The notes under the pieces: model-generated
What the model was told of the DNA's origin: nothing
Database searches by the model: none
Seen by the model: only the letters and a program-made list of their open reading frames with translations
In this document: positions 1 to 50,640 of the stretch, piece by piece
How positions within the stretch are numbered: the first letter of the stretch is position 1
Layout: the number at the start of each line of letters is the position of its first letter
Virus record (IMG/VR): IMGVR_UViG_3300029267_001908
Span: 1-50,640 of that record
DNA from: a virus
Strand: one strand, 5' to 3'
DNA: 50,640 nt
Translations under genes and position numbers: made by a program

Positions 1-158
1 TGCGAAGGCTCGCTCGTTTCATCAAGTTTTGTGACGTTCATAACCTAACTCAAGATTTTTTGGGCAACAACAGCGAGGGTTCACAAAAGGTTTTCGTGTG
101 GCAAAGATGGGTCACAACTTTTTTTCTGTTCAATTGAGTTTTACTTAAAAAGGTCAAA
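1..158. other. left end of window, upstream of first terminase gene
   Basis: No gene or convincing promoter is visible in this stretch. It lies where a lambda-type phage would keep its cos or pac site, directly ahead of the terminase genes, so a packaging site here or across the window ends is possible but is only inferred from position. Confidence 0.3.
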
Positions 159-635
159 ATGCGTAAACCTGGTAAATTAACTTTTCATGCGCGAGCGTTT
201 ATTGATTACTGCGAAGGCGCATCATATAAAGAGATTGCAACAAAGCACGGGGTCAAGCGGACAACGGTAAATAATTGGGTGACTGATGAGAAGTGGCAAG
301 ACAGACGCCGTGACCGTGAAGAGCGGCTTGCGGCGGAACGTGAAGAGCTTATTCAAAAAGCCAACTCGAAAGTTTACGCCCGTCATCAAAAAGAACACGA
401 AGAGCAAATCAGATTGATTCTTGTCAATCTAAAGATCGCGTCGGCTGTTACCGCAGAAGAGGCGCGAAAAATTTACAAACTTGAGCCGGTGAATGAATCG
501 CGGCTTGAAAATATTCGGACTGTCGTAAGTATTACGCAAAAAACGGCAAATGTTTTGTCAATGCTGTTCCCTAAATCTATCATGCAACTTGACGAGGAGC
601 AACAAGAAGTATGCGTATCGAAAGAAGAAAAGTAG
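159..635 (+). CDS. HTH protein, putative terminase small subunit
   Basis: This 158-residue basic protein opens with a helix-turn-helix of the type found in phage terminase small subunits (about residues 10-45, with YKEIATKHGVKRTTVNNW). A charged, probably coiled-coil stretch follows. Small terminase subunits bind the packaging site on phage DNA and load the large subunit. It is the first gene of the late operon and its last 25 nt overlap the next gene. A second small-subunit candidate lies directly before the large terminase at 2177, so this one may instead be an accessory DNA-binding protein. The family assignment rests on the HTH, size and position. Confidence 0.6.
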   Translation: MRKPGKLTFHARAFIDYCEGASYKEIATKHGVKRTTVNNWVTDEKWQDRRRDREERLAAEREELIQKANSKVYARHQKEHEEQIRLILVNLKIASAVTAEEARKIYKLEPVNESRLENIRTVVSITQKTANVLSMLFPKSIMQLDEEQQEVCVSKEEK

Positions 636-1123
636 ACGACTTAAAGCCGGCAGAATACAATCCGCGAAAGATTTCCGATAATGCTCTTGCTGGTCTCGAG
701 ACGAGCGTTAAAAGATTTGGTCTTGTGCAGCCGATAGTAATCAATGAACGAACCGGCAATATTGTGGGCGGTCACCAACGACTTAAAGTTGTTTGTGATG
801 AAGAAATTGATTGTGTGATCGTTGACCTTGACGAGTCGGAAGAGAAAGCGCTAAACGTTGCGCTCAACAACCCGCACATTCAAGGCGAGTGGGACGTTGA
901 CAAGTTAGACTCTATCCTCCGCGAGATCAGCGACATCGACGTATACAAGGATCTTAAGCTTGACAAACTTGAGGTGATCATGCCGGAAGACGTGGCTAAG
1001 AATGAAATAGCCAACGTGCCGGTTTATGAAGTTGTAATAGAGTGTACCAGCGAAGGCGAGCAAAAGAGTTTATACGATGAATTCTCAGACAGAGGTCTAA
1101 AATGCCGAGTTTTGACATTGTAA
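611..1123 (+). CDS. ParB/sulfiredoxin-like N-domain protein
   Basis: The N-terminal 100 residues match the ParB N-terminal/sulfiredoxin-like fold: LKPAEYNPRKISDNALAGL near residue 11, then VQPIVINERTGNIVGGHQRL. Stand-alone forms of this domain are common in phages next to terminase or DNA-modification genes, and relatives bind or hydrolyse nucleotides. There is no following HTH and no adjacent ParA, so a partition role is unlikely. It overlaps the genes on both sides, which suggests translational coupling with the ABC-ATPase/acetyltransferase downstream. The exact activity cannot be read from the sequence. Confidence 0.75.
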   Translation: MRIERRKVDDLKPAEYNPRKISDNALAGLETSVKRFGLVQPIVINERTGNIVGGHQRLKVVCDEEIDCVIVDLDESEEKALNVALNNPHIQGEWDVDKLDSILREISDIDVYKDLKLDKLEVIMPEDVAKNEIANVPVYEVVIECTSEGEQKSLYDEFSDRGLKCRVLTL

Positions 1124-2190
1124 GAAACAGCCGGGCGAAGAAAACCTTTCGCGTTGCCTCGGTGATGGGACGATATGACTTGACCTTTACGAAGATAAAA
1201 GAGTCTTTTGTCGGATCCATCCCGATAGAAAAACAGGATTGGCAAATCGGCGTGATCTACGGCAGATCAGGAACGGGCAAAAGCACGATAGCAAAAGAGC
1301 TGTTTGGCGATGCCGTTATTGATGGATTTACGTACACAAAAGAAAGCGTGCTAGATGATTTCGATGATAAGAACTCCGTCGAAGACATCACAAAAGCGTT
1401 TGTTTCGGTGGGTTTCTCTTCCGTTCCAAGCTGGCTAAAGCCTTACAACGTGCTATCGACCGGTGAAAAGATGCGCGTTGACTTGGCGAGATCTTTAATG
1501 TCAGAGCAAGACCTTGTTGTCTTTGATGAATACACGAGCGTAGTTGATCGTGATATTGCAAAGGTCGGCTCCCTCGCAGTATCAAAAGCGATTAGGCGAG
1601 CAGATAAACGATTTATCGCTGTTACCTGTCATTCGGATATCTCGGATTGGCTAAGTCCCGACTGGATATTTTGCACTGACAATATGTCCTTTGAATGGAC
1701 AAGGGGGAGACATCGGCGACCAGAAATCAAAATCGATGTTTACCGCTGTAAAGGATTCTGGGAGCATTTTAAAAAGTATCACTATCTAAAAGAAACGATC
1801 GGCAATAGTTCAAGGCGATACGTGGGTTTCTATGGCGACAAGCCAGTTGCTTTTGTCTCTGCTACCATACACCCGCTATCCAATGGCATGCGAAGGTATA
1901 TCATTAGAATTGAGCGTGTTGTGGTGTTGCCGGCTTATCAAGGTATCGGCATCGGTGGCAGAATGCTTGATGCCGTCTGTCAGATGTTCTATGAAGCAGG
2001 CGAGCGAGTTTCCCTTGTTACTTCTCATTATGCCCTTAATAGGCATTGGCAACACAGCCCTGATTATGTGTTGCGTAAGAAGTGCAGAAAAAAGAATCAT
2101 GGCGGATCAGCTATGAACAATAGCGGCAGTGGCAATCGTATTATAGCATCATGGGAGTATGTAAAGAGGTCTAACCATGACAATGCTTGA
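1102..2190 (+). CDS. ABC-type ATPase fused to GNAT acetyltransferase domain
   Basis: This 362-residue fusion has an ABC ATPase at the N-terminus and a GNAT fold at the C-terminus. Walker A is GRSGTGKST (residues 54-62), the ABC signature region is LSTGEKMR (118-125) and Walker B is DLVVFDE (137-143). There is no membrane segment. The C-terminal part has HYL (227-229) and an acetyl-CoA-binding loop QGIGIG (280-285). It resembles the group described as an ABC-type ATPase fused to a predicted acetyltransferase (COG2401-like). Mu Mom, a DNA base modifier, is also a GNAT-fold protein, so a DNA-modification role is conceivable but inferred. The start has an AGAGG ribosome site and lies inside the ParB-like gene. 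Confidence 0.8.
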   Translation: MPSFDIVRNSRAKKTFRVASVMGRYDLTFTKIKESFVGSIPIEKQDWQIGVIYGRSGTGKSTIAKELFGDAVIDGFTYTKESVLDDFDDKNSVEDITKAFVSVGFSSVPSWLKPYNVLSTGEKMRVDLARSLMSEQDLVVFDEYTSVVDRDIAKVGSLAVSKAIRRADKRFIAVTCHSDISDWLSPDWIFCTDNMSFEWTRGRHRRPEIKIDVYRCKGFWEHFKKYHYLKETIGNSSRRYVGFYGDKPVAFVSATIHPLSNGMRRYIIRIERVVVLPAYQGIGIGGRMLDAVCQMFYEAGERVSLVTSHYALNRHWQHSPDYVLRKKCRKKNHGGSAMNNSGSGNRIIASWEYVKRSNHDNA

Positions 2191-2713
2191 GGCGGCGGAA
2201 TTGCTTGGCGTTAGCAAACGTAGCATAACGAACTACATAGACAAGGGCTTGATCTCTGCCAAGAAGGTGCAGAGCAACCATGGGTGCGGCTATGCGTGGG
2301 ATATAGAGGATGAAACGGTTTACGCACTGCTTGAATCGCGTGGCGAGGAGCGACCAGAAGCACCACCGCAGAAGGAGCAACCAGGCAGTAAAGCAAGCGG
2401 CAAAACAAGCAGCAGAGGGCATGACATTACCAGAGGCGAAGCAGAGCGTTTGCTTAAATATGAGCAAATGAAAAGCGCTCGATACAAGAACATGCAACTT
2501 GAGAAACGCCTTGTTGATGCTGAAGAATTGAAAAGCGGTATTGCTGCGGTGTTTACTAGCACGTGGGGTCGGCAACGTGAGTTTATAGAGCAGTGGGCTA
2601 TAGATTTTAATCTGACATTTGGTCAGGTTGACCGCATGCAAAAGGACTTTGACAAGGCGCTTAAAGCAGGCAATGAAGAGCTTGCAAGAAAGGTTGACAA
2701 TGCTAGAGGCTAG
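2177..2713 (+). CDS. terminase small subunit, Nu1-like
   Basis: The N-terminus is a MerR/Nu1-type winged HTH (TMLEAAELLGVSKRSITNYI) followed by a linker rich in Gln, Ser, Glu and Lys and a helical C-terminal part. Lambda Nu1 has the same plan: a winged helix that binds cos and a helical region that contacts the large subunit. At 178 residues it is close to Nu1 (181). It overlaps the upstream gene by 14 nt and the large terminase start by 14 nt, which supports paired expression with the large subunit. Confidence 0.75.
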   Translation: MTMLEAAELLGVSKRSITNYIDKGLISAKKVQSNHGCGYAWDIEDETVYALLESRGEERPEAPPQKEQPGSKASGKTSSRGHDITRGEAERLLKYEQMKSARYKNMQLEKRLVDAEELKSGIAAVFTSTWGRQREFIEQWAIDFNLTFGQVDRMQKDFDKALKAGNEELARKVDNARG

Positions 2714-4535
2714 CATAATAGCGGGCGTTTTGCAAGATGCCTATAGCCAATCAATGGGGGTGCCGAAATATGGTAGCATCCTTGAATTTTTCGAAGATGG
2801 CTTTTCGCTTACAGACGATGATCGCTTTAAGCGCTTCGAATTAAAGTATTCTCCGTGGTGTAGGGAGCTGTGCCGGTGGTGGTCGGACTATTCAACACCA
2901 TGGATATACTTAATATTTGGTTCCCAGTTGGCAAAAACGTCTTTTATGATGGGATGCTTGCTCTATGTTTCGCAATACGAACGCGGCGCTACACCGTGTA
3001 TATGGGTAATGAGCATAGCAGAAGAGGCCAAAAACTTCATAAAAGGCAGGTTGAAACCGTTTCTTGATGAGTCCGGAGAAGAGGCAATCAAGAAAGATCA
3101 ATGGAAATTGTCTTCTTTCCGTGTCAATAATAGCTCGGTCAAGGTCGGCTACGCAACAGCAAAAACAACCATTCGTACCAAGCCATGTCGCTATGCTTTC
3201 GGTGATGAAATAGGCTTGTGGAAAGAATCGACCAACTACGTAAAGAAACGTACAAGGACGTTTGAAGGCAAGCGGAAAGGCGTATTTTGCACAACACCAC
3301 CAGATAATTCAGATCATCATAGTGTAAGTGAGATGTTCGCAGGTAACTATTACCAATGGTGGGTTCCATGCATGCATTGCGGCAAATACCAAGGCTTGCT
3401 GTTTAAAAATCTGGTGTTCAAGGAAGGCAAGGTTGATGGTGTTTGGGACTTTGAGAAGGTAAAAGAGTGCGTGCGGTACAAGTGCGAACACTGCGGCGGC
3501 TTCTGGTACGACCATCAAAAGTTAGACATCATCAACAAGGGCAAAACGGTATGTGTTGATCCTGACACATACGAATCGAGAGAAGAACGCAAAAGCGATT
3601 CCAAAACGCTTCAAATCAGTGCTCTATATAGTGTCTTTACCGAGTGGGGAACGCTTGCTATCGGGCACTTGAAGGCAGAGCAAGAAGGCTACAAGGCACG
3701 TATCGAGTTCATCACAGATGAGCTTGCCGAAGTTCCCAAAAAACGCCTTGGCCAGAGCTTGAAGAAACACGAGTTAGCAAGATTCATCGATCCGATACGT
3801 AAGAGCGGAATTATCCCAGGCTACAACCTATACACCGCGGGCATCGACGTACAACGTGCCGGCAATCTATATTATTCTGTATGGGGCTTTAAAGGCGGTC
3901 CTGTCATAAGCTCTCACTTGCTAAAATATGGCATTGTCGGATGGAAGGACGCAGACGGCGGTGTAAACTGGATTCCTTTATTACAAGAGTTTGCTGATTT
4001 TCGTTCTAGGTTGTACCGTGCTACGCTTGACGCGACAGATGGCGAAGTAACATTTGTCATATATGATTTCTGTCGATACCACGGCAAGCCATTTGTGCCG
4101 CTTAGGGATGCAGGAACACAGCTTGAAAAAATATGCTTTAAGTCGTTAGACATCGATCCAAGGACCGGGCAGAAGCTAAAAGCAACCGGGTTTAAGTACT
4201 TATCCGTTAATTCAGACATCGTAAAAGACGAAATAGCTACGATGTTTTCACGCCTACCAACCGATGAAGGCGCTTGCACGTTTCCGTGTGACGTGGAAGA
4301 GGTGTTTTTACGTCATATATCAAATGAACACCGGACAGAAGAAGAGAGAAGAGGCCGGATAGTGTCGACCTGGCAGTTGCGGTATTCGGGAGCAGCGAAT
4401 CATTTCTTTTCAACGATGGTTTACGCACATGCCGCAATGGAAGACGTTAGACCGTTACTACAAAAAGCAGGAGGGGCCAAAAAATCAATACGAAAAGCAA
4501 GAAAAAGGATCATATATCCGGGAGAACAGTTGTAG
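2700..4535 (+). CDS. terminase large subunit, GpA family
   Basis: The ATPase and nuclease that packages DNA into proheads. The deviant Walker A GSQLAKTS is at residues 74-81 and the Walker B region YAFGDEIG at 165-172. Two CxxC pairs (CMHCG and CEHCG) form the zinc-like module usual in the lambda GpA family, and the nuclease part begins near GIDVQ. I choose the ATG at 2700 (MLEAS), which has an AGAAAGG site just upstream and overlaps the Nu1-like gene; an earlier in-frame ATG at 2619 would overlap that gene by 95 nt. The 611-residue length is usual for the family. The C-terminal end is very basic. Confidence 0.95.
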   Translation: MLEASIIAGVLQDAYSQSMGVPKYGSILEFFEDGFSLTDDDRFKRFELKYSPWCRELCRWWSDYSTPWIYLIFGSQLAKTSFMMGCLLYVSQYERGATPCIWVMSIAEEAKNFIKGRLKPFLDESGEEAIKKDQWKLSSFRVNNSSVKVGYATAKTTIRTKPCRYAFGDEIGLWKESTNYVKKRTRTFEGKRKGVFCTTPPDNSDHHSVSEMFAGNYYQWWVPCMHCGKYQGLLFKNLVFKEGKVDGVWDFEKVKECVRYKCEHCGGFWYDHQKLDIINKGKTVCVDPDTYESREERKSDSKTLQISALYSVFTEWGTLAIGHLKAEQEGYKARIEFITDELAEVPKKRLGQSLKKHELARFIDPIRKSGIIPGYNLYTAGIDVQRAGNLYYSVWGFKGGPVISSHLLKYGIVGWKDADGGVNWIPLLQEFADFRSRLYRATLDATDGEVTFVIYDFCRYHGKPFVPLRDAGTQLEKICFKSLDIDPRTGQKLKATGFKYLSVNSDIVKDEIATMFSRLPTDEGACTFPCDVEEVFLRHISNEHRTEEERRGRIVSTWQLRYSGAANHFFSTMVYAHAAMEDVRPLLQKAGGAKKSIRKARKRIIYPGEQL

Positions 4536-4804
4536 AGCGTTCGAACGTTCGAACAGTAATAGAGCATGAACACGAAGGTTTAGAGACGATCACAAGGAGC
4601 AATATCCTTGAAATATACAGTGAGTTTTGCATTAAGCGCAAAATAACGCTTAGAAAGCGCGCAAATGACATAGGCGTGTCACACGGGACGCTTTCGAAGC
4701 TTGAAAACAACGGATTTCCGCCTTCCGAGCGTATTGTATTGAACATTTTAAGCTATTTTGAGCGCTTAAAGAGAGCAAATGGACACGCAAAAACGCCGGT
4801 TTAG
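4484..4804 (+). CDS. XRE-type HTH protein, possible AUC start
   Basis: The frame open from about 4452 to 4804 encodes a clear XRE-like HTH: ITLRKRANDIGVSHGTLSKL followed by ENNGFPPSERIVLNIL. No ATG, GTG or TTG exists in this frame before the HTH. The best candidate is ATC at 4484, nine bases after a strong AGGAGG (4469-4474) inside the end of the terminase gene. Starting there gives 106 residues beginning NTKSKKKDHISG. Alternatives are a -1 frameshift from the terminase frame or a gene that has lost its start codon. The palindrome at 4539 lies inside the coding frame. It is followed by repeats and its own terminator, so it looks like a separate moron-like unit, possibly a regulator. Confidence 0.5.
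   Translation: MNTKSKKKDHISGRTVVERSNVRTVIEHEHEGLETITRSNILEIYSEFCIKRKITLRKRANDIGVSHGTLSKLENNGFPPSERIVLNILSYFERLKRANGHAKTPV
4539..4554. repeat. palindrome GTTCGAACGTTCGAAC, copy 1
   Basis: A perfect 16-bp palindrome made of two tandem copies of the self-palindromic octamer GTTCGAAC. It starts three bases after the terminase stop and lies inside the small HTH frame. The same sequence recurs at 13132 and 23900, always at a gene boundary in the late region. It is probably a binding site or, as RNA, a hairpin. Confidence 0.85.
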
Positions 4805-4905
4805 GCTGTCAAATAAGCTGTCACTTTTGCGACCGCTTTAGATGAGTAAAATCGGATGAGACAGCGTTTTTAGGCTGTCAAATAAGCTGTCAAATAAGCT
4901 GTCAA
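4801..4905. repeat. direct repeats of CTGTCAAATAAG
   Basis: A 23-bp sequence starting TTAGGCTGTCAAATAAGC occurs at 4801-4823 and again at 4870-4892. The second copy carries an extra 12-bp CTGTCAAATAAG unit plus a partial one. The first copy overlaps the stop codon of the HTH frame. No coding is seen between the copies. The role is unknown; direct repeats like these could bind a regulator. Confidence 0.8.
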
Positions 4906-4930
4906 GGTATATCTTTTTCCATCAAATCGT

Positions 4931-4971
4931 TTAGGCTAGATGCTTTAAAAAAGTATCTAGCCTAATTTTTT
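4931..4971 (+). terminator. rho-independent terminator
   Basis: A perfect 11-bp stem (TTAGGCTAGAT at 4931-4941 with its complement at 4954-4964) is followed by six T residues at 4966-4971. It sits in the middle of the late operon, between the HTH frame and the gpW-like gene. It would stop transcription from the terminase side unless late transcription is antiterminated or restarts. Confidence 0.9.
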
Positions 4972-4979
4972 GGTGGTTT

Positions 4980-5192
4980 ATGGCTATAAAAACGTATACA
5001 GAGCAGCTTGAAGACGTGCAAACGGCTATTACCGCGATAGAAACAAACGCACAGAGCTATAGCATTGGCGGAATGACCATGGCAAAAGCGCGTTTGGAAT
5101 CGCTTTATAAGCGTGAACAGTATTTGCGCACGATGGTAGGCAGAGAAACAACAAGCGGCATAAAAGTACGTCGCGCAGTGCCGGAGCGCTAA
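4980..5192 (+). CDS. head-tail joining protein, gpW-like
   Basis: A 70-residue protein between terminase and portal, the position and size of lambda gpW (68 residues), which plugs the portal so that tails can attach. The N-terminal helix (YTEQLEDVQTAITAIE) is followed by a short beta-like segment and a second helix (MAKARLESLYKREQYLRTM), matching the gpW layout. The stop overlaps the portal start region by one base. The assignment comes from size, position and predicted helices. Confidence 0.65.
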   Translation: MAIKTYTEQLEDVQTAITAIETNAQSYSIGGMTMAKARLESLYKREQYLRTMVGRETTSGIKVRRAVPER

Positions 5193-6820
5193 TGAATCTA
5201 CTTGATAAAGCCATCTCGGTCCTTTCGCCACTTTGGGCAATGAAGAGAGGCAGGGCAAGACAAGCGCTTGCCCTGCTTGATTCTTCGTATAAAGGCGCAT
5301 CGCGCAATACAAGAGCACTTGCAACGTGGTACGCATCATCCGGTAGTGCCAATACGGATCTTGCGCCAGGCACGCGCAAAACGCTTATGCACCGCTCGCG
5401 TGATGCTTACCGTAATTGTCCGCTTGGGCGTGCCGCAGTGCTTAGGCCGACAGCAAACGTTATCGGCACCGGCCTGAAATTCCACAGCAATGTTGATTAC
5501 AAAACGCTCGGCATCACTGCCGAGCAAGGAAAAGAATATAGTCAGCAGATCGAACGCGAGTTTAATTATTACGCCTCTACCCCGGACGAATGCGACTTCG
5601 ACCGCCAACACGATTTTTACCAATTGCAGTATCACGCTTTCTTCTCTTCTCTCCTTTCCGGTGATTCCATAACTTTGACTCCGATGATCAGACGGCCAGG
5701 ATGCCTATATAACTTGAAATTCCAGGTTATAGAGGCTGATCGGCTTGATTCTCCGCAAGGTGATAACGTGCCGCACGAAAAAATCAAGGATGGTGTGGAG
5801 CTTGATAAAAATGGTGTTCCTGTGGCTGTCTGGATACGAGAAACACATCCCGGGGAGTATTTGTCAAGCTATGAAAAGCGGTATAGCTGGAAACGCAAGC
5901 CAATATTTGGAAGTAGAACGGGCAGACGTCGCGTGATGCATCTTTTTAAGCAAGAACGCCCTGGTCAGGTACGCGGCGAACCGTTTCTTGCTCCGATATT
6001 GAACGATCTTAAGCAATGGGACCGCTACAGTGATAGCGAGATGATGTCCGCTGTTATATCAAGCTATTTTACGACGTTTGTCACTTCTCCAGATCCGAAC
6101 GCTATAGATGGCTTGAATCTTATGGCGCAAGAGCCGGATGACGGGCATGATGCGGTAGAGCCTTACGCAAGCTCAGCAGAAGAGATTCGCATGGGGCCGG
6201 GTGCTGTTTGCGGATTGCAGCCGGGGGAAGAAGTTAAATTTGCTAATCCTTCACGGCCAAACGCGCAGTATGAACCGTTTTTGTCTGTTAAGGCCAAGGA
6301 AATGGGGGCCGCAACAGGCGTTCCATTCGAGGATTTGATGCTTTATTTTACCTCTTCGTACTCAGCCGCTCGGGGGGCCCTCTTAAAAGGGTGGCAGTTT
6401 ACGAAAGAACGTCGAAAATTGACCGACACGAAATGGTGTCGACCTGGTTTTTTGCTTTGGCTGGATGAAGCGGTTGCAATCGGACGTTTGAAGCTTCCGA
6501 GCTATGGCGACCCAGTTAAACGGCGTGCTTATGCGAAAGGGTTGTTCGTGGGTGATGCGAGAGGTGCAATTGACGAGGTAAAAGAAATCGATGCAGCCAT
6601 GAAACGTATTGAGCTAGGCGTTTCTAACCGTCACATCGAAACCGCCAACCTTATGGGGCTTGACTGGGAAGATGTTGACGATGTTTTAGCCATGGAAGAG
6701 GCAAGATTACAGGAGCGCAAGCCAAAACAGCCGATTTTGGACGGACAGGAACAAGAAGAGGATAAGGAAGATGCCGGAGACGACAGAGAAAAAAAAGATA
6801 ACGATTCCGACGATACATAA
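5192..6820 (+). CDS. portal protein, lambda family
   Basis: This forms the dodecameric ring at the capsid vertex through which DNA enters and leaves. The 542 residues match lambda gpB (533) in length and features: an N-terminal region with TYKGASRNTRALATW-like motif, NVIGTGLKFHS near residue 90, and the conserved ADRLDSPQGDNV and EEVKFANPSRPN segments. The C-terminal 40 residues are highly acidic. The protease gene starts inside its last 50 nt, as in other lambda-like head operons. Confidence 0.93.
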   Translation: MNLLDKAISVLSPLWAMKRGRARQALALLDSSYKGASRNTRALATWYASSGSANTDLAPGTRKTLMHRSRDAYRNCPLGRAAVLRPTANVIGTGLKFHSNVDYKTLGITAEQGKEYSQQIEREFNYYASTPDECDFDRQHDFYQLQYHAFFSSLLSGDSITLTPMIRRPGCLYNLKFQVIEADRLDSPQGDNVPHEKIKDGVELDKNGVPVAVWIRETHPGEYLSSYEKRYSWKRKPIFGSRTGRRRVMHLFKQERPGQVRGEPFLAPILNDLKQWDRYSDSEMMSAVISSYFTTFVTSPDPNAIDGLNLMAQEPDDGHDAVEPYASSAEEIRMGPGAVCGLQPGEEVKFANPSRPNAQYEPFLSVKAKEMGAATGVPFEDLMLYFTSSYSAARGALLKGWQFTKERRKLTDTKWCRPGFLLWLDEAVAIGRLKLPSYGDPVKRRAYAKGLFVGDARGAIDEVKEIDAAMKRIELGVSNRHIETANLMGLDWEDVDDVLAMEEARLQERKPKQPILDGQEQEEDKEDAGDDREKKDNDSDDT

Positions 6821-8006
6821 CACACCGTTATTGATATCAAAATCCGGATTCGATGACATGTTGCTTAAAGCGCGGTGTGAGGCAGAAGTCAAGGCGTTTG
6901 CCGACAATGACGATGAGTTTTTGTCATTGTTTCCCGCGCCGAATGTAATTGGCAATACTGCTGTTTTGGGCGTTTCCGGGACTATTTCGCTTCGTGCGTC
7001 ATGGTGGCAATTGTTTTTTGGTGGAACATCGATCGATGTATTGACAAAACATCTTAAAGTGTTGGTTGCAGATGACAGTATAAGACGGATCGTTTTAGAT
7101 GTCGACTCGCCCGGCGGATATGTTGACGGCGTTGATGTGTTCGCGCAAGCTGTGTTTGATGCGCGAGAGAAAAAAGAAATCGTTGCGATGGTAAACCCCA
7201 TGTGCGCAAGCGCGGCATACTGGATTGCAAGCGCAGCACATGAAATATACATCACTTCGGGAACATCGATTACTGGCAGCATTGGCGTTATTATCTCACA
7301 TGTCGATTACTCGAAGATGCTTGAAGGCGATGGCGTTAAGGTTACAGAGATTACCGCAGGTAAATATAAAAACATCGCATCAAGTCATAAGCCGCTTTCG
7401 AAGGAAGGCAAAGAAGAATTACAGGCACAAGCCGATTATATATACTCTCTATTCGTCAATGATGTGGCAAAACACCGTAACAAAACGGTAGATGAAGCGC
7501 TTGCCATGGCGGATGGAAGGATTTTTTTGGGTCGACAGGCTGTAGATATCGGCTTGGCCGACGGATTTAAAACGATGAGTGACCTTTTGGAGGACAATGA
7601 TTTGCCCGATAAAGAGAAAACGCCTGTCGTTTCATTGGCGTACTTGAAGGAAAACAATCCCGATTTGCTCGCTTCGATCAAAGAAGAAGCGTACAAGGAC
7701 GGTTTTGAAAAAGGTAAAGCCGAAGGAAACGAGGCAGGAATCAAAGCAGAGAGAGAGCGTGTGTCTAAAGTTAGCTCTCTCTCGCGAAAAGGTTATGAGA
7801 ACATCATAACAAAAGCCATAACAGAAGGCAATACGCCAGAACAAGCGGCAATGGCTTTGTGGAAGGAAAGCGAAAACCGAGGGTCGACCGCAAACCTCGA
7901 AAATATGAAAGCAGACTCCACACAAGCGAAAACCGAGAAAACCGAAGACGAACAACCGTCAAGGCTAGCTGGCCTTCGTGCCGGCGCAGGCATCAGAAAG
8001 GAGTAA
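6771..8006 (+). CDS. prohead protease and scaffold, S49 (gpC-like)
   Basis: A ClpP/SppA-fold serine peptidase of the S49 family that matures the prohead. The catalytic Ser147 lies in NPMCASAAYWIA and the Lys partner in TAGKYKN (Lys198). DVDSPGG (111-117) forms the oxyanion-hole strand. The C-terminal 150 residues are charged and helical (GFEKGKAEGNEAGIKAERER), consistent with a scaffold segment like lambda Nu3, which is fused to or nested in gpC. I looked for a nested in-frame start with a good ribosome site and did not find a convincing one. It overlaps the portal gene by 50 nt. Confidence 0.92.
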   Translation: MPETTEKKKITIPTIHNTPLLISKSGFDDMLLKARCEAEVKAFADNDDEFLSLFPAPNVIGNTAVLGVSGTISLRASWWQLFFGGTSIDVLTKHLKVLVADDSIRRIVLDVDSPGGYVDGVDVFAQAVFDAREKKEIVAMVNPMCASAAYWIASAAHEIYITSGTSITGSIGVIISHVDYSKMLEGDGVKVTEITAGKYKNIASSHKPLSKEGKEELQAQADYIYSLFVNDVAKHRNKTVDEALAMADGRIFLGRQAVDIGLADGFKTMSDLLEDNDLPDKEKTPVVSLAYLKENNPDLLASIKEEAYKDGFEKGKAEGNEAGIKAERERVSKVSSLSRKGYENIITKAITEGNTPEQAAMALWKESENRGSTANLENMKADSTQAKTEKTEDEQPSRLAGLRAGAGIRKE

Positions 8007-8010
8007 CCCT

Positions 8011-9225
8011 ATGTCAGAATCTTGGATGAGTAGCGATAGTTCAAACACTCCTGATGATCGATTCGGCGGTTTCGGTGTCGTCAAAACCAAAGAAGTCGTG
8101 ATCCTATCAGGCGAAGGTGAGCTTGACGCTTTAACACTTCTCGGAAAGGTGGGAAGTTCAACGCCGACTACCGGAACGGCTGACGGCGGCAACACTGGCA
8201 ACGGAACGATGACCGGCGTTGCCGGTGATAGCAAGACGGAGTCGGGCGACGTGTACACGGTTATGTGTACCAAAAAGCAAGCGGTCGGAACGGCCAAAAT
8301 TTTCGATCCGAACAAAAACATGATCGACAACGCCGAAGTGGGAACCGGTTTTACATCTGAGTACATCAATCTGACTCTCAACGATGGTTCAATCGACTTC
8401 GCAAAGGGCGATAAATTCACCTGTGTCGCTACCGGGGCGACTCCGACCACGGGTACCGCAGGCGATGACAACACCGGAAACGGAACGTGTGCCAGTGTTA
8501 CGGCAGGTACAAACTGCATAAACGGAACGTACGTTGCAGAATGTATCGATGCCGAAACAAACGGCGGTATTTTCGAGCTGATTAATCCGCTAGGTGAAAA
8601 GCTGGCAAACATCACGGTTGGTACTCCTTACACCGGCGAAGTAAACGCCACAATTTCCGATGGCGCAACCGATTTCGTTGTTGGCGATTTTTTCACGATT
8701 GCTTGCACCGTCACGACTGCCGCAACTGGAACAGCTGACGGCGGAAATGTTGGCAATGGAACGATGACCGGAGCAACCGCAGGTGATAAGTGCATGGCAG
8801 GCACCTACACGATTGAAATCATCGAGGAAACCGTTACATATGAAACCTTCAAGGTCGCGGATCAAGACGGCAATCAGCTTGAAGACGCTGTTGCAGCAAC
8901 CGCTTATACAAGCGAATTTCTTAACTTCTTGATCAACCAAGGCGTAACCGATTACGTTGTTGGTGACCTGTTCACCGTTACGATTGCCGCTGGTAGCGGT
9001 AAATACATACAGTCGCTTGCTGCCGCTGTGGATGGATCGGAAGATCCGGATTGCATCCTCGGTGAAGATGTTGACGCCACATCGGCAGACGTGACCACGT
9101 GGGCATACGAACGAGGCGTTTTCAATGATGATGACATCACGTTTGGCACCGGTCACACCGCAACTAATACGCGCGAAGAGTTGCGAGGCAAGGGAATTTA
9201 TCTTGAAACTAACGCCGTAAGCTAA
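8011..9225 (+). CDS. head decoration protein (gpD-like) with three inserted repeats
   Basis: The N-terminal segment (about 25-48, VVILSGEGELDALTLLGKV) and C-terminal segment (about 340-384, ILGEDVDATSADVTTWAYERG) belong to the lambda gpD family, which trims and stabilises the expanded capsid. Between them lie three tandem repeats of about 92 residues (54-147, 147-239, 239-329). Each repeat begins TGTA..N.GNGT and ends with a VGD-F-T strand. Lambda gpD is 110 residues; this is 404. The repeats probably project from the capsid surface. The start ATG has AAAGGAG eight bases upstream. Confidence 0.85.
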   Translation: MSESWMSSDSSNTPDDRFGGFGVVKTKEVVILSGEGELDALTLLGKVGSSTPTTGTADGGNTGNGTMTGVAGDSKTESGDVYTVMCTKKQAVGTAKIFDPNKNMIDNAEVGTGFTSEYINLTLNDGSIDFAKGDKFTCVATGATPTTGTAGDDNTGNGTCASVTAGTNCINGTYVAECIDAETNGGIFELINPLGEKLANITVGTPYTGEVNATISDGATDFVVGDFFTIACTVTTAATGTADGGNVGNGTMTGATAGDKCMAGTYTIEIIEETVTYETFKVADQDGNQLEDAVAATAYTSEFLNFLINQGVTDYVVGDLFTVTIAAGSGKYIQSLAAAVDGSEDPDCILGEDVDATSADVTTWAYERGVFNDDDITFGTGHTATNTREELRGKGIYLETNAVS

Positions 9226-9235
9226 GGAGACGCAC

Positions 9236-10258
9236 ATGGCTATCACTTATAATCCTTATGCCGTGCGCGACTTGATGGTGTTAGTTGAAGAACTCAAGTC
9301 TCCGCACAACTTTCTTTCCGATACGTTTTTTCCTGGCAAAAGAACGTCTGCTTCGATCTATCTTGACCTGGATTTAGTCACCGGCAGTAACGAGATTGCA
9401 ACATACGTTGGAAGCGGTGTAGAACCTCGTATTGTTGACAAGCGTGGCTATACGATGAAGTCAACCGAGTTGCCGCAAACGGCAGAAATCATCAAGATTA
9501 CATCAAAAGACCTTCAAAAACGTGCACCGGGTAAAACCATATATGACGGTGGCCGTACACTCGACGAAATGGTCGGCGAAGCGTTCACACAGCTTTATCA
9601 ACGCATTGCAAACCTGAGAGAGTATCAAGCATCCGAATCGCTTCGAACCGGACAAACAACGATTGACGGCAAAGGCGTGAATGCTGTTGTCGAATGGGGG
9701 TATGAAACCGGCGCAGGAAAACACATCGAAGTTTTGGCCGGCGACGATCTGTGGAGTTCTGCCAATTCTGACCCGTGCGCTCAATTTCGTGAATGGCGTT
9801 CTGAAATTGTCAACAGATCCGGGCTTGCTCCGCGTATCGCGGTTATGAGGTACAGCACTTTCAATTATCTGATTGATCATGCAACCGTTCAAACGATGCT
9901 TGACAACCGACGTTTTGAAATCGGTCGCCTCAAATATGAAGAGAAGTACGAAGGGCTTGTCTACTACGGAAACGTGGAAGGCATTGATATCTATGTCTAT
10001 GATTTGCAGTACAAAATTGATGACACCGCAACTGATATTATGCCTGACAAATACGTGCTTTTCGGGTCGACCGCCGCCAAAAATCACATCCATCACGGCG
10101 GTATTGATCATGTTGAGTGTGCAGGTAAAGCCATGGATTACTTTCCGGATACATGGATCGAAAAGGTTCCTTCTTGTATGAATGTGGGCCTGTACACCTC
10201 GCAAATCGCGGCATTGTGTCAACCGAACGCTTTTAAATGCGTTCAGGTGTTAGCGTAA
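9236..10258 (+). CDS. major capsid protein, lambda gpE family
   Basis: A 340-residue HK97-fold capsid protein, identical in length class to lambda gpE (341). Recognisable features include TFFPGKRTSASIYLDLDLV near residue 30, GYTMKSTELPQTAEIIKITSKDL around 77, and a C-terminal AGKAMDYFPDTWIEKVP. It follows the decoration protein with a GGAGACGC site before the ATG. It should be the most abundant virion protein. Confidence 0.95.
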   Translation: MAITYNPYAVRDLMVLVEELKSPHNFLSDTFFPGKRTSASIYLDLDLVTGSNEIATYVGSGVEPRIVDKRGYTMKSTELPQTAEIIKITSKDLQKRAPGKTIYDGGRTLDEMVGEAFTQLYQRIANLREYQASESLRTGQTTIDGKGVNAVVEWGYETGAGKHIEVLAGDDLWSSANSDPCAQFREWRSEIVNRSGLAPRIAVMRYSTFNYLIDHATVQTMLDNRRFEIGRLKYEEKYEGLVYYGNVEGIDIYVYDLQYKIDDTATDIMPDKYVLFGSTAAKNHIHHGGIDHVECAGKAMDYFPDTWIEKVPSCMNVGLYTSQIAALCQPNAFKCVQVLA

Positions 10259-10572
10259 TGAGTTTTGCCGATCAGCTTTCTAGCGACATGTCCGTTTTTT
10301 TTAATATGGAAGACTTTGCCGGCTTGAACACCATCGTTTACGCTGGTGTGCCTATAACGGCGGTGTTTGATCCCGGCGAAGAACTCAAAGACGGCAAACG
10401 AGCATTGCATGATGATGCAATTTTATGGGTGCAAATCTCCGAAGTTGCTTCACCTGCTTACCGTGATTCCGTCACGATTAACGGAGACACCTGGAGAGTT
10501 GATAAGGTGCTATATAAAAATAAACAATGGGCAAAACTTACTGTCAAGAAAAACGTTCGAGGTAAATATTAA
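10258..10572 (+). CDS. head-tail joining protein, gpFII-like
   Basis: A 104-residue beta-rich protein right after the capsid gene, sharing one base with its stop (TAATG overlap). Size and position match lambda gpFII, which completes the neck before the tail attaches. FADQLSSDMSVFF at the N-terminus and DTWRVDKVL near the end fit that family's pattern of an N-terminal helix followed by strands. The assignment is mainly positional. Confidence 0.65.
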   Translation: MSFADQLSSDMSVFFNMEDFAGLNTIVYAGVPITAVFDPGEELKDGKRALHDDAILWVQISEVASPAYRDSVTINGDTWRVDKVLYKNKQWAKLTVKKNVRGKY

Positions 10573-11319
10573 ATGGCTTATACATACACAAATCACCCGA
10601 CTTTGGGCAGGGGACGCTTATATTTTGCGTCCACCGCCGATCAATACGTTGATTTGGGAAACGCTTCGGAGTTCAATTTAAACATTGAGCTTGAAAAAAA
10701 GGAGCATTTTTCCAGCCGCGCAGGGTTGAAAGTGCGCGACAAAAATGTCGTGGTGCAGCTTACTGCAAAAGGTAAGTTTGTGCTCGACGATGCGATGAAA
10801 GAAAACGTTCAGTTGTTTTTCATGGCGAATGCGCCGACCGATGTAACGCAATCGCAAACAACCGTGACCGATCAGGCGTTAACTGCCAAGCTTTCTAAGT
10901 GGCAACCGCTGGGCTATTGGAGCGTTTCAGGCGTTGTCGTGCAGGATGTCACCGACACCACCACGTACACAGAGGACACGGATTATTACCTGCAACTCGA
11001 TGCCGGTCTGATCTATCCGATAGATGGTGGTAGCATCTCAGCCGACGACGTGTTGCACATAGATTATGTCGCGGCAACTATCACCATGTATCGTGTGGAC
11101 GCTGGAGAAGATAGCAGTATCGGTGGTCATTTCTGGTTCGTCTCCGATGCTTCGGAAGGCTACGATATCGATGCAAAAGGTTATGCAACACTAACGCCTG
11201 AAGGCGATTTTGCAATGATTACCGACGATTGGCGACAAATGTCTTTTGCGGTCGAATTTGAGACAAACGCCAGTTACAACGGCCTGATCGATCTTTATCA
11301 CAGAGGCGAAGCCGCATAA
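10573..11319 (+). CDS. major tail tube protein
   Basis: A 248-residue protein starting immediately after the preceding stop. The beta-rich N-terminus (GRGRLYFASTADQYVDLGNA, then LELEKKEHFSSRAGLKVRD-type residues 40-60) and the closing FAVEFETNASYNGLIDLYH strand are typical of siphovirus tail tube proteins, whose hexameric rings stack to form the tail. Length and position before the tail terminator fit. It should be an abundant virion protein. Confidence 0.8.
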   Translation: MAYTYTNHPTLGRGRLYFASTADQYVDLGNASEFNLNIELEKKEHFSSRAGLKVRDKNVVVQLTAKGKFVLDDAMKENVQLFFMANAPTDVTQSQTTVTDQALTAKLSKWQPLGYWSVSGVVVQDVTDTTTYTEDTDYYLQLDAGLIYPIDGGSISADDVLHIDYVAATITMYRVDAGEDSSIGGHFWFVSDASEGYDIDAKGYATLTPEGDFAMITDDWRQMSFAVEFETNASYNGLIDLYHRGEAA

Positions 11320-11801
11320 TGGCGTATACCGCGCAATACTTTTCAGGTTCGCTATCAGAGCAAATCCGGGATGCAATAGCCAGCGACACAGACGTTGCAT
11401 CCTGGGTTACTGCTCAAGGCTTTACTCAGCTTAAAGTGTTCCTTGCCGTTGATGAGGCGAATCCGCCGGGTGAGGAGAATTGCCCATACGTTGCTATTTA
11501 TAGCGTCTCAAAAGTAGAACGTGGCAACAAGGGACCATACAAGCTTTATTCATGTGATCTATCCGTGTGTGTTGCCAACGAAACGCAGACCGTTATTGAC
11601 AACAAGACGACTTATGATGGCATGTTGCAATCTTCTGATTTATGCCATCTGGCAGAGAACGCTTTGTATAAACTTCGCGGTGTAGGGAAGATTTACAGCG
11701 CTGGCGACACATTGCAAGACACAGATTTTCCGATGTTTTGGACAGATACAGAAGTGTTTGTCGAAGTGCCTAAAAACTTTAGAGGACCTATTGCAAGATG
11801 A
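11319..11801 (+). CDS. tail terminator/completion protein candidate
   Basis: A 160-residue protein whose start overlaps the tube stop by one base. It has an N-terminal helical segment (SLSEQIRDAIASDTDVASW) followed by strands around YVAIYSVSKVERG. Siphoviruses usually carry a tail terminator of this size (lambda gpU, 131 residues) beside the tube gene. I do not recognise a specific family, so the role is inferred from position and size. Confidence 0.5.
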   Translation: MAYTAQYFSGSLSEQIRDAIASDTDVASWVTAQGFTQLKVFLAVDEANPPGEENCPYVAIYSVSKVERGNKGPYKLYSCDLSVCVANETQTVIDNKTTYDGMLQSSDLCHLAENALYKLRGVGKIYSAGDTLQDTDFPMFWTDTEVFVEVPKNFRGPIAR

Positions 11802-12457
11802 CAATGGAGTTTTCATATAATGTAGAATTTCCGCATTTTGAGAAACAAGCAAAAGCTATCATGCTTGCCGCTACAATTATTCGTTCAGCGAAGCATAGCG
11901 CAACAGGCAGTGTTGGCTTTCTTCTCATGGGCGAAATCCGCAATTTTATGGAAAGTGAAGGCGATGGAACGTGGCCAAAAACGCATCCATTGACGCGTTT
12001 CTACAAGAACAAATACGAAGTGAACGGCAAGTGGCGTAGACGTCGCTTGCTTAAGCATAAAGGTGCCTACAATTGGCTTGCTAAATTTGCGCGTTATGTG
12101 GTGTTTGGCAAGCCTGATAATGAAAAGCTCATGATGGGCTTTGGCAAGTTTTCAGCACGCGACATGAAGAAAGGTCGCAGTGCAAGACTTGATCGCAAGT
12201 TGCAACGCATAGCCAAGCGTGTACAACTTGGCAATCGTATCCGAATAACGCCGCGTATGCGTCGCAAGCTTGGCATTGCATGGCGAGAGATGAGCAAGCG
12301 TGGGCATGTTAGCAAGCGTGACACGCACGCCAATAGCTTGCATGTGCCGAAGCGGCCGGTAATGTCGCCGGTGTTTGCAAGGAATCGAAGCAAGATTTTT
12401 CCTTTGCTTCAAGAGAAATTTTGGGATTCAGTTAAAAGAAAATGGGGTGGAAAATGA
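11798..12457 (+). CDS. tail completion/neck protein candidate, very basic
   Basis: A 219-residue, strongly basic protein (Arg/Lys-rich around residues 75-85 and 120-175). Phage tail completion proteins (HK97 gp10, P2 gpS and lambda gpZ groups) sit in this place and are basic. It overlaps the previous gene by four bases and the chaperone gene by four bases. Starts at 11798 or 11804 (MEFSYN) are both possible. The function is inferred. Confidence 0.5.
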   Translation: MTMEFSYNVEFPHFEKQAKAIMLAATIIRSAKHSATGSVGFLLMGEIRNFMESEGDGTWPKTHPLTRFYKNKYEVNGKWRRRRLLKHKGAYNWLAKFARYVVFGKPDNEKLMMGFGKFSARDMKKGRSARLDRKLQRIAKRVQLGNRIRITPRMRRKLGIAWREMSKRGHVSKRDTHANSLHVPKRPVMSPVFARNRSKIFPLLQEKFWDSVKRKWGGK

Positions 12458-12963
12458 GAAAGATACGAAAGGTAAAGCTTTCCGACAAGGAAGTAACTGT
12501 CGGCGAAGTGAGAATCAAGGTCATCAACGAGATGATACAGAACGTTAGGAATGCTTTTTCAGCCGGTGCAGATTTGTCATGGTCGAACATGCTTCAAATC
12601 GGTCAAGAGGTGTTCGCAAAGAGCGTCTCAGGCATCACGCTTGATGAATTGATGGATTTATACCCGTCGGAAGCAAAAGTGCTATATGATGCGTTTTTGG
12701 AGGTCAATGCCGATTTTTTGGGGATATTGGATGGCGCAGGAGTGATGGACTTGTTGAAAGAGTTCAAACAGCATATCAGGGAAAACGTGTCATCTCTAAC
12801 AAAGAACTTGCCGAGCGAAAACCAGGAAGTAGAAAAGCCGGTGGACTCCGTAAAGCCACGCACGGAGATGACAGCGGAAGAAATCGCCCGCCACAAAGAG
12901 GAAGCAATGAAGAAGGTATCGCCGAATTTGAAAAAGCCTTCTTGCGTCAAGTTGCCTGCCTAA
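12454..12963 (+). CDS. tail assembly chaperone, gpG-like
   Basis: A helical 169-residue protein between the tail tube region and the tape measure gene, the universal place of the G/GT tail assembly chaperones that coat the tape measure during assembly. The chosen ATG overlaps the upstream stop (ATGA) and follows GGGGTGG; an in-frame ATG 12 bases earlier is less well placed. Near its end the frame runs through AAA AAG (12931-12936), where a -1 slip would continue into a downstream open frame. Confidence 0.7.
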   Translation: MRKIRKVKLSDKEVTVGEVRIKVINEMIQNVRNAFSAGADLSWSNMLQIGQEVFAKSVSGITLDELMDLYPSEAKVLYDAFLEVNADFLGILDGAGVMDLLKEFKQHIRENVSSLTKNLPSENQEVEKPVDSVKPRTEMTAEEIARHKEEAMKKVSPNLKKPSCVKLPA

Positions 12964-13133
12964 TAACGGCAGGTCACAAAGACGTGTGGGAATACGGCTA
13001 CAGTTTTTTTAAGACTTCGTGCGAAGCTGCAAACCAAATCAGACGCTTTATCTCCCAAGACCTTGCGGTTGCTATCCGTGTAGCCATCGGCGCCGATGAG
13101 CAAACATGGAAACAATTTATGAAAACCGAATAG
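12931..13133 (+). CDS. T-domain of frameshifted tail chaperone (gpGT-like)
   Basis: The -1 frame relative to the G-like gene is open and codes for a helical domain: KAFLRQVACLITAGHKDVWE then YGYSFFKTSCEAANQIRRFI, ending ADEQTWKQFMKTE. In lambda the analogous gpGT is made by a -1 slip near the end of G, and its T part recruits the tail tube protein. The slip site is inferred: GAAAAAG at 12930-12936 permits tRNA-Lys re-pairing in the A site but is not the classical lambda heptamer. A separate start at 12942 (ATG-less, TTG) is less likely. Confidence 0.6.
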
Positions 13134-13153
13134 TGTTCGAACGTTCGAACACT
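13132..13153. repeat. palindrome GTTCGAACGTTCGAAC, copy 2 (longest)
   Basis: The 16-bp core at 13135-13150 is extended to a perfect 22-bp palindrome by AGT on the left and ACT on the right. It overlaps the chaperone stop codon and ends a few bases before the tape measure ribosome site (TTGGAGTG). In RNA it would fold as a 9-bp hairpin immediately before that site, so a role in translation control is possible as well as protein binding. Confidence 0.85.
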
Positions 13154-13164
13154 TGGAGTGATAA

Positions 13165-16100
13165 ATGGCCAATACGCTAGATATCCTTATCCGCATTAAA
13201 GAAGTAGGCTTTAAGCTTCTTGATGATCTAAACAAGAAGCTTAAAGAGTTGCAAAATATCGGTGGCACCGTAAAGTTCGATGCTATAGAGCAAGTTGGCG
13301 AAAAGATTAATGAGATCAGCAAGAACATTGAAAGAGTAGCCCAAAGTACATCTAAAGTTATTGATAGCGTTGCAAGCCAAGCGCAAGACGTCGCCGCTAC
13401 AACTGCCGGGCGTATCGGTAAAGCTGGTCGATCTGCGCAAGAAACCTTTTTAGCTAGGCTGTCTGTTATTGGCGTTATTGTCACTGCTATGGCTGGTACA
13501 GTGTTGGCAACGATAGCACAGAGGATGTATTCTATTAATACGGTTTTTGATTTGATTAATAGGAGGTTATCCAGCTTTGGCAGCTTGTCTAAATACATAA
13601 ACCAAAATTTGATTTCTGCTGATTTAATAATGGGTGCGGCGCATGACAAAATTAAACATTTAAAGTTGCCGATAGAGCTAATAAATCATCAAGCTGCATT
13701 GCTTGCACGCAACTTTAACGTTTTGCTTTCCGTTTTTAGAACTCTGATCGCTTCCAGTTTTGATTTTTTTGTCTTGAAGTTTGCCTTTCAAGAGATATCT
13801 GTCTTGATTAGGCGGATAATCGGCAAAGGCGAAGCCTCATTGACGCCGTTGCAGCGCGCATCAAGACTGGTTAGTACGTTAGATATCGGTTTGCATCAAG
13901 CAGAATTGACCATGGGCAGAATGTTTAAAACAGCAATGTTTGGCATATTAACATTCGTTGGGCCGTTTAATGGTATTTTGATGGCACTCCCCTTTCTCAA
14001 TTCGATGATAACGTCTGTTTTAAACGTTTTTACTGTGCCAAGCTTGAAGATAAAATCATTTTTTGGTGACGTACGGTCGTCTCTAGTGCTTATATTTCTT
14101 CATCTTAGAAAGCTGGGTAAAGCTGGATTGCCCGCGATGTTAGGCGTTGCCAAGGGTTTCACTAAGATGCGGAAGGAGGCGGATAAATCAGAAAACGTCT
14201 TGCGGAAGATGGGCAGCGGTGAGCAACTGAGGCCGTTGCAAGCGCTTTCTAAAATGAAGTTTCCGATGGCGAAACAATTCCAATCCGCTCTTGTAGAATT
14301 CCGCATGTTTGCGCAAGAGATGATTAAAAAACTTGCTGTCATTGCGGCAACACTACAGTTAACGCTTGGCGCATCGACAGCAGACATCGAGAACATCGAA
14401 CAGAAGGCAAACAAGGCGTTAAGCTCTGTAAAGTATAAGATTGACACTACCGTCAAGGCGTTTGAAAACGGTCCTAATGCCGCTAAGAGATTTGCAACAC
14501 AAACAGCTCAAGCGCTTCAAAATGTTTCCTCTAAAAAACTACAAGTTAAAAGCGACATCCCACGACAAGAAAAGTTAAAAAACGCAATAAAAGAGATTGA
14601 GAATCGAGTCAAGATATCGCAAGAAAAAGCAAGAGAAGCATTAGGCAAAACAGAACAAAAGTTTAAAGATCAAGCACAAGCTGTGCGCTTGGTTAGCAAT
14701 GGATTTCAAGGATTAAGACAAACCGTAAAAGGCGTTTCTTTACCATCAAACTTTGTTGTCAAGTTTGATGTCGCGTTGAAGTCACTATCAAAAGAGTTTC
14801 ATTGGGTGGCAAAGCTTGCTAGTGAGGCAATGCTTGCCGTTTTTGACTTTAACAAAAATGCATCATCCGGTTTAAAGATAAAGACATCCTCTGATTATAA
14901 AAAATTAGCCGGTTTTTTTGCTTCGCTGGACATGTATTTAAAGGGTGCGTCTAAATTAGAATCATTCAAAAAGCGCCTAAATGGATTAACCGAAAGCCTT
15001 AGAAAGTTTGCCCTTGTTACAAAAGACAAAACCTTTGCCGATAGGATACCGGAAGCAATACATAAGGGTATAACTCTTGATAAAACAAAACTTGCAACGG
15101 CGTTACTGCCACTTAAAAAAGCTCTTAGCAGTTTAGGCAATGAAGGAAAGATTGCAGGCAAGCATTTAAATGAACAACTGACATCATATTTTGCTAAATC
15201 AGTAAAGGGGTTGCTTTCGTCGCAAGACGTATCTAGGGTTAGAGATGCCTTGTCAAACTTTATGCTGAACGCCGTCGATCCCAAAAAGGTTGACGCCGTT
15301 AAAGATGCCATTATGCAGCGCGCTGTACAAGGGCTTGAAAATTCAGGTTCTAAGTTAAAAGCGTCCGGCGAAAAGATAACGAAACAGTTAAGCAACGGTA
15401 TAAAAGAAGGCGGCAAACATGTAAGAAAAGCGGGGCGTTTAACAGCACAAGATTTTATGGATTATGCACCCCAATCTCCAGCTAAAGTTGGACCACTTCG
15501 TAAGCTCGTAAAATCTGGCTCGCTCATTCCTTATTATTTGTCTCAAGGGATAAAGAACGGCAAGAAACATGTTAAAACAGCTTCCAAATCTGTTGCTGAA
15601 AATATAGCAAACTTTTTTCCTCGCTCTCTTCCGGTTGTCGGGCCTCTCGTAAAGCTTGTCAAGATGGGGCTTTTAATACCTTATTATCTCGGCATTGGCA
15701 TCAAGAAAGGCATCTCAGGCGTTATAAGTATTGTTGATGGTCTTGCCAACAAGATAAGGGAGGTTGTTGACAAAGCGGCGTTGTCTCTTCGTCTCTCCTT
15801 TCGCGCTGGTGTAGATGTCGAAAAAATAAAAGCTCTTGACAATGCGCTTCTTGAAGCAGGAGCAAAAGCGCAAGATTTGCAATATGCTTTTGTTGGTATT
15901 CGCAAGTCGTTAAATACCGCGTTTGATGCAAAAAAGATGGGGCGTTTAAGCCAAATTGGTATTGATATGGATTCGATACGCCGCAGTACCGATCCCGTTC
16001 TTGCTCTATTTTTTGCGGTATCGGATGCCTTGAAACGTCTCCCCTTGGATTCCAAAGCGGCAAGAGAAGCATTAGACCTTGTAGGTGTTACCGCTCAATC

Positions 16101-18159
16101 TAACGTTATTAACGTTATGATGCGGGGATCTAAAGAGATAAGGGCGTTGATGAAAGACAGCGCGGAACTCGGGACTACTTATAGTTCTGCTTTCGCCAAG
16201 ATGTCTCAAAAAACATCCGTTCTAATCAAGCGTTTTGAACAAATCAAAGAATCTGTCCTTAATGAATTTGTTGGGGTACTTCTCCCTCATATCATAGAAG
16301 TCGGAAACAAGTTGCTTGACGTTTGGCGCAATAACAGTTCTTATGTTAAGGCGTTTTTTATCGTTGCTGCGAACGTTATCAATCAGTTGTTTTCTATCAT
16401 TGAAAAAGCTGTGCAATTTGCAATTAAAGAGCCTAAAAAGGCGATGGATAAGCTTGTTTCAACCTTAGAAATTACCTGGGAAATCATTGTTGCCTCTTTT
16501 GATTTGTTTATGGATGTTGTCTATAATCGCTTGCTTATGTTCATGTCAAACCTTGGCATTCTGATAGTTAGCTTTCCGATTGAATTTGTAAAGCAGATGT
16601 TTGTTGAGATCAAAAGGGTAGTGTCAACTAATCTCGATAATCTATGGTTAATCATTCAAAGAAAATTCATCTCTTTTCTGGGCGATAAAAGCAAACGAAA
16701 GATACTTGATTTCTTTTCGCCCGGTGTTTCCATGTCGCTTGGCCCGCTTTTAAAGCATGCTGATGTGTTAGAAAAGAAAATTACTAACAAATTGAGAAAA
16801 AGCGGTGTAGGTGTTTACGAGTGGGGAAACGTTTTCAAAAAAACGCTTGTTGATGTCAAAAAAAATGCCGAAGAGCTTGGAAAAGCATTGGAGCATGTAA
16901 CGACGTATGGGTTATCTGACAAAGCTTCTGTTGATGCCTACAAAACAAAGATAAGCAATTTGACCGAACAGCTAAAGCAGAATTTTGCCGGCACGCCGAT
17001 GGAGGCCGAAGCGTTTAAAATCAAGGAGCTTATCTCCCAAAACGCTTTTGATGATGCGCTTAAGAAGGTGGAAGAGTTAAAGCAAAAGTGGATCAAGAGT
17101 ATTGACGACATCGGCAAGAAGCAACTGGAGCTATCAGAGCAAAACAAGAATAACGTTATCGATCATGAAGCGCTTGCAGCGGCAGATATGAAGCGTAAGG
17201 AAGAAGCGCTACACAAGGAAATGCTTGAAACGGTGGATCAGCACGCGAAGCTTGCGGAATTGCGCGCACGGTCAAGCGAAGATACCGCATTGAAGCATGA
17301 AGCGGAACTTGCACAACTACAAGCTAAACATATGCGTGAGCTTGAATCTTACAAAGACATGAAGTTGATGCAGGCGCACTTCGATGAAATTCTTGCATTG
17401 CAGAAAGAAGAGAAAGAAAAGTTACTCGAAAAGCAGCAAATCGAAGTGTTCCATGGGTATCTATCCAATGCAAAAAATGTAACAGGCGGTGTCGCAAATC
17501 TCTTTACGCAATTAAGCGAAGTTGTCGGCAAAGAAAACAAAAAAATGTTCTTGGTTAACAAGGCTGTGAGCATGGCAACAGCAATTGTTAATGTTGCGCA
17601 AGGCGTTACAAAAGCACTTGGCCAAGGCGGTATCATGGGAATAGCTATGGGTGCCTTGGTTGCTGCCGCTGGTGCTATACAGGTAACAAAGATTGCTGCA
17701 CAGCAACCGCAAGGCTTCGCAGAAGGCGGTTTTGTCGCGCAAGGTACAGGCGAGAAGGCCGACAATGTCCCTGCCTGGCTATCACATGGTGAGTTTGTAA
17801 TCCCTGCTGAACGTGTGCGACAAGTCGGTGTTGGCTTCCTGGAGGGCATTAGGCAAGGCAGGAGTCCACTTGCAGCGGCATTGACCGGCAATGTGGGCGC
17901 GGCATTTAGAAATTTGCGTACAAGCTTGCCGGGCATTGCCGCTCCGGCGTTTGCTGGCGGGGGCTCTGTTAGCGCTCAGCCGACGATTAAAACAGACGGC
18001 GGCGAGAAGCAAACGGCGGATAAAAACATTAACATAATGAATATTTTAGAGCCCAATTTATTTGATCAATGGGCTACAACGCCAGCCGCGGAACAGGCGA
18101 TCTTGAACATGATTAGCGCTAATCCCTACGAATTTCAGGCTAGGATGAGCGGCACATGA
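13165..18159 (+). CDS. tail tape measure protein
   Basis: At 1664 residues this is the longest gene in the window, in the usual place after the chaperones. It sets tail length and is threaded inside the tube. The protein is mostly helical with long coiled coils (about 1330-1460). Hydrophobic segments lie near residues 95-115 (LSVIGVIVTAMAGTVLATIA) and 1480-1510 (GIMGIAMGALVAAAGAIQV). A Gly/Ala-rich C-terminal region (GFAEGGFVAQGTGEKADNVP) is the FxxGGF-type motif frequent in tape measures. Using roughly 1.5 angstroms per residue of helix, a tail near 240 nm is expected. The ribosome site is TGGAGTG. Confidence 0.93.
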   Translation: MANTLDILIRIKEVGFKLLDDLNKKLKELQNIGGTVKFDAIEQVGEKINEISKNIERVAQSTSKVIDSVASQAQDVAATTAGRIGKAGRSAQETFLARLSVIGVIVTAMAGTVLATIAQRMYSINTVFDLINRRLSSFGSLSKYINQNLISADLIMGAAHDKIKHLKLPIELINHQAALLARNFNVLLSVFRTLIASSFDFFVLKFAFQEISVLIRRIIGKGEASLTPLQRASRLVSTLDIGLHQAELTMGRMFKTAMFGILTFVGPFNGILMALPFLNSMITSVLNVFTVPSLKIKSFFGDVRSSLVLIFLHLRKLGKAGLPAMLGVAKGFTKMRKEADKSENVLRKMGSGEQLRPLQALSKMKFPMAKQFQSALVEFRMFAQEMIKKLAVIAATLQLTLGASTADIENIEQKANKALSSVKYKIDTTVKAFENGPNAAKRFATQTAQALQNVSSKKLQVKSDIPRQEKLKNAIKEIENRVKISQEKAREALGKTEQKFKDQAQAVRLVSNGFQGLRQTVKGVSLPSNFVVKFDVALKSLSKEFHWVAKLASEAMLAVFDFNKNASSGLKIKTSSDYKKLAGFFASLDMYLKGASKLESFKKRLNGLTESLRKFALVTKDKTFADRIPEAIHKGITLDKTKLATALLPLKKALSSLGNEGKIAGKHLNEQLTSYFAKSVKGLLSSQDVSRVRDALSNFMLNAVDPKKVDAVKDAIMQRAVQGLENSGSKLKASGEKITKQLSNGIKEGGKHVRKAGRLTAQDFMDYAPQSPAKVGPLRKLVKSGSLIPYYLSQGIKNGKKHVKTASKSVAENIANFFPRSLPVVGPLVKLVKMGLLIPYYLGIGIKKGISGVISIVDGLANKIREVVDKAALSLRLSFRAGVDVEKIKALDNALLEAGAKAQDLQYAFVGIRKSLNTAFDAKKMGRLSQIGIDMDSIRRSTDPVLALFFAVSDALKRLPLDSKAAREALDLVGVTAQSNVINVMMRGSKEIRALMKDSAELGTTYSSAFAKMSQKTSVLIKRFEQIKESVLNEFVGVLLPHIIEVGNKLLDVWRNNSSYVKAFFIVAANVINQLFSIIEKAVQFAIKEPKKAMDKLVSTLEITWEIIVASFDLFMDVVYNRLLMFMSNLGILIVSFPIEFVKQMFVEIKRVVSTNLDNLWLIIQRKFISFLGDKSKRKILDFFSPGVSMSLGPLLKHADVLEKKITNKLRKSGVGVYEWGNVFKKTLVDVKKNAEELGKALEHVTTYGLSDKASVDAYKTKISNLTEQLKQNFAGTPMEAEAFKIKELISQNAFDDALKKVEELKQKWIKSIDDIGKKQLELSEQNKNNVIDHEALAAADMKRKEEALHKEMLETVDQHAKLAELRARSSEDTALKHEAELAQLQAKHMRELESYKDMKLMQAHFDEILALQKEEKEKLLEKQQIEVFHGYLSNAKNVTGGVANLFTQLSEVVGKENKKMFLVNKAVSMATAIVNVAQGVTKALGQGGIMGIAMGALVAAAGAIQVTKIAAQQPQGFAEGGFVAQGTGEKADNVPAWLSHGEFVIPAERVRQVGVGFLEGIRQGRSPLAAALTGNVGAAFRNLRTSLPGIAAPAFAGGGSVSAQPTIKTDGGEKQTADKNINIMNILEPNLFDQWATTPAAEQAILNMISANPYEFQARMSGT

Positions 18160-18791
18160 GTAATCTTGAAGCGTACAAATTAAGCTATGAAGATTACGAC
18201 GTGTACCCCTGGTTTTATCGCTGTAATTGGGGTAAAGCGGTAAAAGTCAAAACGTTTTTTGAAACGGTTGTTGCAAGATCAAAAGATCATTACGAGCAAC
18301 GACGCCCTTTGTATCGATATCCACAACGAGAGGTGGAGGCGTCGTTTTTGATGACTGATACAGAGAATCAACGCATCGTAAACGACATAGCGTTTCTGCT
18401 CGGAAAGATTGTTTTGTTTCCGATCTATAGCGAGGTGATGCGACCAACGAATGTTCTGTACAATCAGGTTTATGTATACACCAACGATCCTTTCGAATAT
18501 TACTTCCATCTGAATTGTGCAAACGTTTACAACACGCAAAGGCTTATATTCTCTGATGAAGAGAGCGGTCTATACAACACGTACCTGCTTGACGACATCT
18601 TAGTTGACCGGATAGAAGTTAGCGCGTTGATAGGCGAAAACTATGCGAAAGAAAGCACTTGGATATGGCCGGCGGTGTTCGGGGTGATTGAAAAGCCGAC
18701 GATAAATCCAATTACCGATAATTGCAAAGAGATAATAATCAAATTCAAGGAAACGATTTTGCATGAAGATCCTGATGGATGGGTTTGGTAA
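18156..18791 (+). CDS. minor tail protein, distal tail candidate
   Basis: A 211-residue, aromatic-rich protein starting on the ATGA of the tape measure stop. The N-terminal half (YDVYPWFYRCNWGKAVKVKT) is beta-like. In gene-transfer-agent and related tails the genes after the tape measure code for distal tail, hub, peptidase and tip proteins; this is the first of that series here. I do not recognise the family itself. Confidence 0.5.
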   Translation: MSNLEAYKLSYEDYDVYPWFYRCNWGKAVKVKTFFETVVARSKDHYEQRRPLYRYPQREVEASFLMTDTENQRIVNDIAFLLGKIVLFPIYSEVMRPTNVLYNQVYVYTNDPFEYYFHLNCANVYNTQRLIFSDEESGLYNTYLLDDILVDRIEVSALIGENYAKESTWIWPAVFGVIEKPTINPITDNCKEIIIKFKETILHEDPDGWVW

Positions 18792-19420
18792 TGGCAGATG
18801 ACAAAACAGGACTCGGAACGCATAGTGATATATTCGAATACAAGCCAAACTGGGCGCAAGCTCAAGATTTTAGTTTCCATGTCGCGCATAAAATTTTTGG
18901 GTTTCCAGGCACTATTCACAAAATGTTTAATTTTGACAGTGGCGGCGTATCTCCGGTTGTAATGAAGTTCGGCTATTCTGCGATGGAAAAAGAAGACGAA
19001 TTTAATTTGCTGTCGTTTTTTGCAGACAGCAACGGTAGACATGAGGCGTTTTGGTGTCCGTCATTTTCAAATGATTTTTCGTTAGTTTCCAATGCTTCAT
19101 TAGGTGCGACCTATTTAGAAGTTGCCCCTAATCATTTTTTCGATGAAACGCTTGGCACGAATAACGAGAGAATCTATATCGAAAAAACAAACGGGGATGT
19201 GATCACACGCCAAATAACCGACGCGGACGATGTCGGCGATGTGACGAGGTTAGACCTGGACACCGTTCTTGCCGCTGCGCTTGATATATCGGATGTATTG
19301 CTTTTTAGTCGAATGTATCTTGTGAGGTTTGGCGATGATCGTTTTGATATCAAATCAATAAATCATCACGTCGGCGATGTAACACTAAATTTTGTCGAAT
19401 GCAATAGAGAGATGGATTAA
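18791..19420 (+). CDS. distal tail protein-like (DUF2460-type position)
   Basis: A 209-residue beta-rich protein starting on a TAATG overlap with the previous gene. The central segment PVVMKFGYSAMEKEDEFNLL is followed by a segment about filling in surface coordinates (FFADSNGRHEAFWCPSF), a pattern that reminds me of distal tail proteins in which a residue run handles grid-like contacts. Its place just before the DUF2163-like hub matches the DUF2460 gene of the gene transfer agent series. The assignment is by context. Confidence 0.5.
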   Translation: MADDKTGLGTHSDIFEYKPNWAQAQDFSFHVAHKIFGFPGTIHKMFNFDSGGVSPVVMKFGYSAMEKEDEFNLLSFFADSNGRHEAFWCPSFSNDFSLVSNASLGATYLEVAPNHFFDETLGTNNERIYIEKTNGDVITRQITDADDVGDVTRLDLDTVLAAALDISDVLLFSRMYLVRFGDDRFDIKSINHHVGDVTLNFVECNREMD

Positions 19421-20262
19421 TGGGTGATTTGCTCGTAAAAATGCAGGAAATTCAATGCGAAGCGATGGCCGAGATATATGATTTTTGGGTATATCAAGAA
19501 AACGGCATCGGATATGAAGGCATTTTTGAGCAGCACGAGCGATTGACATCTTTTTCAGAGCCAATCACATATGGTGGATATGTATACCAACCGACAACGA
19601 TAAAACGCACACAGGTAAAGCAGGATGACGGCTTCAAAGATCAATCAATCACGGTGTCTGCAAACTTAACTCCACTTTTCAGCTCCTACATTGCCAATTA
19701 CCCCGTAATGCCAATCAATGTTCTAATCAGAAAAGTGCTTGTTTCTGATCCGAACAATTTTGTAATTACTATTCTCAGGGGGAGAGTAAAAGCATTCTCT
19801 TTGAAAGATCAGCAAGTCAGCGTGCAATGTATCGGCGGGAGTTCAATTTTTGGACGCAAATGTCCACCATATATATATCAGAGCTATTGCAATCATCAGT
19901 TATTCGATGACAGGTGCGGCGTCGACGCTAATAGTTATTATCGCGAGCTATCCAAAAATGACAATTCGTGGAATGGATCAGAATTAACTAATGCTGATTT
20001 AGCTGGGGATGCCGCCGGGTATTGGACCGGAGGTCAAATTTTCGATGACGGATTGCTAGACAAACGCATTGTTACGTATCACAGCGGGAGTATGCTTCGA
20101 GTTAACGTTCCTTTCCCGTATGCTGATTCTGGTTGGTATATCGTTGTCGCCGGGTGCGATAAGTCCCCGGCGACTTGCAAAACGAAGTTTAACAATTTTG
20201 ACAACTTCCTTGGGTTTCCTTATATCCCCAATAATAACCCGGTTGTGTTTGGATTAAAATGA
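19420..20262 (+). CDS. tail hub protein, DUF2163/BR0599-like
   Basis: A 280-residue protein with the features of the phage BR0599/DUF2163 family. The N-terminal beta domain covers a segment with IDFWVYQENG-type strands, and a cysteine-bearing region reads CPPYIYQSYCNHQLFDDRCG (about 145-165). In the Rhodobacter gene transfer agent the equivalent hub protein joins the tube to the tip and holds an iron-sulfur cluster through such cysteines. It shares one base with the upstream gene and four with the peptidase gene. Confidence 0.7.
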   Translation: MGDLLVKMQEIQCEAMAEIYDFWVYQENGIGYEGIFEQHERLTSFSEPITYGGYVYQPTTIKRTQVKQDDGFKDQSITVSANLTPLFSSYIANYPVMPINVLIRKVLVSDPNNFVITILRGRVKAFSLKDQQVSVQCIGGSSIFGRKCPPYIYQSYCNHQLFDDRCGVDANSYYRELSKNDNSWNGSELTNADLAGDAAGYWTGGQIFDDGLLDKRIVTYHSGSMLRVNVPFPYADSGWYIVVAGCDKSPATCKTKFNNFDNFLGFPYIPNNNPVVFGLK

Positions 20263-20741
20263 CACCATATTTTGCCATACCAGAAAACAAAAGCCGCTAC
20301 GAAAAAATCCTGCGCAGCTGGATTGGAACTCCGTATAGGCATGCTACCGTGCTAAAAGGCAGGGCGGCGGATTGCGTGTTGTTTGTTGCGGCAACATTGG
20401 TTGAACTTGGCGTTTTGCCGCAGTTGCCGAATATGGGCTACTACTGGCGAGACTGGCCGGTGCACGGAAGAGAAGAATTCCTACTTAAAAGTATCGACAC
20501 CTACCGAAAAGATTTGATCGATGGTTTGTTTTTGGAACGTTTTGAGGCCGACGAAAAGGAAGTGATTTGGGGCGATTGGATGATTTTCAAAATGTTTACA
20601 AAATTTTCAAATCATAGTGTTGTATATCTCGACGACAACCAAATTTTACACGCGGTTGTTAACGATAAAGTCCGCATTGAGCAGTATAGCAAAGGCTATA
20701 GAAACAGGCACACATACACGTATAGGCTACACCTAAAATGA
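20259..20741 (+). CDS. NlpC/P60-type cell wall peptidase of the tail tip
   Basis: A 160-residue peptidase with a candidate catalytic Cys39 in RAADCVLFVAA and His119 in KFSNHSVVYLDD, followed by His131 in ILHAV. NlpC/P60 enzymes cut the peptide part of peptidoglycan; in tails they open the wall locally during DNA entry. The gene sits between the hub and tip genes, as in gene transfer agents and lambda (gpK). ATGA overlaps join it to both neighbours. It is the only wall-cutting enzyme I recognise in the window. Confidence 0.8.
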   Translation: MTPYFAIPENKSRYEKILRSWIGTPYRHATVLKGRAADCVLFVAATLVELGVLPQLPNMGYYWRDWPVHGREEFLLKSIDTYRKDLIDGLFLERFEADEKEVIWGDWMIFKMFTKFSNHSVVYLDDNQILHAVVNDKVRIEQYSKGYRNRHTYTYRLHLK

Positions 20742-23134
20742 TCGTTGATGTTCTATTGACAACTCTATTGTATACGTTCGCGGCGGTGATCTATCATCAA
20801 AGCGTTTTCGTTTATCATGCTGGCATTGTTTCTCTCATTGTGTTAGGCGTTACCGTAGCGCTCACGGTTGCAATGACCGCATACATGATGATGTCGCAAG
20901 GATCGCAGGGCGCGGCACATCAAGACGATGCGGCGCCGGCCACGATGGACAGCCTAAACATGACACAAGTCCGCGAGGGTACAACCGTAGCGCTCACATA
21001 CGGCACGGTCAAGTTAGCCGGTAACCTAATATGGTACGGCAATTTTCGCAGCAAAGCGCAGTATCAAGAGTCCAGCATGGGCGGCGGTAAAGGCATGGGC
21101 GGCGGTGGCGGTGGCGGGACGCAACGCTATATATCAGGATACAAATACTACATCGACGCCTGGCAAGCGATTTGCCATGGTAAGGTGAGTCTTGAAACAA
21201 CCTATGTTGCAGACAAAGAACGAACCGTTTCGGCTAATTCGACGACGTGGAACGATGGAACGATGGACACCTACTCAGACCGACCAGGCGATAACGCCAA
21301 TAGGCTGTTAGGTGTAGCTCATATTTTCTGGTACAAATGGTACCTCGGGAAAAACAAAACGTACATGCCGACAGTGCATTATGTCGTGCAGAAAGAGCTA
21401 GACGACACCGTCATTACAAACGCAAATCACGCCGACGGCAGCAGCAATCCGGCAGCAATAATATATGACCTGATGGTTAATCACAGCGGTTTTCTATCAG
21501 ATGATTTAGATATTGATGAGGCGTCGTTTCAGGCGGCGGCGGATTATTGGGAGGACAGGGATTACGGGCTTAATCTTGTGTTTAACAGCCAGATGGATTT
21601 TGCTCAGATGGTGCGCAAGGTGTTGGGATACGTCGACGGCATATTGTATCAGGATTTAGAGGGACAATGGAAATTAAACCCTTATGATCCCACGGCTACG
21701 GGCACGGTGACGCTTTCCAAAAGTGATTTTCTTGATTTCAAGATGGCCAGACCATCTTATGAAGGCACACCCAACGTCTTTATCGGCAACTACACCGATA
21801 AAGACATGGACTATACACGCCGATCTGTAGCGTGGCGCAACGACGCGAACGTTGCCTTTGTAGGCGAAAAGCGCAAGACGATAGATTTGTCAGGATTTCA
21901 CAATCTGACCATCGCCTCAAAACGCATCGCAGAAATAGGAAAACGTTTGAGCTACCCGGCTGCAAGTATTGAATTTACTACAAATTTAGGGTTTCATAGT
22001 TTGGAGTTGGGCGATGTTATTGGTGTCAGCCACTCCGATTATGGCATTGTTTCGATGGCTTTTCGTGTCGTATCGGTGAGCCTGGAGGAGATCGATAAAA
22101 ATCAGCTTAAATTTAAAGCCATCCAGCAGGTTGAAGCGATGTTTGACGACGAGCACTGGACCAGCGGCGGTAGCGCTGGAAGCGGTATAAATACAGTCGT
22201 TACACCGTTTGTCAACCAACGGTTATTTGAGTTGCCGTTTTCGCGTTCGTGGGGGCATGACCCGGCCTTTTTGGTGCTTGCCGCGAGAATCGGAGAAGAA
22301 ACCGGCTTAAGTTTGATGTTCTCTTACGACAATGTTGATTACAACCTTGTTGATAATTTTAGCGGTTTTTCTCAGCACGGAACACTTGATGAGGCGTACC
22401 CGATAGACACTAAAACGATCGATGATGAAAATGGAATTTTGTACACTCCGACAAGGGAAGACCCTGAATTTGCAACGATTTCAAGGTCTGAACTGTTTGC
22501 CACATCCCGCGTTATCATCATAAATGATGAAATGATGACGTTTCAGACCGTGACGCCGGAGGGGGATGACGCATATAGGTTGACAGGTATTATTCGTAAT
22601 CGATTGCACACGCCACGGCAGGCGCACTCTGTTGACGATGATGTGTGGATTACAAATATTAGCATGCAAAACATTTTGCCGGCGGTCAAATCTGGCGATT
22701 TCTACGTAAAATTTGTGCCGTACATGTTGGAGACTGAGGGGGAAGCCGCATCGGCAACCGCCATACATGTTACAACGGAGTGGAAAGGCAAGACGCCGTG
22801 GGGCGCTGGTAGATTGGTTGGTGTTCGAACCGGGACAAGTTTAGCCTTAACGATTTGGCCATATACGCAGGATTACAGCGGATCGGGAACAGAGCCGGAA
22901 GACTCGTACACCGATCAAGGACCAGAATTTCCGCATGAAGGCGATTTTGAATTGGTCTACGGCAGCACAACCGAGTACACAGAATTGACACAGAAAACAA
23001 TAACGATACCGGTAGGCGCTACAACGGTGGTTGTAAAAATGCGCAATTACGGAATGTTGAGCAGGTCATTGACGCTCAGCGTCGGTGCCGGTGACGGTAC
23101 ATATATAGCAAATCAGGACGTGACACATGCCTAG
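20738..23134 (+). CDS. tail tip/host specificity protein (gpJ- or megatron-like)
   Basis: A 798-residue protein. Two hydrophobic stretches lie at the N-terminus (about 3-20 and 28-52), as in the lambda gpI/gpJ-type tip region. A Gly-rich loop (GGGKGMGGGGGGG) precedes a tail-protein core with ANRLLGVAHIFWYKWYLGKN and FNSQMDFAQMVRKVLGYVDG; the latter motif recurs in phage tip proteins that bind the hub and the receptor. It begins on the ATGA of the peptidase stop. The C-terminal part is beta-rich and may contact the host surface. Confidence 0.8.
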   Translation: MIVDVLLTTLLYTFAAVIYHQSVFVYHAGIVSLIVLGVTVALTVAMTAYMMMSQGSQGAAHQDDAAPATMDSLNMTQVREGTTVALTYGTVKLAGNLIWYGNFRSKAQYQESSMGGGKGMGGGGGGGTQRYISGYKYYIDAWQAICHGKVSLETTYVADKERTVSANSTTWNDGTMDTYSDRPGDNANRLLGVAHIFWYKWYLGKNKTYMPTVHYVVQKELDDTVITNANHADGSSNPAAIIYDLMVNHSGFLSDDLDIDEASFQAAADYWEDRDYGLNLVFNSQMDFAQMVRKVLGYVDGILYQDLEGQWKLNPYDPTATGTVTLSKSDFLDFKMARPSYEGTPNVFIGNYTDKDMDYTRRSVAWRNDANVAFVGEKRKTIDLSGFHNLTIASKRIAEIGKRLSYPAASIEFTTNLGFHSLELGDVIGVSHSDYGIVSMAFRVVSVSLEEIDKNQLKFKAIQQVEAMFDDEHWTSGGSAGSGINTVVTPFVNQRLFELPFSRSWGHDPAFLVLAARIGEETGLSLMFSYDNVDYNLVDNFSGFSQHGTLDEAYPIDTKTIDDENGILYTPTREDPEFATISRSELFATSRVIIINDEMMTFQTVTPEGDDAYRLTGIIRNRLHTPRQAHSVDDDVWITNISMQNILPAVKSGDFYVKFVPYMLETEGEAASATAIHVTTEWKGKTPWGAGRLVGVRTGTSLALTIWPYTQDYSGSGTEPEDSYTDQGPEFPHEGDFELVYGSTTEYTELTQKTITIPVGATTVVVKMRNYGMLSRSLTLSVGAGDGTYIANQDVTHA

Positions 23135-23891
23135 AAAATTAGCGAGCGAAAAAAGATTGAAGGCCGTAGAGCTAGACGACGAAGGCCGAAGCGCATGGTT
23201 TAAATATAAGTTCGAACGGTTTATGAAAAAAATCGAGGTCGACAAGCAGGCCAAGTCTGTGTCGAAGGCGATTTTGACATCAGGCATTGAAACGCTTGGA
23301 TACAGTCTACAGGGTTGGGATGCCGTGCTTGACACCGATTTGGAATTGATCGATGAAAAAGTTGGTGGCCCGTTTTCGTCTACGTATGATATTGGCGATA
23401 ACCGAACAACCGTTACCGATAATAGCACAACGCAGGCAGACCCGGACGCCATAACAGCGCAGACGCTAACAGACAATAGCGGAGGTACGCCGAGCGATAC
23501 TATAGCCGCGTTGGTCATTGACCCTGCTGCGTACACGTCGGCAACCATGACCGACAGCAGCGGCGGCACGCCCGGGTTAACAATCGGCGCCGTGTCCGGC
23601 AGTGGCGCAGATACGGCGATCAATGATAATTTTGCCAGCACAGGTGATCAAATAAACAAATTGATTGTCGACATCGGCGCGATCCGTACGGAACTAAACG
23701 CGGAAGATGACAACCTAAACACAATAAATGCTTCGCTGGTAGACGAAATCAACAAACTAAAGACGGATTTGACATCCGTGAGAACGGCGCTTGTAGGCGT
23801 GATTGACTACGCCGACGCACTTAAAGCAACGGTAAACGCCTTGCAGGGCAAACTGAGAGAAACGAACGGCTGTGGAATTTTTGACGATTAA
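23127..23891 (+). CDS. tail-associated protein with coiled coil
   Basis: A 254-residue protein overlapping the tip gene by eight bases. The N-terminal 90 residues are charged. The middle has two copies of a TxTDNSGGTPSDT-like segment (TLTDNSGGTPSDTIAALV and TMTDSSGGTPGLTIGAVS), and the C-terminal 80 residues form a heptad coiled coil (INKLIVDIGAIRTELNAEDD onwards), suggesting a trimeric fibre or connector. The family is not recognised. Confidence 0.55.
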   Translation: MPRKLASEKRLKAVELDDEGRSAWFKYKFERFMKKIEVDKQAKSVSKAILTSGIETLGYSLQGWDAVLDTDLELIDEKVGGPFSSTYDIGDNRTTVTDNSTTQADPDAITAQTLTDNSGGTPSDTIAALVIDPAAYTSATMTDSSGGTPGLTIGAVSGSGADTAINDNFASTGDQINKLIVDIGAIRTELNAEDDNLNTINASLVDEINKLKTDLTSVRTALVGVIDYADALKATVNALQGKLRETNGCGIFDD

Positions 23892-23899
23892 TCGGGAAG

Positions 23900-23917
23900 T
23901 GTTCGAACGTTCGAACA
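23900..23917. repeat. palindrome GTTCGAACGTTCGAAC, copy 3
   Basis: The 16-bp core at 23901-23916 is extended by one pair to a perfect 18-bp palindrome. It lies in a 38-bp gap between two genes, directly in front of the GTGGAGG ribosome site of the next gene, the same arrangement as before the tape measure. Confidence 0.85.
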
Positions 23918-23929
23918 GTGGAGGTAGAC

Positions 23930-24685
23930 ATGGGAAAGAACGAAAAAGATTTGCTGGATAAAACAGCGGACATGTGGCGAGAGCCTGTCAAGGGCGTGTT
24001 CGATATCATCGAACGCATAAATATGTTGATAGCGTTTTTCGGTGACAAATGGCCGAAGATACAAGGGATGATCGATTGGGTCAAGACGGTTTGGCCTGAG
24101 CTGTTAGCCTTGAAAGACAAGGTAATCGTTATCTGGACCAAGATCCTTTATTTCATTAAGGAGGTGTTTCGCCAGCTTGAACCGGGCATCTACAGCAAGG
24201 TTGTTGCGGAGTTAAAGGAAAAAGACAAGTGGCCGAAAGATCCGAGATCGTTTCCATTTTTTGAGTTTTTCACTAATCCAGAAATCATAAACGGAGCCGT
24301 AACAATCCTTGTGAGCGTGTTTAATGGTATCGCTTCGTTGTTCGGTGGTGGTGATAAATCCAGCACACCTAAAGGAGTAGCGCGCGATTCTAAAGGCGTT
24401 TTGGCGACGTTGCAAAGCATCGAGTCGGCAATTGGATTGCTGCCTGATCTGTTGGCTAAGTCCAAGGAGCGTGGGGATAAGAGCATTGATGAGCTTATCG
24501 CGTTTATGGAGAAAAACTTTCTTAAGGATGACGGCCTGAAAACGGTAATCAACGAAGCGGTGGGTGATGCGGTAGAAGTTGGAGTTGCCGCTGGCATGGA
24601 AGACGCTTTCCATCGCGGCAGATTTGAATCCACATCTGAGTGGGTGCCTAACGAAAACGGGCACGAGGACGATGAGGACGAGTAA
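23930..24685 (+). CDS. hypothetical protein, possible lysis or virion protein
   Basis: A 251-residue protein with GTGGAGG eight bases before the chosen ATG. It has aromatic, amphipathic helices (MWREPVKGVFDIIERINMLI and IDWVKTVWPELLALKDKVIV), one hydrophobic segment (IINGAVTILVSVFNGIASLF, about 130-150) and an acidic C-terminus. I do not recognise the family. A membrane-facing or holin-like role is possible because no lysis genes are otherwise visible, but a kinase-caspase partner or tail protein is equally possible. Confidence 0.5.
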   Translation: MGKNEKDLLDKTADMWREPVKGVFDIIERINMLIAFFGDKWPKIQGMIDWVKTVWPELLALKDKVIVIWTKILYFIKEVFRQLEPGIYSKVVAELKEKDKWPKDPRSFPFFEFFTNPEIINGAVTILVSVFNGIASLFGGGDKSSTPKGVARDSKGVLATLQSIESAIGLLPDLLAKSKERGDKSIDELIAFMEKNFLKDDGLKTVINEAVGDAVEVGVAAGMEDAFHRGRFESTSEWVPNENGHEDDEDE

Positions 24686-24687
24686 AA

Positions 24688-24879
24688 ATGATGTCTCCTC
24701 GACAGTTTGTCAAAGCGGTCAAGATTGACCGCAGATACAAAAAAGAAGATCGGAAATGGTTAGAAAGCAGACCTACGCCGGAAGAGACGCAGGCGATAAT
24801 AGAATTAGCGTTATCGATAAGGAAAGAGGACGATGAGCGACGAAACAGAACTCTCGTTAATGGAAACCGAAAAGCCTGA
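24688..24879 (+). CDS. small charged hypothetical protein
   Basis: A 63-residue, highly charged protein beginning two bases after the previous stop. It contains TPEETQAIIELALSIRKEDD. The next gene starts 47 nt before its end. No family is recognised. Tight packing in the operon and the overlap support it as a real gene, though the ribosome site is weak. Confidence 0.45.
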   Translation: MMSPRQFVKAVKIDRRYKKEDRKWLESRPTPEETQAIIELALSIRKEDDERRNRTLVNGNRKA

Positions 24880-25252
24880 AGCGGAACAACAAAAATCTGA
24901 TGAAGAGCAAGAATGCTCTATCCAAGATAAAGCTAAAGTGGCGTTTGTCCGTTTAGCTGAAAGCTACCCTACACCGGACGATGAGGACGATGAGGACAAC
25001 GAAAGCCGGTTAAGCGGCGTGCTTGACTTTTTGGAAAGCGCTTACTATATCCTTGAAATTATCTCGCATCTATCGTCAATGTCTTTAGGGGTAGCGGTGA
25101 CGTGTCTTTTTATCCCAAACATGCCCAAAGGGCTGATAACATTTTTCATCTTGATCCTGTTTGCCGCATACATATTTTCGCAAAAATGTGTGTTTATCGT
25201 TTTCAAACAAAACCGTTCTACCGATTACACTGTAGTAAATCCGGGCATGTAA
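24833..25252 (+). CDS. small membrane protein with acidic cytoplasmic arm
   Basis: A 139-residue protein. The first 70 residues are strongly acidic (TPDDEDDEDNESR), followed by a hairpin of two hydrophobic segments (about 70-95 and 98-120: LGVAVTCLFIPN and GLITFFILILFAAYIF). The size and two membrane segments would suit a holin-like or signalling role. It immediately precedes the unknown/kinase/caspase block and could be the membrane partner of it. The ribosome site is GAGGA. Confidence 0.5.
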   Translation: MSDETELSLMETEKPEAEQQKSDEEQECSIQDKAKVAFVRLAESYPTPDDEDDEDNESRLSGVLDFLESAYYILEIISHLSSMSLGVAVTCLFIPNMPKGLITFFILILFAAYIFSQKCVFIVFKQNRSTDYTVVNPGM

Positions 25253-25253
25253 G

Positions 25254-26207
25254 ATGAGTTATCTTAAGCAAATCATAACCGATGATGACGGCAAGCGTCG
25301 CGTTAAAAGCACAATAGCGTTAACTGACAAATTTGATTTAGGCAAAGGCCATGGGTCCATCTTGCCGGGTACGCCTGGCGGATGGATGCTGCATTGCAAT
25401 CATGGTATACGATTTTGCGGTGCAAAATTTGGCAGCGGGAAAACTCGCATACATGACGAAAGTCTTATAGAGCTAGACACCGGTGAGTGCTATTTGTTTT
25501 TTGATGAGGATGAAGAGCTAACCAGGCGCAAAACCGCAGAGCTTAAGTTGTCCGTACCAGAAAAGGTGCGTGATCAATTGAGCAAACAGGAGCAAGTCAA
25601 GCTTCGCATTGAGATGCAAAAAGTAATTTCAGAAGCACCGAAAGACATGGAAGGTTTTGCTAAATTTTTCAATGCTTACATCCTTGCAACATATCATTTT
25701 GACCGTGGCATTTTTTATGTGATCAGTGAGCGCACAGTGAACCGTGTATACAGGCGCGGCGAAAAGTCTATCAAGCGTAAAGTCTGCAAGACTAGCCTGC
25801 AATCATTATCTAGCCGAACAGTCAACGCCGATATTGTCAAGTATGTCCCCCCTAAAAGCATCGCAAGAGATGTTTTAAACGGCGGCGGTGATGCAATCAT
25901 ACGCTATCCTGATGAAGAGGAAGACGTTTCATTGTCCATTGTGGAGCGCAAAATACAGACTGTGATTTGCTATCCATGCTATGCCCGAGGTGGTCTAAAG
26001 CCGGTGTCTATCTACTATGTCGATTCGTTGAACGTTATCAAGCGTTTGGATGTTGAGAAGGTTTGTTTTTTATGTTCGCTTTTGGGGTCACAGGTTGACA
26101 GATTGCTAAAGAAAAAAAGCGTTGCTACGGATGAAGAGAGCGAATTAAAAACACCCGTGCCACCATTGAAACAATTAAAATTCAGGGATGAAGATGAAAT
26201 CGATTGA
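25254..26207 (+). CDS. unknown protein in kinase-caspase block
   Basis: A 317-residue protein starting one base after the previous stop. The first third has paired cysteines and a Gly-rich loop (GIRFCGAKFGSGKTRIHDES), which resembles but does not satisfy the Walker A pattern. The C-terminal third has CYPCY and CFLC pairs that could bind zinc. There is no recognised catalytic domain. The kinase gene starts within its last 20 nt, so the two are probably co-translated; a sensor or adaptor role for the kinase and caspase is a guess from context. Confidence 0.6.
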   Translation: MSYLKQIITDDDGKRRVKSTIALTDKFDLGKGHGSILPGTPGGWMLHCNHGIRFCGAKFGSGKTRIHDESLIELDTGECYLFFDEDEELTRRKTAELKLSVPEKVRDQLSKQEQVKLRIEMQKVISEAPKDMEGFAKFFNAYILATYHFDRGIFYVISERTVNRVYRRGEKSIKRKVCKTSLQSLSSRTVNADIVKYVPPKSIARDVLNGGGDAIIRYPDEEEDVSLSIVERKIQTVICYPCYARGGLKPVSIYYVDSLNVIKRLDVEKVCFLCSLLGSQVDRLLKKKSVATDEESELKTPVPPLKQLKFRDEDEID

Positions 26208-27237
26208 CGCAATCTTAGGCATATTAGAGCGAAGCAAACGCAAGATTGACGGTAGATGGCAACCGACCGCAAGCGAACATTTCGTAAATCTTATTGAGCG
26301 CTGTTCTCCGAAGCTTAAATATGAAGCCGTGCTCGGCATGGGCACGGAGGCCTTTTTGTTTGTCGTAAAACATTTACCGCTCAACGCAAAAATGGTTATA
26401 AAGATACCCCGACCGCATCTGGCAACGCAGGCGGTAGAACGTTTTATTCGCACAGCGCGTACACTTGAAACGCTAGACAAGGATTGTTTTCCGAACGTCA
26501 AGGATCTTAACGAAGATCCGCTGTATTGCCTTTTGTCGTATTCGGATGGTGACACTTTGCGCGATTGGATCTGGTCATCGCGGTGGCGTTTCCATGCTGG
26601 CATTGAGTTGTTTAGGCAGGTGTTAAACGCCGTGGCCATTTTGCACCGAGATGATATTGTTCATCGCGATTTGCGCATTGATAACATTTTGGTAATACCT
26701 GGCGGCAGGATCAAGGTTATCGATTTTGGATTGGCAAAAGCGATAACAGATGAAACGCTAACCATGGCGGAAACCGCACTAGGCAGTGTTGGATATAGCC
26801 CGCCAGAGCAGATAGATGACGCCTTGAGTGCTACAAAGGCCAGCGATATATTTACTCTGGGAAGAGTGTTTTATGTGTTGGCTGTCAGAGCCGAAGGCGT
26901 CCGTGTAAAGACTAAAATCAAGTGGAAAACAGAGTTGCTTTACGATGCCGGCTTGACGCAAGACGCAATTGATTTTTATCAAAAGGCGTGCAATTTTTAT
27001 CCTGAAAAGCGTTTTCAAACAGGCGGTGAAATGTTGCAAGCATTAAACATGCTCTACAAACCTGAAAATCAAACCATCGGCGAAGAGATCGATAAACTAA
27101 AAGATATGTTCGTTTATTGTGATGGTCATCACGCGAGAACCGCGAGGATGGCCGGTAAGAAAACAGCTCAAGTACATCGTGAGCTAAACGCTATCAAGGC
27201 GAGGATGGCAAAAAAATGGCTTATATCCCGATATTAA
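26188..27237 (+). CDS. Hanks-type serine/threonine protein kinase
   Basis: A 349-residue protein with an intact eukaryotic-like kinase core: glycine loop LGMGTEAFLF (49-58), catalytic Lys72 in MVIKIP, catalytic loop HRDLRIDN (159-166), DFG (179-181), an activation-segment SPPEQ in place of APE (about 205) and the conserved Asp220 in ASDIFTLG. All key residues are present, so it should transfer phosphate to Ser or Thr. There is no transmembrane segment. It overlaps the unknown gene upstream by 20 nt and the caspase gene downstream by 22 nt. The most direct reading is that the kinase controls, or senses together with, the peptidase next to it. Confidence 0.9.
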   Translation: MKMKSIDAILGILERSKRKIDGRWQPTASEHFVNLIERCSPKLKYEAVLGMGTEAFLFVVKHLPLNAKMVIKIPRPHLATQAVERFIRTARTLETLDKDCFPNVKDLNEDPLYCLLSYSDGDTLRDWIWSSRWRFHAGIELFRQVLNAVAILHRDDIVHRDLRIDNILVIPGGRIKVIDFGLAKAITDETLTMAETALGSVGYSPPEQIDDALSATKASDIFTLGRVFYVLAVRAEGVRVKTKIKWKTELLYDAGLTQDAIDFYQKACNFYPEKRFQTGGEMLQALNMLYKPENQTIGEEIDKLKDMFVYCDGHHARTARMAGKKTAQVHRELNAIKARMAKKWLISRY

Positions 27238-28010
27238 AAAGCGGCGTAACGCCGACATTGCCGGCAAAGCCACAAAACGCCGGCAAAAAAGATTGCTACG
27301 GTGCCGTGTTTCTCGGCATCGATAAATACAAGGTGAACAATCATTGGAACCTGCAAGGCTGTGTAAATGATTGCCACAACGTTATAAGCACAGTGCGTAA
27401 CAAATACAATGTCGATACCGTAAACGATGCCAAAAAATTGTTAGATTACGAGGCAACGAAAGCCAACACGTTAAACGCTCTGCGATGGATGGTCAACACC
27501 TACAGGCGCGGAATATTTACTTTTTCGTGCCATGGTTCGCAGATACCCGATGAAAGCGAGCCTGACCGCAAAGCGGAAGTATTGATCACGACTGACCACC
27601 GGTGGGAAGATCCGCTTATCGACGATGAAATCAAAGCCATTGTCGAGCAAATGGACGAATGCGTGATCATTGCAGATTGCTGTCACGCTGAAGGCATTTC
27701 ACGCGGCGGCTGGATAGCCAAAAGCGTTGTATGCCCTGAAGGCGTTTGCATGCGTTTACCGCGTACAGTGCGCAATTTAGCGCATGTCAAAGAGCTGGCA
27801 GCTTGCAGAAGTGATCAGACAGCCAGCGAGCGATATATTGACGGCAAGCGGCAGGGCGTGTTTACATACACGCTTTGCAAAATATTGCGTGAGCATCCGG
27901 GCATAGCATTGCAAGATTTGCAAGCACGGCTGCGGGCAGAAATTGACGGGCAGACGCCTGTGATTACAGGCACCGGCTTGCTTTTAGAGCACGCCGGCAT
28001 ATCAGCATAA
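27216..28010 (+). CDS. caspase-like peptidase (metacaspase, C14 clan)
   Basis: A 264-residue protein with the caspase-fold landmarks: VFLGIDKY (31-38) then NLQGCVNDC (45-53), the catalytic His106 in FSCHGSQ and the catalytic Cys156 in ADCCHAEG. Metacaspases cut after Arg or Lys and often act in programmed death or defence. The dyad is intact. The gene begins inside the kinase gene, which implies coupled translation. It ends 18 nt before the tail fibre gene, so it is embedded in the late operon and made with the virion proteins unless it has its own promoter. Confidence 0.85.
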   Translation: MAYIPILKSGVTPTLPAKPQNAGKKDCYGAVFLGIDKYKVNNHWNLQGCVNDCHNVISTVRNKYNVDTVNDAKKLLDYEATKANTLNALRWMVNTYRRGIFTFSCHGSQIPDESEPDRKAEVLITTDHRWEDPLIDDEIKAIVEQMDECVIIADCCHAEGISRGGWIAKSVVCPEGVCMRLPRTVRNLAHVKELAACRSDQTASERYIDGKRQGVFTYTLCKILREHPGIALQDLQARLRAEIDGQTPVITGTGLLLEHAGISA

Positions 28011-28028
28011 CGAAAGGAGGTGGCAATC

Positions 28029-29609
28029 GTGGCAGACGCAGAAATAGAAATTTTTGCAAGCGGGAAAAAAAGCTTTAGCGTAGATTTTGCGGCAGATGAA
28101 ACAGTGAAAACAATCAGCATTAAGCCTGATTTTAGCAAAAATGCTATCATGCCGCTGATAAATAGATTGCACTTAGCAATCCCAAACTGGACGAACAATG
28201 TCACGCTAGATGTTGCATTTACAGACAGCGAAGATGGCAATGATAAGGTGCTAGACAACATGTACACCGCAGAAGCGCGCAACCAAAGCGATGCGCAGCT
28301 CACAGACATGGATATACCTGTAGGCGGTGAAGTGATATGCACGCTTACATTGTCAGGCGCGCCCGGCAATGCTGGAAGCATTGATGGTACGCTGTATTCG
28401 TCTTTTAGCCGAGGGGGGAACAGCAGTAGCGGCAATGCTGTTCAATGGGAGGGTAGCGGCTATATAGATTTTGACAGCATTGCGGCGCCCGGCAATCCAG
28501 ACGCTGGCACATTGCGCCTTTACAATGAGAGCGGCGCGTTTAATGTGCGCAATGCCGCCGGCACTGTGATCAATTTGCTCACAGACGCGATCGGCGCTAA
28601 TGCGGCATTGTCGAACCTGTCCAGCGTGGCGATTAACACGGCATTGGTGAGTGATACAGACGACACCGACGATCTCGGCACGTCGTCGATCGGTTGGCGC
28701 TCGTTGTACCTGTCGTCATCGATTCTCGGCACGGTTGCAGACGGCGCGAACACCGCGCTGACATTTGGAAATTCTACCGCGCTTACCACGGCGGGTGGAA
28801 AAATTGCGTCGTTTACGTCGGATGCTGGCGTGACCGAGCGGGCGTATATAGACTACCTCGGGAAATACGTCGGTAGCGCGGTGAGGGCAGACGCCGGCAG
28901 TGCGGCGGCGCCGTCTATAGCTATCGGTGCAGATGGCACGGGCATTTATGGCGGTAGCGTTATTGATTTTGCGATCGGAGGTTCAAATGCAGGACGAATC
29001 GAATCAGGCCTAATGCGTTTCGCTGAATACCGACCGCGAAGCGTTGCTTCGTTGAAATTAAACGGGTTATATCAAGATTCGACAACGGCAGTTGCAGCAA
29101 AAATAGGAAACGTTTATTCTTTGTCAACCACAGGCGCAAAAATAGCGTCGTTTTTTAGCGATAACTTCATCACCGAGCGGGCCTACATTAACTACCTCGG
29201 GAAAATTGCAGCATACGGCGGATTGTCCGCAGAATCCAGCACAGGCGGAGGAGAGGCACGAAAACATAGTGAGGCGACTGTAACGCTCTCCGGCGCGTCA
29301 AGTACCTGCCATGTCAACGTACCAATCGGCGCAAAGATAACCGGGTGGCAGTACAACACCGAAACCGCCGTGATATCAGGAGATGGCGCAACGTCTTTAG
29401 ATATCGCTTTCTCGGGAGGGTCAACAACAAACCTTGCTACAGGGCAAGCGTTTGCACAGAATACCAAAGATGGTGCGCTGATTACCCCGGAAATTATCAG
29501 TAGTGAGGCTGATATTGCAGTCACGCCCGACAGCGGGACGTTTTCAGGCGGAGTGTTGCGGTTTATCGTTTATTATTCAGAGATTACCGCGTTAGCGGAT
29601 GTCGCATAG
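28029..29609 (+). CDS. tail fibre or virion appendage protein
   Basis: A 526-residue, Gly/Ala/Ser/Thr-rich protein. GTG at 28029 is preceded by an excellent AAAGGAGG site (28013-28020) and is a better start than the GTG at 28020. It contains fibre-type repeats: LGTSSIGWRSLYLSSSILGT, and TERAYIDYLGK (about 270) recurring as TERAYINYLGK (about 380). Such repeats occur in phage tail fibres and surface-binding appendages. It probably binds the host cell surface. The C-terminal domain is beta-rich. Confidence 0.75.
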   Translation: MADAEIEIFASGKKSFSVDFAADETVKTISIKPDFSKNAIMPLINRLHLAIPNWTNNVTLDVAFTDSEDGNDKVLDNMYTAEARNQSDAQLTDMDIPVGGEVICTLTLSGAPGNAGSIDGTLYSSFSRGGNSSSGNAVQWEGSGYIDFDSIAAPGNPDAGTLRLYNESGAFNVRNAAGTVINLLTDAIGANAALSNLSSVAINTALVSDTDDTDDLGTSSIGWRSLYLSSSILGTVADGANTALTFGNSTALTTAGGKIASFTSDAGVTERAYIDYLGKYVGSAVRADAGSAAAPSIAIGADGTGIYGGSVIDFAIGGSNAGRIESGLMRFAEYRPRSVASLKLNGLYQDSTTAVAAKIGNVYSLSTTGAKIASFFSDNFITERAYINYLGKIAAYGGLSAESSTGGGEARKHSEATVTLSGASSTCHVNVPIGAKITGWQYNTETAVISGDGATSLDIAFSGGSTTNLATGQAFAQNTKDGALITPEIISSEADIAVTPDSGTFSGGVLRFIVYYSEITALADVA

Positions 29610-29619
29610 AGGAGAGAAT

Positions 29620-29970
29620 ATGGGATTAGCAATTGAGTTTCCGAGCAATCACGATTTGACACAAAATGAGACATCATATCTCATGCTGGAGCGAGATTAT
29701 GATGACGTAAGAAAAAGTGGCTCGCTAAACATTAACGCATGGGTGAGCAAAGCCGCGAGGAATGCCGGATCACAAAAATCCTGCCTACTCACGATCCCGA
29801 TAGAAAACGCGGACGAAGTGGTCGACGACGAAAACGGCGGCACGATTGTCTCTCTCAGTTGGGACGACGTCGGATGGGCCGGCGGTGGTGAATTGTATAC
29901 GAAGATGAAAACGCTGAAAGTGTTGATACACGGACAGGTTGTCGACTTATCGAAGGCAGAAAACGCTTAA
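29620..29970 (+). CDS. small protein after tail fibre gene
   Basis: A 116-residue acidic protein with a GAGGAGA site before the chosen ATG. The segment ISLSWDDVGWAGGGELYTKM-like is followed by a KVLIHGQVVDLSK strand. The family is not recognised. Position directly after the fibre suggests a tail fibre assembly protein or a minor virion protein. Confidence 0.45.
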   Translation: MGLAIEFPSNHDLTQNETSYLMLERDYDDVRKSGSLNINAWVSKAARNAGSQKSCLLTIPIENADEVVDDENGGTIVSLSWDDVGWAGGGELYTKMKTLKVLIHGQVVDLSKAENA

Positions 29971-29984
29971 AGGACGAAAGCAAA

Positions 29985-30176
29985 ATGAATTTAAAAGAAT
30001 TAAAACTAAAAAAATGCGAGTTGTACGATCAGCGCGAACTTGCGAGAGCTCAAATTGAGCAGTTGGCGAACAAAGAACGCGAGCTAAACTCAACTTTAAT
30101 AGAGCTGTCCCGACAAGTACACGCGCTTGAAAGCAAAGAAACAGCGAACATAAAAGAGGTCATCCCTTCCCAATAA
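29985..30176 (+). CDS. short coiled-coil protein, end of late operon
   Basis: A 63-residue protein that is helical throughout with heptad-like spacing (LKELKLKKCELYDQRELARA). It is the last + strand gene before the strand switch. AAAGGA lies ten bases before the ATG. The function is unknown; small helical proteins at this place can be fibre chaperones. Confidence 0.5.
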   Translation: MNLKELKLKKCELYDQRELARAQIEQLANKERELNSTLIELSRQVHALESKETANIKEVIPSQ

Positions 30177-30214
30177 AAGAGACCGATCTTTATACACCTG
30201 CTCTATCCATCCCG

Positions 30215-30244
30215 TAAAAAAGGCCCGGCATTATGTCGGGCCTT
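30215..30244 (-). terminator. rho-independent terminator at strand switch
   Basis: An 8-bp stem (AAGGCCCG at 30220-30227 with CGGGCCTT at 30237-30244) is extended inward by a G-T wobble and two further pairs. Read on the - strand it is followed by a run of six T residues, making a strong terminator for the leftward operon. On the + strand it can also end the late operon, with a weaker tail. Confidence 0.85.
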
Positions 30245-30252
30245 GTCTTCAA

Positions 30253-30280
30253 TGTCACATAAATTAATTTATCAGACGTT
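30253..30280. repeat. TCACATAA-N6-TTATCAGAC element, copy 1
   Basis: TCACATAA, six bases, then TTATCAGACG, located between the stop of the 30279 gene and the terminator. The same arrangement occurs at 31739 and 44110, each time just after a stop codon. The ATAA/TTAT arms are inverted repeats. Confidence 0.6.
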
Positions 30281-30497
30281 AGAATCCAACACGATACACC
30301 TTCACGGGAAAGGCGTTATCATCACGCGCTTTCATAAAGTTCTTGCCGATTACGCAAAGGTTGCCGCTACCGTCAACGCATATCGTGTTATTTTGGTAAA
30401 CGTTGTTTTTGCGAAAGCGCTTTTTTGCATTATTAACCCAGTCCTCAAATGTTGAAAACTCGAAGACCTTATCGATAACTTCAATTTCTATCTTCAT
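30279..30497 (-). CDS. hypothetical protein, last gene of leftward operon
   Basis: A 72-residue protein. I choose the ATG at 30497 (MKIEIEVIDKVFEF) with GAGGG seven bases before it. No family is recognised; the sequence TFEDWVNNAKKRFRKNNVYQ suggests a small mixed alpha/beta protein. It follows the Lar-like gene closely in the same operon. Confidence 0.5.
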   Translation of the reverse strand: MKIEIEVIDKVFEFSTFEDWVNNAKKRFRKNNVYQNNTICVDGSGNLCVIGKNFMKARDDNAFPVKVYRVGF

Positions 30498-30504
30498 AAT
30501 TCCC

Positions 30505-30747
30505 TCATTCACAGTTAGAGTCATAGTTGCGCGGCGCATAATTCCACATTCGAATAGCTTCTTTGCTATCACAGGTTTCGGGGCCACGTGCTCTACAATT
30601 AACACACCCCACAAAATGTCTACTGGGGTACGTTTCGCTTATGTAAGGATAAATCCGTTCCTCTTCTCCGCAAAATGGGCATGATTTTATCGTCTGTGTT
30701 TGCAGCCTTGCACGCTCTCTCCAGCAACCACCCTCTGTTTCGCTCAT
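30505..30747 (-). CDS. Lar-like zinc-ribbon protein
   Basis: An 80-residue protein with the Lar-family signature: CPFCG at residue 24, a CVNC pair, then RGPET, and a closing EAIRMWN. The E. coli Rac prophage Lar protein reduces restriction by host type I enzymes, and many phages carry similar zinc-ribbon proteins of unverified function. ATG overlaps the upstream gene's TGA, and a GAGGTG site precedes it. Confidence 0.7.
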   Translation of the reverse strand: MSETEGGCWRERARLQTQTIKSCPFCGEEERIYPYISETYPSRHFVGCVNCRARGPETCDSKEAIRMWNYAPRNYDSNCE

Positions 30748-30881
30748 GATTGCACCTCACTGAATTGCACACGTTCTCCACGCTCCTCGTGATTCCAAAG
30801 GACTGTTTCGGTCCCATGAAATTCGGGTTCGTCGTTTTCGTCGAACCCTGACACAGGCTTTTTGCAGTACGGGCAAATCAT
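30744..30881 (-). CDS. 45-residue zinc-ribbon microprotein
   Basis: Starts MICPYCKKPVSGFDEN, a single CxxC knuckle, and ends ...RGERVQFSEVQS. GGAGGG eight bases before the ATG and four-base ATGA overlaps with both neighbours make it a convincing small gene of the operon. The function is unknown. Confidence 0.6.
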   Translation of the reverse strand: MICPYCKKPVSGFDENDEPEFHGTETVLWNHEERGERVQFSEVQS

Positions 30882-31333
30882 GTTCCTTCCCTCCAATCCA
30901 CGATTGCTTGCATTGCTTTTTGTGTGCGAGCATTCAGCGTATCTGTGCCATGTTCGCGCACATACATGCTAAGCTCAATCAATGCTTTTTGTATGCTGTC
31001 AATACCTGTTTCGTTAATCGTCTGCTTAGGCTTGCTTTCTTTTGCAGGCTTGACCGGCTTTTGCTCTTCTTGCTCGCTTTCTGCGATACAGATACGCCCA
31101 TATGTCTTGATCGCATCTGCCAATTTTTTGGCTTCTGGGAAATCCTCAGAAATGCGCTCAAAGTACCAAATATCTTTCATTTTGAAATATTGTCCAGTAA
31201 AAATACCCGGATGCATCTCTCTTATTTTGTTAGAGAGTTCGGGGGACAGCTTCTTTACGGGATCGATGGTCCATTCTAACGACTCGTCCCATTTTTCGGT
31301 TAGGCACGTATCGTTGATTTCTTCAATATTCAT
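30878..31333 (-). CDS. hypothetical protein with ParB-like C-terminal segment
   Basis: A 151-residue protein. The C-terminal 45 residues (IDSIQKALIELSMYVREHGT, then AMQAIVDW) resemble the C-terminus of ParB in this window (IHKALVEISMHVGTNGEKAF, then ALGKVIKDW). The shared segment may be a dimerisation or binding module, so this protein may interact with ParB or the plasmid partition complex. The N-terminal part is unknown. It overlaps the zinc-ribbon microprotein by four bases. Confidence 0.6.
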   Translation of the reverse strand: MNIEEINDTCLTEKWDESLEWTIDPVKKLSPELSNKIREMHPGIFTGQYFKMKDIWYFERISEDFPEAKKLADAIKTYGRICIAESEQEEQKPVKPAKESKPKQTINETGIDSIQKALIELSMYVREHGTDTLNARTQKAMQAIVDWREGT

Positions 31334-31421
31334 CGACTTCTTCCTCCAGAGTCACATAACGATTCTCGTGGCACTTGTGTTCCCAGTGCCCCTGGGTAGG
31401 GGCGGGTGTGTCAACTACCAA
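31323..31421 (-). CDS. possible microprotein with TTG start
   Basis: A 32-residue frame, TTG start, beginning LVVDTPAPTQGHWEHKCHEN and ending in an acidic tail. It overlaps the stop of the upstream gene and the start of the downstream gene, which fits coupled translation in this operon. No strong ribosome site is seen, so it is only a candidate. Confidence 0.25.
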   Translation of the reverse strand: MVVDTPAPTQGHWEHKCHENRYVTLEEEVDEY

Positions 31422-31708
31422 ATCCAAGCTATTTGATGATATCCGTTGTCCTTGCGCGAAAATTCGATCTGTATCCATTCCGTCTCGTCGCATAGTGGAC
31501 ACTCCACCGATTCAAAAGAGTACTTCTGTAGATCAGCGTCGAGCGGTACGATTTCAGCGTCTGCGAAATCACCGGCCTCAATCATTTCTTTAATGGTTTC
31601 TGGGGTGGCGTACCCAGGGCCACCAGTTCCAGGCCCATCGTCGTTGTAAACGATCCCCGCACCTTGCCGCACGATGTCTTTTATTTTTTCTTCGATATTC
31701 ATCTTCAA
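31415..31708 (-). CDS. hypothetical protein with CPLC zinc-like pair
   Basis: A 97-residue protein. A helical acidic N-terminus with GPGTGGPGY is followed by VECPLCDETEWIQIEFSRKD, one CxxC pair. No family is recognised. The gene is followed by closely packed leftward genes. An in-frame second ATG two codons later (MNIEEKI) is also possible. Confidence 0.45.
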   Translation of the reverse strand: MKMNIEEKIKDIVRQGAGIVYNDDGPGTGGPGYATPETIKEMIEAGDFADAEIVPLDADLQKYSFESVECPLCDETEWIQIEFSRKDNGYHQIAWIW

Positions 31709-31738
31709 TTCCTTTCTGCCCGGTCACCCGGGCGAATC

Positions 31739-31762
31739 TCACATAAGCTATGTTATCAGACA
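31739..31762. repeat. TCACATAA-N6-TTATCAGAC element, copy 2
   Basis: TCACATAA, six bases, TTATCAGACA, lying just after the stop codon of the DUF1874-like gene (31764-31766). It matches the elements at 30253 and 44110. Confidence 0.6.
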
Positions 31763-31763
31763 C

Positions 31764-32093
31764 CTAAAACCGATCTACCGTGCATACATAAAAATCATAG
31801 TCGCTCATGTCAGCGCCGTGATTGCCTCTTTTCTCATGCGGATCAACGCGATATCTGAGCGTCATAGCCAGCATTGTATCGCCGGCTTTCACCTGCGTTT
31901 TGTCGCGACAGGTTTTAAAATCGGTGCCAAACAATTGATTCAACACCTTGCAGGCATTCGGGTATCCGATGTACTGCCGAAAATCATCTGCATGCTCGTA
32001 AAACAGTTTGCGAGCCTCATCTGCCGTTATCAACTCTGGCCGGTAAACCAGGCCCGGCCTTGGCATCATAAGGCTATTCATTATGTGCAACAT
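31764..32093 (-). CDS. DUF1874-like (STIV B116-type) protein
   Basis: A 109-residue protein resembling the DUF1874 family, known from archaeal virus STIV B116 and Bacillus YddF. The typical pattern is IGYPNACKVLNQLFGTDFKT (about 42-61), a Gly-Asp turn (KAGDTMLAMTLRYRVDP) and a final FYVCTVDRF strand. The family may modulate gene expression or host interactions; no firm role is known. It lies in the leftward operon next to ParB. Confidence 0.6.
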   Translation of the reverse strand: MLHIMNSLMMPRPGLVYRPELITADEARKLFYEHADDFRQYIGYPNACKVLNQLFGTDFKTCRDKTQVKAGDTMLAMTLRYRVDPHEKRGNHGADMSDYDFYVCTVDRF

Positions 32094-32105
32094 GTTGTGT
32101 CCCTT

Positions 32106-33035
32106 TCAAAATCCGTGTGAGCTTTTCCAATCCTTGATAACTTTCCCAAGCGCTCTTAATCCTCCCACACTCAAAAAGTCAAACGCCTTTTCGCCATTAG
32201 TACCGACGTGCATTGAAATTTCAACGAGCGCCTTGTGTATTTCATCCGGACTCAATTCATCGATCAGGCCGAATTTTTCAAGCTCTTTCGGGCTTGCGTC
32301 AATGTCCCATTTCGGCGGCTCCGGCATTTCATCCCTGCCGCTGTATCCTCTCGCTTGTGCTTCGCTAAGATCACCTTTCTCAAAGTGTCGGACGTCCGAC
32401 ACTTTTTGTTTTGCCTCTCTCACTGAGTCGGCTTTCAAAATCTCATCTTGCTTTTTCGGATCCTTTTCCTTAGCTATTAGGATCAATTTTGATATGTCGG
32501 ACGTCCGACACTTTTCCCGGTTGCTCTCAGGGATCCGTAATATCGATATCAATTCACTCACCCGGCTCCGGCTTAATCCTACCATCCCGGCAAGCTCTTT
32601 TTGAGAGATTTTCCGCCCTTCACTTTCCTCTAATCGCGTTCTGAGGTCGGACAGGGCTTCGGCACGGTCAAACGGCCACAAGTCTTCTCTCATTTCGTTA
32701 TCTAAGAATTGATTGATTTTCAACTCCTCATCATTCATAGAGGGGAAAATCACGCAAGGCAATTCATCAAGACCGGCGTTAACGGCCGCTTGATAGCGCC
32801 GATGTCCATTTATGATTTTATATCGATCCTTGCTTACCAGCACCACAAGAGGCGTTTTGACTCCCACAGATTTGACCGAGTCGGCCAAATCTTCCATGCT
32901 ATCATCGTTGATTGACCGGCGGTAATTTGTTTCATCGGGATCCAGCTTCCGAATATCAAGCATTCGGTAAACGGGTTTTGTGGGCTTGCCGTTTTTGCCG
33001 AACATCCCGAAAGATATATCACCTAGTTTTGACAT
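32106..33035 (-). CDS. parB: partition protein ParB
   Basis: A 309-residue ParB with the N-terminal ParB/Srx domain (NGHRRY at 76-81, usually the arginine-rich GxRR motif that binds CTP), then the HTH (KISQKELAGMVGLSRSRVSE, 142-161) that binds parS, and a variable C-terminus. It binds palindromic sites, spreads, and is moved by ParA. Two candidate sites (32382, 32495) lie inside its own reading frame. It overlaps parA by 13 nt. The C-terminal segment is echoed in the 30878 gene. Confidence 0.9.
   Translation of the reverse strand: MSKLGDISFGMFGKNGKPTKPVYRMLDIRKLDPDETNYRRSINDDSMEDLADSVKSVGVKTPLVVLVSKDRYKIINGHRRYQAAVNAGLDELPCVIFPSMNDEELKINQFLDNEMREDLWPFDRAEALSDLRTRLEESEGRKISQKELAGMVGLSRSRVSELISILRIPESNREKCRTSDISKLILIAKEKDPKKQDEILKADSVREAKQKVSDVRHFEKGDLSEAQARGYSGRDEMPEPPKWDIDASPKELEKFGLIDELSPDEIHKALVEISMHVGTNGEKAFDFLSVGGLRALGKVIKDWKSSHGF
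32382..32405. promoter_or_regulatory. palindrome TGTCGGACGTCCGACA, perfect 24 bp, inside parB
   Basis: The central TCGGACGTCCGA is extended symmetrically, AAAGTG before and CACTTT after, to a perfect 24-bp palindrome. It is the longest copy in the window and sits in the coding region for the ParB linker. It is a candidate parS. Confidence 0.8.
32495..32510. promoter_or_regulatory. palindrome TGTCGGACGTCCGACA, inside parB
   Basis: A perfect 16-bp palindrome in the parB coding sequence, about 105 bp from the longer copy. It is in the ParB interdomain-to-C-terminal coding part. Candidate parS. Confidence 0.8.
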
Positions 33036-33754
33036 CTGTTGATTCTCCTCAGTGTTTCTTTTGCAAAATCCTCATAGCATTTTGCACCGGTTGACCTTGG
33101 GGCATATTCAAAAATGCTCTTTCCATGACTCGGAGCCTCTTCAAGTTTGACGTTTTGGCGAATTTCGGCCTTGTAGAGCATTCCGCCTAAGTGTTTTTTA
33201 TAGAGGGCTAAAACTTCATTTGTGACACGTTTTCGCCGGTCAACCATGGTCGGCAACACTCCCAAAAGGTTTTTAGCGTCCCAATTGCTAAGGATTTGTT
33301 GTAATCCCTCTAATGAAAGATATTGAGGCGTAACCGGGATGATGACCGCTTGAGAGAGTGTAATAGCGGCCACAGATAAACATGAAAAAGAGGGAGGCGT
33401 ATCTATTATAATATAGTCATAGTTGCCGCCGACGTCATTTATGATCGTCTCAAGAGCGTTACTATTTGCTCCGATCACCAAATCAATACCGGCAAGGCCG
33501 ATACCGGCCGGGATGATGTCCCCGCAAGACGTTTTAACGATTGCTTTTTTAGGCGTCCTGTCCTGTAAAATAATCTCATCAAGCGTGATGTCGGGAGTAT
33601 TAACGCCGACATGTTTTGAGAGGGAGGCTTGAGAGTCAACGTCAAGCATGAGGACGTTTTTCTTTTTCTTGACATGGAGATAGGCGGCCAGGGCGGCGGC
33701 GGTTGTTGTTTTGCCTACTCCGCCTTTGCTACATACTAATGATATAATAATCAT
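33023..33754 (-). CDS. parA: partition ATPase ParA
   Basis: A 243-residue ParA/MinD-type ATPase with the deviant Walker A KGGVGKTT (10-17), LMLDVDSQAS near residue 36 and a Walker B-like VIIIDTPPS segment. There is no N-terminal HTH, which places it with the shorter (type Ib or chromosomal-like) ParA proteins. It uses ATP to pull ParB-bound plasmids apart. AAGGAAA precedes the ATG, and palindromic sites lie 15-70 nt upstream. Confidence 0.93.
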   Translation of the reverse strand: MIIISLVCSKGGVGKTTTAAALAAYLHVKKKKNVLMLDVDSQASLSKHVGVNTPDITLDEIILQDRTPKKAIVKTSCGDIIPAGIGLAGIDLVIGANSNALETIINDVGGNYDYIIIDTPPSFSCLSVAAITLSQAVIIPVTPQYLSLEGLQQILSNWDAKNLLGVLPTMVDRRKRVTNEVLALYKKHLGGMLYKAEIRQNVKLEEAPSHGKSIFEYAPRSTGAKCYEDFAKETLRRINRCQN

Positions 33755-33769
33755 AATTGGTTTCCTTTT

Positions 33770-33820
33770 TGTCGGACGTCGAAAAGTGTCGGACGTCCGA
33801 CACTCTCAGACGTCCGACAA
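33770..33820. promoter_or_regulatory. three palindromic sites upstream of parA
   Basis: A cluster at 17-18-bp spacing. The middle one is a perfect 20-bp palindrome (33785-33804) with core TCGGACGTCCGA. The left one (33770-33782) lacks one base and the right one (33806-33820) has a single mismatch. The location directly before parA fits both autoregulation by ParB (or ParA-ParB) and a partition site. Confidence 0.8.
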
Positions 33821-33829
33821 TTCCCCTAT

Positions 33830-34579
33830 TTAATCCGCTGTCGGTGCCGAAAAAGACCAAAATGCTTTACGCTTTGCCACAACAACCTTATGCCATCCCT
33901 CACCGCTTATTCTGGGATGTGTCCCCGGTACATGCTTCATTTTGGGATTGAGGGCATATACCTCACCGTTTGCCCTAATCGTATCAGATGAAAGGACGTG
34001 GCTCCCTTCAATTATTACCGGGCCGCCTAAAAAGGGTTTTGCATCCTTAGCGGGACGTCTGACAGGCACAAGGGCAACGTCACCTTGACGTATGCAAGTA
34101 CTGTAATCGGTATCGAAAAGCCAGTTTTGAACACGGTCAATAGGGGATATGCCGTCACTTATCGCCCTTCTGACAACGATTGCCTCAACACTGTGAGCGA
34201 ATACCGAGTCGTCCTCATTGCGCCCCAAAAGAAAGTAATTTTTCCTCACGGATCCGTATTGGTTCTTGTACATTTTTCGATACTGCCTCACCTGGATGAT
34301 GGCAAGCCATTTACCGGAATGGATATCCTTTTGCATGTCGTACAAATCCCAATTAAGGGCCTCACCTCTTCCCTTGTCGTCAAATTCACAACCGAAATCC
34401 CATGAGCCGTGCTCATCAACTTTCGTTGCCTCTCCGGCCTTTTGTACGAGTGTACGAGCGATCTTTTGCTTGTATCGGCTTATAGCAGGGCGGCGGATTT
34501 CTCCCATAAAGTTGCACACCGGGTTGAAAAGGATTTCGCCGTAAGATCCCCGCATTTTTTTGTATGTATCTTTTCTCAT
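33830..34579 (-). CDS. hypothetical protein upstream of parA
   Basis: About 249 residues using the ATG at 34579 (MRKDTYKKMRG), with AAAGG seven bases before it; an earlier ATG at 34594 is possible. Recognised features are few: a basic N-terminus, a central GKWLAIIQVRQYRKM segment and FLGGPVIIEGSHVLSS near the end. I do not recognise a family. It is transcribed towards parA, whose leader carries the palindrome cluster, and could be in the same operon. Confidence 0.5.
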   Translation of the reverse strand: MRKDTYKKMRGSYGEILFNPVCNFMGEIRRPAISRYKQKIARTLVQKAGEATKVDEHGSWDFGCEFDDKGRGEALNWDLYDMQKDIHSGKWLAIIQVRQYRKMYKNQYGSVRKNYFLLGRNEDDSVFAHSVEAIVVRRAISDGISPIDRVQNWLFDTDYSTCIRQGDVALVPVRRPAKDAKPFLGGPVIIEGSHVLSSDTIRANGEVYALNPKMKHVPGTHPRISGEGWHKVVVAKRKAFWSFSAPTAD

Positions 34580-34595
34580 CTTAAAACCTTTCATG

Positions 34596-34618
34596 TCTCA
34601 ATTAGCAATTAACGTGTC
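34596..34618. repeat. CAATTAGCAATTAACGTGTC leader repeat, copy 1
   Basis: TCTC followed by AATTAGCAATTAACGTGTC. On the - strand it is the leader of the 33830 gene. A near copy with an extra AACAATT lies in the leader of the 36063 gene (36487-36516). Confidence 0.55.
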
Positions 34619-34628
34619 TCATGTCAAA

Positions 34629-34646
34629 GTGTCGGACGTCCGACAC
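34629..34646. promoter_or_regulatory. palindrome GTGTCGGACGTCCGACAC, between two leftward genes
   Basis: A perfect 18-bp palindrome of the parS-like family, in the gap of about 75 bp between the genes at 34655 and 34579. Candidate partition site or operator. Confidence 0.8.
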
Positions 34647-34654
34647 ATTCTAAA

Positions 34655-35077
34655 TTACCTTTTCTTGCCGTGCTTCTCCTTCCATAGCGTTTTAAATGCC
34701 AAGTGTTTATCCAGCCATGCCTTGATTTTTTCCTCGGCTTTACCCAGATCACCGATATAAATCTTAGCTTTTTCCCCCTGGATTTGTAACATTGCATACC
34801 ATTTCTGATATGTCTTGCCGCCGTCTTTTTTCTCAACAGGGCGAATCCGAAACCCTAAAATCCTATCAGGCACGTATTCATCTTTTAAGGCGTCCTCATC
34901 CTCAAAGTCGAGGGCCTGGTAATGTTGGTCGATCAGGGCGTTAATTGCCTTCTGTGCCGTCTCAAATAGGCTTGTATCGATACCTTCAGTTACGACCGGG
35001 ATACAAGCCTTGAGGCCAAATCCGACAATACGGAGCCGGTGAAGGTTTGCGGTTATGAGGTAATCGACTTCTTTCAT
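34655..35077 (-). CDS. hypothetical protein
   Basis: A 140-residue protein with AGGGAA before the ATG. The middle part contains RILGFRIRPVEKKDGGKTYQ followed by KWYAMLQIQGEKAKIYIGDL, which looks like a compact beta domain. A basic Lys-rich tail closes it. No family is recognised. It lies in the leftward plasmid-maintenance region. Confidence 0.5.
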   Translation of the reverse strand: MKEVDYLITANLHRLRIVGFGLKACIPVVTEGIDTSLFETAQKAINALIDQHYQALDFEDEDALKDEYVPDRILGFRIRPVEKKDGGKTYQKWYAMLQIQGEKAKIYIGDLGKAEEKIKAWLDKHLAFKTLWKEKHGKKR

Positions 35078-35145
35078 CTTGTTTCCCTTGATTTTGCTTG
35101 ACTTACGGTTTAGATCGGCTTAGAATATTTTTGCTTAGATGGTTG

Positions 35146-35164
35146 GGCCTCCTTGCCGGAGGCC
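35146..35164. other. hairpin after the 35172 gene
   Basis: GGCCTCC (35146-35152) pairs with GGAGGCC (35158-35164) around a five-base loop, shortly after the 35172 stop codon. No T run follows on either strand, so it is a stable hairpin rather than a standard terminator; it may protect or pause transcripts. Confidence 0.4.
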
Positions 35165-35171
35165 GGGAGGT

Positions 35172-35762
35172 CTAGCCAACATTTCGGGCTTGAGAGTAAG
35201 CGTTAGGATTCAACATCCTTTTGAGGTCGGAGTTATTTGCCTCAAGTTCCTTGACTTTATATCTCAACTCATGCAACTCTCTCATGTATTTCTTAGCTTC
35301 TTCGATCATGACTTTTTTGCTTTCTCTCAAATCTTGCATTTCTTTAGCGTTAAGCTTTGCAACGTTTACGAGCGCTTTTTTGTCTTTCTCAATCTCTTCT
35401 TTTTCCTCGATGAGCCTCAAGATTGTCTTTTCCTCGTAACCTTCACAAGCTTTCATTTCCTCAAGCTCTTTTCTCAGGGCGGCGTTTTCATCTTCCAGGG
35501 CGGCAACTCTCAACTCTTCGTGTTTAGCCTCAATCTTTCGGCTCATGCTCTTACATGCTCTTGTGGGGATACCGACGTTTACAAGGCTATGCTCATCTGA
35601 GTACACCGGGGCCACAAGGTAGGATCCGTTGCCCTGATATTCTACATAGTAACAACCGGTTTCGCCCTTCGAGCAATAGAAGGTTCCTTGTTTCGATCCT
35701 GCGTACTCAACTTTCAATCCGGCGGCCTTGATGGCTTGTTTGTGGGTTTCGTTCTTTTTCAT
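35172..35762 (-). CDS. coiled-coil protein, first gene of a leftward unit
   Basis: A 196-residue protein. The N-terminal 60 residues include CSKGETGCYYVEYQGNGSYL, and a long coiled coil runs from about 75 to 180 (RKELEEMKACEGYEEKTILR onwards). AAGGAG precedes the ATG, and a strong promoter lies 60 nt upstream. The family is unknown. The promoter context suggests it is expressed early or in lysogeny. Confidence 0.6.
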   Translation of the reverse strand: MKKNETHKQAIKAAGLKVEYAGSKQGTFYCSKGETGCYYVEYQGNGSYLVAPVYSDEHSLVNVGIPTRACKSMSRKIEAKHEELRVAALEDENAALRKELEEMKACEGYEEKTILRLIEEKEEIEKDKKALVNVAKLNAKEMQDLRESKKVMIEEAKKYMRELHELRYKVKELEANNSDLKRMLNPNAYSQARNVG

Positions 35763-35805
35763 TCGGTTCTCCTTAATTAATTGTTATTGTTATCGTACTG
35801 TAGAC

Positions 35806-35833
35806 AGTATACCCCAGATTCAGGGTATGTCAA
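35806..35833 (-). promoter_or_regulatory. sigma70 promoter for the 35172 gene
   Basis: On the - strand TTGACA (35833-35828) and TATACT (35811-35806) are separated by 16 bp. The spacer contains an imperfect inverted repeat, ACCC...GGGT, that could be an operator. This is the best leftward promoter in the region. Confidence 0.75.
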
Positions 35834-36062
35834 GGGGTATTTTTCAGGGGACGCGAAAATAACAGCAAAATCGGGCTGAAACCCAAATAATATAAGGTCG
35901 GAAAATTTATCACAAAAACATATAAAATATATTTACAGGGGGCTATAAGCAGGGGTATATGTGGCTTTTAGGGGTAGAATATGATAGTGGTGTATGGATG
36001 ATCATTGTGGTTTACGGCCAGGCGGAAAGCGGAGAGGCGATGCCTCACCGCTTGTGAGGGGA

Positions 36063-36470
36063 TTAAATGCGTTCCGGCATATCCTCAAGGGCTTCTGAGA
36101 TTATATGATCCCACATTCTCTTGAGATGCCGGAAAAGGTTTGCTTGACGATCCGTGTATTGAGGTCTATCGGGAAATCCGATCTTTTCGAGGTCTTGAGG
36201 GGAAAAGGATTTTAACTCCTCCCTGGCCGCCTTGTCTGTATCGACAATCTCACAGAAAAACCGGTCTGATTCCCCCTGCCAATTGGTATGATATATCCAT
36301 TCGGCAACGAATTTACCGGTTTTGGTTTCGTAGATTTTGGCCTCAAACCATCGGGCTTGATTCGAGCCGTTAAAGTAATATGTATCCTCTTCAAAAAGGA
36401 TTTTGCCATCAAAGGATATAGGGGCATTGCCCTCACGCCGGACTTGGTAAGGTTCGTAGGTTTGGCTCAT
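36063..36470 (-). CDS. hypothetical protein
   Basis: A 135-residue acidic protein with AAGGAG nine bases before the ATG. Aromatic-rich N-terminal half (EDTYYFNGSNQARWFEAKIY), then a helical C-terminal half. Not recognised. About 290 bp separate its stop from the promoter of the 35172 gene. Confidence 0.5.
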   Translation of the reverse strand: MSQTYEPYQVRREGNAPISFDGKILFEEDTYYFNGSNQARWFEAKIYETKTGKFVAEWIYHTNWQGESDRFFCEIVDTDKAAREELKSFSPQDLEKIGFPDRPQYTDRQANLFRHLKRMWDHIISEALEDMPERI

Positions 36471-36486
36471 GGTTGGATTCTCCTTG

Positions 36487-36516
36487 TCTCAATTAGCAAT
36501 TAACAATTAACGTGTC
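36487..36516. repeat. CAATTAGCAATTAAC leader repeat, copy 2
   Basis: Nearly identical to 34596-34618 but with an inserted AACAATT. It lies in the leader of the leftward 36063 gene. TCACATAA follows at 36514, a half copy of the intergenic element seen elsewhere. Confidence 0.5.
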
Positions 36517-36530
36517 ACATAAAGTTACAA

Positions 36531-36556
36531 GCCGGTAAAATCAAGGTTTTACCGGC
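36531..36556. other. leader hairpin GCCGGTAAAA / TTTTACCGGC
   Basis: A perfect 10-bp inverted repeat with a six-base loop, in the leader of the 36063 gene about 60 bp before the start. It could act as an attenuator or as a transcript stabiliser. Only a weak T tract follows on the - strand. Confidence 0.5.
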
Positions 36557-36728
36557 CTGTGAGGTAATTTAATATGGATGTGTGCCTTATTAAAATAATA
36601 CCTGTTTCAATCCTCATGCGTCCTTAGTCCGATTACTTGAGCTTGGCACTAAGCAAAATTAAAATTTCGCTTACGTGCTTCGCCAATCTCAATCACAAAT
36701 TTCAATTCTATGGACACATGCTATTATT

Positions 36729-36757
36729 ATAGTAGCATCGCGTATTTTGCATGTCAA
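36729..36757 (-). promoter_or_regulatory. sigma70 promoter for leftward transcription
   Basis: TTGACA (36757-36752) and TACTAT (36734-36729) on the - strand with 17 bp between. A TATAAT also lies four bases further left. It would drive the 36063 gene and genes beyond. Confidence 0.65.
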
Positions 36758-36779
36758 GTGCTATTTTGTCAGTATAAAA

Positions 36780-36800
36780 TTGTGACACCGTATGTAACAA
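36780..36800. promoter_or_regulatory. operator-like inverted repeat
   Basis: TTGTGACA, five bases, TGTAACAA, matching in 7 of 8 arm positions. It lies about 20 bp upstream of the leftward promoter -35. A related sequence is at 36891-36906. Confidence 0.5.
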
Positions 36801-36890
36801 ATTGCGACAGACTAGCAAAAATTACTATCGGCATAGTGATTTTTATTAGTGTCACAGAATGCGACTATTACAGGCTATGATTGTCATATT

Positions 36891-36906
36891 TTGTTACAGA
36901 TCACAA
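36891..36906. promoter_or_regulatory. second operator-like sequence
   Basis: TTGTTACAGATCACAA resembles the arms of the 36780 repeat. The recurrence near a promoter suggests binding sites for one repressor, possibly the XRE protein encoded at 37441. Confidence 0.4.
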
Positions 36907-37031
36907 CGTGGTATCTGTGTGTGAGGCTTGATTTTGCTGGAATTATGAATTTCCCCATGTACGGCATTATGTTTGCATATATAGCCCGTCAAATTTTGCT
37001 AACTTGAGTTTGCTGCTTGATAGGCTTGTAG

Positions 37032-37060
37032 AAAAACATGCCGGGAGGGCGTTCCCGGCA
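37032..37060 (-). terminator. terminator after the lipoprotein gene
   Basis: TGCCGGGA (37039-37046) and TCCCGGCA (37053-37060) form a stem around a short G-rich loop. Read on the - strand it is followed by ATGTTTTTC (37038-37031), which suits a rho-independent terminator for the repressor-lipoprotein transcript. A second, weaker inverted repeat AAAGAAC...GTTCTTT lies at 37067-37094. Confidence 0.75.
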
Positions 37061-37139
37061 ATGCTAAAAGAACGTGATAGCGTTTTTGTTCTTTCACAAT
37101 TGAATATAGCACATTTTATGCCGGGATGTGATTTTATTG

Positions 37140-37448
37140 TTATCGGCCGGAAAAATTGAAATGGATTTCAGGCGGCCATGAGGTACTTTCTCCGATACTC
37201 CCGGTTGTATAGTTGCTATGGATTGTTGAGCCTTTGACGATCATTCTTTCTTGCGCCTGGCCGTTGTATTCACACCGGATAAGAGCGGAGCGCTCACCCC
37301 AAAAACCGGTAAGATCGACGGCAAGCGGAGTAACACCGGCATAATCACCACGTATGTAAACTTTCGCCCCTTGTGGAGATGAGTTTATTGCAGTTGTGGC
37401 ACAACCGGCAAGGATGAGGAGAGAGAGGATATAGAGGTATTTATTCAT
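37140..37448 (-). CDS. PEGA-domain lipoprotein
   Basis: A 102-residue protein with a signal peptide and lipobox LAGC (lipidated Cys16), then a PEGA-type beta domain (SPQGAKVYIRGDYAGVTPLA, about 24-43). PEGA modules bind cell-surface or extracellular partners. It should be anchored in the outer or inner membrane of a Gram-negative cell. It overlaps the repressor stop by eight bases and is co-transcribed with it, so it is likely made in lysogens; superinfection exclusion or surface change is a natural guess, not proven. Confidence 0.7.
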   Translation of the reverse strand: MNKYLYILSLLILAGCATTAINSSPQGAKVYIRGDYAGVTPLAVDLTGFWGERSALIRCEYNGQAQERMIVKGSTIHSNYTTGSIGESTSWPPEIHFNFSGR

Positions 37449-37791
37449 TGATTTTATCCTTTAGCGTTTTGTAAAATTTAGCTCTTGTTGCACTATCTAA
37501 ATTATCCAAATGACTAAGGATAGAATCAAGCAAAAATAGTACCCCTTTTTCGTCTATTTCTATTTCTATATCTTTGTGTCTAGGGTCGAAGTGGGATAGA
37601 TCTTTTTCAAATGCTATAGCTATTCTAAATAGGTTTCTCAATGATATCCAATGTTTGCCAGATTCCCATTTTGAGATTTCACGTTGTTGTGATAGCGGAT
37701 CAACTTTCTTTGCAAATTCTTTTTGAGTCAATTCGCCCCTTAACTCTCTTATGCGTTTTGCAATGTATTTTATGTATTTTTTGTCTTCCAT
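37441..37791 (-). CDS. XRE-family repressor
   Basis: A 116-residue protein with an N-terminal XRE HTH (LTQKEFAKKV, then QQREISKWESGKHW) and a C-terminal helical part. The ATG is preceded by a T run with no ribosome site, so the mRNA may be leaderless, as lambda cI is from its maintenance promoter. A strong divergent promoter lies about 30-60 bp away (37822-37850). It is the best candidate for the prophage repressor. Confidence 0.8.
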   Translation of the reverse strand: MEDKKYIKYIAKRIRELRGELTQKEFAKKVDPLSQQREISKWESGKHWISLRNLFRIAIAFEKDLSHFDPRHKDIEIEIDEKGVLFLLDSILSHLDNLDSATRAKFYKTLKDKINE

Positions 37792-37821
37792 AAAAAAAGT
37801 CTATCATATTTAAAATAAGTA

Positions 37822-37850
37822 TTGACAAGTATGTACTAATTAGCTAATAT
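37822..37850 (+). promoter_or_regulatory. rightward promoter of immunity region
   Basis: TTGACA (37822-37827) and TAATAT (37845-37850) with 17 bp between, the strongest + strand promoter seen. It overlaps the CTAATTAG palindrome (37836-37843) and lies between the divergent repressor gene and the rightward genes, the position of lambda PR. The repressor probably binds here. Confidence 0.8.
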
Positions 37851-37859
37851 ATGTAAAAT

Positions 37860-37922
37860 ATGGCTATTGAGAATAAAGAATGGAACTATATCGACGTAAG
37901 CTGCAAACCAGATATATTGTAA
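37860..37922 (+). CDS. possible leaderless microprotein
   Basis: A 20-codon frame (MAIENKEWNYIDVSCKPDIL) whose ATG lies ten bases after the -10 box, so transcription could start at or next to it. There is no ribosome site. It may be a leader peptide rather than a protein. Candidate only. Confidence 0.25.
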   Translation: MAIENKEWNYIDVSCKPDIL

Positions 37923-37987
37923 AACGAAAACGCAAAAGGGGTATGAGACATTCGGGACTTTCATTTAACGATATTTGAGGAAAGATT

Positions 37988-38647
37988 ATGAGTAGAGAAA
38001 GTTTTGTATTCGAGTATGTTCATCCTATGTCCAATGAAGAACTACTTAAAGAATTTGTGGTATTGAACGCTAAAATACTTGTTCATTCTCACTTAAGGCT
38101 TTATCTTAAACAAGAAAAATATGAGATAGTAAACATAACAATGTTTATAGTTGATCGTTCAAGGGGTGAAAATCCATATTACGCCAATGAAGAAATACGT
38201 TTTATCGATAGCGAAGAAGCAAAATCTAAAGTTCCTAATACTGTATCAGTTAAACCTATCAATGAGTTTTTTCCGTTTATCAGGAATGTTGATCGATTAA
38301 ATGATTTTTGCAAACCGAATAAACATAAAGAGCTGAAAATAGTTGTGTTTTTTGAGAGAGAAGAAAAACCAAATCGCAAATTTTATCATTATGGAAAGAA
38401 CGGTATTTTTGGATTTCATCTAAGAATGAACAATAAAGGTATAAAGAAATTTGCTTATGACAAGCAAGAACATGTCGTAATTATGAAAGTGATACAACTT
38501 AGAAATCGAGGATTATCCACTTCAAAAATTACTAAGCTCTTGAATGATGAAGGGATCAAAACAAAAAGAGGAAAGAAATGGGACTCAAAAACTCTCTATC
38601 GGTTATGCAAAAAATATGAATCAATCTATATTCTTGACTCAATCTGA
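37988..38647 (+). CDS. protein with recombinase-type C-terminal HTH
   Basis: A 219-residue, AT-rich gene with GAGGAAAG before the ATG. The C-terminal 65 residues (VIQLRNRGLSTSKITKLLND, then EGIKTKRGKKWDSKTLYRLC) match the DNA-binding recombinase domain of large serine recombinases, but the serine catalytic domain is absent; the N-terminal 140 residues are unrelated to it as far as I can tell. It may be a regulator (Cro-like by position) that borrowed this HTH. The base use differs from the late genes. Confidence 0.6.
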   Translation: MSRESFVFEYVHPMSNEELLKEFVVLNAKILVHSHLRLYLKQEKYEIVNITMFIVDRSRGENPYYANEEIRFIDSEEAKSKVPNTVSVKPINEFFPFIRNVDRLNDFCKPNKHKELKIVVFFEREEKPNRKFYHYGKNGIFGFHLRMNNKGIKKFAYDKQEHVVIMKVIQLRNRGLSTSKITKLLNDEGIKTKRGKKWDSKTLYRLCKKYESIYILDSI

Positions 38648-38757
38648 AACGTGAAAGATAGTTAAGGGTACAGTAAATATAGGTTAACACTCTTGCCGTA
38701 AAAGTTACTTGATTATATAGGCGGGTTAAAAATTTATAGATTAATTGTCTTGCCGCA

Positions 38758-38976
38758 ATGAATGCAAAAACGATCAGTAGATTAGATAAAATTATTGGAA
38801 AGAAGCTAAGAATCTTAAGGGTTGAGAACGAATTGACTCAATCACAATTAGCTGAGATGCTTGGTTGTGGACAACGAACAATAAGCACTTGGGAACGTGG
38901 CGAATGCTCAATTCCTTCTGGCAAATTAAAGATTATTTGTCAAACACTTGGTGTTAAAATAACCTATTTTCTGTAG
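38758..38976 (+). CDS. small XRE regulator
   Basis: A 72-residue XRE HTH protein (LTQSQLAEMLGCGQRTISTWE) of the size and position of a Cro-type regulator, in the rightward immunity operon. No strong ribosome site lies before the ATG. The HTH covers residues 20-50, and a second helix pair closes it. It likely antagonises the repressor. Confidence 0.75.
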   Translation: MNAKTISRLDKIIGKKLRILRVENELTQSQLAEMLGCGQRTISTWERGECSIPSGKLKIICQTLGVKITYFL

Positions 38977-38983
38977 GTGGGAA

Positions 38984-39268
38984 ATGGTTTTCACGAAAGA
39001 ACGGATAAGAAAAGCAATCAATGAAACGCTCAATAATGATGAGTTGGGTGAGCCGGTTTTATTTTTCGGTTTTACTCTCAGTAGAGCTGAAAAAGTACCG
39101 GAACCAAATGCTTTTGGTATTGAAAAAGCGGCTTATCATTGCGATAATGAGTATCTTATTCCGACCGTTAATTTTGTAGGAGAGCAAGATTCAATAGCAA
39201 GGCATCACATCCAAAAAGCAATTGATGTTTTGCATCGGTTGGCCGAAGAAATGGCGGCCGATAGGTGA
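38984..39268 (+). CDS. hypothetical protein before rep
   Basis: A 94-residue protein starting seven bases after the previous stop. The sequence MVFTKERIRKAINETLNNDE is helical, followed by a beta-like segment. Not recognised. It ends just before the leader of the replication gene, so it may affect copy number. Confidence 0.5.
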   Translation: MVFTKERIRKAINETLNNDELGEPVLFFGFTLSRAEKVPEPNAFGIEKAAYHCDNEYLIPTVNFVGEQDSIARHHIQKAIDVLHRLAEEMAADR

Positions 39269-39271
39269 GAA

Positions 39272-39302
39272 ACACTCCTAAAAGAGTGTATTGTACAATG
39301 CA
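39272..39302. promoter_or_regulatory. alternative hairpin and TTGTACAA palindrome in the rep leader
   Basis: ACACTC (39272-39277) pairs with GAGTGT (39284-39289). A near-perfect 16-bp palindrome TGTATTGTACAATGCA follows at 39287-39302 and shares bases with the first hairpin. The two, together with the terminator at 39309, look like an attenuation or binding-site cluster for rep expression. Confidence 0.5.
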
Positions 39303-39308
39303 AGTAGC

Positions 39309-39350
39309 GTATCGGGGGTAAGCGCAAACATCCCCCCGATACTCTTTTCT
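39309..39350 (+). terminator. terminator/attenuator in rep leader
   Basis: GTATCGGGGG (39309-39318) pairs with CCCCCGATAC (39333-39342), followed by TCTTTTCTT. It stands only about 20 bp before the rep start codon, after the last gene of the immunity block. It may separate the two units or control rep by attenuation. Confidence 0.75.
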
Positions 39351-39369
39351 TGACACAGGAGTTTACCAA

Positions 39370-40950
39370 ATGGGAGAGGAAAAAGTCAAGGAAGATAGGA
39401 TTGCGGTCCCTGTTTTCCTCTTGCGACATAACTTTACAATCGCCGACAAACGCCGCCGCACCGACGGCAAAAAAGAATTTTACGTGCCTTCAAGATTTGG
39501 TGCTATCACAGTGTCTTACCTCACCGATGCCGGTGTTATCACTCCGGCCCACACAAAAGTATTCCTTTCAGTAATCAATCTCGTAAAACAAGCTCTTGAC
39601 GCCGTACCGGAGGAGAAGCGGAGCGTTTTAGCATGGGATATGGTCAAGGATGGGATCCGGCTCAATCAGGCCGATGTAAGGAAGTATCGCGGATTTAGCA
39701 AGGCAATAAAAAATCATATGCTCATCCGTGATTCGTTGTATCTCTTCCACAGAATGAGTATATATTCAAAAGAAATGTGGTTTAGTTTACATTCTGTGTC
39801 AAGGGTTGAGGAGTGGTTTACCCTTATACCAAAATTCAAACTGTTGAGGCCGGTTATCCCTCATTGGATGCCGGATAAAAAAGAGGTCTACCTTGATATA
39901 AAATTATGTGATCGTATCTATCAAGCCCTCATGGATAAAAAGCGTATCATCTATTTCCCAAAAGAGACGCTTTTTAAATTAGATGGCCTTGCTTTTAATC
40001 TGTATCTCTTTATCTACTCTCAAAATTTGAGCAAGAGAGATATTCAATATTTTTCGATTGAGGAGTTGATAAGGGAGAGCGGATATTTTAACAGTAACCA
40101 GGGGGAAAAATATCCCGGTCGAAAAAATGTAGCTATCAAAAGAGCGCTTAATCTTTTGGTAAAACATGGAGCTATAAAAAGCTTTATGGTTTCAAAAGAT
40201 TATAGAGTTACAATATCACACAAGGGTGTACTCAAAGTTCAAAAAGGGTGTACTCAAAGTTCAAGGGGGGTGTACTCAAAGTTCAAAACCTCTCCGCAAG
40301 CTCAACAAAATCAATCCACACAAGCGCCGTTAAATCTTAAGTCTTTAAATCCTAAGTCTATAAATCTTTCCATAGAGCACACAGAATGCCAAGGTGATTT
40401 TAATTTTGAAAAATCCCCTCAAGAAAATGGAAATGATTTGCAATCAAAAGTTGGGGGGCATAAGGCAGGGGAAAAAGAATCAAGTAGGGGTGAGGAAAAA
40501 ACAAAGGAAGAAAGATCAACCGACACACCACAATATCAAATCCCCTCCTATATTGATAATCAACCTCGTAAGGCTCCCTCACTGACAAGTGAGCTTACCG
40601 TAAAATTCTTAGGTGACTACACCGAAAAAAGAGCAACCGCCAATCAAAAAACCTCATCCCCCTCTATTGATACTCTCTCTTCTCCTACCATGAAAAGAAT
40701 TGCGGCCCGGCTCCGCGACATTCCCGGTTTTGATACCCGTTACATGTCGGCCATGATGGCCGCTGTAAAGGCCCACAAATGGACATACCGTGAACTTGAC
40801 GACATGATCACCCTCAAGGTTTGGCAGAGTGAGCAATCAAAATGTAACGCCTCTAAAGTGATTTTCGGCCGGATCCGCAACGGTACCCGGTTGGGCGAAT
40901 GTGAAGAACGGGTATTAGCCCAAATCAGAGGGGAGAAGATAAAGAAATGA
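39370..40950 (+). CDS. replication initiator (plasmid-type Rep)
   Basis: A 526-residue protein with CAGGAG eight bases before the ATG. The N-terminal half looks like a plasmid initiator with winged helices (FIYSQNLSKRDIQYFSIEEL, about 220-240, and VAIKRALNLLVKHGAIKSFM, about 255-275). The middle part has low complexity. The C-terminal 90 residues form another helical DNA-binding-like region. Three iteron-like repeats lie in its coding region (40224-40286) followed by AT-rich direct repeats (40330-40370), which is a strong sign that it binds its own gene to start replication. The exact Rep family is not certain. Confidence 0.7.
   Translation: MGEEKVKEDRIAVPVFLLRHNFTIADKRRRTDGKKEFYVPSRFGAITVSYLTDAGVITPAHTKVFLSVINLVKQALDAVPEEKRSVLAWDMVKDGIRLNQADVRKYRGFSKAIKNHMLIRDSLYLFHRMSIYSKEMWFSLHSVSRVEEWFTLIPKFKLLRPVIPHWMPDKKEVYLDIKLCDRIYQALMDKKRIIYFPKETLFKLDGLAFNLYLFIYSQNLSKRDIQYFSIEELIRESGYFNSNQGEKYPGRKNVAIKRALNLLVKHGAIKSFMVSKDYRVTISHKGVLKVQKGCTQSSRGVYSKFKTSPQAQQNQSTQAPLNLKSLNPKSINLSIEHTECQGDFNFEKSPQENGNDLQSKVGGHKAGEKESSRGEEKTKEERSTDTPQYQIPSYIDNQPRKAPSLTSELTVKFLGDYTEKRATANQKTSSPSIDTLSSPTMKRIAARLRDIPGFDTRYMSAMMAAVKAHKWTYRELDDMITLKVWQSEQSKCNASKVIFGRIRNGTRLGECEERVLAQIRGEKIKK
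40224..40286. repeat. three iterons with 22-bp period inside rep
   Basis: GGGTGTACTCAAAGTTCAA occurs three times, at 40224-40242, 40246-40264 and 40268-40286, without mismatch. The 22-bp period is two turns of DNA and not a multiple of three, so the copies are read in all three frames (as KGVLKVQ, KGCTQSS, RGVYSKF). Conservation at the DNA level, not the protein level, is therefore required; this is the classic form of a Rep-binding iteron array. Confidence 0.9.
40330..40370. other. AT-rich 15-bp direct repeats (candidate unwinding element)
   Basis: TTAAATCTTAAGTCT (40330-40344) and TTAAATCCTAAGTCT (40345-40359) are tandem, and a third partial copy follows at 40360. Such AT-rich repeats next to iterons resemble the duplex-unwinding element of plasmid origins. 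CAATCCACA at 40312-40320 is a weak DnaA-box-like match (7 of 9). Confidence 0.6.
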
Positions 40951-41399
40951 TTTACGAATTCGTTACTCCATCGGATCCGATTACCTTTAAAGCCGACAAT
41001 GACAAAATAGCTTATGCCTGTACTACCTTTCTCGGCAACGGCCAGGCCGGTTGCACAAGGGAAGACGGCAAAAGCCTAGATACCATGATAGCATTCTGTA
41101 ATTGTGATGAATCATGGATTGAAAAGGCAATCAAGGATTTTTTAGGCTCCGACTTGGGAGAATTCATAGAGCAAAATCGGGAGGCAATTGCAAAAGCTTT
41201 TGCTAGTTTTTCCTATGGCCGTATATCAGATCGGCATTTATACGATGATGCCATTGAGGCCATCACGGAGCCGGAGAGGCTTGAAGAATTTAAACGTAAA
41301 CATGAGGACCGGAGCCGGTCAAGCATGTCAGAGTGGGTAAAAGGCGCCTGGCAATATGCCGGGATTTTGAGAGCGGAGGGAGAAAAATGCAAGGTTTGA
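40947..41399 (+). CDS. hypothetical protein after rep
   Basis: A 150-residue acidic protein whose ATGA overlaps the rep stop. Features: an N-terminal beta segment with CTTFLGNGQAGCT, a central SLDTMIAFCNCDESWIEKAI and helices. The family is not recognised but it looks like a phage protein of the replication region. It is co-translated with rep. Confidence 0.5.
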   Translation: MIYEFVTPSDPITFKADNDKIAYACTTFLGNGQAGCTREDGKSLDTMIAFCNCDESWIEKAIKDFLGSDLGEFIEQNREAIAKAFASFSYGRISDRHLYDDAIEAITEPERLEEFKRKHEDRSRSSMSEWVKGAWQYAGILRAEGEKCKV

Positions 41400-41644
41400 C
41401 ATACAAGCCCGGCGATCCATGCCCACAATGCAGCACGCGCTTGTTGTATTTCGCGGATGAGCAATGCGTGTGGTGTGAGCACTGCGCGTGCACATATGAT
41501 CTGGCAGAGCTAACGCACTGCCCGTACTGCCATGGCGAGCTAGCCGGCAGTGAACTGGAACGCGAGCAGGGCATAGCATATTGCCAGCAATGCTTGCGCG
41601 GCGTGTTTTGCACTGTGAGCAGGCAGTTGCAGGAGGTGAGTTGA
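41387..41644 (+). CDS. zinc-ribbon protein with four CxxC knuckles
   Basis: An 85-residue protein. Pairs: CPQC, CVWCEHC, CPYC and CQQC, probably two zinc sites. The start ATG has GGAGGGAG about nine bases upstream, and its stop overlaps the next gene's start (TGATG). It is the first of several zinc-ribbon proteins in the rightward early operon. The role is unknown. Confidence 0.6.
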   Translation: MQGLTYKPGDPCPQCSTRLLYFADEQCVWCEHCACTYDLAELTHCPYCHGELAGSELEREQGIAYCQQCLRGVFCTVSRQLQEVS

Positions 41645-41877
41645 TGAGGACAACCGAAATTTCCGACGTCGTTGCAGACGTAATTGAGGGCTTAGGTGAA
41701 AAAATAAGGGAAGCTCGCAAGGAGAACGGGATTTCACAGAAACGTTTTGCGCGCCTGGTTGGATGCTCCCCTGGCATGATTAGCAGGCTGGAGAACGATG
41801 TTGCTGGCGTGCGAGTATGCACGTTGATATCTGCGTTGCGCGTCTTGTCGCGCGTTGGAAAGGTGGTGTTGCCATGA
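41644..41877 (+). CDS. small XRE HTH protein
   Basis: A 77-residue protein with an XRE HTH (GISQKRFARLVGCSPGMISR). GGAGGTGA precedes the ATG; longer forms upstream lack support. It probably controls this early operon. It overlaps the next gene by four bases. Confidence 0.7.
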   Translation: MRTTEISDVVADVIEGLGEKIREARKENGISQKRFARLVGCSPGMISRLENDVAGVRVCTLISALRVLSRVGKVVLP

Positions 41878-42290
41878 TCAATGAGCTGACGATGGCGGTG
41901 GTAGACAATATCCTGGCTACAGAGCAGGATGAAGAAAGCAAGGGCTTGCTGAAAGCGGCCGTTGGTTGTGGGCTGGCGTATCTCTGGCGGGAGAGTGAGG
42001 AAATTACAGGGGCAACTCTCAGGATACCATATTTTTCTATCGACGTGCAGCGCACGCTTAAGATAACTGATCGAGAGCAAGATAAAGCGTTCAATGCGGT
42101 GATAGCAAGCCACAAAAGCAGGCGCGTTAAACGCTATTTAATGCAAGAGCGTGATGCAGGCCGTATTTGGTTTTACTATTCGACAGATGGCAAGCCTCGT
42201 TTGGAGTTGGTGTTCCCGGCCGATATGGACGCTATTGCCGAGGGTGCAGAGATGCGCTTGGTAGGCGGAAGGATGGTGCGAGCATGTTGA
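41874..42290 (+). CDS. hypothetical protein
   Basis: A 138-residue protein; the ATG at 41874 overlaps the previous stop and follows AAAGGTGG. It is mixed alpha/beta with a DREQDKAFNAVIASHKSRRV stretch in the middle. Not recognised. It lies in the tightly packed early operon. Confidence 0.5.
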   Translation: MINELTMAVVDNILATEQDEESKGLLKAAVGCGLAYLWRESEEITGATLRIPYFSIDVQRTLKITDREQDKAFNAVIASHKSRRVKRYLMQERDAGRIWFYYSTDGKPRLELVFPADMDAIAEGAEMRLVGGRMVRAC

Positions 42291-42919
42291 TTTGCCAAAC
42301 ACCGGAAAACAGGACGAAAAAAGACGAAATTGTTATGCGCGATTCTGCCCAAGCTGCGCAAGCGGTAAGCGTGAAGATGACTTCCGACGACGGCAAGGTA
42401 ACCGAATTTTCGGGTTGGCTGTCAAGGGGTGGATATCTGTTCGAAGACGAACGTGGCGCGCGCTACCATGGTTGCACGCATTGCAAGTGCGAGAGATGCG
42501 GCAATGTCTACCTAAAAAACAGCTATTGCGAGCGATGCTCCGACAAAAGGCAGCGCAAGGCGTGGTTGGAAAAACCCATCGTCGAATGGGATGGTGAGAC
42601 GTTTCTATACTCGGTTGCGTGCCAGGAGTATTTTTCTGAACGATGCGAGATTGTTGAGTATCTGGCGGAAAGCGATAACCGCATAGAGGAATTTGCTGCC
42701 CACGACAACGTAGTTGTCGTGGATCTCATGTTGGTACTCTGCAAGCCTGTAGAGTATCACACGGTCGACGCCTACGATATTTACGACGGAGATATCCCTG
42801 AAGACGGGGATGTCGACGATGAAATACTACAGGCGTTTGATGAGCTAAACGCGAAAATTGCAGCCCACAAACGCCCTATTTGTTGGGTGCCAGGCGAGCA
42901 AAGGGTGATCGAAATATGA
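42284..42919 (+). CDS. hypothetical protein with zinc-ribbon
   Basis: A 211-residue protein with CKCERC and CERC-type pairs (HCKCERCGNVYLKNSYCERC, about 62-82). The ATG at 42284 overlaps the previous stop and has a GGAAGG site. The C-terminal half is acidic and includes VDAYDIYDGDIPEDGDVDDE. Not recognised. Confidence 0.5.
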   Translation: MLICQTPENRTKKDEIVMRDSAQAAQAVSVKMTSDDGKVTEFSGWLSRGGYLFEDERGARYHGCTHCKCERCGNVYLKNSYCERCSDKRQRKAWLEKPIVEWDGETFLYSVACQEYFSERCEIVEYLAESDNRIEEFAAHDNVVVVDLMLVLCKPVEYHTVDAYDIYDGDIPEDGDVDDEILQAFDELNAKIAAHKRPICWVPGEQRVIEI

Positions 42920-42958
42920 GTAATGTTGATTATGGTTTGGATGAGGAGAAGGAAGCCA

Positions 42959-43303
42959 ATGCAACCAAATTGTTTTAAGCCAAAAGATGTGTGCGTTACT
43001 TGTGGTAAAGCTTGGATGAATCACGGCAAGGTTAAACATCCCTTTATCAAGTTTGAAAGACCTTGCGGAGCATATCCGCAATCCTTACCACCTAGTATTC
43101 TTGAGCCTATTGATAATGCTTTTATCTATCATGCGCCAAAAGGCGATCAAGTAGAGCGTTATCAATCCATACGGGACAAAGGGAAAGATTTAGCCTTGCA
43201 CATTGCAAGTAATTGCCCGTATAGCATAGAGCGAGACGAAGCAATCAAAAAGCTGAGAGAAGCAATCATGTGGGCCAATGCTTCTATAGCCTGTAATGAG
43301 TAA
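42959..43303 (+). CDS. Acb2-like anti-CBASS candidate with N-terminal Cys extension
   Basis: A 114-residue protein. The C-terminal half (residues 53-113) resembles the Acb2 family: FIYHAPKGDQVERYQSIRDK, then CPYSIERDEAIKKLREAIMW, then ANASIACN. Acb2 proteins form hexamers that sequester cyclic oligonucleotides and so block CBASS and related immunity. The N-terminal 50 residues are additional, with CVTC, a conserved RPCGAY and His residues that could bind zinc. GAGGAGAAGG lies before the ATG at 42959. The match is from memory of the family and should be confirmed by search. Confidence 0.65.
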   Translation: MQPNCFKPKDVCVTCGKAWMNHGKVKHPFIKFERPCGAYPQSLPPSILEPIDNAFIYHAPKGDQVERYQSIRDKGKDLALHIASNCPYSIERDEAIKKLREAIMWANASIACNE

Positions 43304-43305
43304 CC

Positions 43306-43578
43306 ATGTTTAGCAGTGACGACAATTTGAGCTATGATCAGGTACGTGAAATTTATCATCGCCATGCTGTTACGGGTTTACCGCAATGCCATTGTCCAGC
43401 ATGCGAGGGCTATCTGCATTGGGATTTTGCTAACTATATTCCGCTAAATTTGCAAGACGGGCCCATTTTTGAAAATGCAGAATTAAGCCTAAGAAATACA
43501 TTACTGCACAGCTTACATAGCAAGCCAGGCTTGCAGGAGGTGCACTTGGCAGCCAGGCAGCTGTCAGGGTTTATCTAG
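43306..43578 (+). CDS. hypothetical protein
   Basis: A 90-residue protein starting two bases after the Acb2-like gene. It has a CHCPAC pair (about 28-33) and His-rich surroundings, so it may bind a metal. Not recognised. Co-translation with its neighbours is likely. Confidence 0.45.
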   Translation: MFSSDDNLSYDQVREIYHRHAVTGLPQCHCPACEGYLHWDFANYIPLNLQDGPIFENAELSLRNTLLHSLHSKPGLQEVHLAARQLSGFI

Positions 43579-43652
43579 CTGGCAGTCTGGCCCAGCATTG
43601 AGACGCATATGTAAGCCTGCGGTGTTTTGTGAGCTTGCACCGCAGGCAGGTG

Positions 43653-44117
43653 ATGATGGCAAGCTCGCAGGAGATGAGTAAATGTGTGAGCAAGCATGGC
43701 GGCATGCGTGCCGCTGTGCAATGTTTGCAGGCAGGAGAGCAGGCGATGGATGGCTTTAAGCAATGGATACACGCAGAGATTGATAAGCACAATGAGTGCG
43801 TTGTGACAAACACAGTGCGCGATAAGTTTTTTTCAAACGGGCAGTTTTTCGCCCTCGGGCAATGCTTGGCGCGCTATGAGGCATTGCGTGAGGAAGACGC
43901 AAAGATGCGTGTCAGGCAGATGATGAAACCGCCACCCAGGGATATCTTTATTCAATCGCTCCTTGAGGATTTGGATAGATGGATAGTGGAAGCAAAAGCG
44001 GACATCGATGAAAACCATAATGGCGGTTGGCGTGAGTCAGCAGCGAAAAAAGAAGCGTACGAGCACGTCAAAAAATGTATTTTGTCGAGTATGGGCGTTG
44101 TTTCGAGTGTCACATAA
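43653..44117 (+). CDS. hypothetical protein, start uncertain
   Basis: Up to 154 residues if ATG at 43653 is used, which has CAGGCAGG in front. A shorter form from 43746 (MDGFKQWIHAEID) also has a good GGAGAG site. The C-terminal part is charged and helical. The stop TAA overlaps the third TCACATAA element. Not recognised. Confidence 0.45.
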   Translation: MMASSQEMSKCVSKHGGMRAAVQCLQAGEQAMDGFKQWIHAEIDKHNECVVTNTVRDKFFSNGQFFALGQCLARYEALREEDAKMRVRQMMKPPPRDIFIQSLLEDLDRWIVEAKADIDENHNGGWRESAAKKEAYEHVKKCILSSMGVVSSVT

Positions 44118-44134
44118 TAGCGAGTTATCAGACG
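44110..44134. repeat. TCACATAA-N7-TTATCAGAC element, copy 3
   Basis: TCACATAA, seven bases, TTATCAGACG, overlapping the stop codon of the preceding gene. Here the orientation relative to the genes is opposite to the other two copies. TCAGACGTTGTGAGGG at its right end recurs at 44468, ahead of the next gene. Confidence 0.55.
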
Positions 44135-44144
44135 TTGTGAGGGG
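44128..44144 (+). promoter_or_regulatory. repeated leader TCAGACGTTGTGAGGG with ribosome site
   Basis: This 16-bp leader precedes the ATG of the 44150 gene and recurs at 44468-44483 before the 44490 gene. The GAGGG end acts as the ribosome site in both. It suggests the two gene starts arose by duplication or share a regulator. Confidence 0.5.
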
Positions 44145-44149
44145 ATGGG

Positions 44150-44458
44150 ATGGATAGAGAAAGAAGAATTGAGGCGGATATTTTAAGAGAAAAACGTGTT
44201 GATCTCTATAAAAACGGTCCTTGTTTAGAGGTTTCCATTACTGCCAGCATTTACAAAAGAGCCTCAGAGCTTTTTGTTGGAAGATATGGAATGTCCACAG
44301 AAGAAAATGTACAAGAAATTTGCGCAGGGCTTAGGAAAAGTCTTTTAGATTTTTATGATCCTGAAAAATCGGAAAAAGGGGGCATTGTTTTGGTCCACGT
44401 TAAGCCGTATCTTTTCCAGTGTTTGGCAGAGATTTTCATTGAGCGATATGGTGATTAA
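44150..44458 (+). CDS. hypothetical protein
   Basis: A 102-residue protein. A charged N-terminus is followed by ITASIYKRASELFVGRYGMS, and it ends LAEIFIERYGD. Not recognised. It is preceded by the repeated GAGGG leader. Confidence 0.45.
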   Translation: MDRERRIEADILREKRVDLYKNGPCLEVSITASIYKRASELFVGRYGMSTEENVQEICAGLRKSLLDFYDPEKSEKGGIVLVHVKPYLFQCLAEIFIERYGD

Positions 44459-44489
44459 TGCTGAATGTCAGACGTTGTGAGGGTGGGAG

Positions 44490-44741
44490 ATGTGGATTAC
44501 AGGTAAAACCTGCGGCTTAGATACCGCTGCCATTGTAGGTGTAAACATAATAAGGCCTGTGGGTGGATGTGGCATGGAATACCAACACGGAATTGAGATA
44601 TTTCTGCGCAACGTCGAAAAACCTATGTATGTCTACCACGACACAGAGGTGGAGGGTCTTGAATTTTATAAATTTCTTATTAAGAAAAAACGTGAGTTTG
44701 ATCGGCGTGAAAGAGGGGTTTTGCAGACAAATGAAAAATAA
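44490..44741 (+). CDS. hypothetical protein
   Basis: An 83-residue protein with a GAGGGTGGGAG site before the ATG and the same leader repeat as the previous gene. Contains GVNIIRPVGGCGMEYQHGIE and a charged C-terminus. Not recognised. Confidence 0.45.
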   Translation: MWITGKTCGLDTAAIVGVNIIRPVGGCGMEYQHGIEIFLRNVEKPMYVYHDTEVEGLEFYKFLIKKKREFDRRERGVLQTNEK

Positions 44742-44934
44742 ATTTCAAGTGGGAGACAAAGTCAAAGTGCGTTGTGAAGGCTTGGCAGCGCTACGTAAGT
44801 TATGTCCGCACATGCCGCCGAATCACTACGGAGAAATTCAAGAAATCCACGGCAATGGCATGATTTTGGTGAGATTCGAGGATGGGCAGGTGGCGCCGTA
44901 TCCGCCGCAGATGGTGAAGCGACGTGACAAATAA
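44731..44934 (+). CDS. small KOW/SH3-like protein
   Basis: A 67-residue protein from the ATG at 44731, overlapping the previous gene by 11 nt. It starts FQVGDKVKVRCEG and ends GNGMILVRFEDGQVAPYPPQ, which looks like a KOW or SH3-like barrel of the type that occurs in transcription and translation proteins. Not proven. Confidence 0.45.
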   Translation: MKNKFQVGDKVKVRCEGLAALRKLCPHMPPNHYGEIQEIHGNGMILVRFEDGQVAPYPPQMVKRRDK

Positions 44935-45133
44935 GCCAACACGCACAACCATAATCGAGCTACGTAAAGACCTATGCGATGAAGTTGAATCATTGGCATT
45001 GCGTATAGGTGTGCGTGATTACGAAATCATCAGCGCCGCCATAGATTACTTTCTCAGGCATTTGGAGCTACAAAAAGAGGCCTTGGAATTACTTGAGAAA
45101 ATGAGCGCCAAAAATGCTAACAGCAATCTGTAA
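44924..45133 (+). CDS. small DNA-binding-like protein (RHH-type)
   Basis: A 69-residue protein with GTG start, overlapping the upstream gene by 11 nt. The N-terminal strand RTTIIELRKDLCDEVESLAL followed by a helix pair (VRDYEIISAAIDYFL) resembles ribbon-helix-helix repressors. It precedes the helicase gene with a 20-nt overlap. Confidence 0.5.
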   Translation: MTNKPTRTTIIELRKDLCDEVESLALRIGVRDYEIISAAIDYFLRHLELQKEALELLEKMSAKNANSNL

Positions 45134-46418
45134 CGCAACAGCAGAGGTAAGCGTGCTATCCACCACGCTACACAGGCCTGATTTGGCCATAGATATATGC
45201 AGCGAGCTAAAGCCGCAGCACTTCGGCGACCAACGCCACCGCGCTATATTTTCCGCTGCGTGTTCGTTGTGCGATAATCACCGGCCGGTGGACCTGGCCA
45301 ACATGATTGAGGAGCTTAAGAGGGCGCGGACTATGGACCGTGCAGGCGGCTATGAGTACGTGCTAGAGCTAGCCGACATCTGCGCATCAGGCGCAGAAAT
45401 AGAAAGCCATTGCCGCATTGTGCGAGACAAAAGCAAGCTGCGTAAGTTTTGGTCGCTGGCAGAGCAATGGCGGCAGAAAGCAGAAGCGCAGACGGCAGAA
45501 GCGCAGGAAATGATTGATATAGCGGAGGACGATTTATTCCACCTCAATATCGATCGTCGTAGTCGGATCGCTCCGGTGTCTGCGCACCTGGCCGGCATAA
45601 TCAACTCGCTGGACGAAAAGCGCATCGATCACATCCCTACCGGGTTTTTCTCCGTAGACGAAATTCTCTATGGATTTGCCCCACAGGAGCTTGTCATCGT
45701 AGCTGGGCGACCATCTATGGGTAAAAGTGCGTTTGTTGTTAACGTCGCGTTAAGCGTCGTTTTAGAGCAGCTAACGCCGGTCTGTATTTTTAGCCTTGAG
45801 ATGTCCAGCGAGCAAATCATCAGAAACATGTTGCTGTCCATATCGGGCGTAAACGGGCACAAATTCTCCAGACGTGAAATAGACCAGAAAGAATACGGGC
45901 GCATTACAAACGCCTGTAGCACCCTAGATAGGGCTCCGCTCTATATCGATGACACACCGGGTTTAACGCCGAGACAGATCAGAGCAGAGGTGCGGCGTCA
46001 AGTGAAAAAAGGCTGCAAGGTGTTTTTTGTTGACTATCTGCAGCTAATGGAAAGCTCAGAGCGGCATGAGAGCGTGCAGGCTAAAACCGCTTACCTTTCG
46101 AAGAGGATGAAGGCTATAGCGAAAGAATTTCGTGTGACCATGGTAGTACTAAGCCAGCTAAACCGGTCAGTGGAGGCCAGAGAGGATAAGCGCCCTCGCA
46201 TGTCGGATTTGCGAGACTCCGGAGCGCTTGAGCAAGACGGCGATAAAATCGTGTTCCTTTATCGAGATGAATATTACAATCCCGATACCGCCGACAAAGG
46301 CATTGCGGAGGTGATCATCGCCAAACATCGCAATGGTCCAATTGGCACTGCCAAGCTGGCTTTCCATAGGCAATGTGTCAGGTTTGCGGGCCTGGCATCT
46401 CATTACAAGGCGGTGTAA
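45114..46418 (+). CDS. dnaB: replicative DNA helicase, DnaB-like
   Basis: A 434-residue DnaB family helicase that unwinds DNA ahead of the replication fork. The N-terminal domain (residues 8-110) precedes the RecA-like domain with Walker A GRPSMGKSA (198-206), CIFSLEMSS, a Walker B-like FFVDYLQLM, and a C-terminal IIAKHRNGPIG motif. Likely loaded at the rep/iteron origin. The gene overlaps its upstream neighbour. Confidence 0.92.
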   Translation: MLTAICNATAEVSVLSTTLHRPDLAIDICSELKPQHFGDQRHRAIFSAACSLCDNHRPVDLANMIEELKRARTMDRAGGYEYVLELADICASGAEIESHCRIVRDKSKLRKFWSLAEQWRQKAEAQTAEAQEMIDIAEDDLFHLNIDRRSRIAPVSAHLAGIINSLDEKRIDHIPTGFFSVDEILYGFAPQELVIVAGRPSMGKSAFVVNVALSVVLEQLTPVCIFSLEMSSEQIIRNMLLSISGVNGHKFSRREIDQKEYGRITNACSTLDRAPLYIDDTPGLTPRQIRAEVRRQVKKGCKVFFVDYLQLMESSERHESVQAKTAYLSKRMKAIAKEFRVTMVVLSQLNRSVEAREDKRPRMSDLRDSGALEQDGDKIVFLYRDEYYNPDTADKGIAEVIIAKHRNGPIGTAKLAFHRQCVRFAGLASHYKAV

Positions 46419-46420
46419 AA

Positions 46421-46744
46421 ATGAGCGAAAAACAATATTGTCAGTGGTGCGGATCAGAAGACGAGCAAATAGAACCATGCTCAAAAATTGTGAGGGCGGG
46501 TGATACAGTAGGTGTCTTTATAAATTTATGTCGGGTTTGTTCTGAGACCGTTGTGTCTCAGGTTGCTTTAGACCCGAAGGCACACACAAAAGAAGTGCAT
46601 TTGATAACTCGTTGTATTGCCAGCGTTGCGAATCATGTTTTGCGGCGAACCGCAGATGATGTCAATGATCTGCTGGTGGACTTCTCCGACCAAACAGCCG
46701 ACGATGTCGAGGAAAAAGTCAAGAAAATGTTTAAGCGTCTATAA
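46421..46744 (+). CDS. hypothetical protein with zinc pair
   Basis: A 107-residue protein with AAGGCGGTG before the ATG, two bases after the helicase stop. CQWC and CRVC pairs suggest zinc binding. The C-terminal half is acidic and helical. Not recognised. Confidence 0.45.
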   Translation: MSEKQYCQWCGSEDEQIEPCSKIVRAGDTVGVFINLCRVCSETVVSQVALDPKAHTKEVHLITRCIASVANHVLRRTADDVNDLLVDFSDQTADDVEEKVKKMFKRL

Positions 46745-46756
46745 GGAGTGTGTATC

Positions 46757-47152
46757 GTGGATGAAATGCTACACGTAACAGGCCTATGGTGGAACCAAAC
46801 CAAAAACGGCGCGCGCTATCTATCCGGTACATGGGGAGGTGTGCGCGTAATGATATTCGAGAACACACGCAAGCAGGGCGCAAAATCACCGGACATGTTC
46901 CTGAAGCTTTCGCCAAGCAAACGCGAGGATAACGGCAGAGGCAGCAATGGCAATTATCAGCACCGCAACAATCAGCATCAGCAAGGCGGCTATCAACAGC
47001 CAGCGCCACAGCAGTACGGCCAGCAAGCACCATCACAGCAACAGCCTGCACAATATCAGCAAACGCCGCCACAGCAGAGCCAGAGTCAGCATCACACTGA
47101 CGAACATTGGCAAAGCAAGGGCTATCAAGCGCCGCAAGACGGCAGGTACTAG
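46757..47152 (+). CDS. protein with Gln-rich tail, replication-associated candidate
   Basis: A 131-residue protein; GTG at 46757 is eight bases after AAGGAG. The N-terminal 55 residues contain GLWWNQTKNGARYLSGTWGG, seen in short phage and plasmid proteins of unclear function. The tail is rich in Gln, Pro and His, similar to flexible tails of single-strand binding proteins. It follows the helicase, so a replication role is plausible but inferred. Confidence 0.45.
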   Translation: MDEMLHVTGLWWNQTKNGARYLSGTWGGVRVMIFENTRKQGAKSPDMFLKLSPSKREDNGRGSNGNYQHRNNQHQQGGYQQPAPQQYGQQAPSQQQPAQYQQTPPQQSQSQHHTDEHWQSKGYQAPQDGRY

Positions 47153-47153
47153 T

Positions 47154-47381
47154 ATGTGCAGCATGCATAGCGTACCGCTGTTGTGCTACAAATGCGGTGA
47201 GGAGTTTGAGCCTGTAGGCTTTGCAAGAGTAGATGGGTACCGGGTTATTGAAACGCTGGATCAAGACGAGTGCCCACATTGCCATGCTCACCTATACGAC
47301 AAAGACACCGGGCAAGGTTTTGTTTGGCAAGAGGTAAACGGGCAGTATAGATTAGACAGGGAGGCGAGTTATGCGAGATAA
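47154..47381 (+). CDS. zinc-ribbon protein
   Basis: A 75-residue protein with CYKCGEEF (about 13) and CPHCHAHL (about 43) pairs, a typical rubredoxin-like or zinc-ribbon layout. It begins one base after the previous stop. No family is recognised. Confidence 0.5.
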   Translation: MCSMHSVPLLCYKCGEEFEPVGFARVDGYRVIETLDQDECPHCHAHLYDKDTGQGFVWQEVNGQYRLDREASYAR

Positions 47382-47562
47382 AGCGCTTTTTATCCATCGA
47401 TTGGCAAGCGTGTTTTTGTCTGTAAGCATTGTATACATGGTTTACATCGGCTTAGGCTACACAACCGGCATAGTGCAAAAGCTTGTCGGGCTTGGCATGT
47501 TTACAGGCTCATGCTATGCTATATTTCTTAGCAATGCTATGCTAGACAGGAGCAGGCAATGA
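47371..47562 (+). CDS. small membrane protein, two segments
   Basis: A 63-residue protein with GGGAGG about eight bases before the ATG. Hydrophobic segments are at about 9-30 (ASVFLSVSIVYMVYIGLGY) and 34-55 (VGLGMFTGSCYAIFL). It may be a phage membrane protein such as an inhibitor of superinfection or a holin; the evidence is only the segments. Confidence 0.5.
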   Translation: MRDKALFIHRLASVFLSVSIVYMVYIGLGYTTGIVQKLVGLGMFTGSCYAIFLSNAMLDRSRQ

Positions 47563-47879
47563 GTGAGCCGGGCATTGAGTACAAGCTGACATGCCAGTGC
47601 GGCAAAACGCATTGCAAAAGCGTTAGTTTGCAAACAAAAGCAAGCGTGTTTGTTTGCGCGCGATGCTGGCGCATATGGACGCTGTCAATTTCAGGCGAGC
47701 GTGTCAGCGTTGACAGCCTGGAAAATGAGAGAAAGCCTGAGCAGACAAATGATAGCTGGCAAGATATGCCGACAATGCTTAGTGTGCCTAAGCATGCAAG
47801 CGGGTTTTGGAAGGATTGGCGAGCTGTGCAGTCTGCTAACAATGCGCAGTGGCATCATATGGAGGCAGGCTATGAGTGA
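47559..47879 (+). CDS. zinc-binding hypothetical protein
   Basis: A 106-residue protein overlapping the previous gene by four bases. CQCGKTHCK and CARCW motifs suggest a metal site. The second half is hydrophilic. Not recognised. Confidence 0.45.
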   Translation: MSEPGIEYKLTCQCGKTHCKSVSLQTKASVFVCARCWRIWTLSISGERVSVDSLENERKPEQTNDSWQDMPTMLSVPKHASGFWKDWRAVQSANNAQWHHMEAGYE

Positions 47880-48102
47880 GCGAGCAATTGTTTACGGTGT
47901 GCGTGTGCGCATACCAGGCGCAAGCGGTGGCGTGATAGGCTATCTGCCAAGCAAACAGGCAGCGGAAAAGTTGCGTGAGCAAGTGGGGTACACTGTGTCA
48001 TGCCTCAGCGGTGATAAGCTGTGGCATGTGAGCATAGAGGAGTTGCCGCAATTGCAATTGCAGGATGCACAAGCAATCAAGCGGAGGTATGGCAGGCTAT
48101 GA
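47872..48102 (+). CDS. hypothetical protein
   Basis: A 76-residue protein from the ATG at 47872 with GGAGGCAGG upstream. A first part with VRVRIPGASGGVIGYLPSKQ suggests a small beta fold. It overlaps the preceding gene by eight bases and the following gene by four. Confidence 0.45.
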   Translation: MSERAIVYGVRVRIPGASGGVIGYLPSKQAAEKLREQVGYTVSCLSGDKLWHVSIEELPQLQLQDAQAIKRRYGRL

Positions 48103-48365
48103 GCAGGGCGTTTATGTGCTACGTGACAGAAGGTGTAGAAACACATCATTATCAATGTCCTAGCATGCGGCATGATTTTGATGGCTTTTACTTAAATCGT
48201 AAGTCGAAACCGATTCCGCATTTTTGGAGTCATGAACAAGCCAAAGAAGAAGGTTGGTGCTTTACGAAAGATCGTCAATGGCCTGAAGATGGGGAAATTG
48301 TTGGCGTATGTCCAAGCTGTATTAATTTATGGAAGAAAGAAATGGAAGAAAATGAGTTGGTTTGA
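48099..48365 (+). CDS. hypothetical protein
   Basis: An 88-residue protein with GCGGAGG before the ATG and a CPSC pair near the end. His- and Cys-rich parts (VETHHYQCPSMRHDF) may bind metal. Overlaps the next gene. Confidence 0.45.
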   Translation: MSRAFMCYVTEGVETHHYQCPSMRHDFDGFYLNRKSKPIPHFWSHEQAKEEGWCFTKDRQWPEDGEIVGVCPSCINLWKKEMEENELV

Positions 48366-48630
48366 ATATGAAGACGGTATTTTGCAAACGGATGACATTT
48401 CTTTAATCACCACACATTTAAAACACATGGATCAAGATTCGTTTATGACGGTGATTATGAAAAACGGTGAACAGGTTACAATGCAATACAGCCCATATTA
48501 TAAGCTATTGCGAAAAGAAACCATAGAAGCACAAGAAAATGCAAGGTGTATAGCGCAAGAAGCAAGCGAGATGCTTAGGGTCGATTTGTTGAGAAGAACG
48601 GCGTGTATAGAGGGCAAGGTTGATGAATGA
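48352..48630 (+). CDS. hypothetical protein
   Basis: A 92-residue protein overlapping the preceding gene by 14 nt. It looks helical at the end (RKETIEAQENARCIAQEASE). No family recognised. The resolvase start overlaps its end by eight bases. Confidence 0.45.
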   Translation: MSWFEYEDGILQTDDISLITTHLKHMDQDSFMTVIMKNGEQVTMQYSPYYKLLRKETIEAQENARCIAQEASEMLRVDLLRRTACIEGKVDE

Positions 48631-49144
48631 AGAAGAAGTGTACATCGGCATTGATCCCTCAGTTAGCCGTAAAAAATGTGGCTACGCCGTCATACAAGGC
48701 GATAAATGCCTTGCATACGGCGTATTCGTTGCAGCAGCAAAAGAGCTACATTACGAGCACGGCAGGCTTTACCTGCTTAAGCGTGCTCTTGCTCGCCTGA
48801 TAAAGCAATACAAGCCTGCCAGCATAGCATATGAGGATAGCTTTCAGCAGTTGTACAAAAATGGTCAGCGCATACACAATGCCGACAAGCTTAGGCTTAT
48901 GCAAGCAATTGTCATCTGCAACGCATTTGATCATGGCATACCGTACAGATGGTACACTGCCACGCAGGTAAAGAAAGCAGTCGGCAAGGGCAATGCCAGC
49001 AAGCCCTATGTGCGACGCATGGTATGCGCGATTTTCGGCATTGATAAGCCATCAAGCATGCCGTTGGATGCAAGCGATGCGCTTGCAGTGGCGTACTGTC
49101 ACCAGCAAGCTATGTTGGCGAGCATGGTGGGGGCAAGCAGATGA
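48623..49144 (+). CDS. ruvC: RuvC-like Holliday junction resolvase
   Basis: A 173-residue protein with the RNase H-fold acidic residues of RuvC: Asp11 in YIGIDPS, Glu71 in IAYEDSF, and Asp149 and Asp152 in LDASDALAVAYCH. RuvC cuts four-way junctions made during recombination or replication; phages use it to resolve branched DNA before packaging. ATG at 48623; a TTG three bases before is possible. Confidence 0.85.
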   Translation: MNEEEVYIGIDPSVSRKKCGYAVIQGDKCLAYGVFVAAAKELHYEHGRLYLLKRALARLIKQYKPASIAYEDSFQQLYKNGQRIHNADKLRLMQAIVICNAFDHGIPYRWYTATQVKKAVGKGNASKPYVRRMVCAIFGIDKPSSMPLDASDALAVAYCHQQAMLASMVGASR

Positions 49145-49368
49145 GCGAGCATCTAAGATGGTACACTGCATCTGGTAGCATATGCCCTGAGTGTGCACAG
49201 ATTATTAAGACGAAATATAAGGATGTATGGCGATACACTTTTGATAAGGATGATTTGCCGTTTTTCCTTAAGCATGCAGGCGGTAAACACGTCTGCATTA
49301 ACGATATCATATGTGCTATACACAAACATGGTGAAATCAGCATTGAAGAAATTGGAGAAGATGAATGA
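49141..49368 (+). CDS. hypothetical protein with zinc pair
   Basis: A 75-residue protein with a CPEC pair (SICPECAQI) and His/Cys residues in the second half. ATGA overlap with the resolvase gene and the next gene. Not recognised. Confidence 0.45.
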   Translation: MSEHLRWYTASGSICPECAQIIKTKYKDVWRYTFDKDDLPFFLKHAGGKHVCINDIICAIHKHGEISIEEIGEDE

Positions 49369-50258
49369 CTAGCATAAGCCTGGCGATGATCGTAAAAAAT
49401 GAAGAAAAGAATATAGGGCCTTGCTTATGGTCGGTGGCTGACCTGGTAGATGAGATTGTTATTGTGGACACCGGCTCTACAGATGACACATTGGAAGCTA
49501 TAGAGGGGTTTGAACGTGGTATGGATGACGCCTTTCATGAAGAGCTGTCAGTATCGCCTTTTAGAACAACTATCGAAGTCCACAAGATACAATGGTCGGA
49601 TGATTTCAGTATGGCACGCAATCACGCGCTTAAGCAATGCACCGGCGAGTGGATTATACAAGTAGATGCTGATGAGTTGCTTGATCCGTCAGCAATCCCA
49701 ATCATAAAGCAGGCTATAAACGATCCTGACATGGTGTTCTTGCCGCTCTCACTGCGCTACCCAGATAGTGATAAGTTGCTATGTGTGCCGCGTTTGTTTC
49801 GCAATATACCGGGCAAAATCTACTATGAATATCCGTATCATGAGCAAGTGAGCAAATCAGTAAAACGCTATATAGAAGCGAATCCAGGCAAGAAGCAACG
49901 TTGGTTAAAGAAGGCGGTCATCCTGCATAAAGCAAGAGAAGCGCACCGTGATAAGACGGCAATGGCATTGAGAATCATGGGCAAACATTTGCAAGTCATG
50001 CCGCAAGATAGCACAGATGGTTTTATAGCAAGGCATTTTGTCGGCATTTTATTGGGCCAAATAGCACATGTCAAGAATGCTGAGTGGTTGCGCTACAATT
50101 GCGAAAGCGTTGCTTACTGGCTTGGTAAGCTTGGCTTTAAGCGGCATGCGTTGCGCTACTATGCCATGGCGCACAATCATGATGTTGTTCTGCATGGCGT
50201 GCCTGATGATAGCGATTTGAAAGCATTCTTTGAGCCTACGGCACATATAAGCGAGTGA
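49365..50258 (+). CDS. glycosyltransferase family 2
   Basis: A 297-residue protein with the GT-A fold landmarks: SLAMIVKNEEKN at the start, IVIVDTGSTDDT (31-42) for the nucleotide-sugar site and the DADE motif (101-104). It transfers a sugar from a nucleotide-sugar donor. In phages such enzymes can change host surface glycans or decorate modified DNA bases. There is no membrane segment. The C-terminal half is helical. Placement at the end of the early operon does not decide between the two roles. Confidence 0.8.
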   Translation: MTSISLAMIVKNEEKNIGPCLWSVADLVDEIVIVDTGSTDDTLEAIEGFERGMDDAFHEELSVSPFRTTIEVHKIQWSDDFSMARNHALKQCTGEWIIQVDADELLDPSAIPIIKQAINDPDMVFLPLSLRYPDSDKLLCVPRLFRNIPGKIYYEYPYHEQVSKSVKRYIEANPGKKQRWLKKAVILHKAREAHRDKTAMALRIMGKHLQVMPQDSTDGFIARHFVGILLGQIAHVKNAEWLRYNCESVAYWLGKLGFKRHALRYYAMAHNHDVVLHGVPDDSDLKAFFEPTAHISE

Positions 50259-50262
50259 GCAA

Positions 50263-50550
50263 ATGAACGCAGGGTGGTACATTGATATAGAGTGTCCGCA
50301 TTGCAATGCGGCGTTGACTCAGCCATACATTGAGAACATGAAGGATGTCGGCTCAATGCGGTGCTGTGCATGTGGGCGAATATTCGGTTATGCGTTGCGC
50401 ACAGAGGAGCGATGGGTGCGGTATCGCAATGGTAAGCCGCCGGTGCATGAGAGGGCAATACTCGGCGTTGTTACGCATGCTGTTAATCGGCATGTGATTG
50501 TAGATGGCAGGCGTTATTTAGAAAGCGAGGTGTTTGGTGAGCAAGAGTGA
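50263..50550 (+). CDS. zinc-ribbon protein
   Basis: A 95-residue protein with CPHC (about 11) and CCACG (about 34) pairs. It ends the annotated early operon and its last bases overlap the open frame at the right end. Not recognised. Confidence 0.5.
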   Translation: MNAGWYIDIECPHCNAALTQPYIENMKDVGSMRCCACGRIFGYALRTEERWVRYRNGKPPVHERAILGVVTHAVNRHVIVDGRRYLESEVFGEQE

Positions 50551-50640
50551 GCTAGTTATGGCTTTACAGGGGTTTAAACTATTTAAAAGATTGAGTTTGG
50601 GTCCTTCCAGGGGATTTAAGCTCTCCTGGGGTCCCCCCTG
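50537..50640 (+). other. right end with open frame and inverted repeat
   Basis: A GTG-started frame runs from 50537 to the window end without a stop, giving VSKSELVMALQGFK and more. A region of dyad symmetry (CCAGGGGA at 50604-50611 with TCTCCTGG at 50619-50626) and a C-rich end follow. If the genome is circular or cohesive-ended, this joins the terminase end of the window. Whether the frame is real cannot be judged. Confidence 0.35.

Follow-up and report, generated by a model that had tools for sequence, protein, structure and literature searches.

Origins of replication located within the gene for their own initiator protein have been studied experimentally in lambda O, pSK41 Rep and repC (PMC5043065, PMC5703833, PMC3155836). 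The lambda origin comprises near-identical iterons of 18–19 bp, which are spaced at 20–24 bp and centrally placed in the initiator gene (PMC5043065). In pSK41 four Rep boxes lie centrally in rep, the origin-coded domain of the protein is a linker and the DNA-binding domain is N-terminal (PMC5703833). The repABC plasmids have oriV within repC, together with an AT-rich region that has been probed with synonymous changes, and carry partition genes (PMC3155836), while in the Rep_3 plasmid pSK639 there are 22-bp tandem repeats upstream of rep (PMC5703833). The mycobacteriophages Miko and Jeeves are temperate and are kept as plasmids by parABS and a RepA-like initiator; their origin has been proposed to lie upstream of or within repA, and repeated motifs near repA were not identified (PMC7157519).

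Here we analyse an entire virus record of 50,640 bp (the window), in which the gene rep encodes a putative replication initiator, P0001, and contains three identical iterons followed by an AT-rich array (Table 1). We consider it highly probable that this is an in-gene origin of the lambda O kind, AT-rich repeats included, with iterons that are bound by the product of rep, in a phage likely to be maintained as a plasmid.

The locus resembles the lambda origin in the length, spacing and position of its iterons within the gene, in their occurrence in all three codon phases, and in the AT-rich least stable stretch that follows them. However the lambda iterons vary among themselves, whereas the three found here are identical, and lambda iteron 1 is a clear dyad while the dyad in the present iteron is weak. 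P0001 does not match Phage_rep_O, and the lambda initiator gene lies next to that of a P-type loader, in place of which the present phage carries DnaB and ParAB genes of its own. With pSK41 Rep the locus shares repeats inside the initiator gene and a linker encoded by the proposed origin, but P0001 has no RepA_N Pfam match and its predicted winged helix lies at residues 197–284, not at the N-terminus. Like the repABC plasmids, the phage has partition genes and an AT-rich region, with its proposed origin in the initiator gene, although repC lacks iterons and forms one operon with repAB, whereas here iterons are present and parAB lies on the opposite strand at a distance of 5.6 kb. Miko and Jeeves, as RepA-type extrachromosomal phages, likewise combine partition genes with an initiator, but whereas their RepA proteins can be recognised as related to plasmid RepA, P0001 cannot. 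Finally, the initiators of Rep_3 iteron plasmids (pSK639, F, P1) are winged-helix proteins, and P0001 has a weak fold match to RepE; in contrast to the upstream repeats of pSK639, however, those described here lie inside rep, P0001 has no Rep_3 Pfam match, and the record contains no DnaA box in its exact form (TTATNCACA).

Results and discussion

Table 1. Positions (bp) of the proposed origin region and of other phage genes and sites in the window
Feature	Position	Strand	Basis or remark
Terminase gene	2619–4535		35 kb from rep
ParB-like partition protein	32106–33035	-	PHROG 4715, E 1e-31
ParA-like partition ATPase	33023–33754	-	PHROG 164, E 7.4e-52
Candidate parS, TGTCGGACGTCCGACA-type palindromes, perfect and near-perfect	33765–33822	.	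Upstream of parA
Small HTH regulator genes	37441–37791, 38758–38976, 41641–41877		
rep, putative replication initiator P0001 (526 aa)	39370–40950	+	Open frame; holds iterons and AT-rich array
Predicted winged-helix DNA-binding domain, residues 197–284	39958–40221	+	Single-sequence AlphaFold, Foldseek
Iteron 1, GGGTGTACTCAAAGTTCAA	40224–40242	+	Codon phase 1 of 3
Iteron 2, same 19 bp	40246–40264	+	Codon phase 2 of 3; AAA spacer before
Iteron 3, same 19 bp	40268–40286	+	Codon phase 3 of 3; GGG spacer before
Candidate DNA-unwinding element formed by AT-rich direct repeats of 15 bp, TTAAATCTTAAGTCT x2.6	40330–40369	+	Tandem Repeats Finder, stability
C-terminal segment, residues 456–526, proposed helicase/replisome contact	40735–40947	+	Less polar than 285–455 linker
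150-aa gene, PHROG 10705	40947–41399	+	E 1.2e-21; overlaps rep stop codon
Phage replicative helicase, DnaB-like	45114–46418	+	Pfam DnaB_C 5.7e-88, DnaB 2.9e-20; PHROG 19

The phage and its partition locus

The record encodes terminase, portal, head protease and tail proteins as well as ParA, ParB and a DnaB-like helicase. This combination of virion, partition and helicase genes in one record suggests a temperate phage, probably one that is kept as a plasmid. The helicase gene lies 4.2 kb from rep and is not adjacent to it. In addition to the palindromes listed in Table 1, one more exact palindrome of the same type is present at 34626–34646; judging by their position, those beside parA (33769–33820) are likely to form a separate partition site. 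GC skew tracks gene direction along the record and is uninformative on the origin.

Three other features of the record were observed. A 33-bp repeat (TGTCTCAATTAGCAATTAAC...) is present at 34594–34626 and again at 36485–36517, about 1.9 kb apart. Repeats of GCTGTCAAATAA occupy 4800–4904, in the interval between the terminase and portal genes. The gene at 1102–2190 encodes a 362-aa protein with an ABC-ATPase-like part and an acetyltransferase-like end, partial relatives of which are found on many large plasmids, some of them adjoining ParB-like genes.

Three identical iterons in three reading frames

The 19-bp iteron occurs in exact copies with a 22-bp period at 40224–40286, as the earlier note had described, without mismatch and in all three frames of rep. 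The copies differ in the peptide that they encode (KGVLKVQ, KGCTQSS and GVYSKFK) and not in their DNA, and none of the three frames has a stop codon. No further copy with up to three mismatches is present in the 50.6-kb record, and 100 dinucleotide shuffles gave a mean of 0.04 matches, none of them containing three. The iterons are the sole identical, equally spaced triple of at least 12 bp in the record at periods of 19–100, and form its top Tandem Repeats Finder (TRF) array (score 113); in 40 first-order Markov simulations the longest identical triple was 6 bp. Among 200,000 synonymous recodings of the iteron peptide, no more than 14 of the 19 columns were identical across the copies, and thus the repeat is not forced by the protein. 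The dyad in the iteron core (TGTACT-CAA-AGTTCA) has a symmetry no better than chance (p 0.39).

It had been claimed that a DNA repeat running through all three frames could only be explained by selection on the DNA. This goes too far, because DNA is carried over into other frames by a recent tandem duplication as well. The copies are indeed exact and in tandem, and they lie in a polar, probably disordered linker that might tolerate insertions, yet we consider it unlikely that the array is simply a recent 22-bp duplication without function at the DNA level. Strict tandem repetition is limited to the 19-bp core; its two 3-bp spacers (AAA and GGG) agree at none of their three positions while the cores are invariant, and this pattern, which concerns six bases in all, is unlike a fresh 22-bp duplication. 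Three iterons preserve the reading frame because 3 x 22 = 66, whereas one or two more would shift it, and the frame would be kept only by additions in multiples of three, not by copies gained one at a time. The position of the array at the junction of helix and linker, as in other phage initiators, and the AT-rich array that adjoins the iterons also speak against duplication.

The AT-rich array and DNA stability

The AT-rich 15-mers span 40330–40368, in frame and 43 bp downstream of the iterons. Their TRF score of 64 is the second highest in the record, tied with that of an array at 4874–4905 (part of the GCTGTCAAATAA repeats), and two of the best-scoring tandem arrays of the record are both inside rep, 43 bp apart. 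The interval 40330–40369 is the least stable 40-mer within rep and ranks third in instability among the non-overlapping 40-mers of the whole record. The probability by chance of an iteron array this near the least stable 40-mer is 0.12, and the closeness of array and unstable 40-mer in 13 other phage genes follows a marginal trend (combined p 0.056); this closeness is suggestive but no proof. When the same code was applied to phage lambda, it recovered the four annotated iterons, spaced at 20–24 bp and read in codon phases 0, 2, 2 and 1; within O, the 40-mer of lowest stability begins 4 bp past iteron 4.

In-gene arrays in a helicase-linked panel

We assembled 47 viral loci via their helicase. 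In 40 of them the initiator position is occupied by an ORF, and these ORFs form 26 sequence clusters. In-gene arrays with a period of 15–30 were found in 13/26 of these clusters, compared to 5/318 control clusters (Fisher p 6e-13), in a panel that was chosen by helicase similarity and with TRF settings of our own picking, and which is not a blind sample. In six of the 13 clusters the periods include one that is not a multiple of three. In Pfam, the array-bearing genes that were scanned match HTH_36, Phage_rep_O with DnaB_2, or Phg_2220_C, or have no match.

A separate phage (L127), whose DnaB is 36% identical to the present DnaB, carries a 22-bp array at 10172–10233 whose copies are 100% identical; this array is located just upstream of, not inside, the gene in the initiator position.

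The iterons might also be the sites of a protein other than P0001, either an operator for a small HTH regulator or a second ParB partition site, and for these the phage does supply candidate proteins, namely three small HTH regulators and ParB (Table 1). Such a role is very unlikely. The array lies about 850 bp into the ORF, no promoter-like site is nearby and such sites are no more frequent than in shuffles, while the partition locus has palindromic repeats of its own beside parA, with another sequence; the absence of the iteron from the rest of the record counts against either version. It is extremely improbable that the array is a pac or cos packaging site inside the gene for a DNA-binding terminase small subunit, an arrangement with a parallel in a Levilactobacillus plasmid that has a 22–23 bp array in an HTH gene immediately before the terminase gene, as rep is 35 kb from the terminase gene of this phage and lies in a module with the DnaB and partition genes.

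That the Rep protein binds within its own gene, at an origin at about 40220–40370, had been proposed in the earlier note, and this reading fits all available tests. It would account for the predicted winged helix before the array and the AT-rich 15-mers and least stable 40 bp after it, and is consistent with the parallel found in lambda with the same code and with the enrichment of in-gene arrays in the panel.

The product of rep

Sequence comparison of P0001 with Pfam, NCBIfam, PHROG and PDB gave no convincing match. The Pfam domains Phage_rep_O (PF04492), RepA_N (PF06970) and Rep_3 did not match up to E 1, and we therefore do not class the protein with any of these. For residues 197–284 single-sequence AlphaFold predicts a winged helix with the elements H-E-H-H-E-E (pLDDT 73, pTM 0.68), which stops exactly at the start of the iterons; residues 1–290, predicted without relatives, gave no fold (pLDDT 34). 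Foldseek matched residues 197–284 weakly to the GpO N-terminal domain (prob 0.99), Replication initiator A (0.99) and other phage initiators, and in PDB to RepE, RctB and a Rep-DUE complex, in each case short of E < 0.001 and alongside many other winged-helix proteins. The linker (residues 285–455) is more polar than both ends of the protein, and the segment that follows it may serve as the contact with the helicase or replisome.

Searches for related loci

No credible relative of P0001 was found in viral and genome contigs, in scans that required exact 8-residue words and hence had limited sensitivity, nor in phage and plasmid records, 40 related viral records and four genomes. None of 393 genomes from the phylum of a Spirochaetales hit or 396 from that of a Bacteroidetes hit contained a credible relative. 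Two hits in these genomes (E 5e-4 and 4e-4) were rejected as chance-like, the first being an alignment mostly of low-complexity linker and the second containing two stops, with unrelated ORFs at the locus. The neighbouring gene of PHROG 10705 yielded nothing informative as a lead to related loci. A second record (L004, L117, L118) is 99.99–100% identical over bases 1–38757, but it is silent on the repeats because its match ends 612 bp before rep.

The iteron itself, sought outside the record, returned only tandem or palindromic sequences, and in six-frame translation their surroundings held no similar array in a rep-like gene. A hit on Levilactobacillus brevis plasmid p47-4 (L119, 2987–3062) was rejected; its 22–23 bp array lies in an HTH gene that directly precedes a terminase gene and is perhaps a packaging site. 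In a Spirochaetales MAG, CCTTTGTACTCAAAGG palindromes form short arrays on three contigs (L135, L136, L140).

A proposed mechanism

We propose that the iterons are binding sites for the protein of the gene in which they lie, and that with the AT-rich 15-mers they would make up the origin from which a temperate phage, probably living as a plasmid, replicates its DNA. The winged helix (residues about 197–284) would bind the iterons, which repeat approximately every two helical turns, and the bound complex would melt the AT-rich repeats; the C-terminal part of P0001 may then bring in the phage's own DnaB helicase. We infer that the stretch carrying the iterons encodes a linker, polar and probably flexible, that joins the two ends of P0001, and its amino acids could therefore vary while the DNA sites are kept.

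A bolder proposal is that P0001 is the first of a separate initiator family, consisting of an N-terminal region, a central winged helix and an iteron-coded linker, which arrived independently at the layout of lambda O, with a single in-gene origin for plasmid and lytic replication and an iteron number locked by the reading frame in threes. We regard this as conceivable but doubtful.

Conclusion

We read the present case as one more instance of an established arrangement. Origins inside initiator genes recur across unrelated families, as lambda O, pSK41 Rep and repC had shown before. An uncultured phage gains a precise candidate origin, as well as an initiator that is probably new. To search the gene neighbouring that of a helicase for short repeats whose period is not a multiple of three may offer a simple route to the origins of other phages; half of the panel clusters (13/26) carry an array.

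Follow-up and report, generated by a model that had tools for sequence, protein, structure and literature searches.

A phage Acb2-type hairpin protein with a cysteine-bearing N-terminal extension

The published Acb2 protomer consists of one short and two long helices (PMC10419184). In T4 Vs.4, cGAMP is contacted by Y8, F82, H11, K23 and R79, and the hexamer interface contains L29, A66, A73 and A77; PHROG 717 has been used for counting Vs.4 homologues (PMC10097602). Proteins of cluster E mycobacteriophages have been named CBASS antagonists (PMC11953737). Tad1 carries an N-terminal antiparallel beta-sheet (PMC12043709). A sponge does not always benefit the phage: T4 Acb2 triggers the Panoptes system (PMC12657218), so variation among sponges may be under opposing pressures, which is context and not evidence for the gene described here. 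That gene encodes a 114-aa protein that shares the PF24729 hairpin and the three-helix plan with Acb2/Vs.4 of phage T4 and Pseudomonas phage PaMx33. Unlike the 114-aa protein, which falls in PHROG 1454, Vs.4 has 88 residues, with a longer region between the helices and without a Cys-rich N-terminus. Since Vs.4 falls in PHROG 717, the 114-aa protein belongs to a different branch of the family. The closest solved structure by sequence is Acb2 homolog 43 (9ptq, 76 aa), which is of the PHROG 1454 branch but lacks the N-terminal extension.

The window analysed is a 50,640-base stretch that makes up an entire virus record of IMG/VR class 'linear'. It contains the genes of a tailed phage, including those for a terminase, a lambda-type portal, a head protease, a major head protein, a tape measure and a DnaB helicase. 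A tRNA search of the record finds none, and among 50,697 phage records none is a near relative, at the DNA level, of the first 25 kb. Adjacent ParB-like and ParA-like genes (32106-33754, minus strand) suggest a phage-plasmid lifestyle. The position and appearance of a 526-aa protein (39370-40950, plus strand), which matches no PHROG or Pfam family, suggest a replication initiator. Around 30560-30700 on the minus strand, an ORF with the motif CPFCG...CVNC...AIRMWN resembles Lar-like restriction-alleviation proteins by eye. Three small neighbouring ORFs on the plus strand (41333-41644, 42326-42919 and 43306-43578) are rich in CxxC pairs, and the second of these matches PHROG 11053, a family of unknown function.

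The coding sequence (42959..43303, plus strand) runs from an ATG at 42959 to a TAA at 43303, as the first-pass annotation had placed it. It encodes 114 residues, MQPNCFKPKDVCVTCGKAWMNHGKVKHPFIKFERPCGAYPQSLPPSILEPIDNAFIYHAPKGDQVERYQSIRDKGKDLALHIASNCPYSIERDEAIKKLREAIMWANASIACNE, which comprise a Cys-bearing N-terminal extension and an Acb2-type hairpin. The coding sequence lies between a gene that ends at 42919 and a candidate ORF that begins at 43306. A Shine-Dalgarno-like stretch, GAGGAGAAGGA (42943..42953, plus strand), ends 5 bases ahead of the ATG. Of the in-frame candidates, this ATG obtains the best start score; those upstream of it (42923, 42932 and 42941) are preceded by poorer ribosome-binding sites. 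Between residue 20 (43016) and the core there is no in-frame ATG, GTG or TTG. The core is therefore not translatable alone from a usual start, and the extension and the core form a single protein, barring an unusual start. Given this and the well-placed ribosome-binding site, an artefactual fusion or a wrong start is less likely. The ORF is known from one contig and an assembly indel may lie behind it.

The Acb2-type core spans residues 49-114 (43103..43300, plus strand) and contains a short helix followed by two long antiparallel helices; relatives align from residue 49-51 onward. Residues 57-112 (43127..43294, plus strand) match PF24729, Acb2_Tad1_hairpin, in a Pfam profile search (54-55.1 bits, E = 1.9e-14; curated cut-off 27 bits). 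For comparison, T4 Vs.4 scores 71.4 bits against the same profile. Residues 50-114 match PHROG 1454 (E = 5e-20). As a single sequence, the 114-aa protein has no phmmer match in the PDB. A profile of its relatives has its best PDB match to 9ptq (E 8e-7), a 59-residue fragment of which itself matches PHROG 1454. No match to the 114-aa protein is found in the defence-system and NCBIfam libraries.

An AlphaFold2 model built with 65 sequences has helices at residues 45-54, 64-85 and 90-113, in agreement with the protomer layout published for Acb2. Residues 61-110 have a block-mean pLDDT of 95-98, and confidence is high only from about residue 50. In Foldseek, the top solved match of the model is T4 Vs.4 (probability 0.98, E 0.33), and unrelated chains reach at most 0.54. 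In VIA comparisons, the model aligns with Vs.4 over 65 residues (Z 6.4, rmsd 5.1) and with Acb2 8h2x at Z 5.9. Because these Z values are tied with those of generic helical hairpins, the fold match backs the sequence result and does not prove it alone. The BFVD matches of the model are Acb2/Tad1 hairpin proteins. The first-pass annotation had described the C-terminal 60 or so residues as Acb2-like and had proposed a profile search and a structure prediction as checks. The description is borne out by PF24729 at twice its cut-off, by PHROG 1454, by family conservation and by the three-helix hairpin, which is modelled independently of the profile.

In Tad1, too, a hairpin follows an N-terminal part, and PF24729 covers Tad1 hairpins as well as those of Acb2. 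The 114-aa protein could be a sponge like Tad1, with an N-terminal domain and a hairpin that together bind gcADPR-type signals too, and the family profile does reach Tad1 chains (E 0.022). This match is confined to the second helix, however, and Tad1 ranks below Vs.4 in the fold comparison (Z 4.7 vs 6.4). Whereas the N-terminal part of Tad1 is a beta-sheet domain, no strand is modelled, at low confidence, in the N-terminus of the 114-aa protein. A Tad1-like sponge is very improbable.

Relatives of the core are numerous. At least 560 IMG/VR loci encode them, and a search with the core consensus at a threshold of E 0.1 matches 440 phage records. Most of the 140 distinct relatives are 66-79 aa long, and four exceed 114 aa. 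The expectation that members of the family are short thus fits most relatives, but not all: databases already list hairpin-domain proteins of 99-195 aa. Short PHROG 1454 relatives, such as L001 (69 aa, 62% identical) and proteins of Paenibacillus larvae phages, share the core, which is aligned from residue 49-51 through to the C-terminus, but they start just ahead of it. Brevibacillus phage Jenst was considered as a full-length match (98% of the query) and rejected; the N-terminal part of that match, upstream of the GTG start annotated for the Jenst gene, is a chance alignment. The cluster E phages Bask21 and Toto match the core family consensus, and on this ground the CBASS antagonists of cluster E mycobacteriophages also appear to be of the PHROG 1454 branch. 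In GenBank, several PHROG 1454 Acb2-type genes, among them those of Paenibacillus phages Xenia, Vegas and Halcyone and of Brevibacillus phage Jenst, are labelled 'phosphomannomutase', an apparent case of propagated misannotation.

Across the alignment of 65 sequences, H58, P60, Q64, R72, A79, M104, A106, N107 and A108 are invariant, and the residues that align with Vs.4 functional sites are invariant or nearly so. The four interface residues of Vs.4 (L29, A66, A73 and A77) align with identical residues of the 114-aa protein (L78, A95, A102 and A106), and the formation of a hexamer is likely to be kept. At the cGAMP contacts, a like residue is present at only two of five positions. In this alignment of distant sequences, Y8 is matched by an identical Y57 and K23 by a similar R72, and H11, R79 and F82 are replaced by P60, A108 and A111. 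With these three replacements, the protein may have a different dinucleotide site or none. They are common to the whole PHROG 1454 branch and therefore are not due to the extension. Judged from the aligned residues, ligand preference would not be readable from Vs.4, and trinucleotide signals would be as plausible as dinucleotides.

Homology to characterised proteins indicates that the core probably acts as a cyclic-nucleotide sponge. Such a sponge would be produced during infection, and the hairpin core would most likely assemble as a homohexamer, as in the characterised relatives. The homohexamer would bind cyclic di- and/or trinucleotides and keep them from their effectors. This sequestration would stop nucleotide-signalled defence (CBASS and similar systems) from killing the cell. 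For the 114-aa protein as a whole, the favoured reading, which we consider reasonably likely, is a sponge of the PHROG 1454 branch with an N-terminus that is most likely accessory.

The N-terminal extension spans residues 1-48 (42959..43102, plus strand). Its candidate metal ligands are C5, C12, C15, H22, H27 and C36, and the extra N-terminus with possible zinc ligands that had been noticed at first reading is present, with four Cys and two His. The residues are ordered as a CxxCG, two His and one Cys, with the Cys in the pattern C-x6-C-x2-C-x20-C, and this order is compatible with a small zinc element. The count of Cys alone is no proof of a zinc site because four-Cys stretches are only mildly unusual in this phage; of the 48-residue stretches, 2.8% in the proteins of the phage and 9% in the small genes nearby contain at least four Cys. 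Pfam searches with residues 1-49 find no family, zinc-finger families included, up to E 10. The best PHROG match of the extension has an E of 0.042 and is to a family of unknown function. No relative of the extension is found by tblastn in IMG/VR, and tblastn against phage records yields nothing beyond two chance matches (E 6). Among the papers searched, none of relevance joins Acb2 with zinc or a zinc finger.

Cys-bearing segments also precede the core in other members of the family. In a first survey, four of 148 distinct proteins (the 114-aa protein, L003, L069 and L073) carry an N-terminal extension with four or more Cys. A Cys4-Acb2 subfamily is made up of five distinct proteins with approximately 36 extra N-terminal residues, each with an N-terminal Cys4 element (L073:2489-2797, L193:1498-1800, L069:2408-2710, L201:1501-1806 and L202:1156-1458). 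The motif ahead of the core is NKCF-x3/4-C-x8-C-x2-C, and its four Cys are invariant in all five. The extension of L073 is supported by a start codon that overlaps the end of the upstream gene. In the L073 model, the extension holds only a short helix (residues 21-25), with pLDDT of 54-71 over residues 1-40. A fold search with a Cys4 member finds no named zinc fold; the N-terminus is barely covered by this search. Both the Cys4-Acb2 proteins and the 114-aa protein have a four-Cys N-terminus ahead of the same core, but the spacing CF-x3/4-C-x8-C-x2-C differs from that of the 114-aa protein and a profile comparison of the two elements finds no relation (hhalign probability 2%). L003 has two CxxC pairs (CPEC...CSLC) ahead of the core, and gp9 of Arthrobacter phage Jasmine has a single CxC (HCIC). 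These N-termini likewise bear Cys or His but have no sequence relation to that of the 114-aa protein in the alignment. The most parsimonious explanation is that short Cys-rich segments were added at one and the same point on several separate occasions.

The analogous Cys4 extension, with all of its Cys invariant, and the CxxC...CxxC of L003 support an N-terminal metal element in the 114-aa protein, and the chance that its extension binds a metal is judged to be even. Our best guess is that the 48 residues would be a small appended metal-binding element, most likely accessory and not the sponge itself, that might stabilise the assembly, cap a pocket or hold a partner. In the hexamer, the N-terminus would project beside the dinucleotide pockets, which in known Acb2 proteins are made up of the N- and C-terminal helices, and it is possible that it serves as a lid or specificity element. 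An effect of the extension on the ligand or the target, as raised by the first-pass annotation, is rather unlikely.

The extension could instead be a neutral or degenerate leader, the in-frame remnant of a small gene, that is mostly disordered, free of metal and without function. A leader of this kind would fit the pLDDT of about 48-64 over residues 1-40, the lack of a homologue, the unrelated, Cys-free extensions on other family members and the Cys-rich stretches that are common in neighbouring small genes. It fits less well with the ordered CxxCG...H...H...C spacing, with a strong ribosome-binding site positioned to include the extension and with the conservation of the analogous Cys4 extension in another subfamily. 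A functionless leader is considered unlikely, and an accessory N-terminus is preferred.

Another alternative is that the N-terminus is a genuine second domain with a target of its own (nucleic acid, a CD-NTase, an effector or some other part of a defence system), which would make the protein a bifunctional anti-defence protein. Differing Cys-rich modules do precede the same core in unrelated phages, and the module of L003 looks like a zinc ribbon and has a weak similarity to Lar-like restriction-alleviation proteins (Pfam E 0.053; PHROG 0.041). The L003 similarity is, however, far below the curated cut-offs, the N-terminus of the 114-aa protein matches no family and no free-standing copy of it is found among the loci of relatives examined. 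A second domain is improbable. A broader proposal is that phages have repeatedly fused differing metal-binding modules to the Acb2 hairpin, the 114-aa protein being one independent case, and that the fusions give a new property: the sponge might accept other ligands, have its dinucleotide pocket covered by a lid or be drawn to a second component of a defence system. This is doubtful. The core is ordinary, and the Cys-rich modules added to it are of mild interest; databases already contain long members. Should the modules prove to bind metal and to alter the sponge, they would show a way for phages to adapt a very small anti-defence protein. If they do not, the 114-aa protein is one more member of the large, mostly unannotated PHROG 1454 branch of likely cyclic-nucleotide sponges, and the value of the result is in annotation.

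In L208, an Acb2-hairpin protein (approximately 1501-1850) has a Cys-bearing tail at its C-terminus instead (CKAV...CSTQ...CMRC). In L003, the gene for the zinc-ribbon-like Acb2-hairpin protein (3666-4067) is followed two genes downstream by one for a RyR-domain protein (4352-4978; PF02026, 40.8 bits). RyR domains bind nucleotides in other settings. A relative of the L003 RyR protein is also encoded near an acb2-type gene in L135, and a RyR-domain gene in this position could be a second counter-signalling gene.
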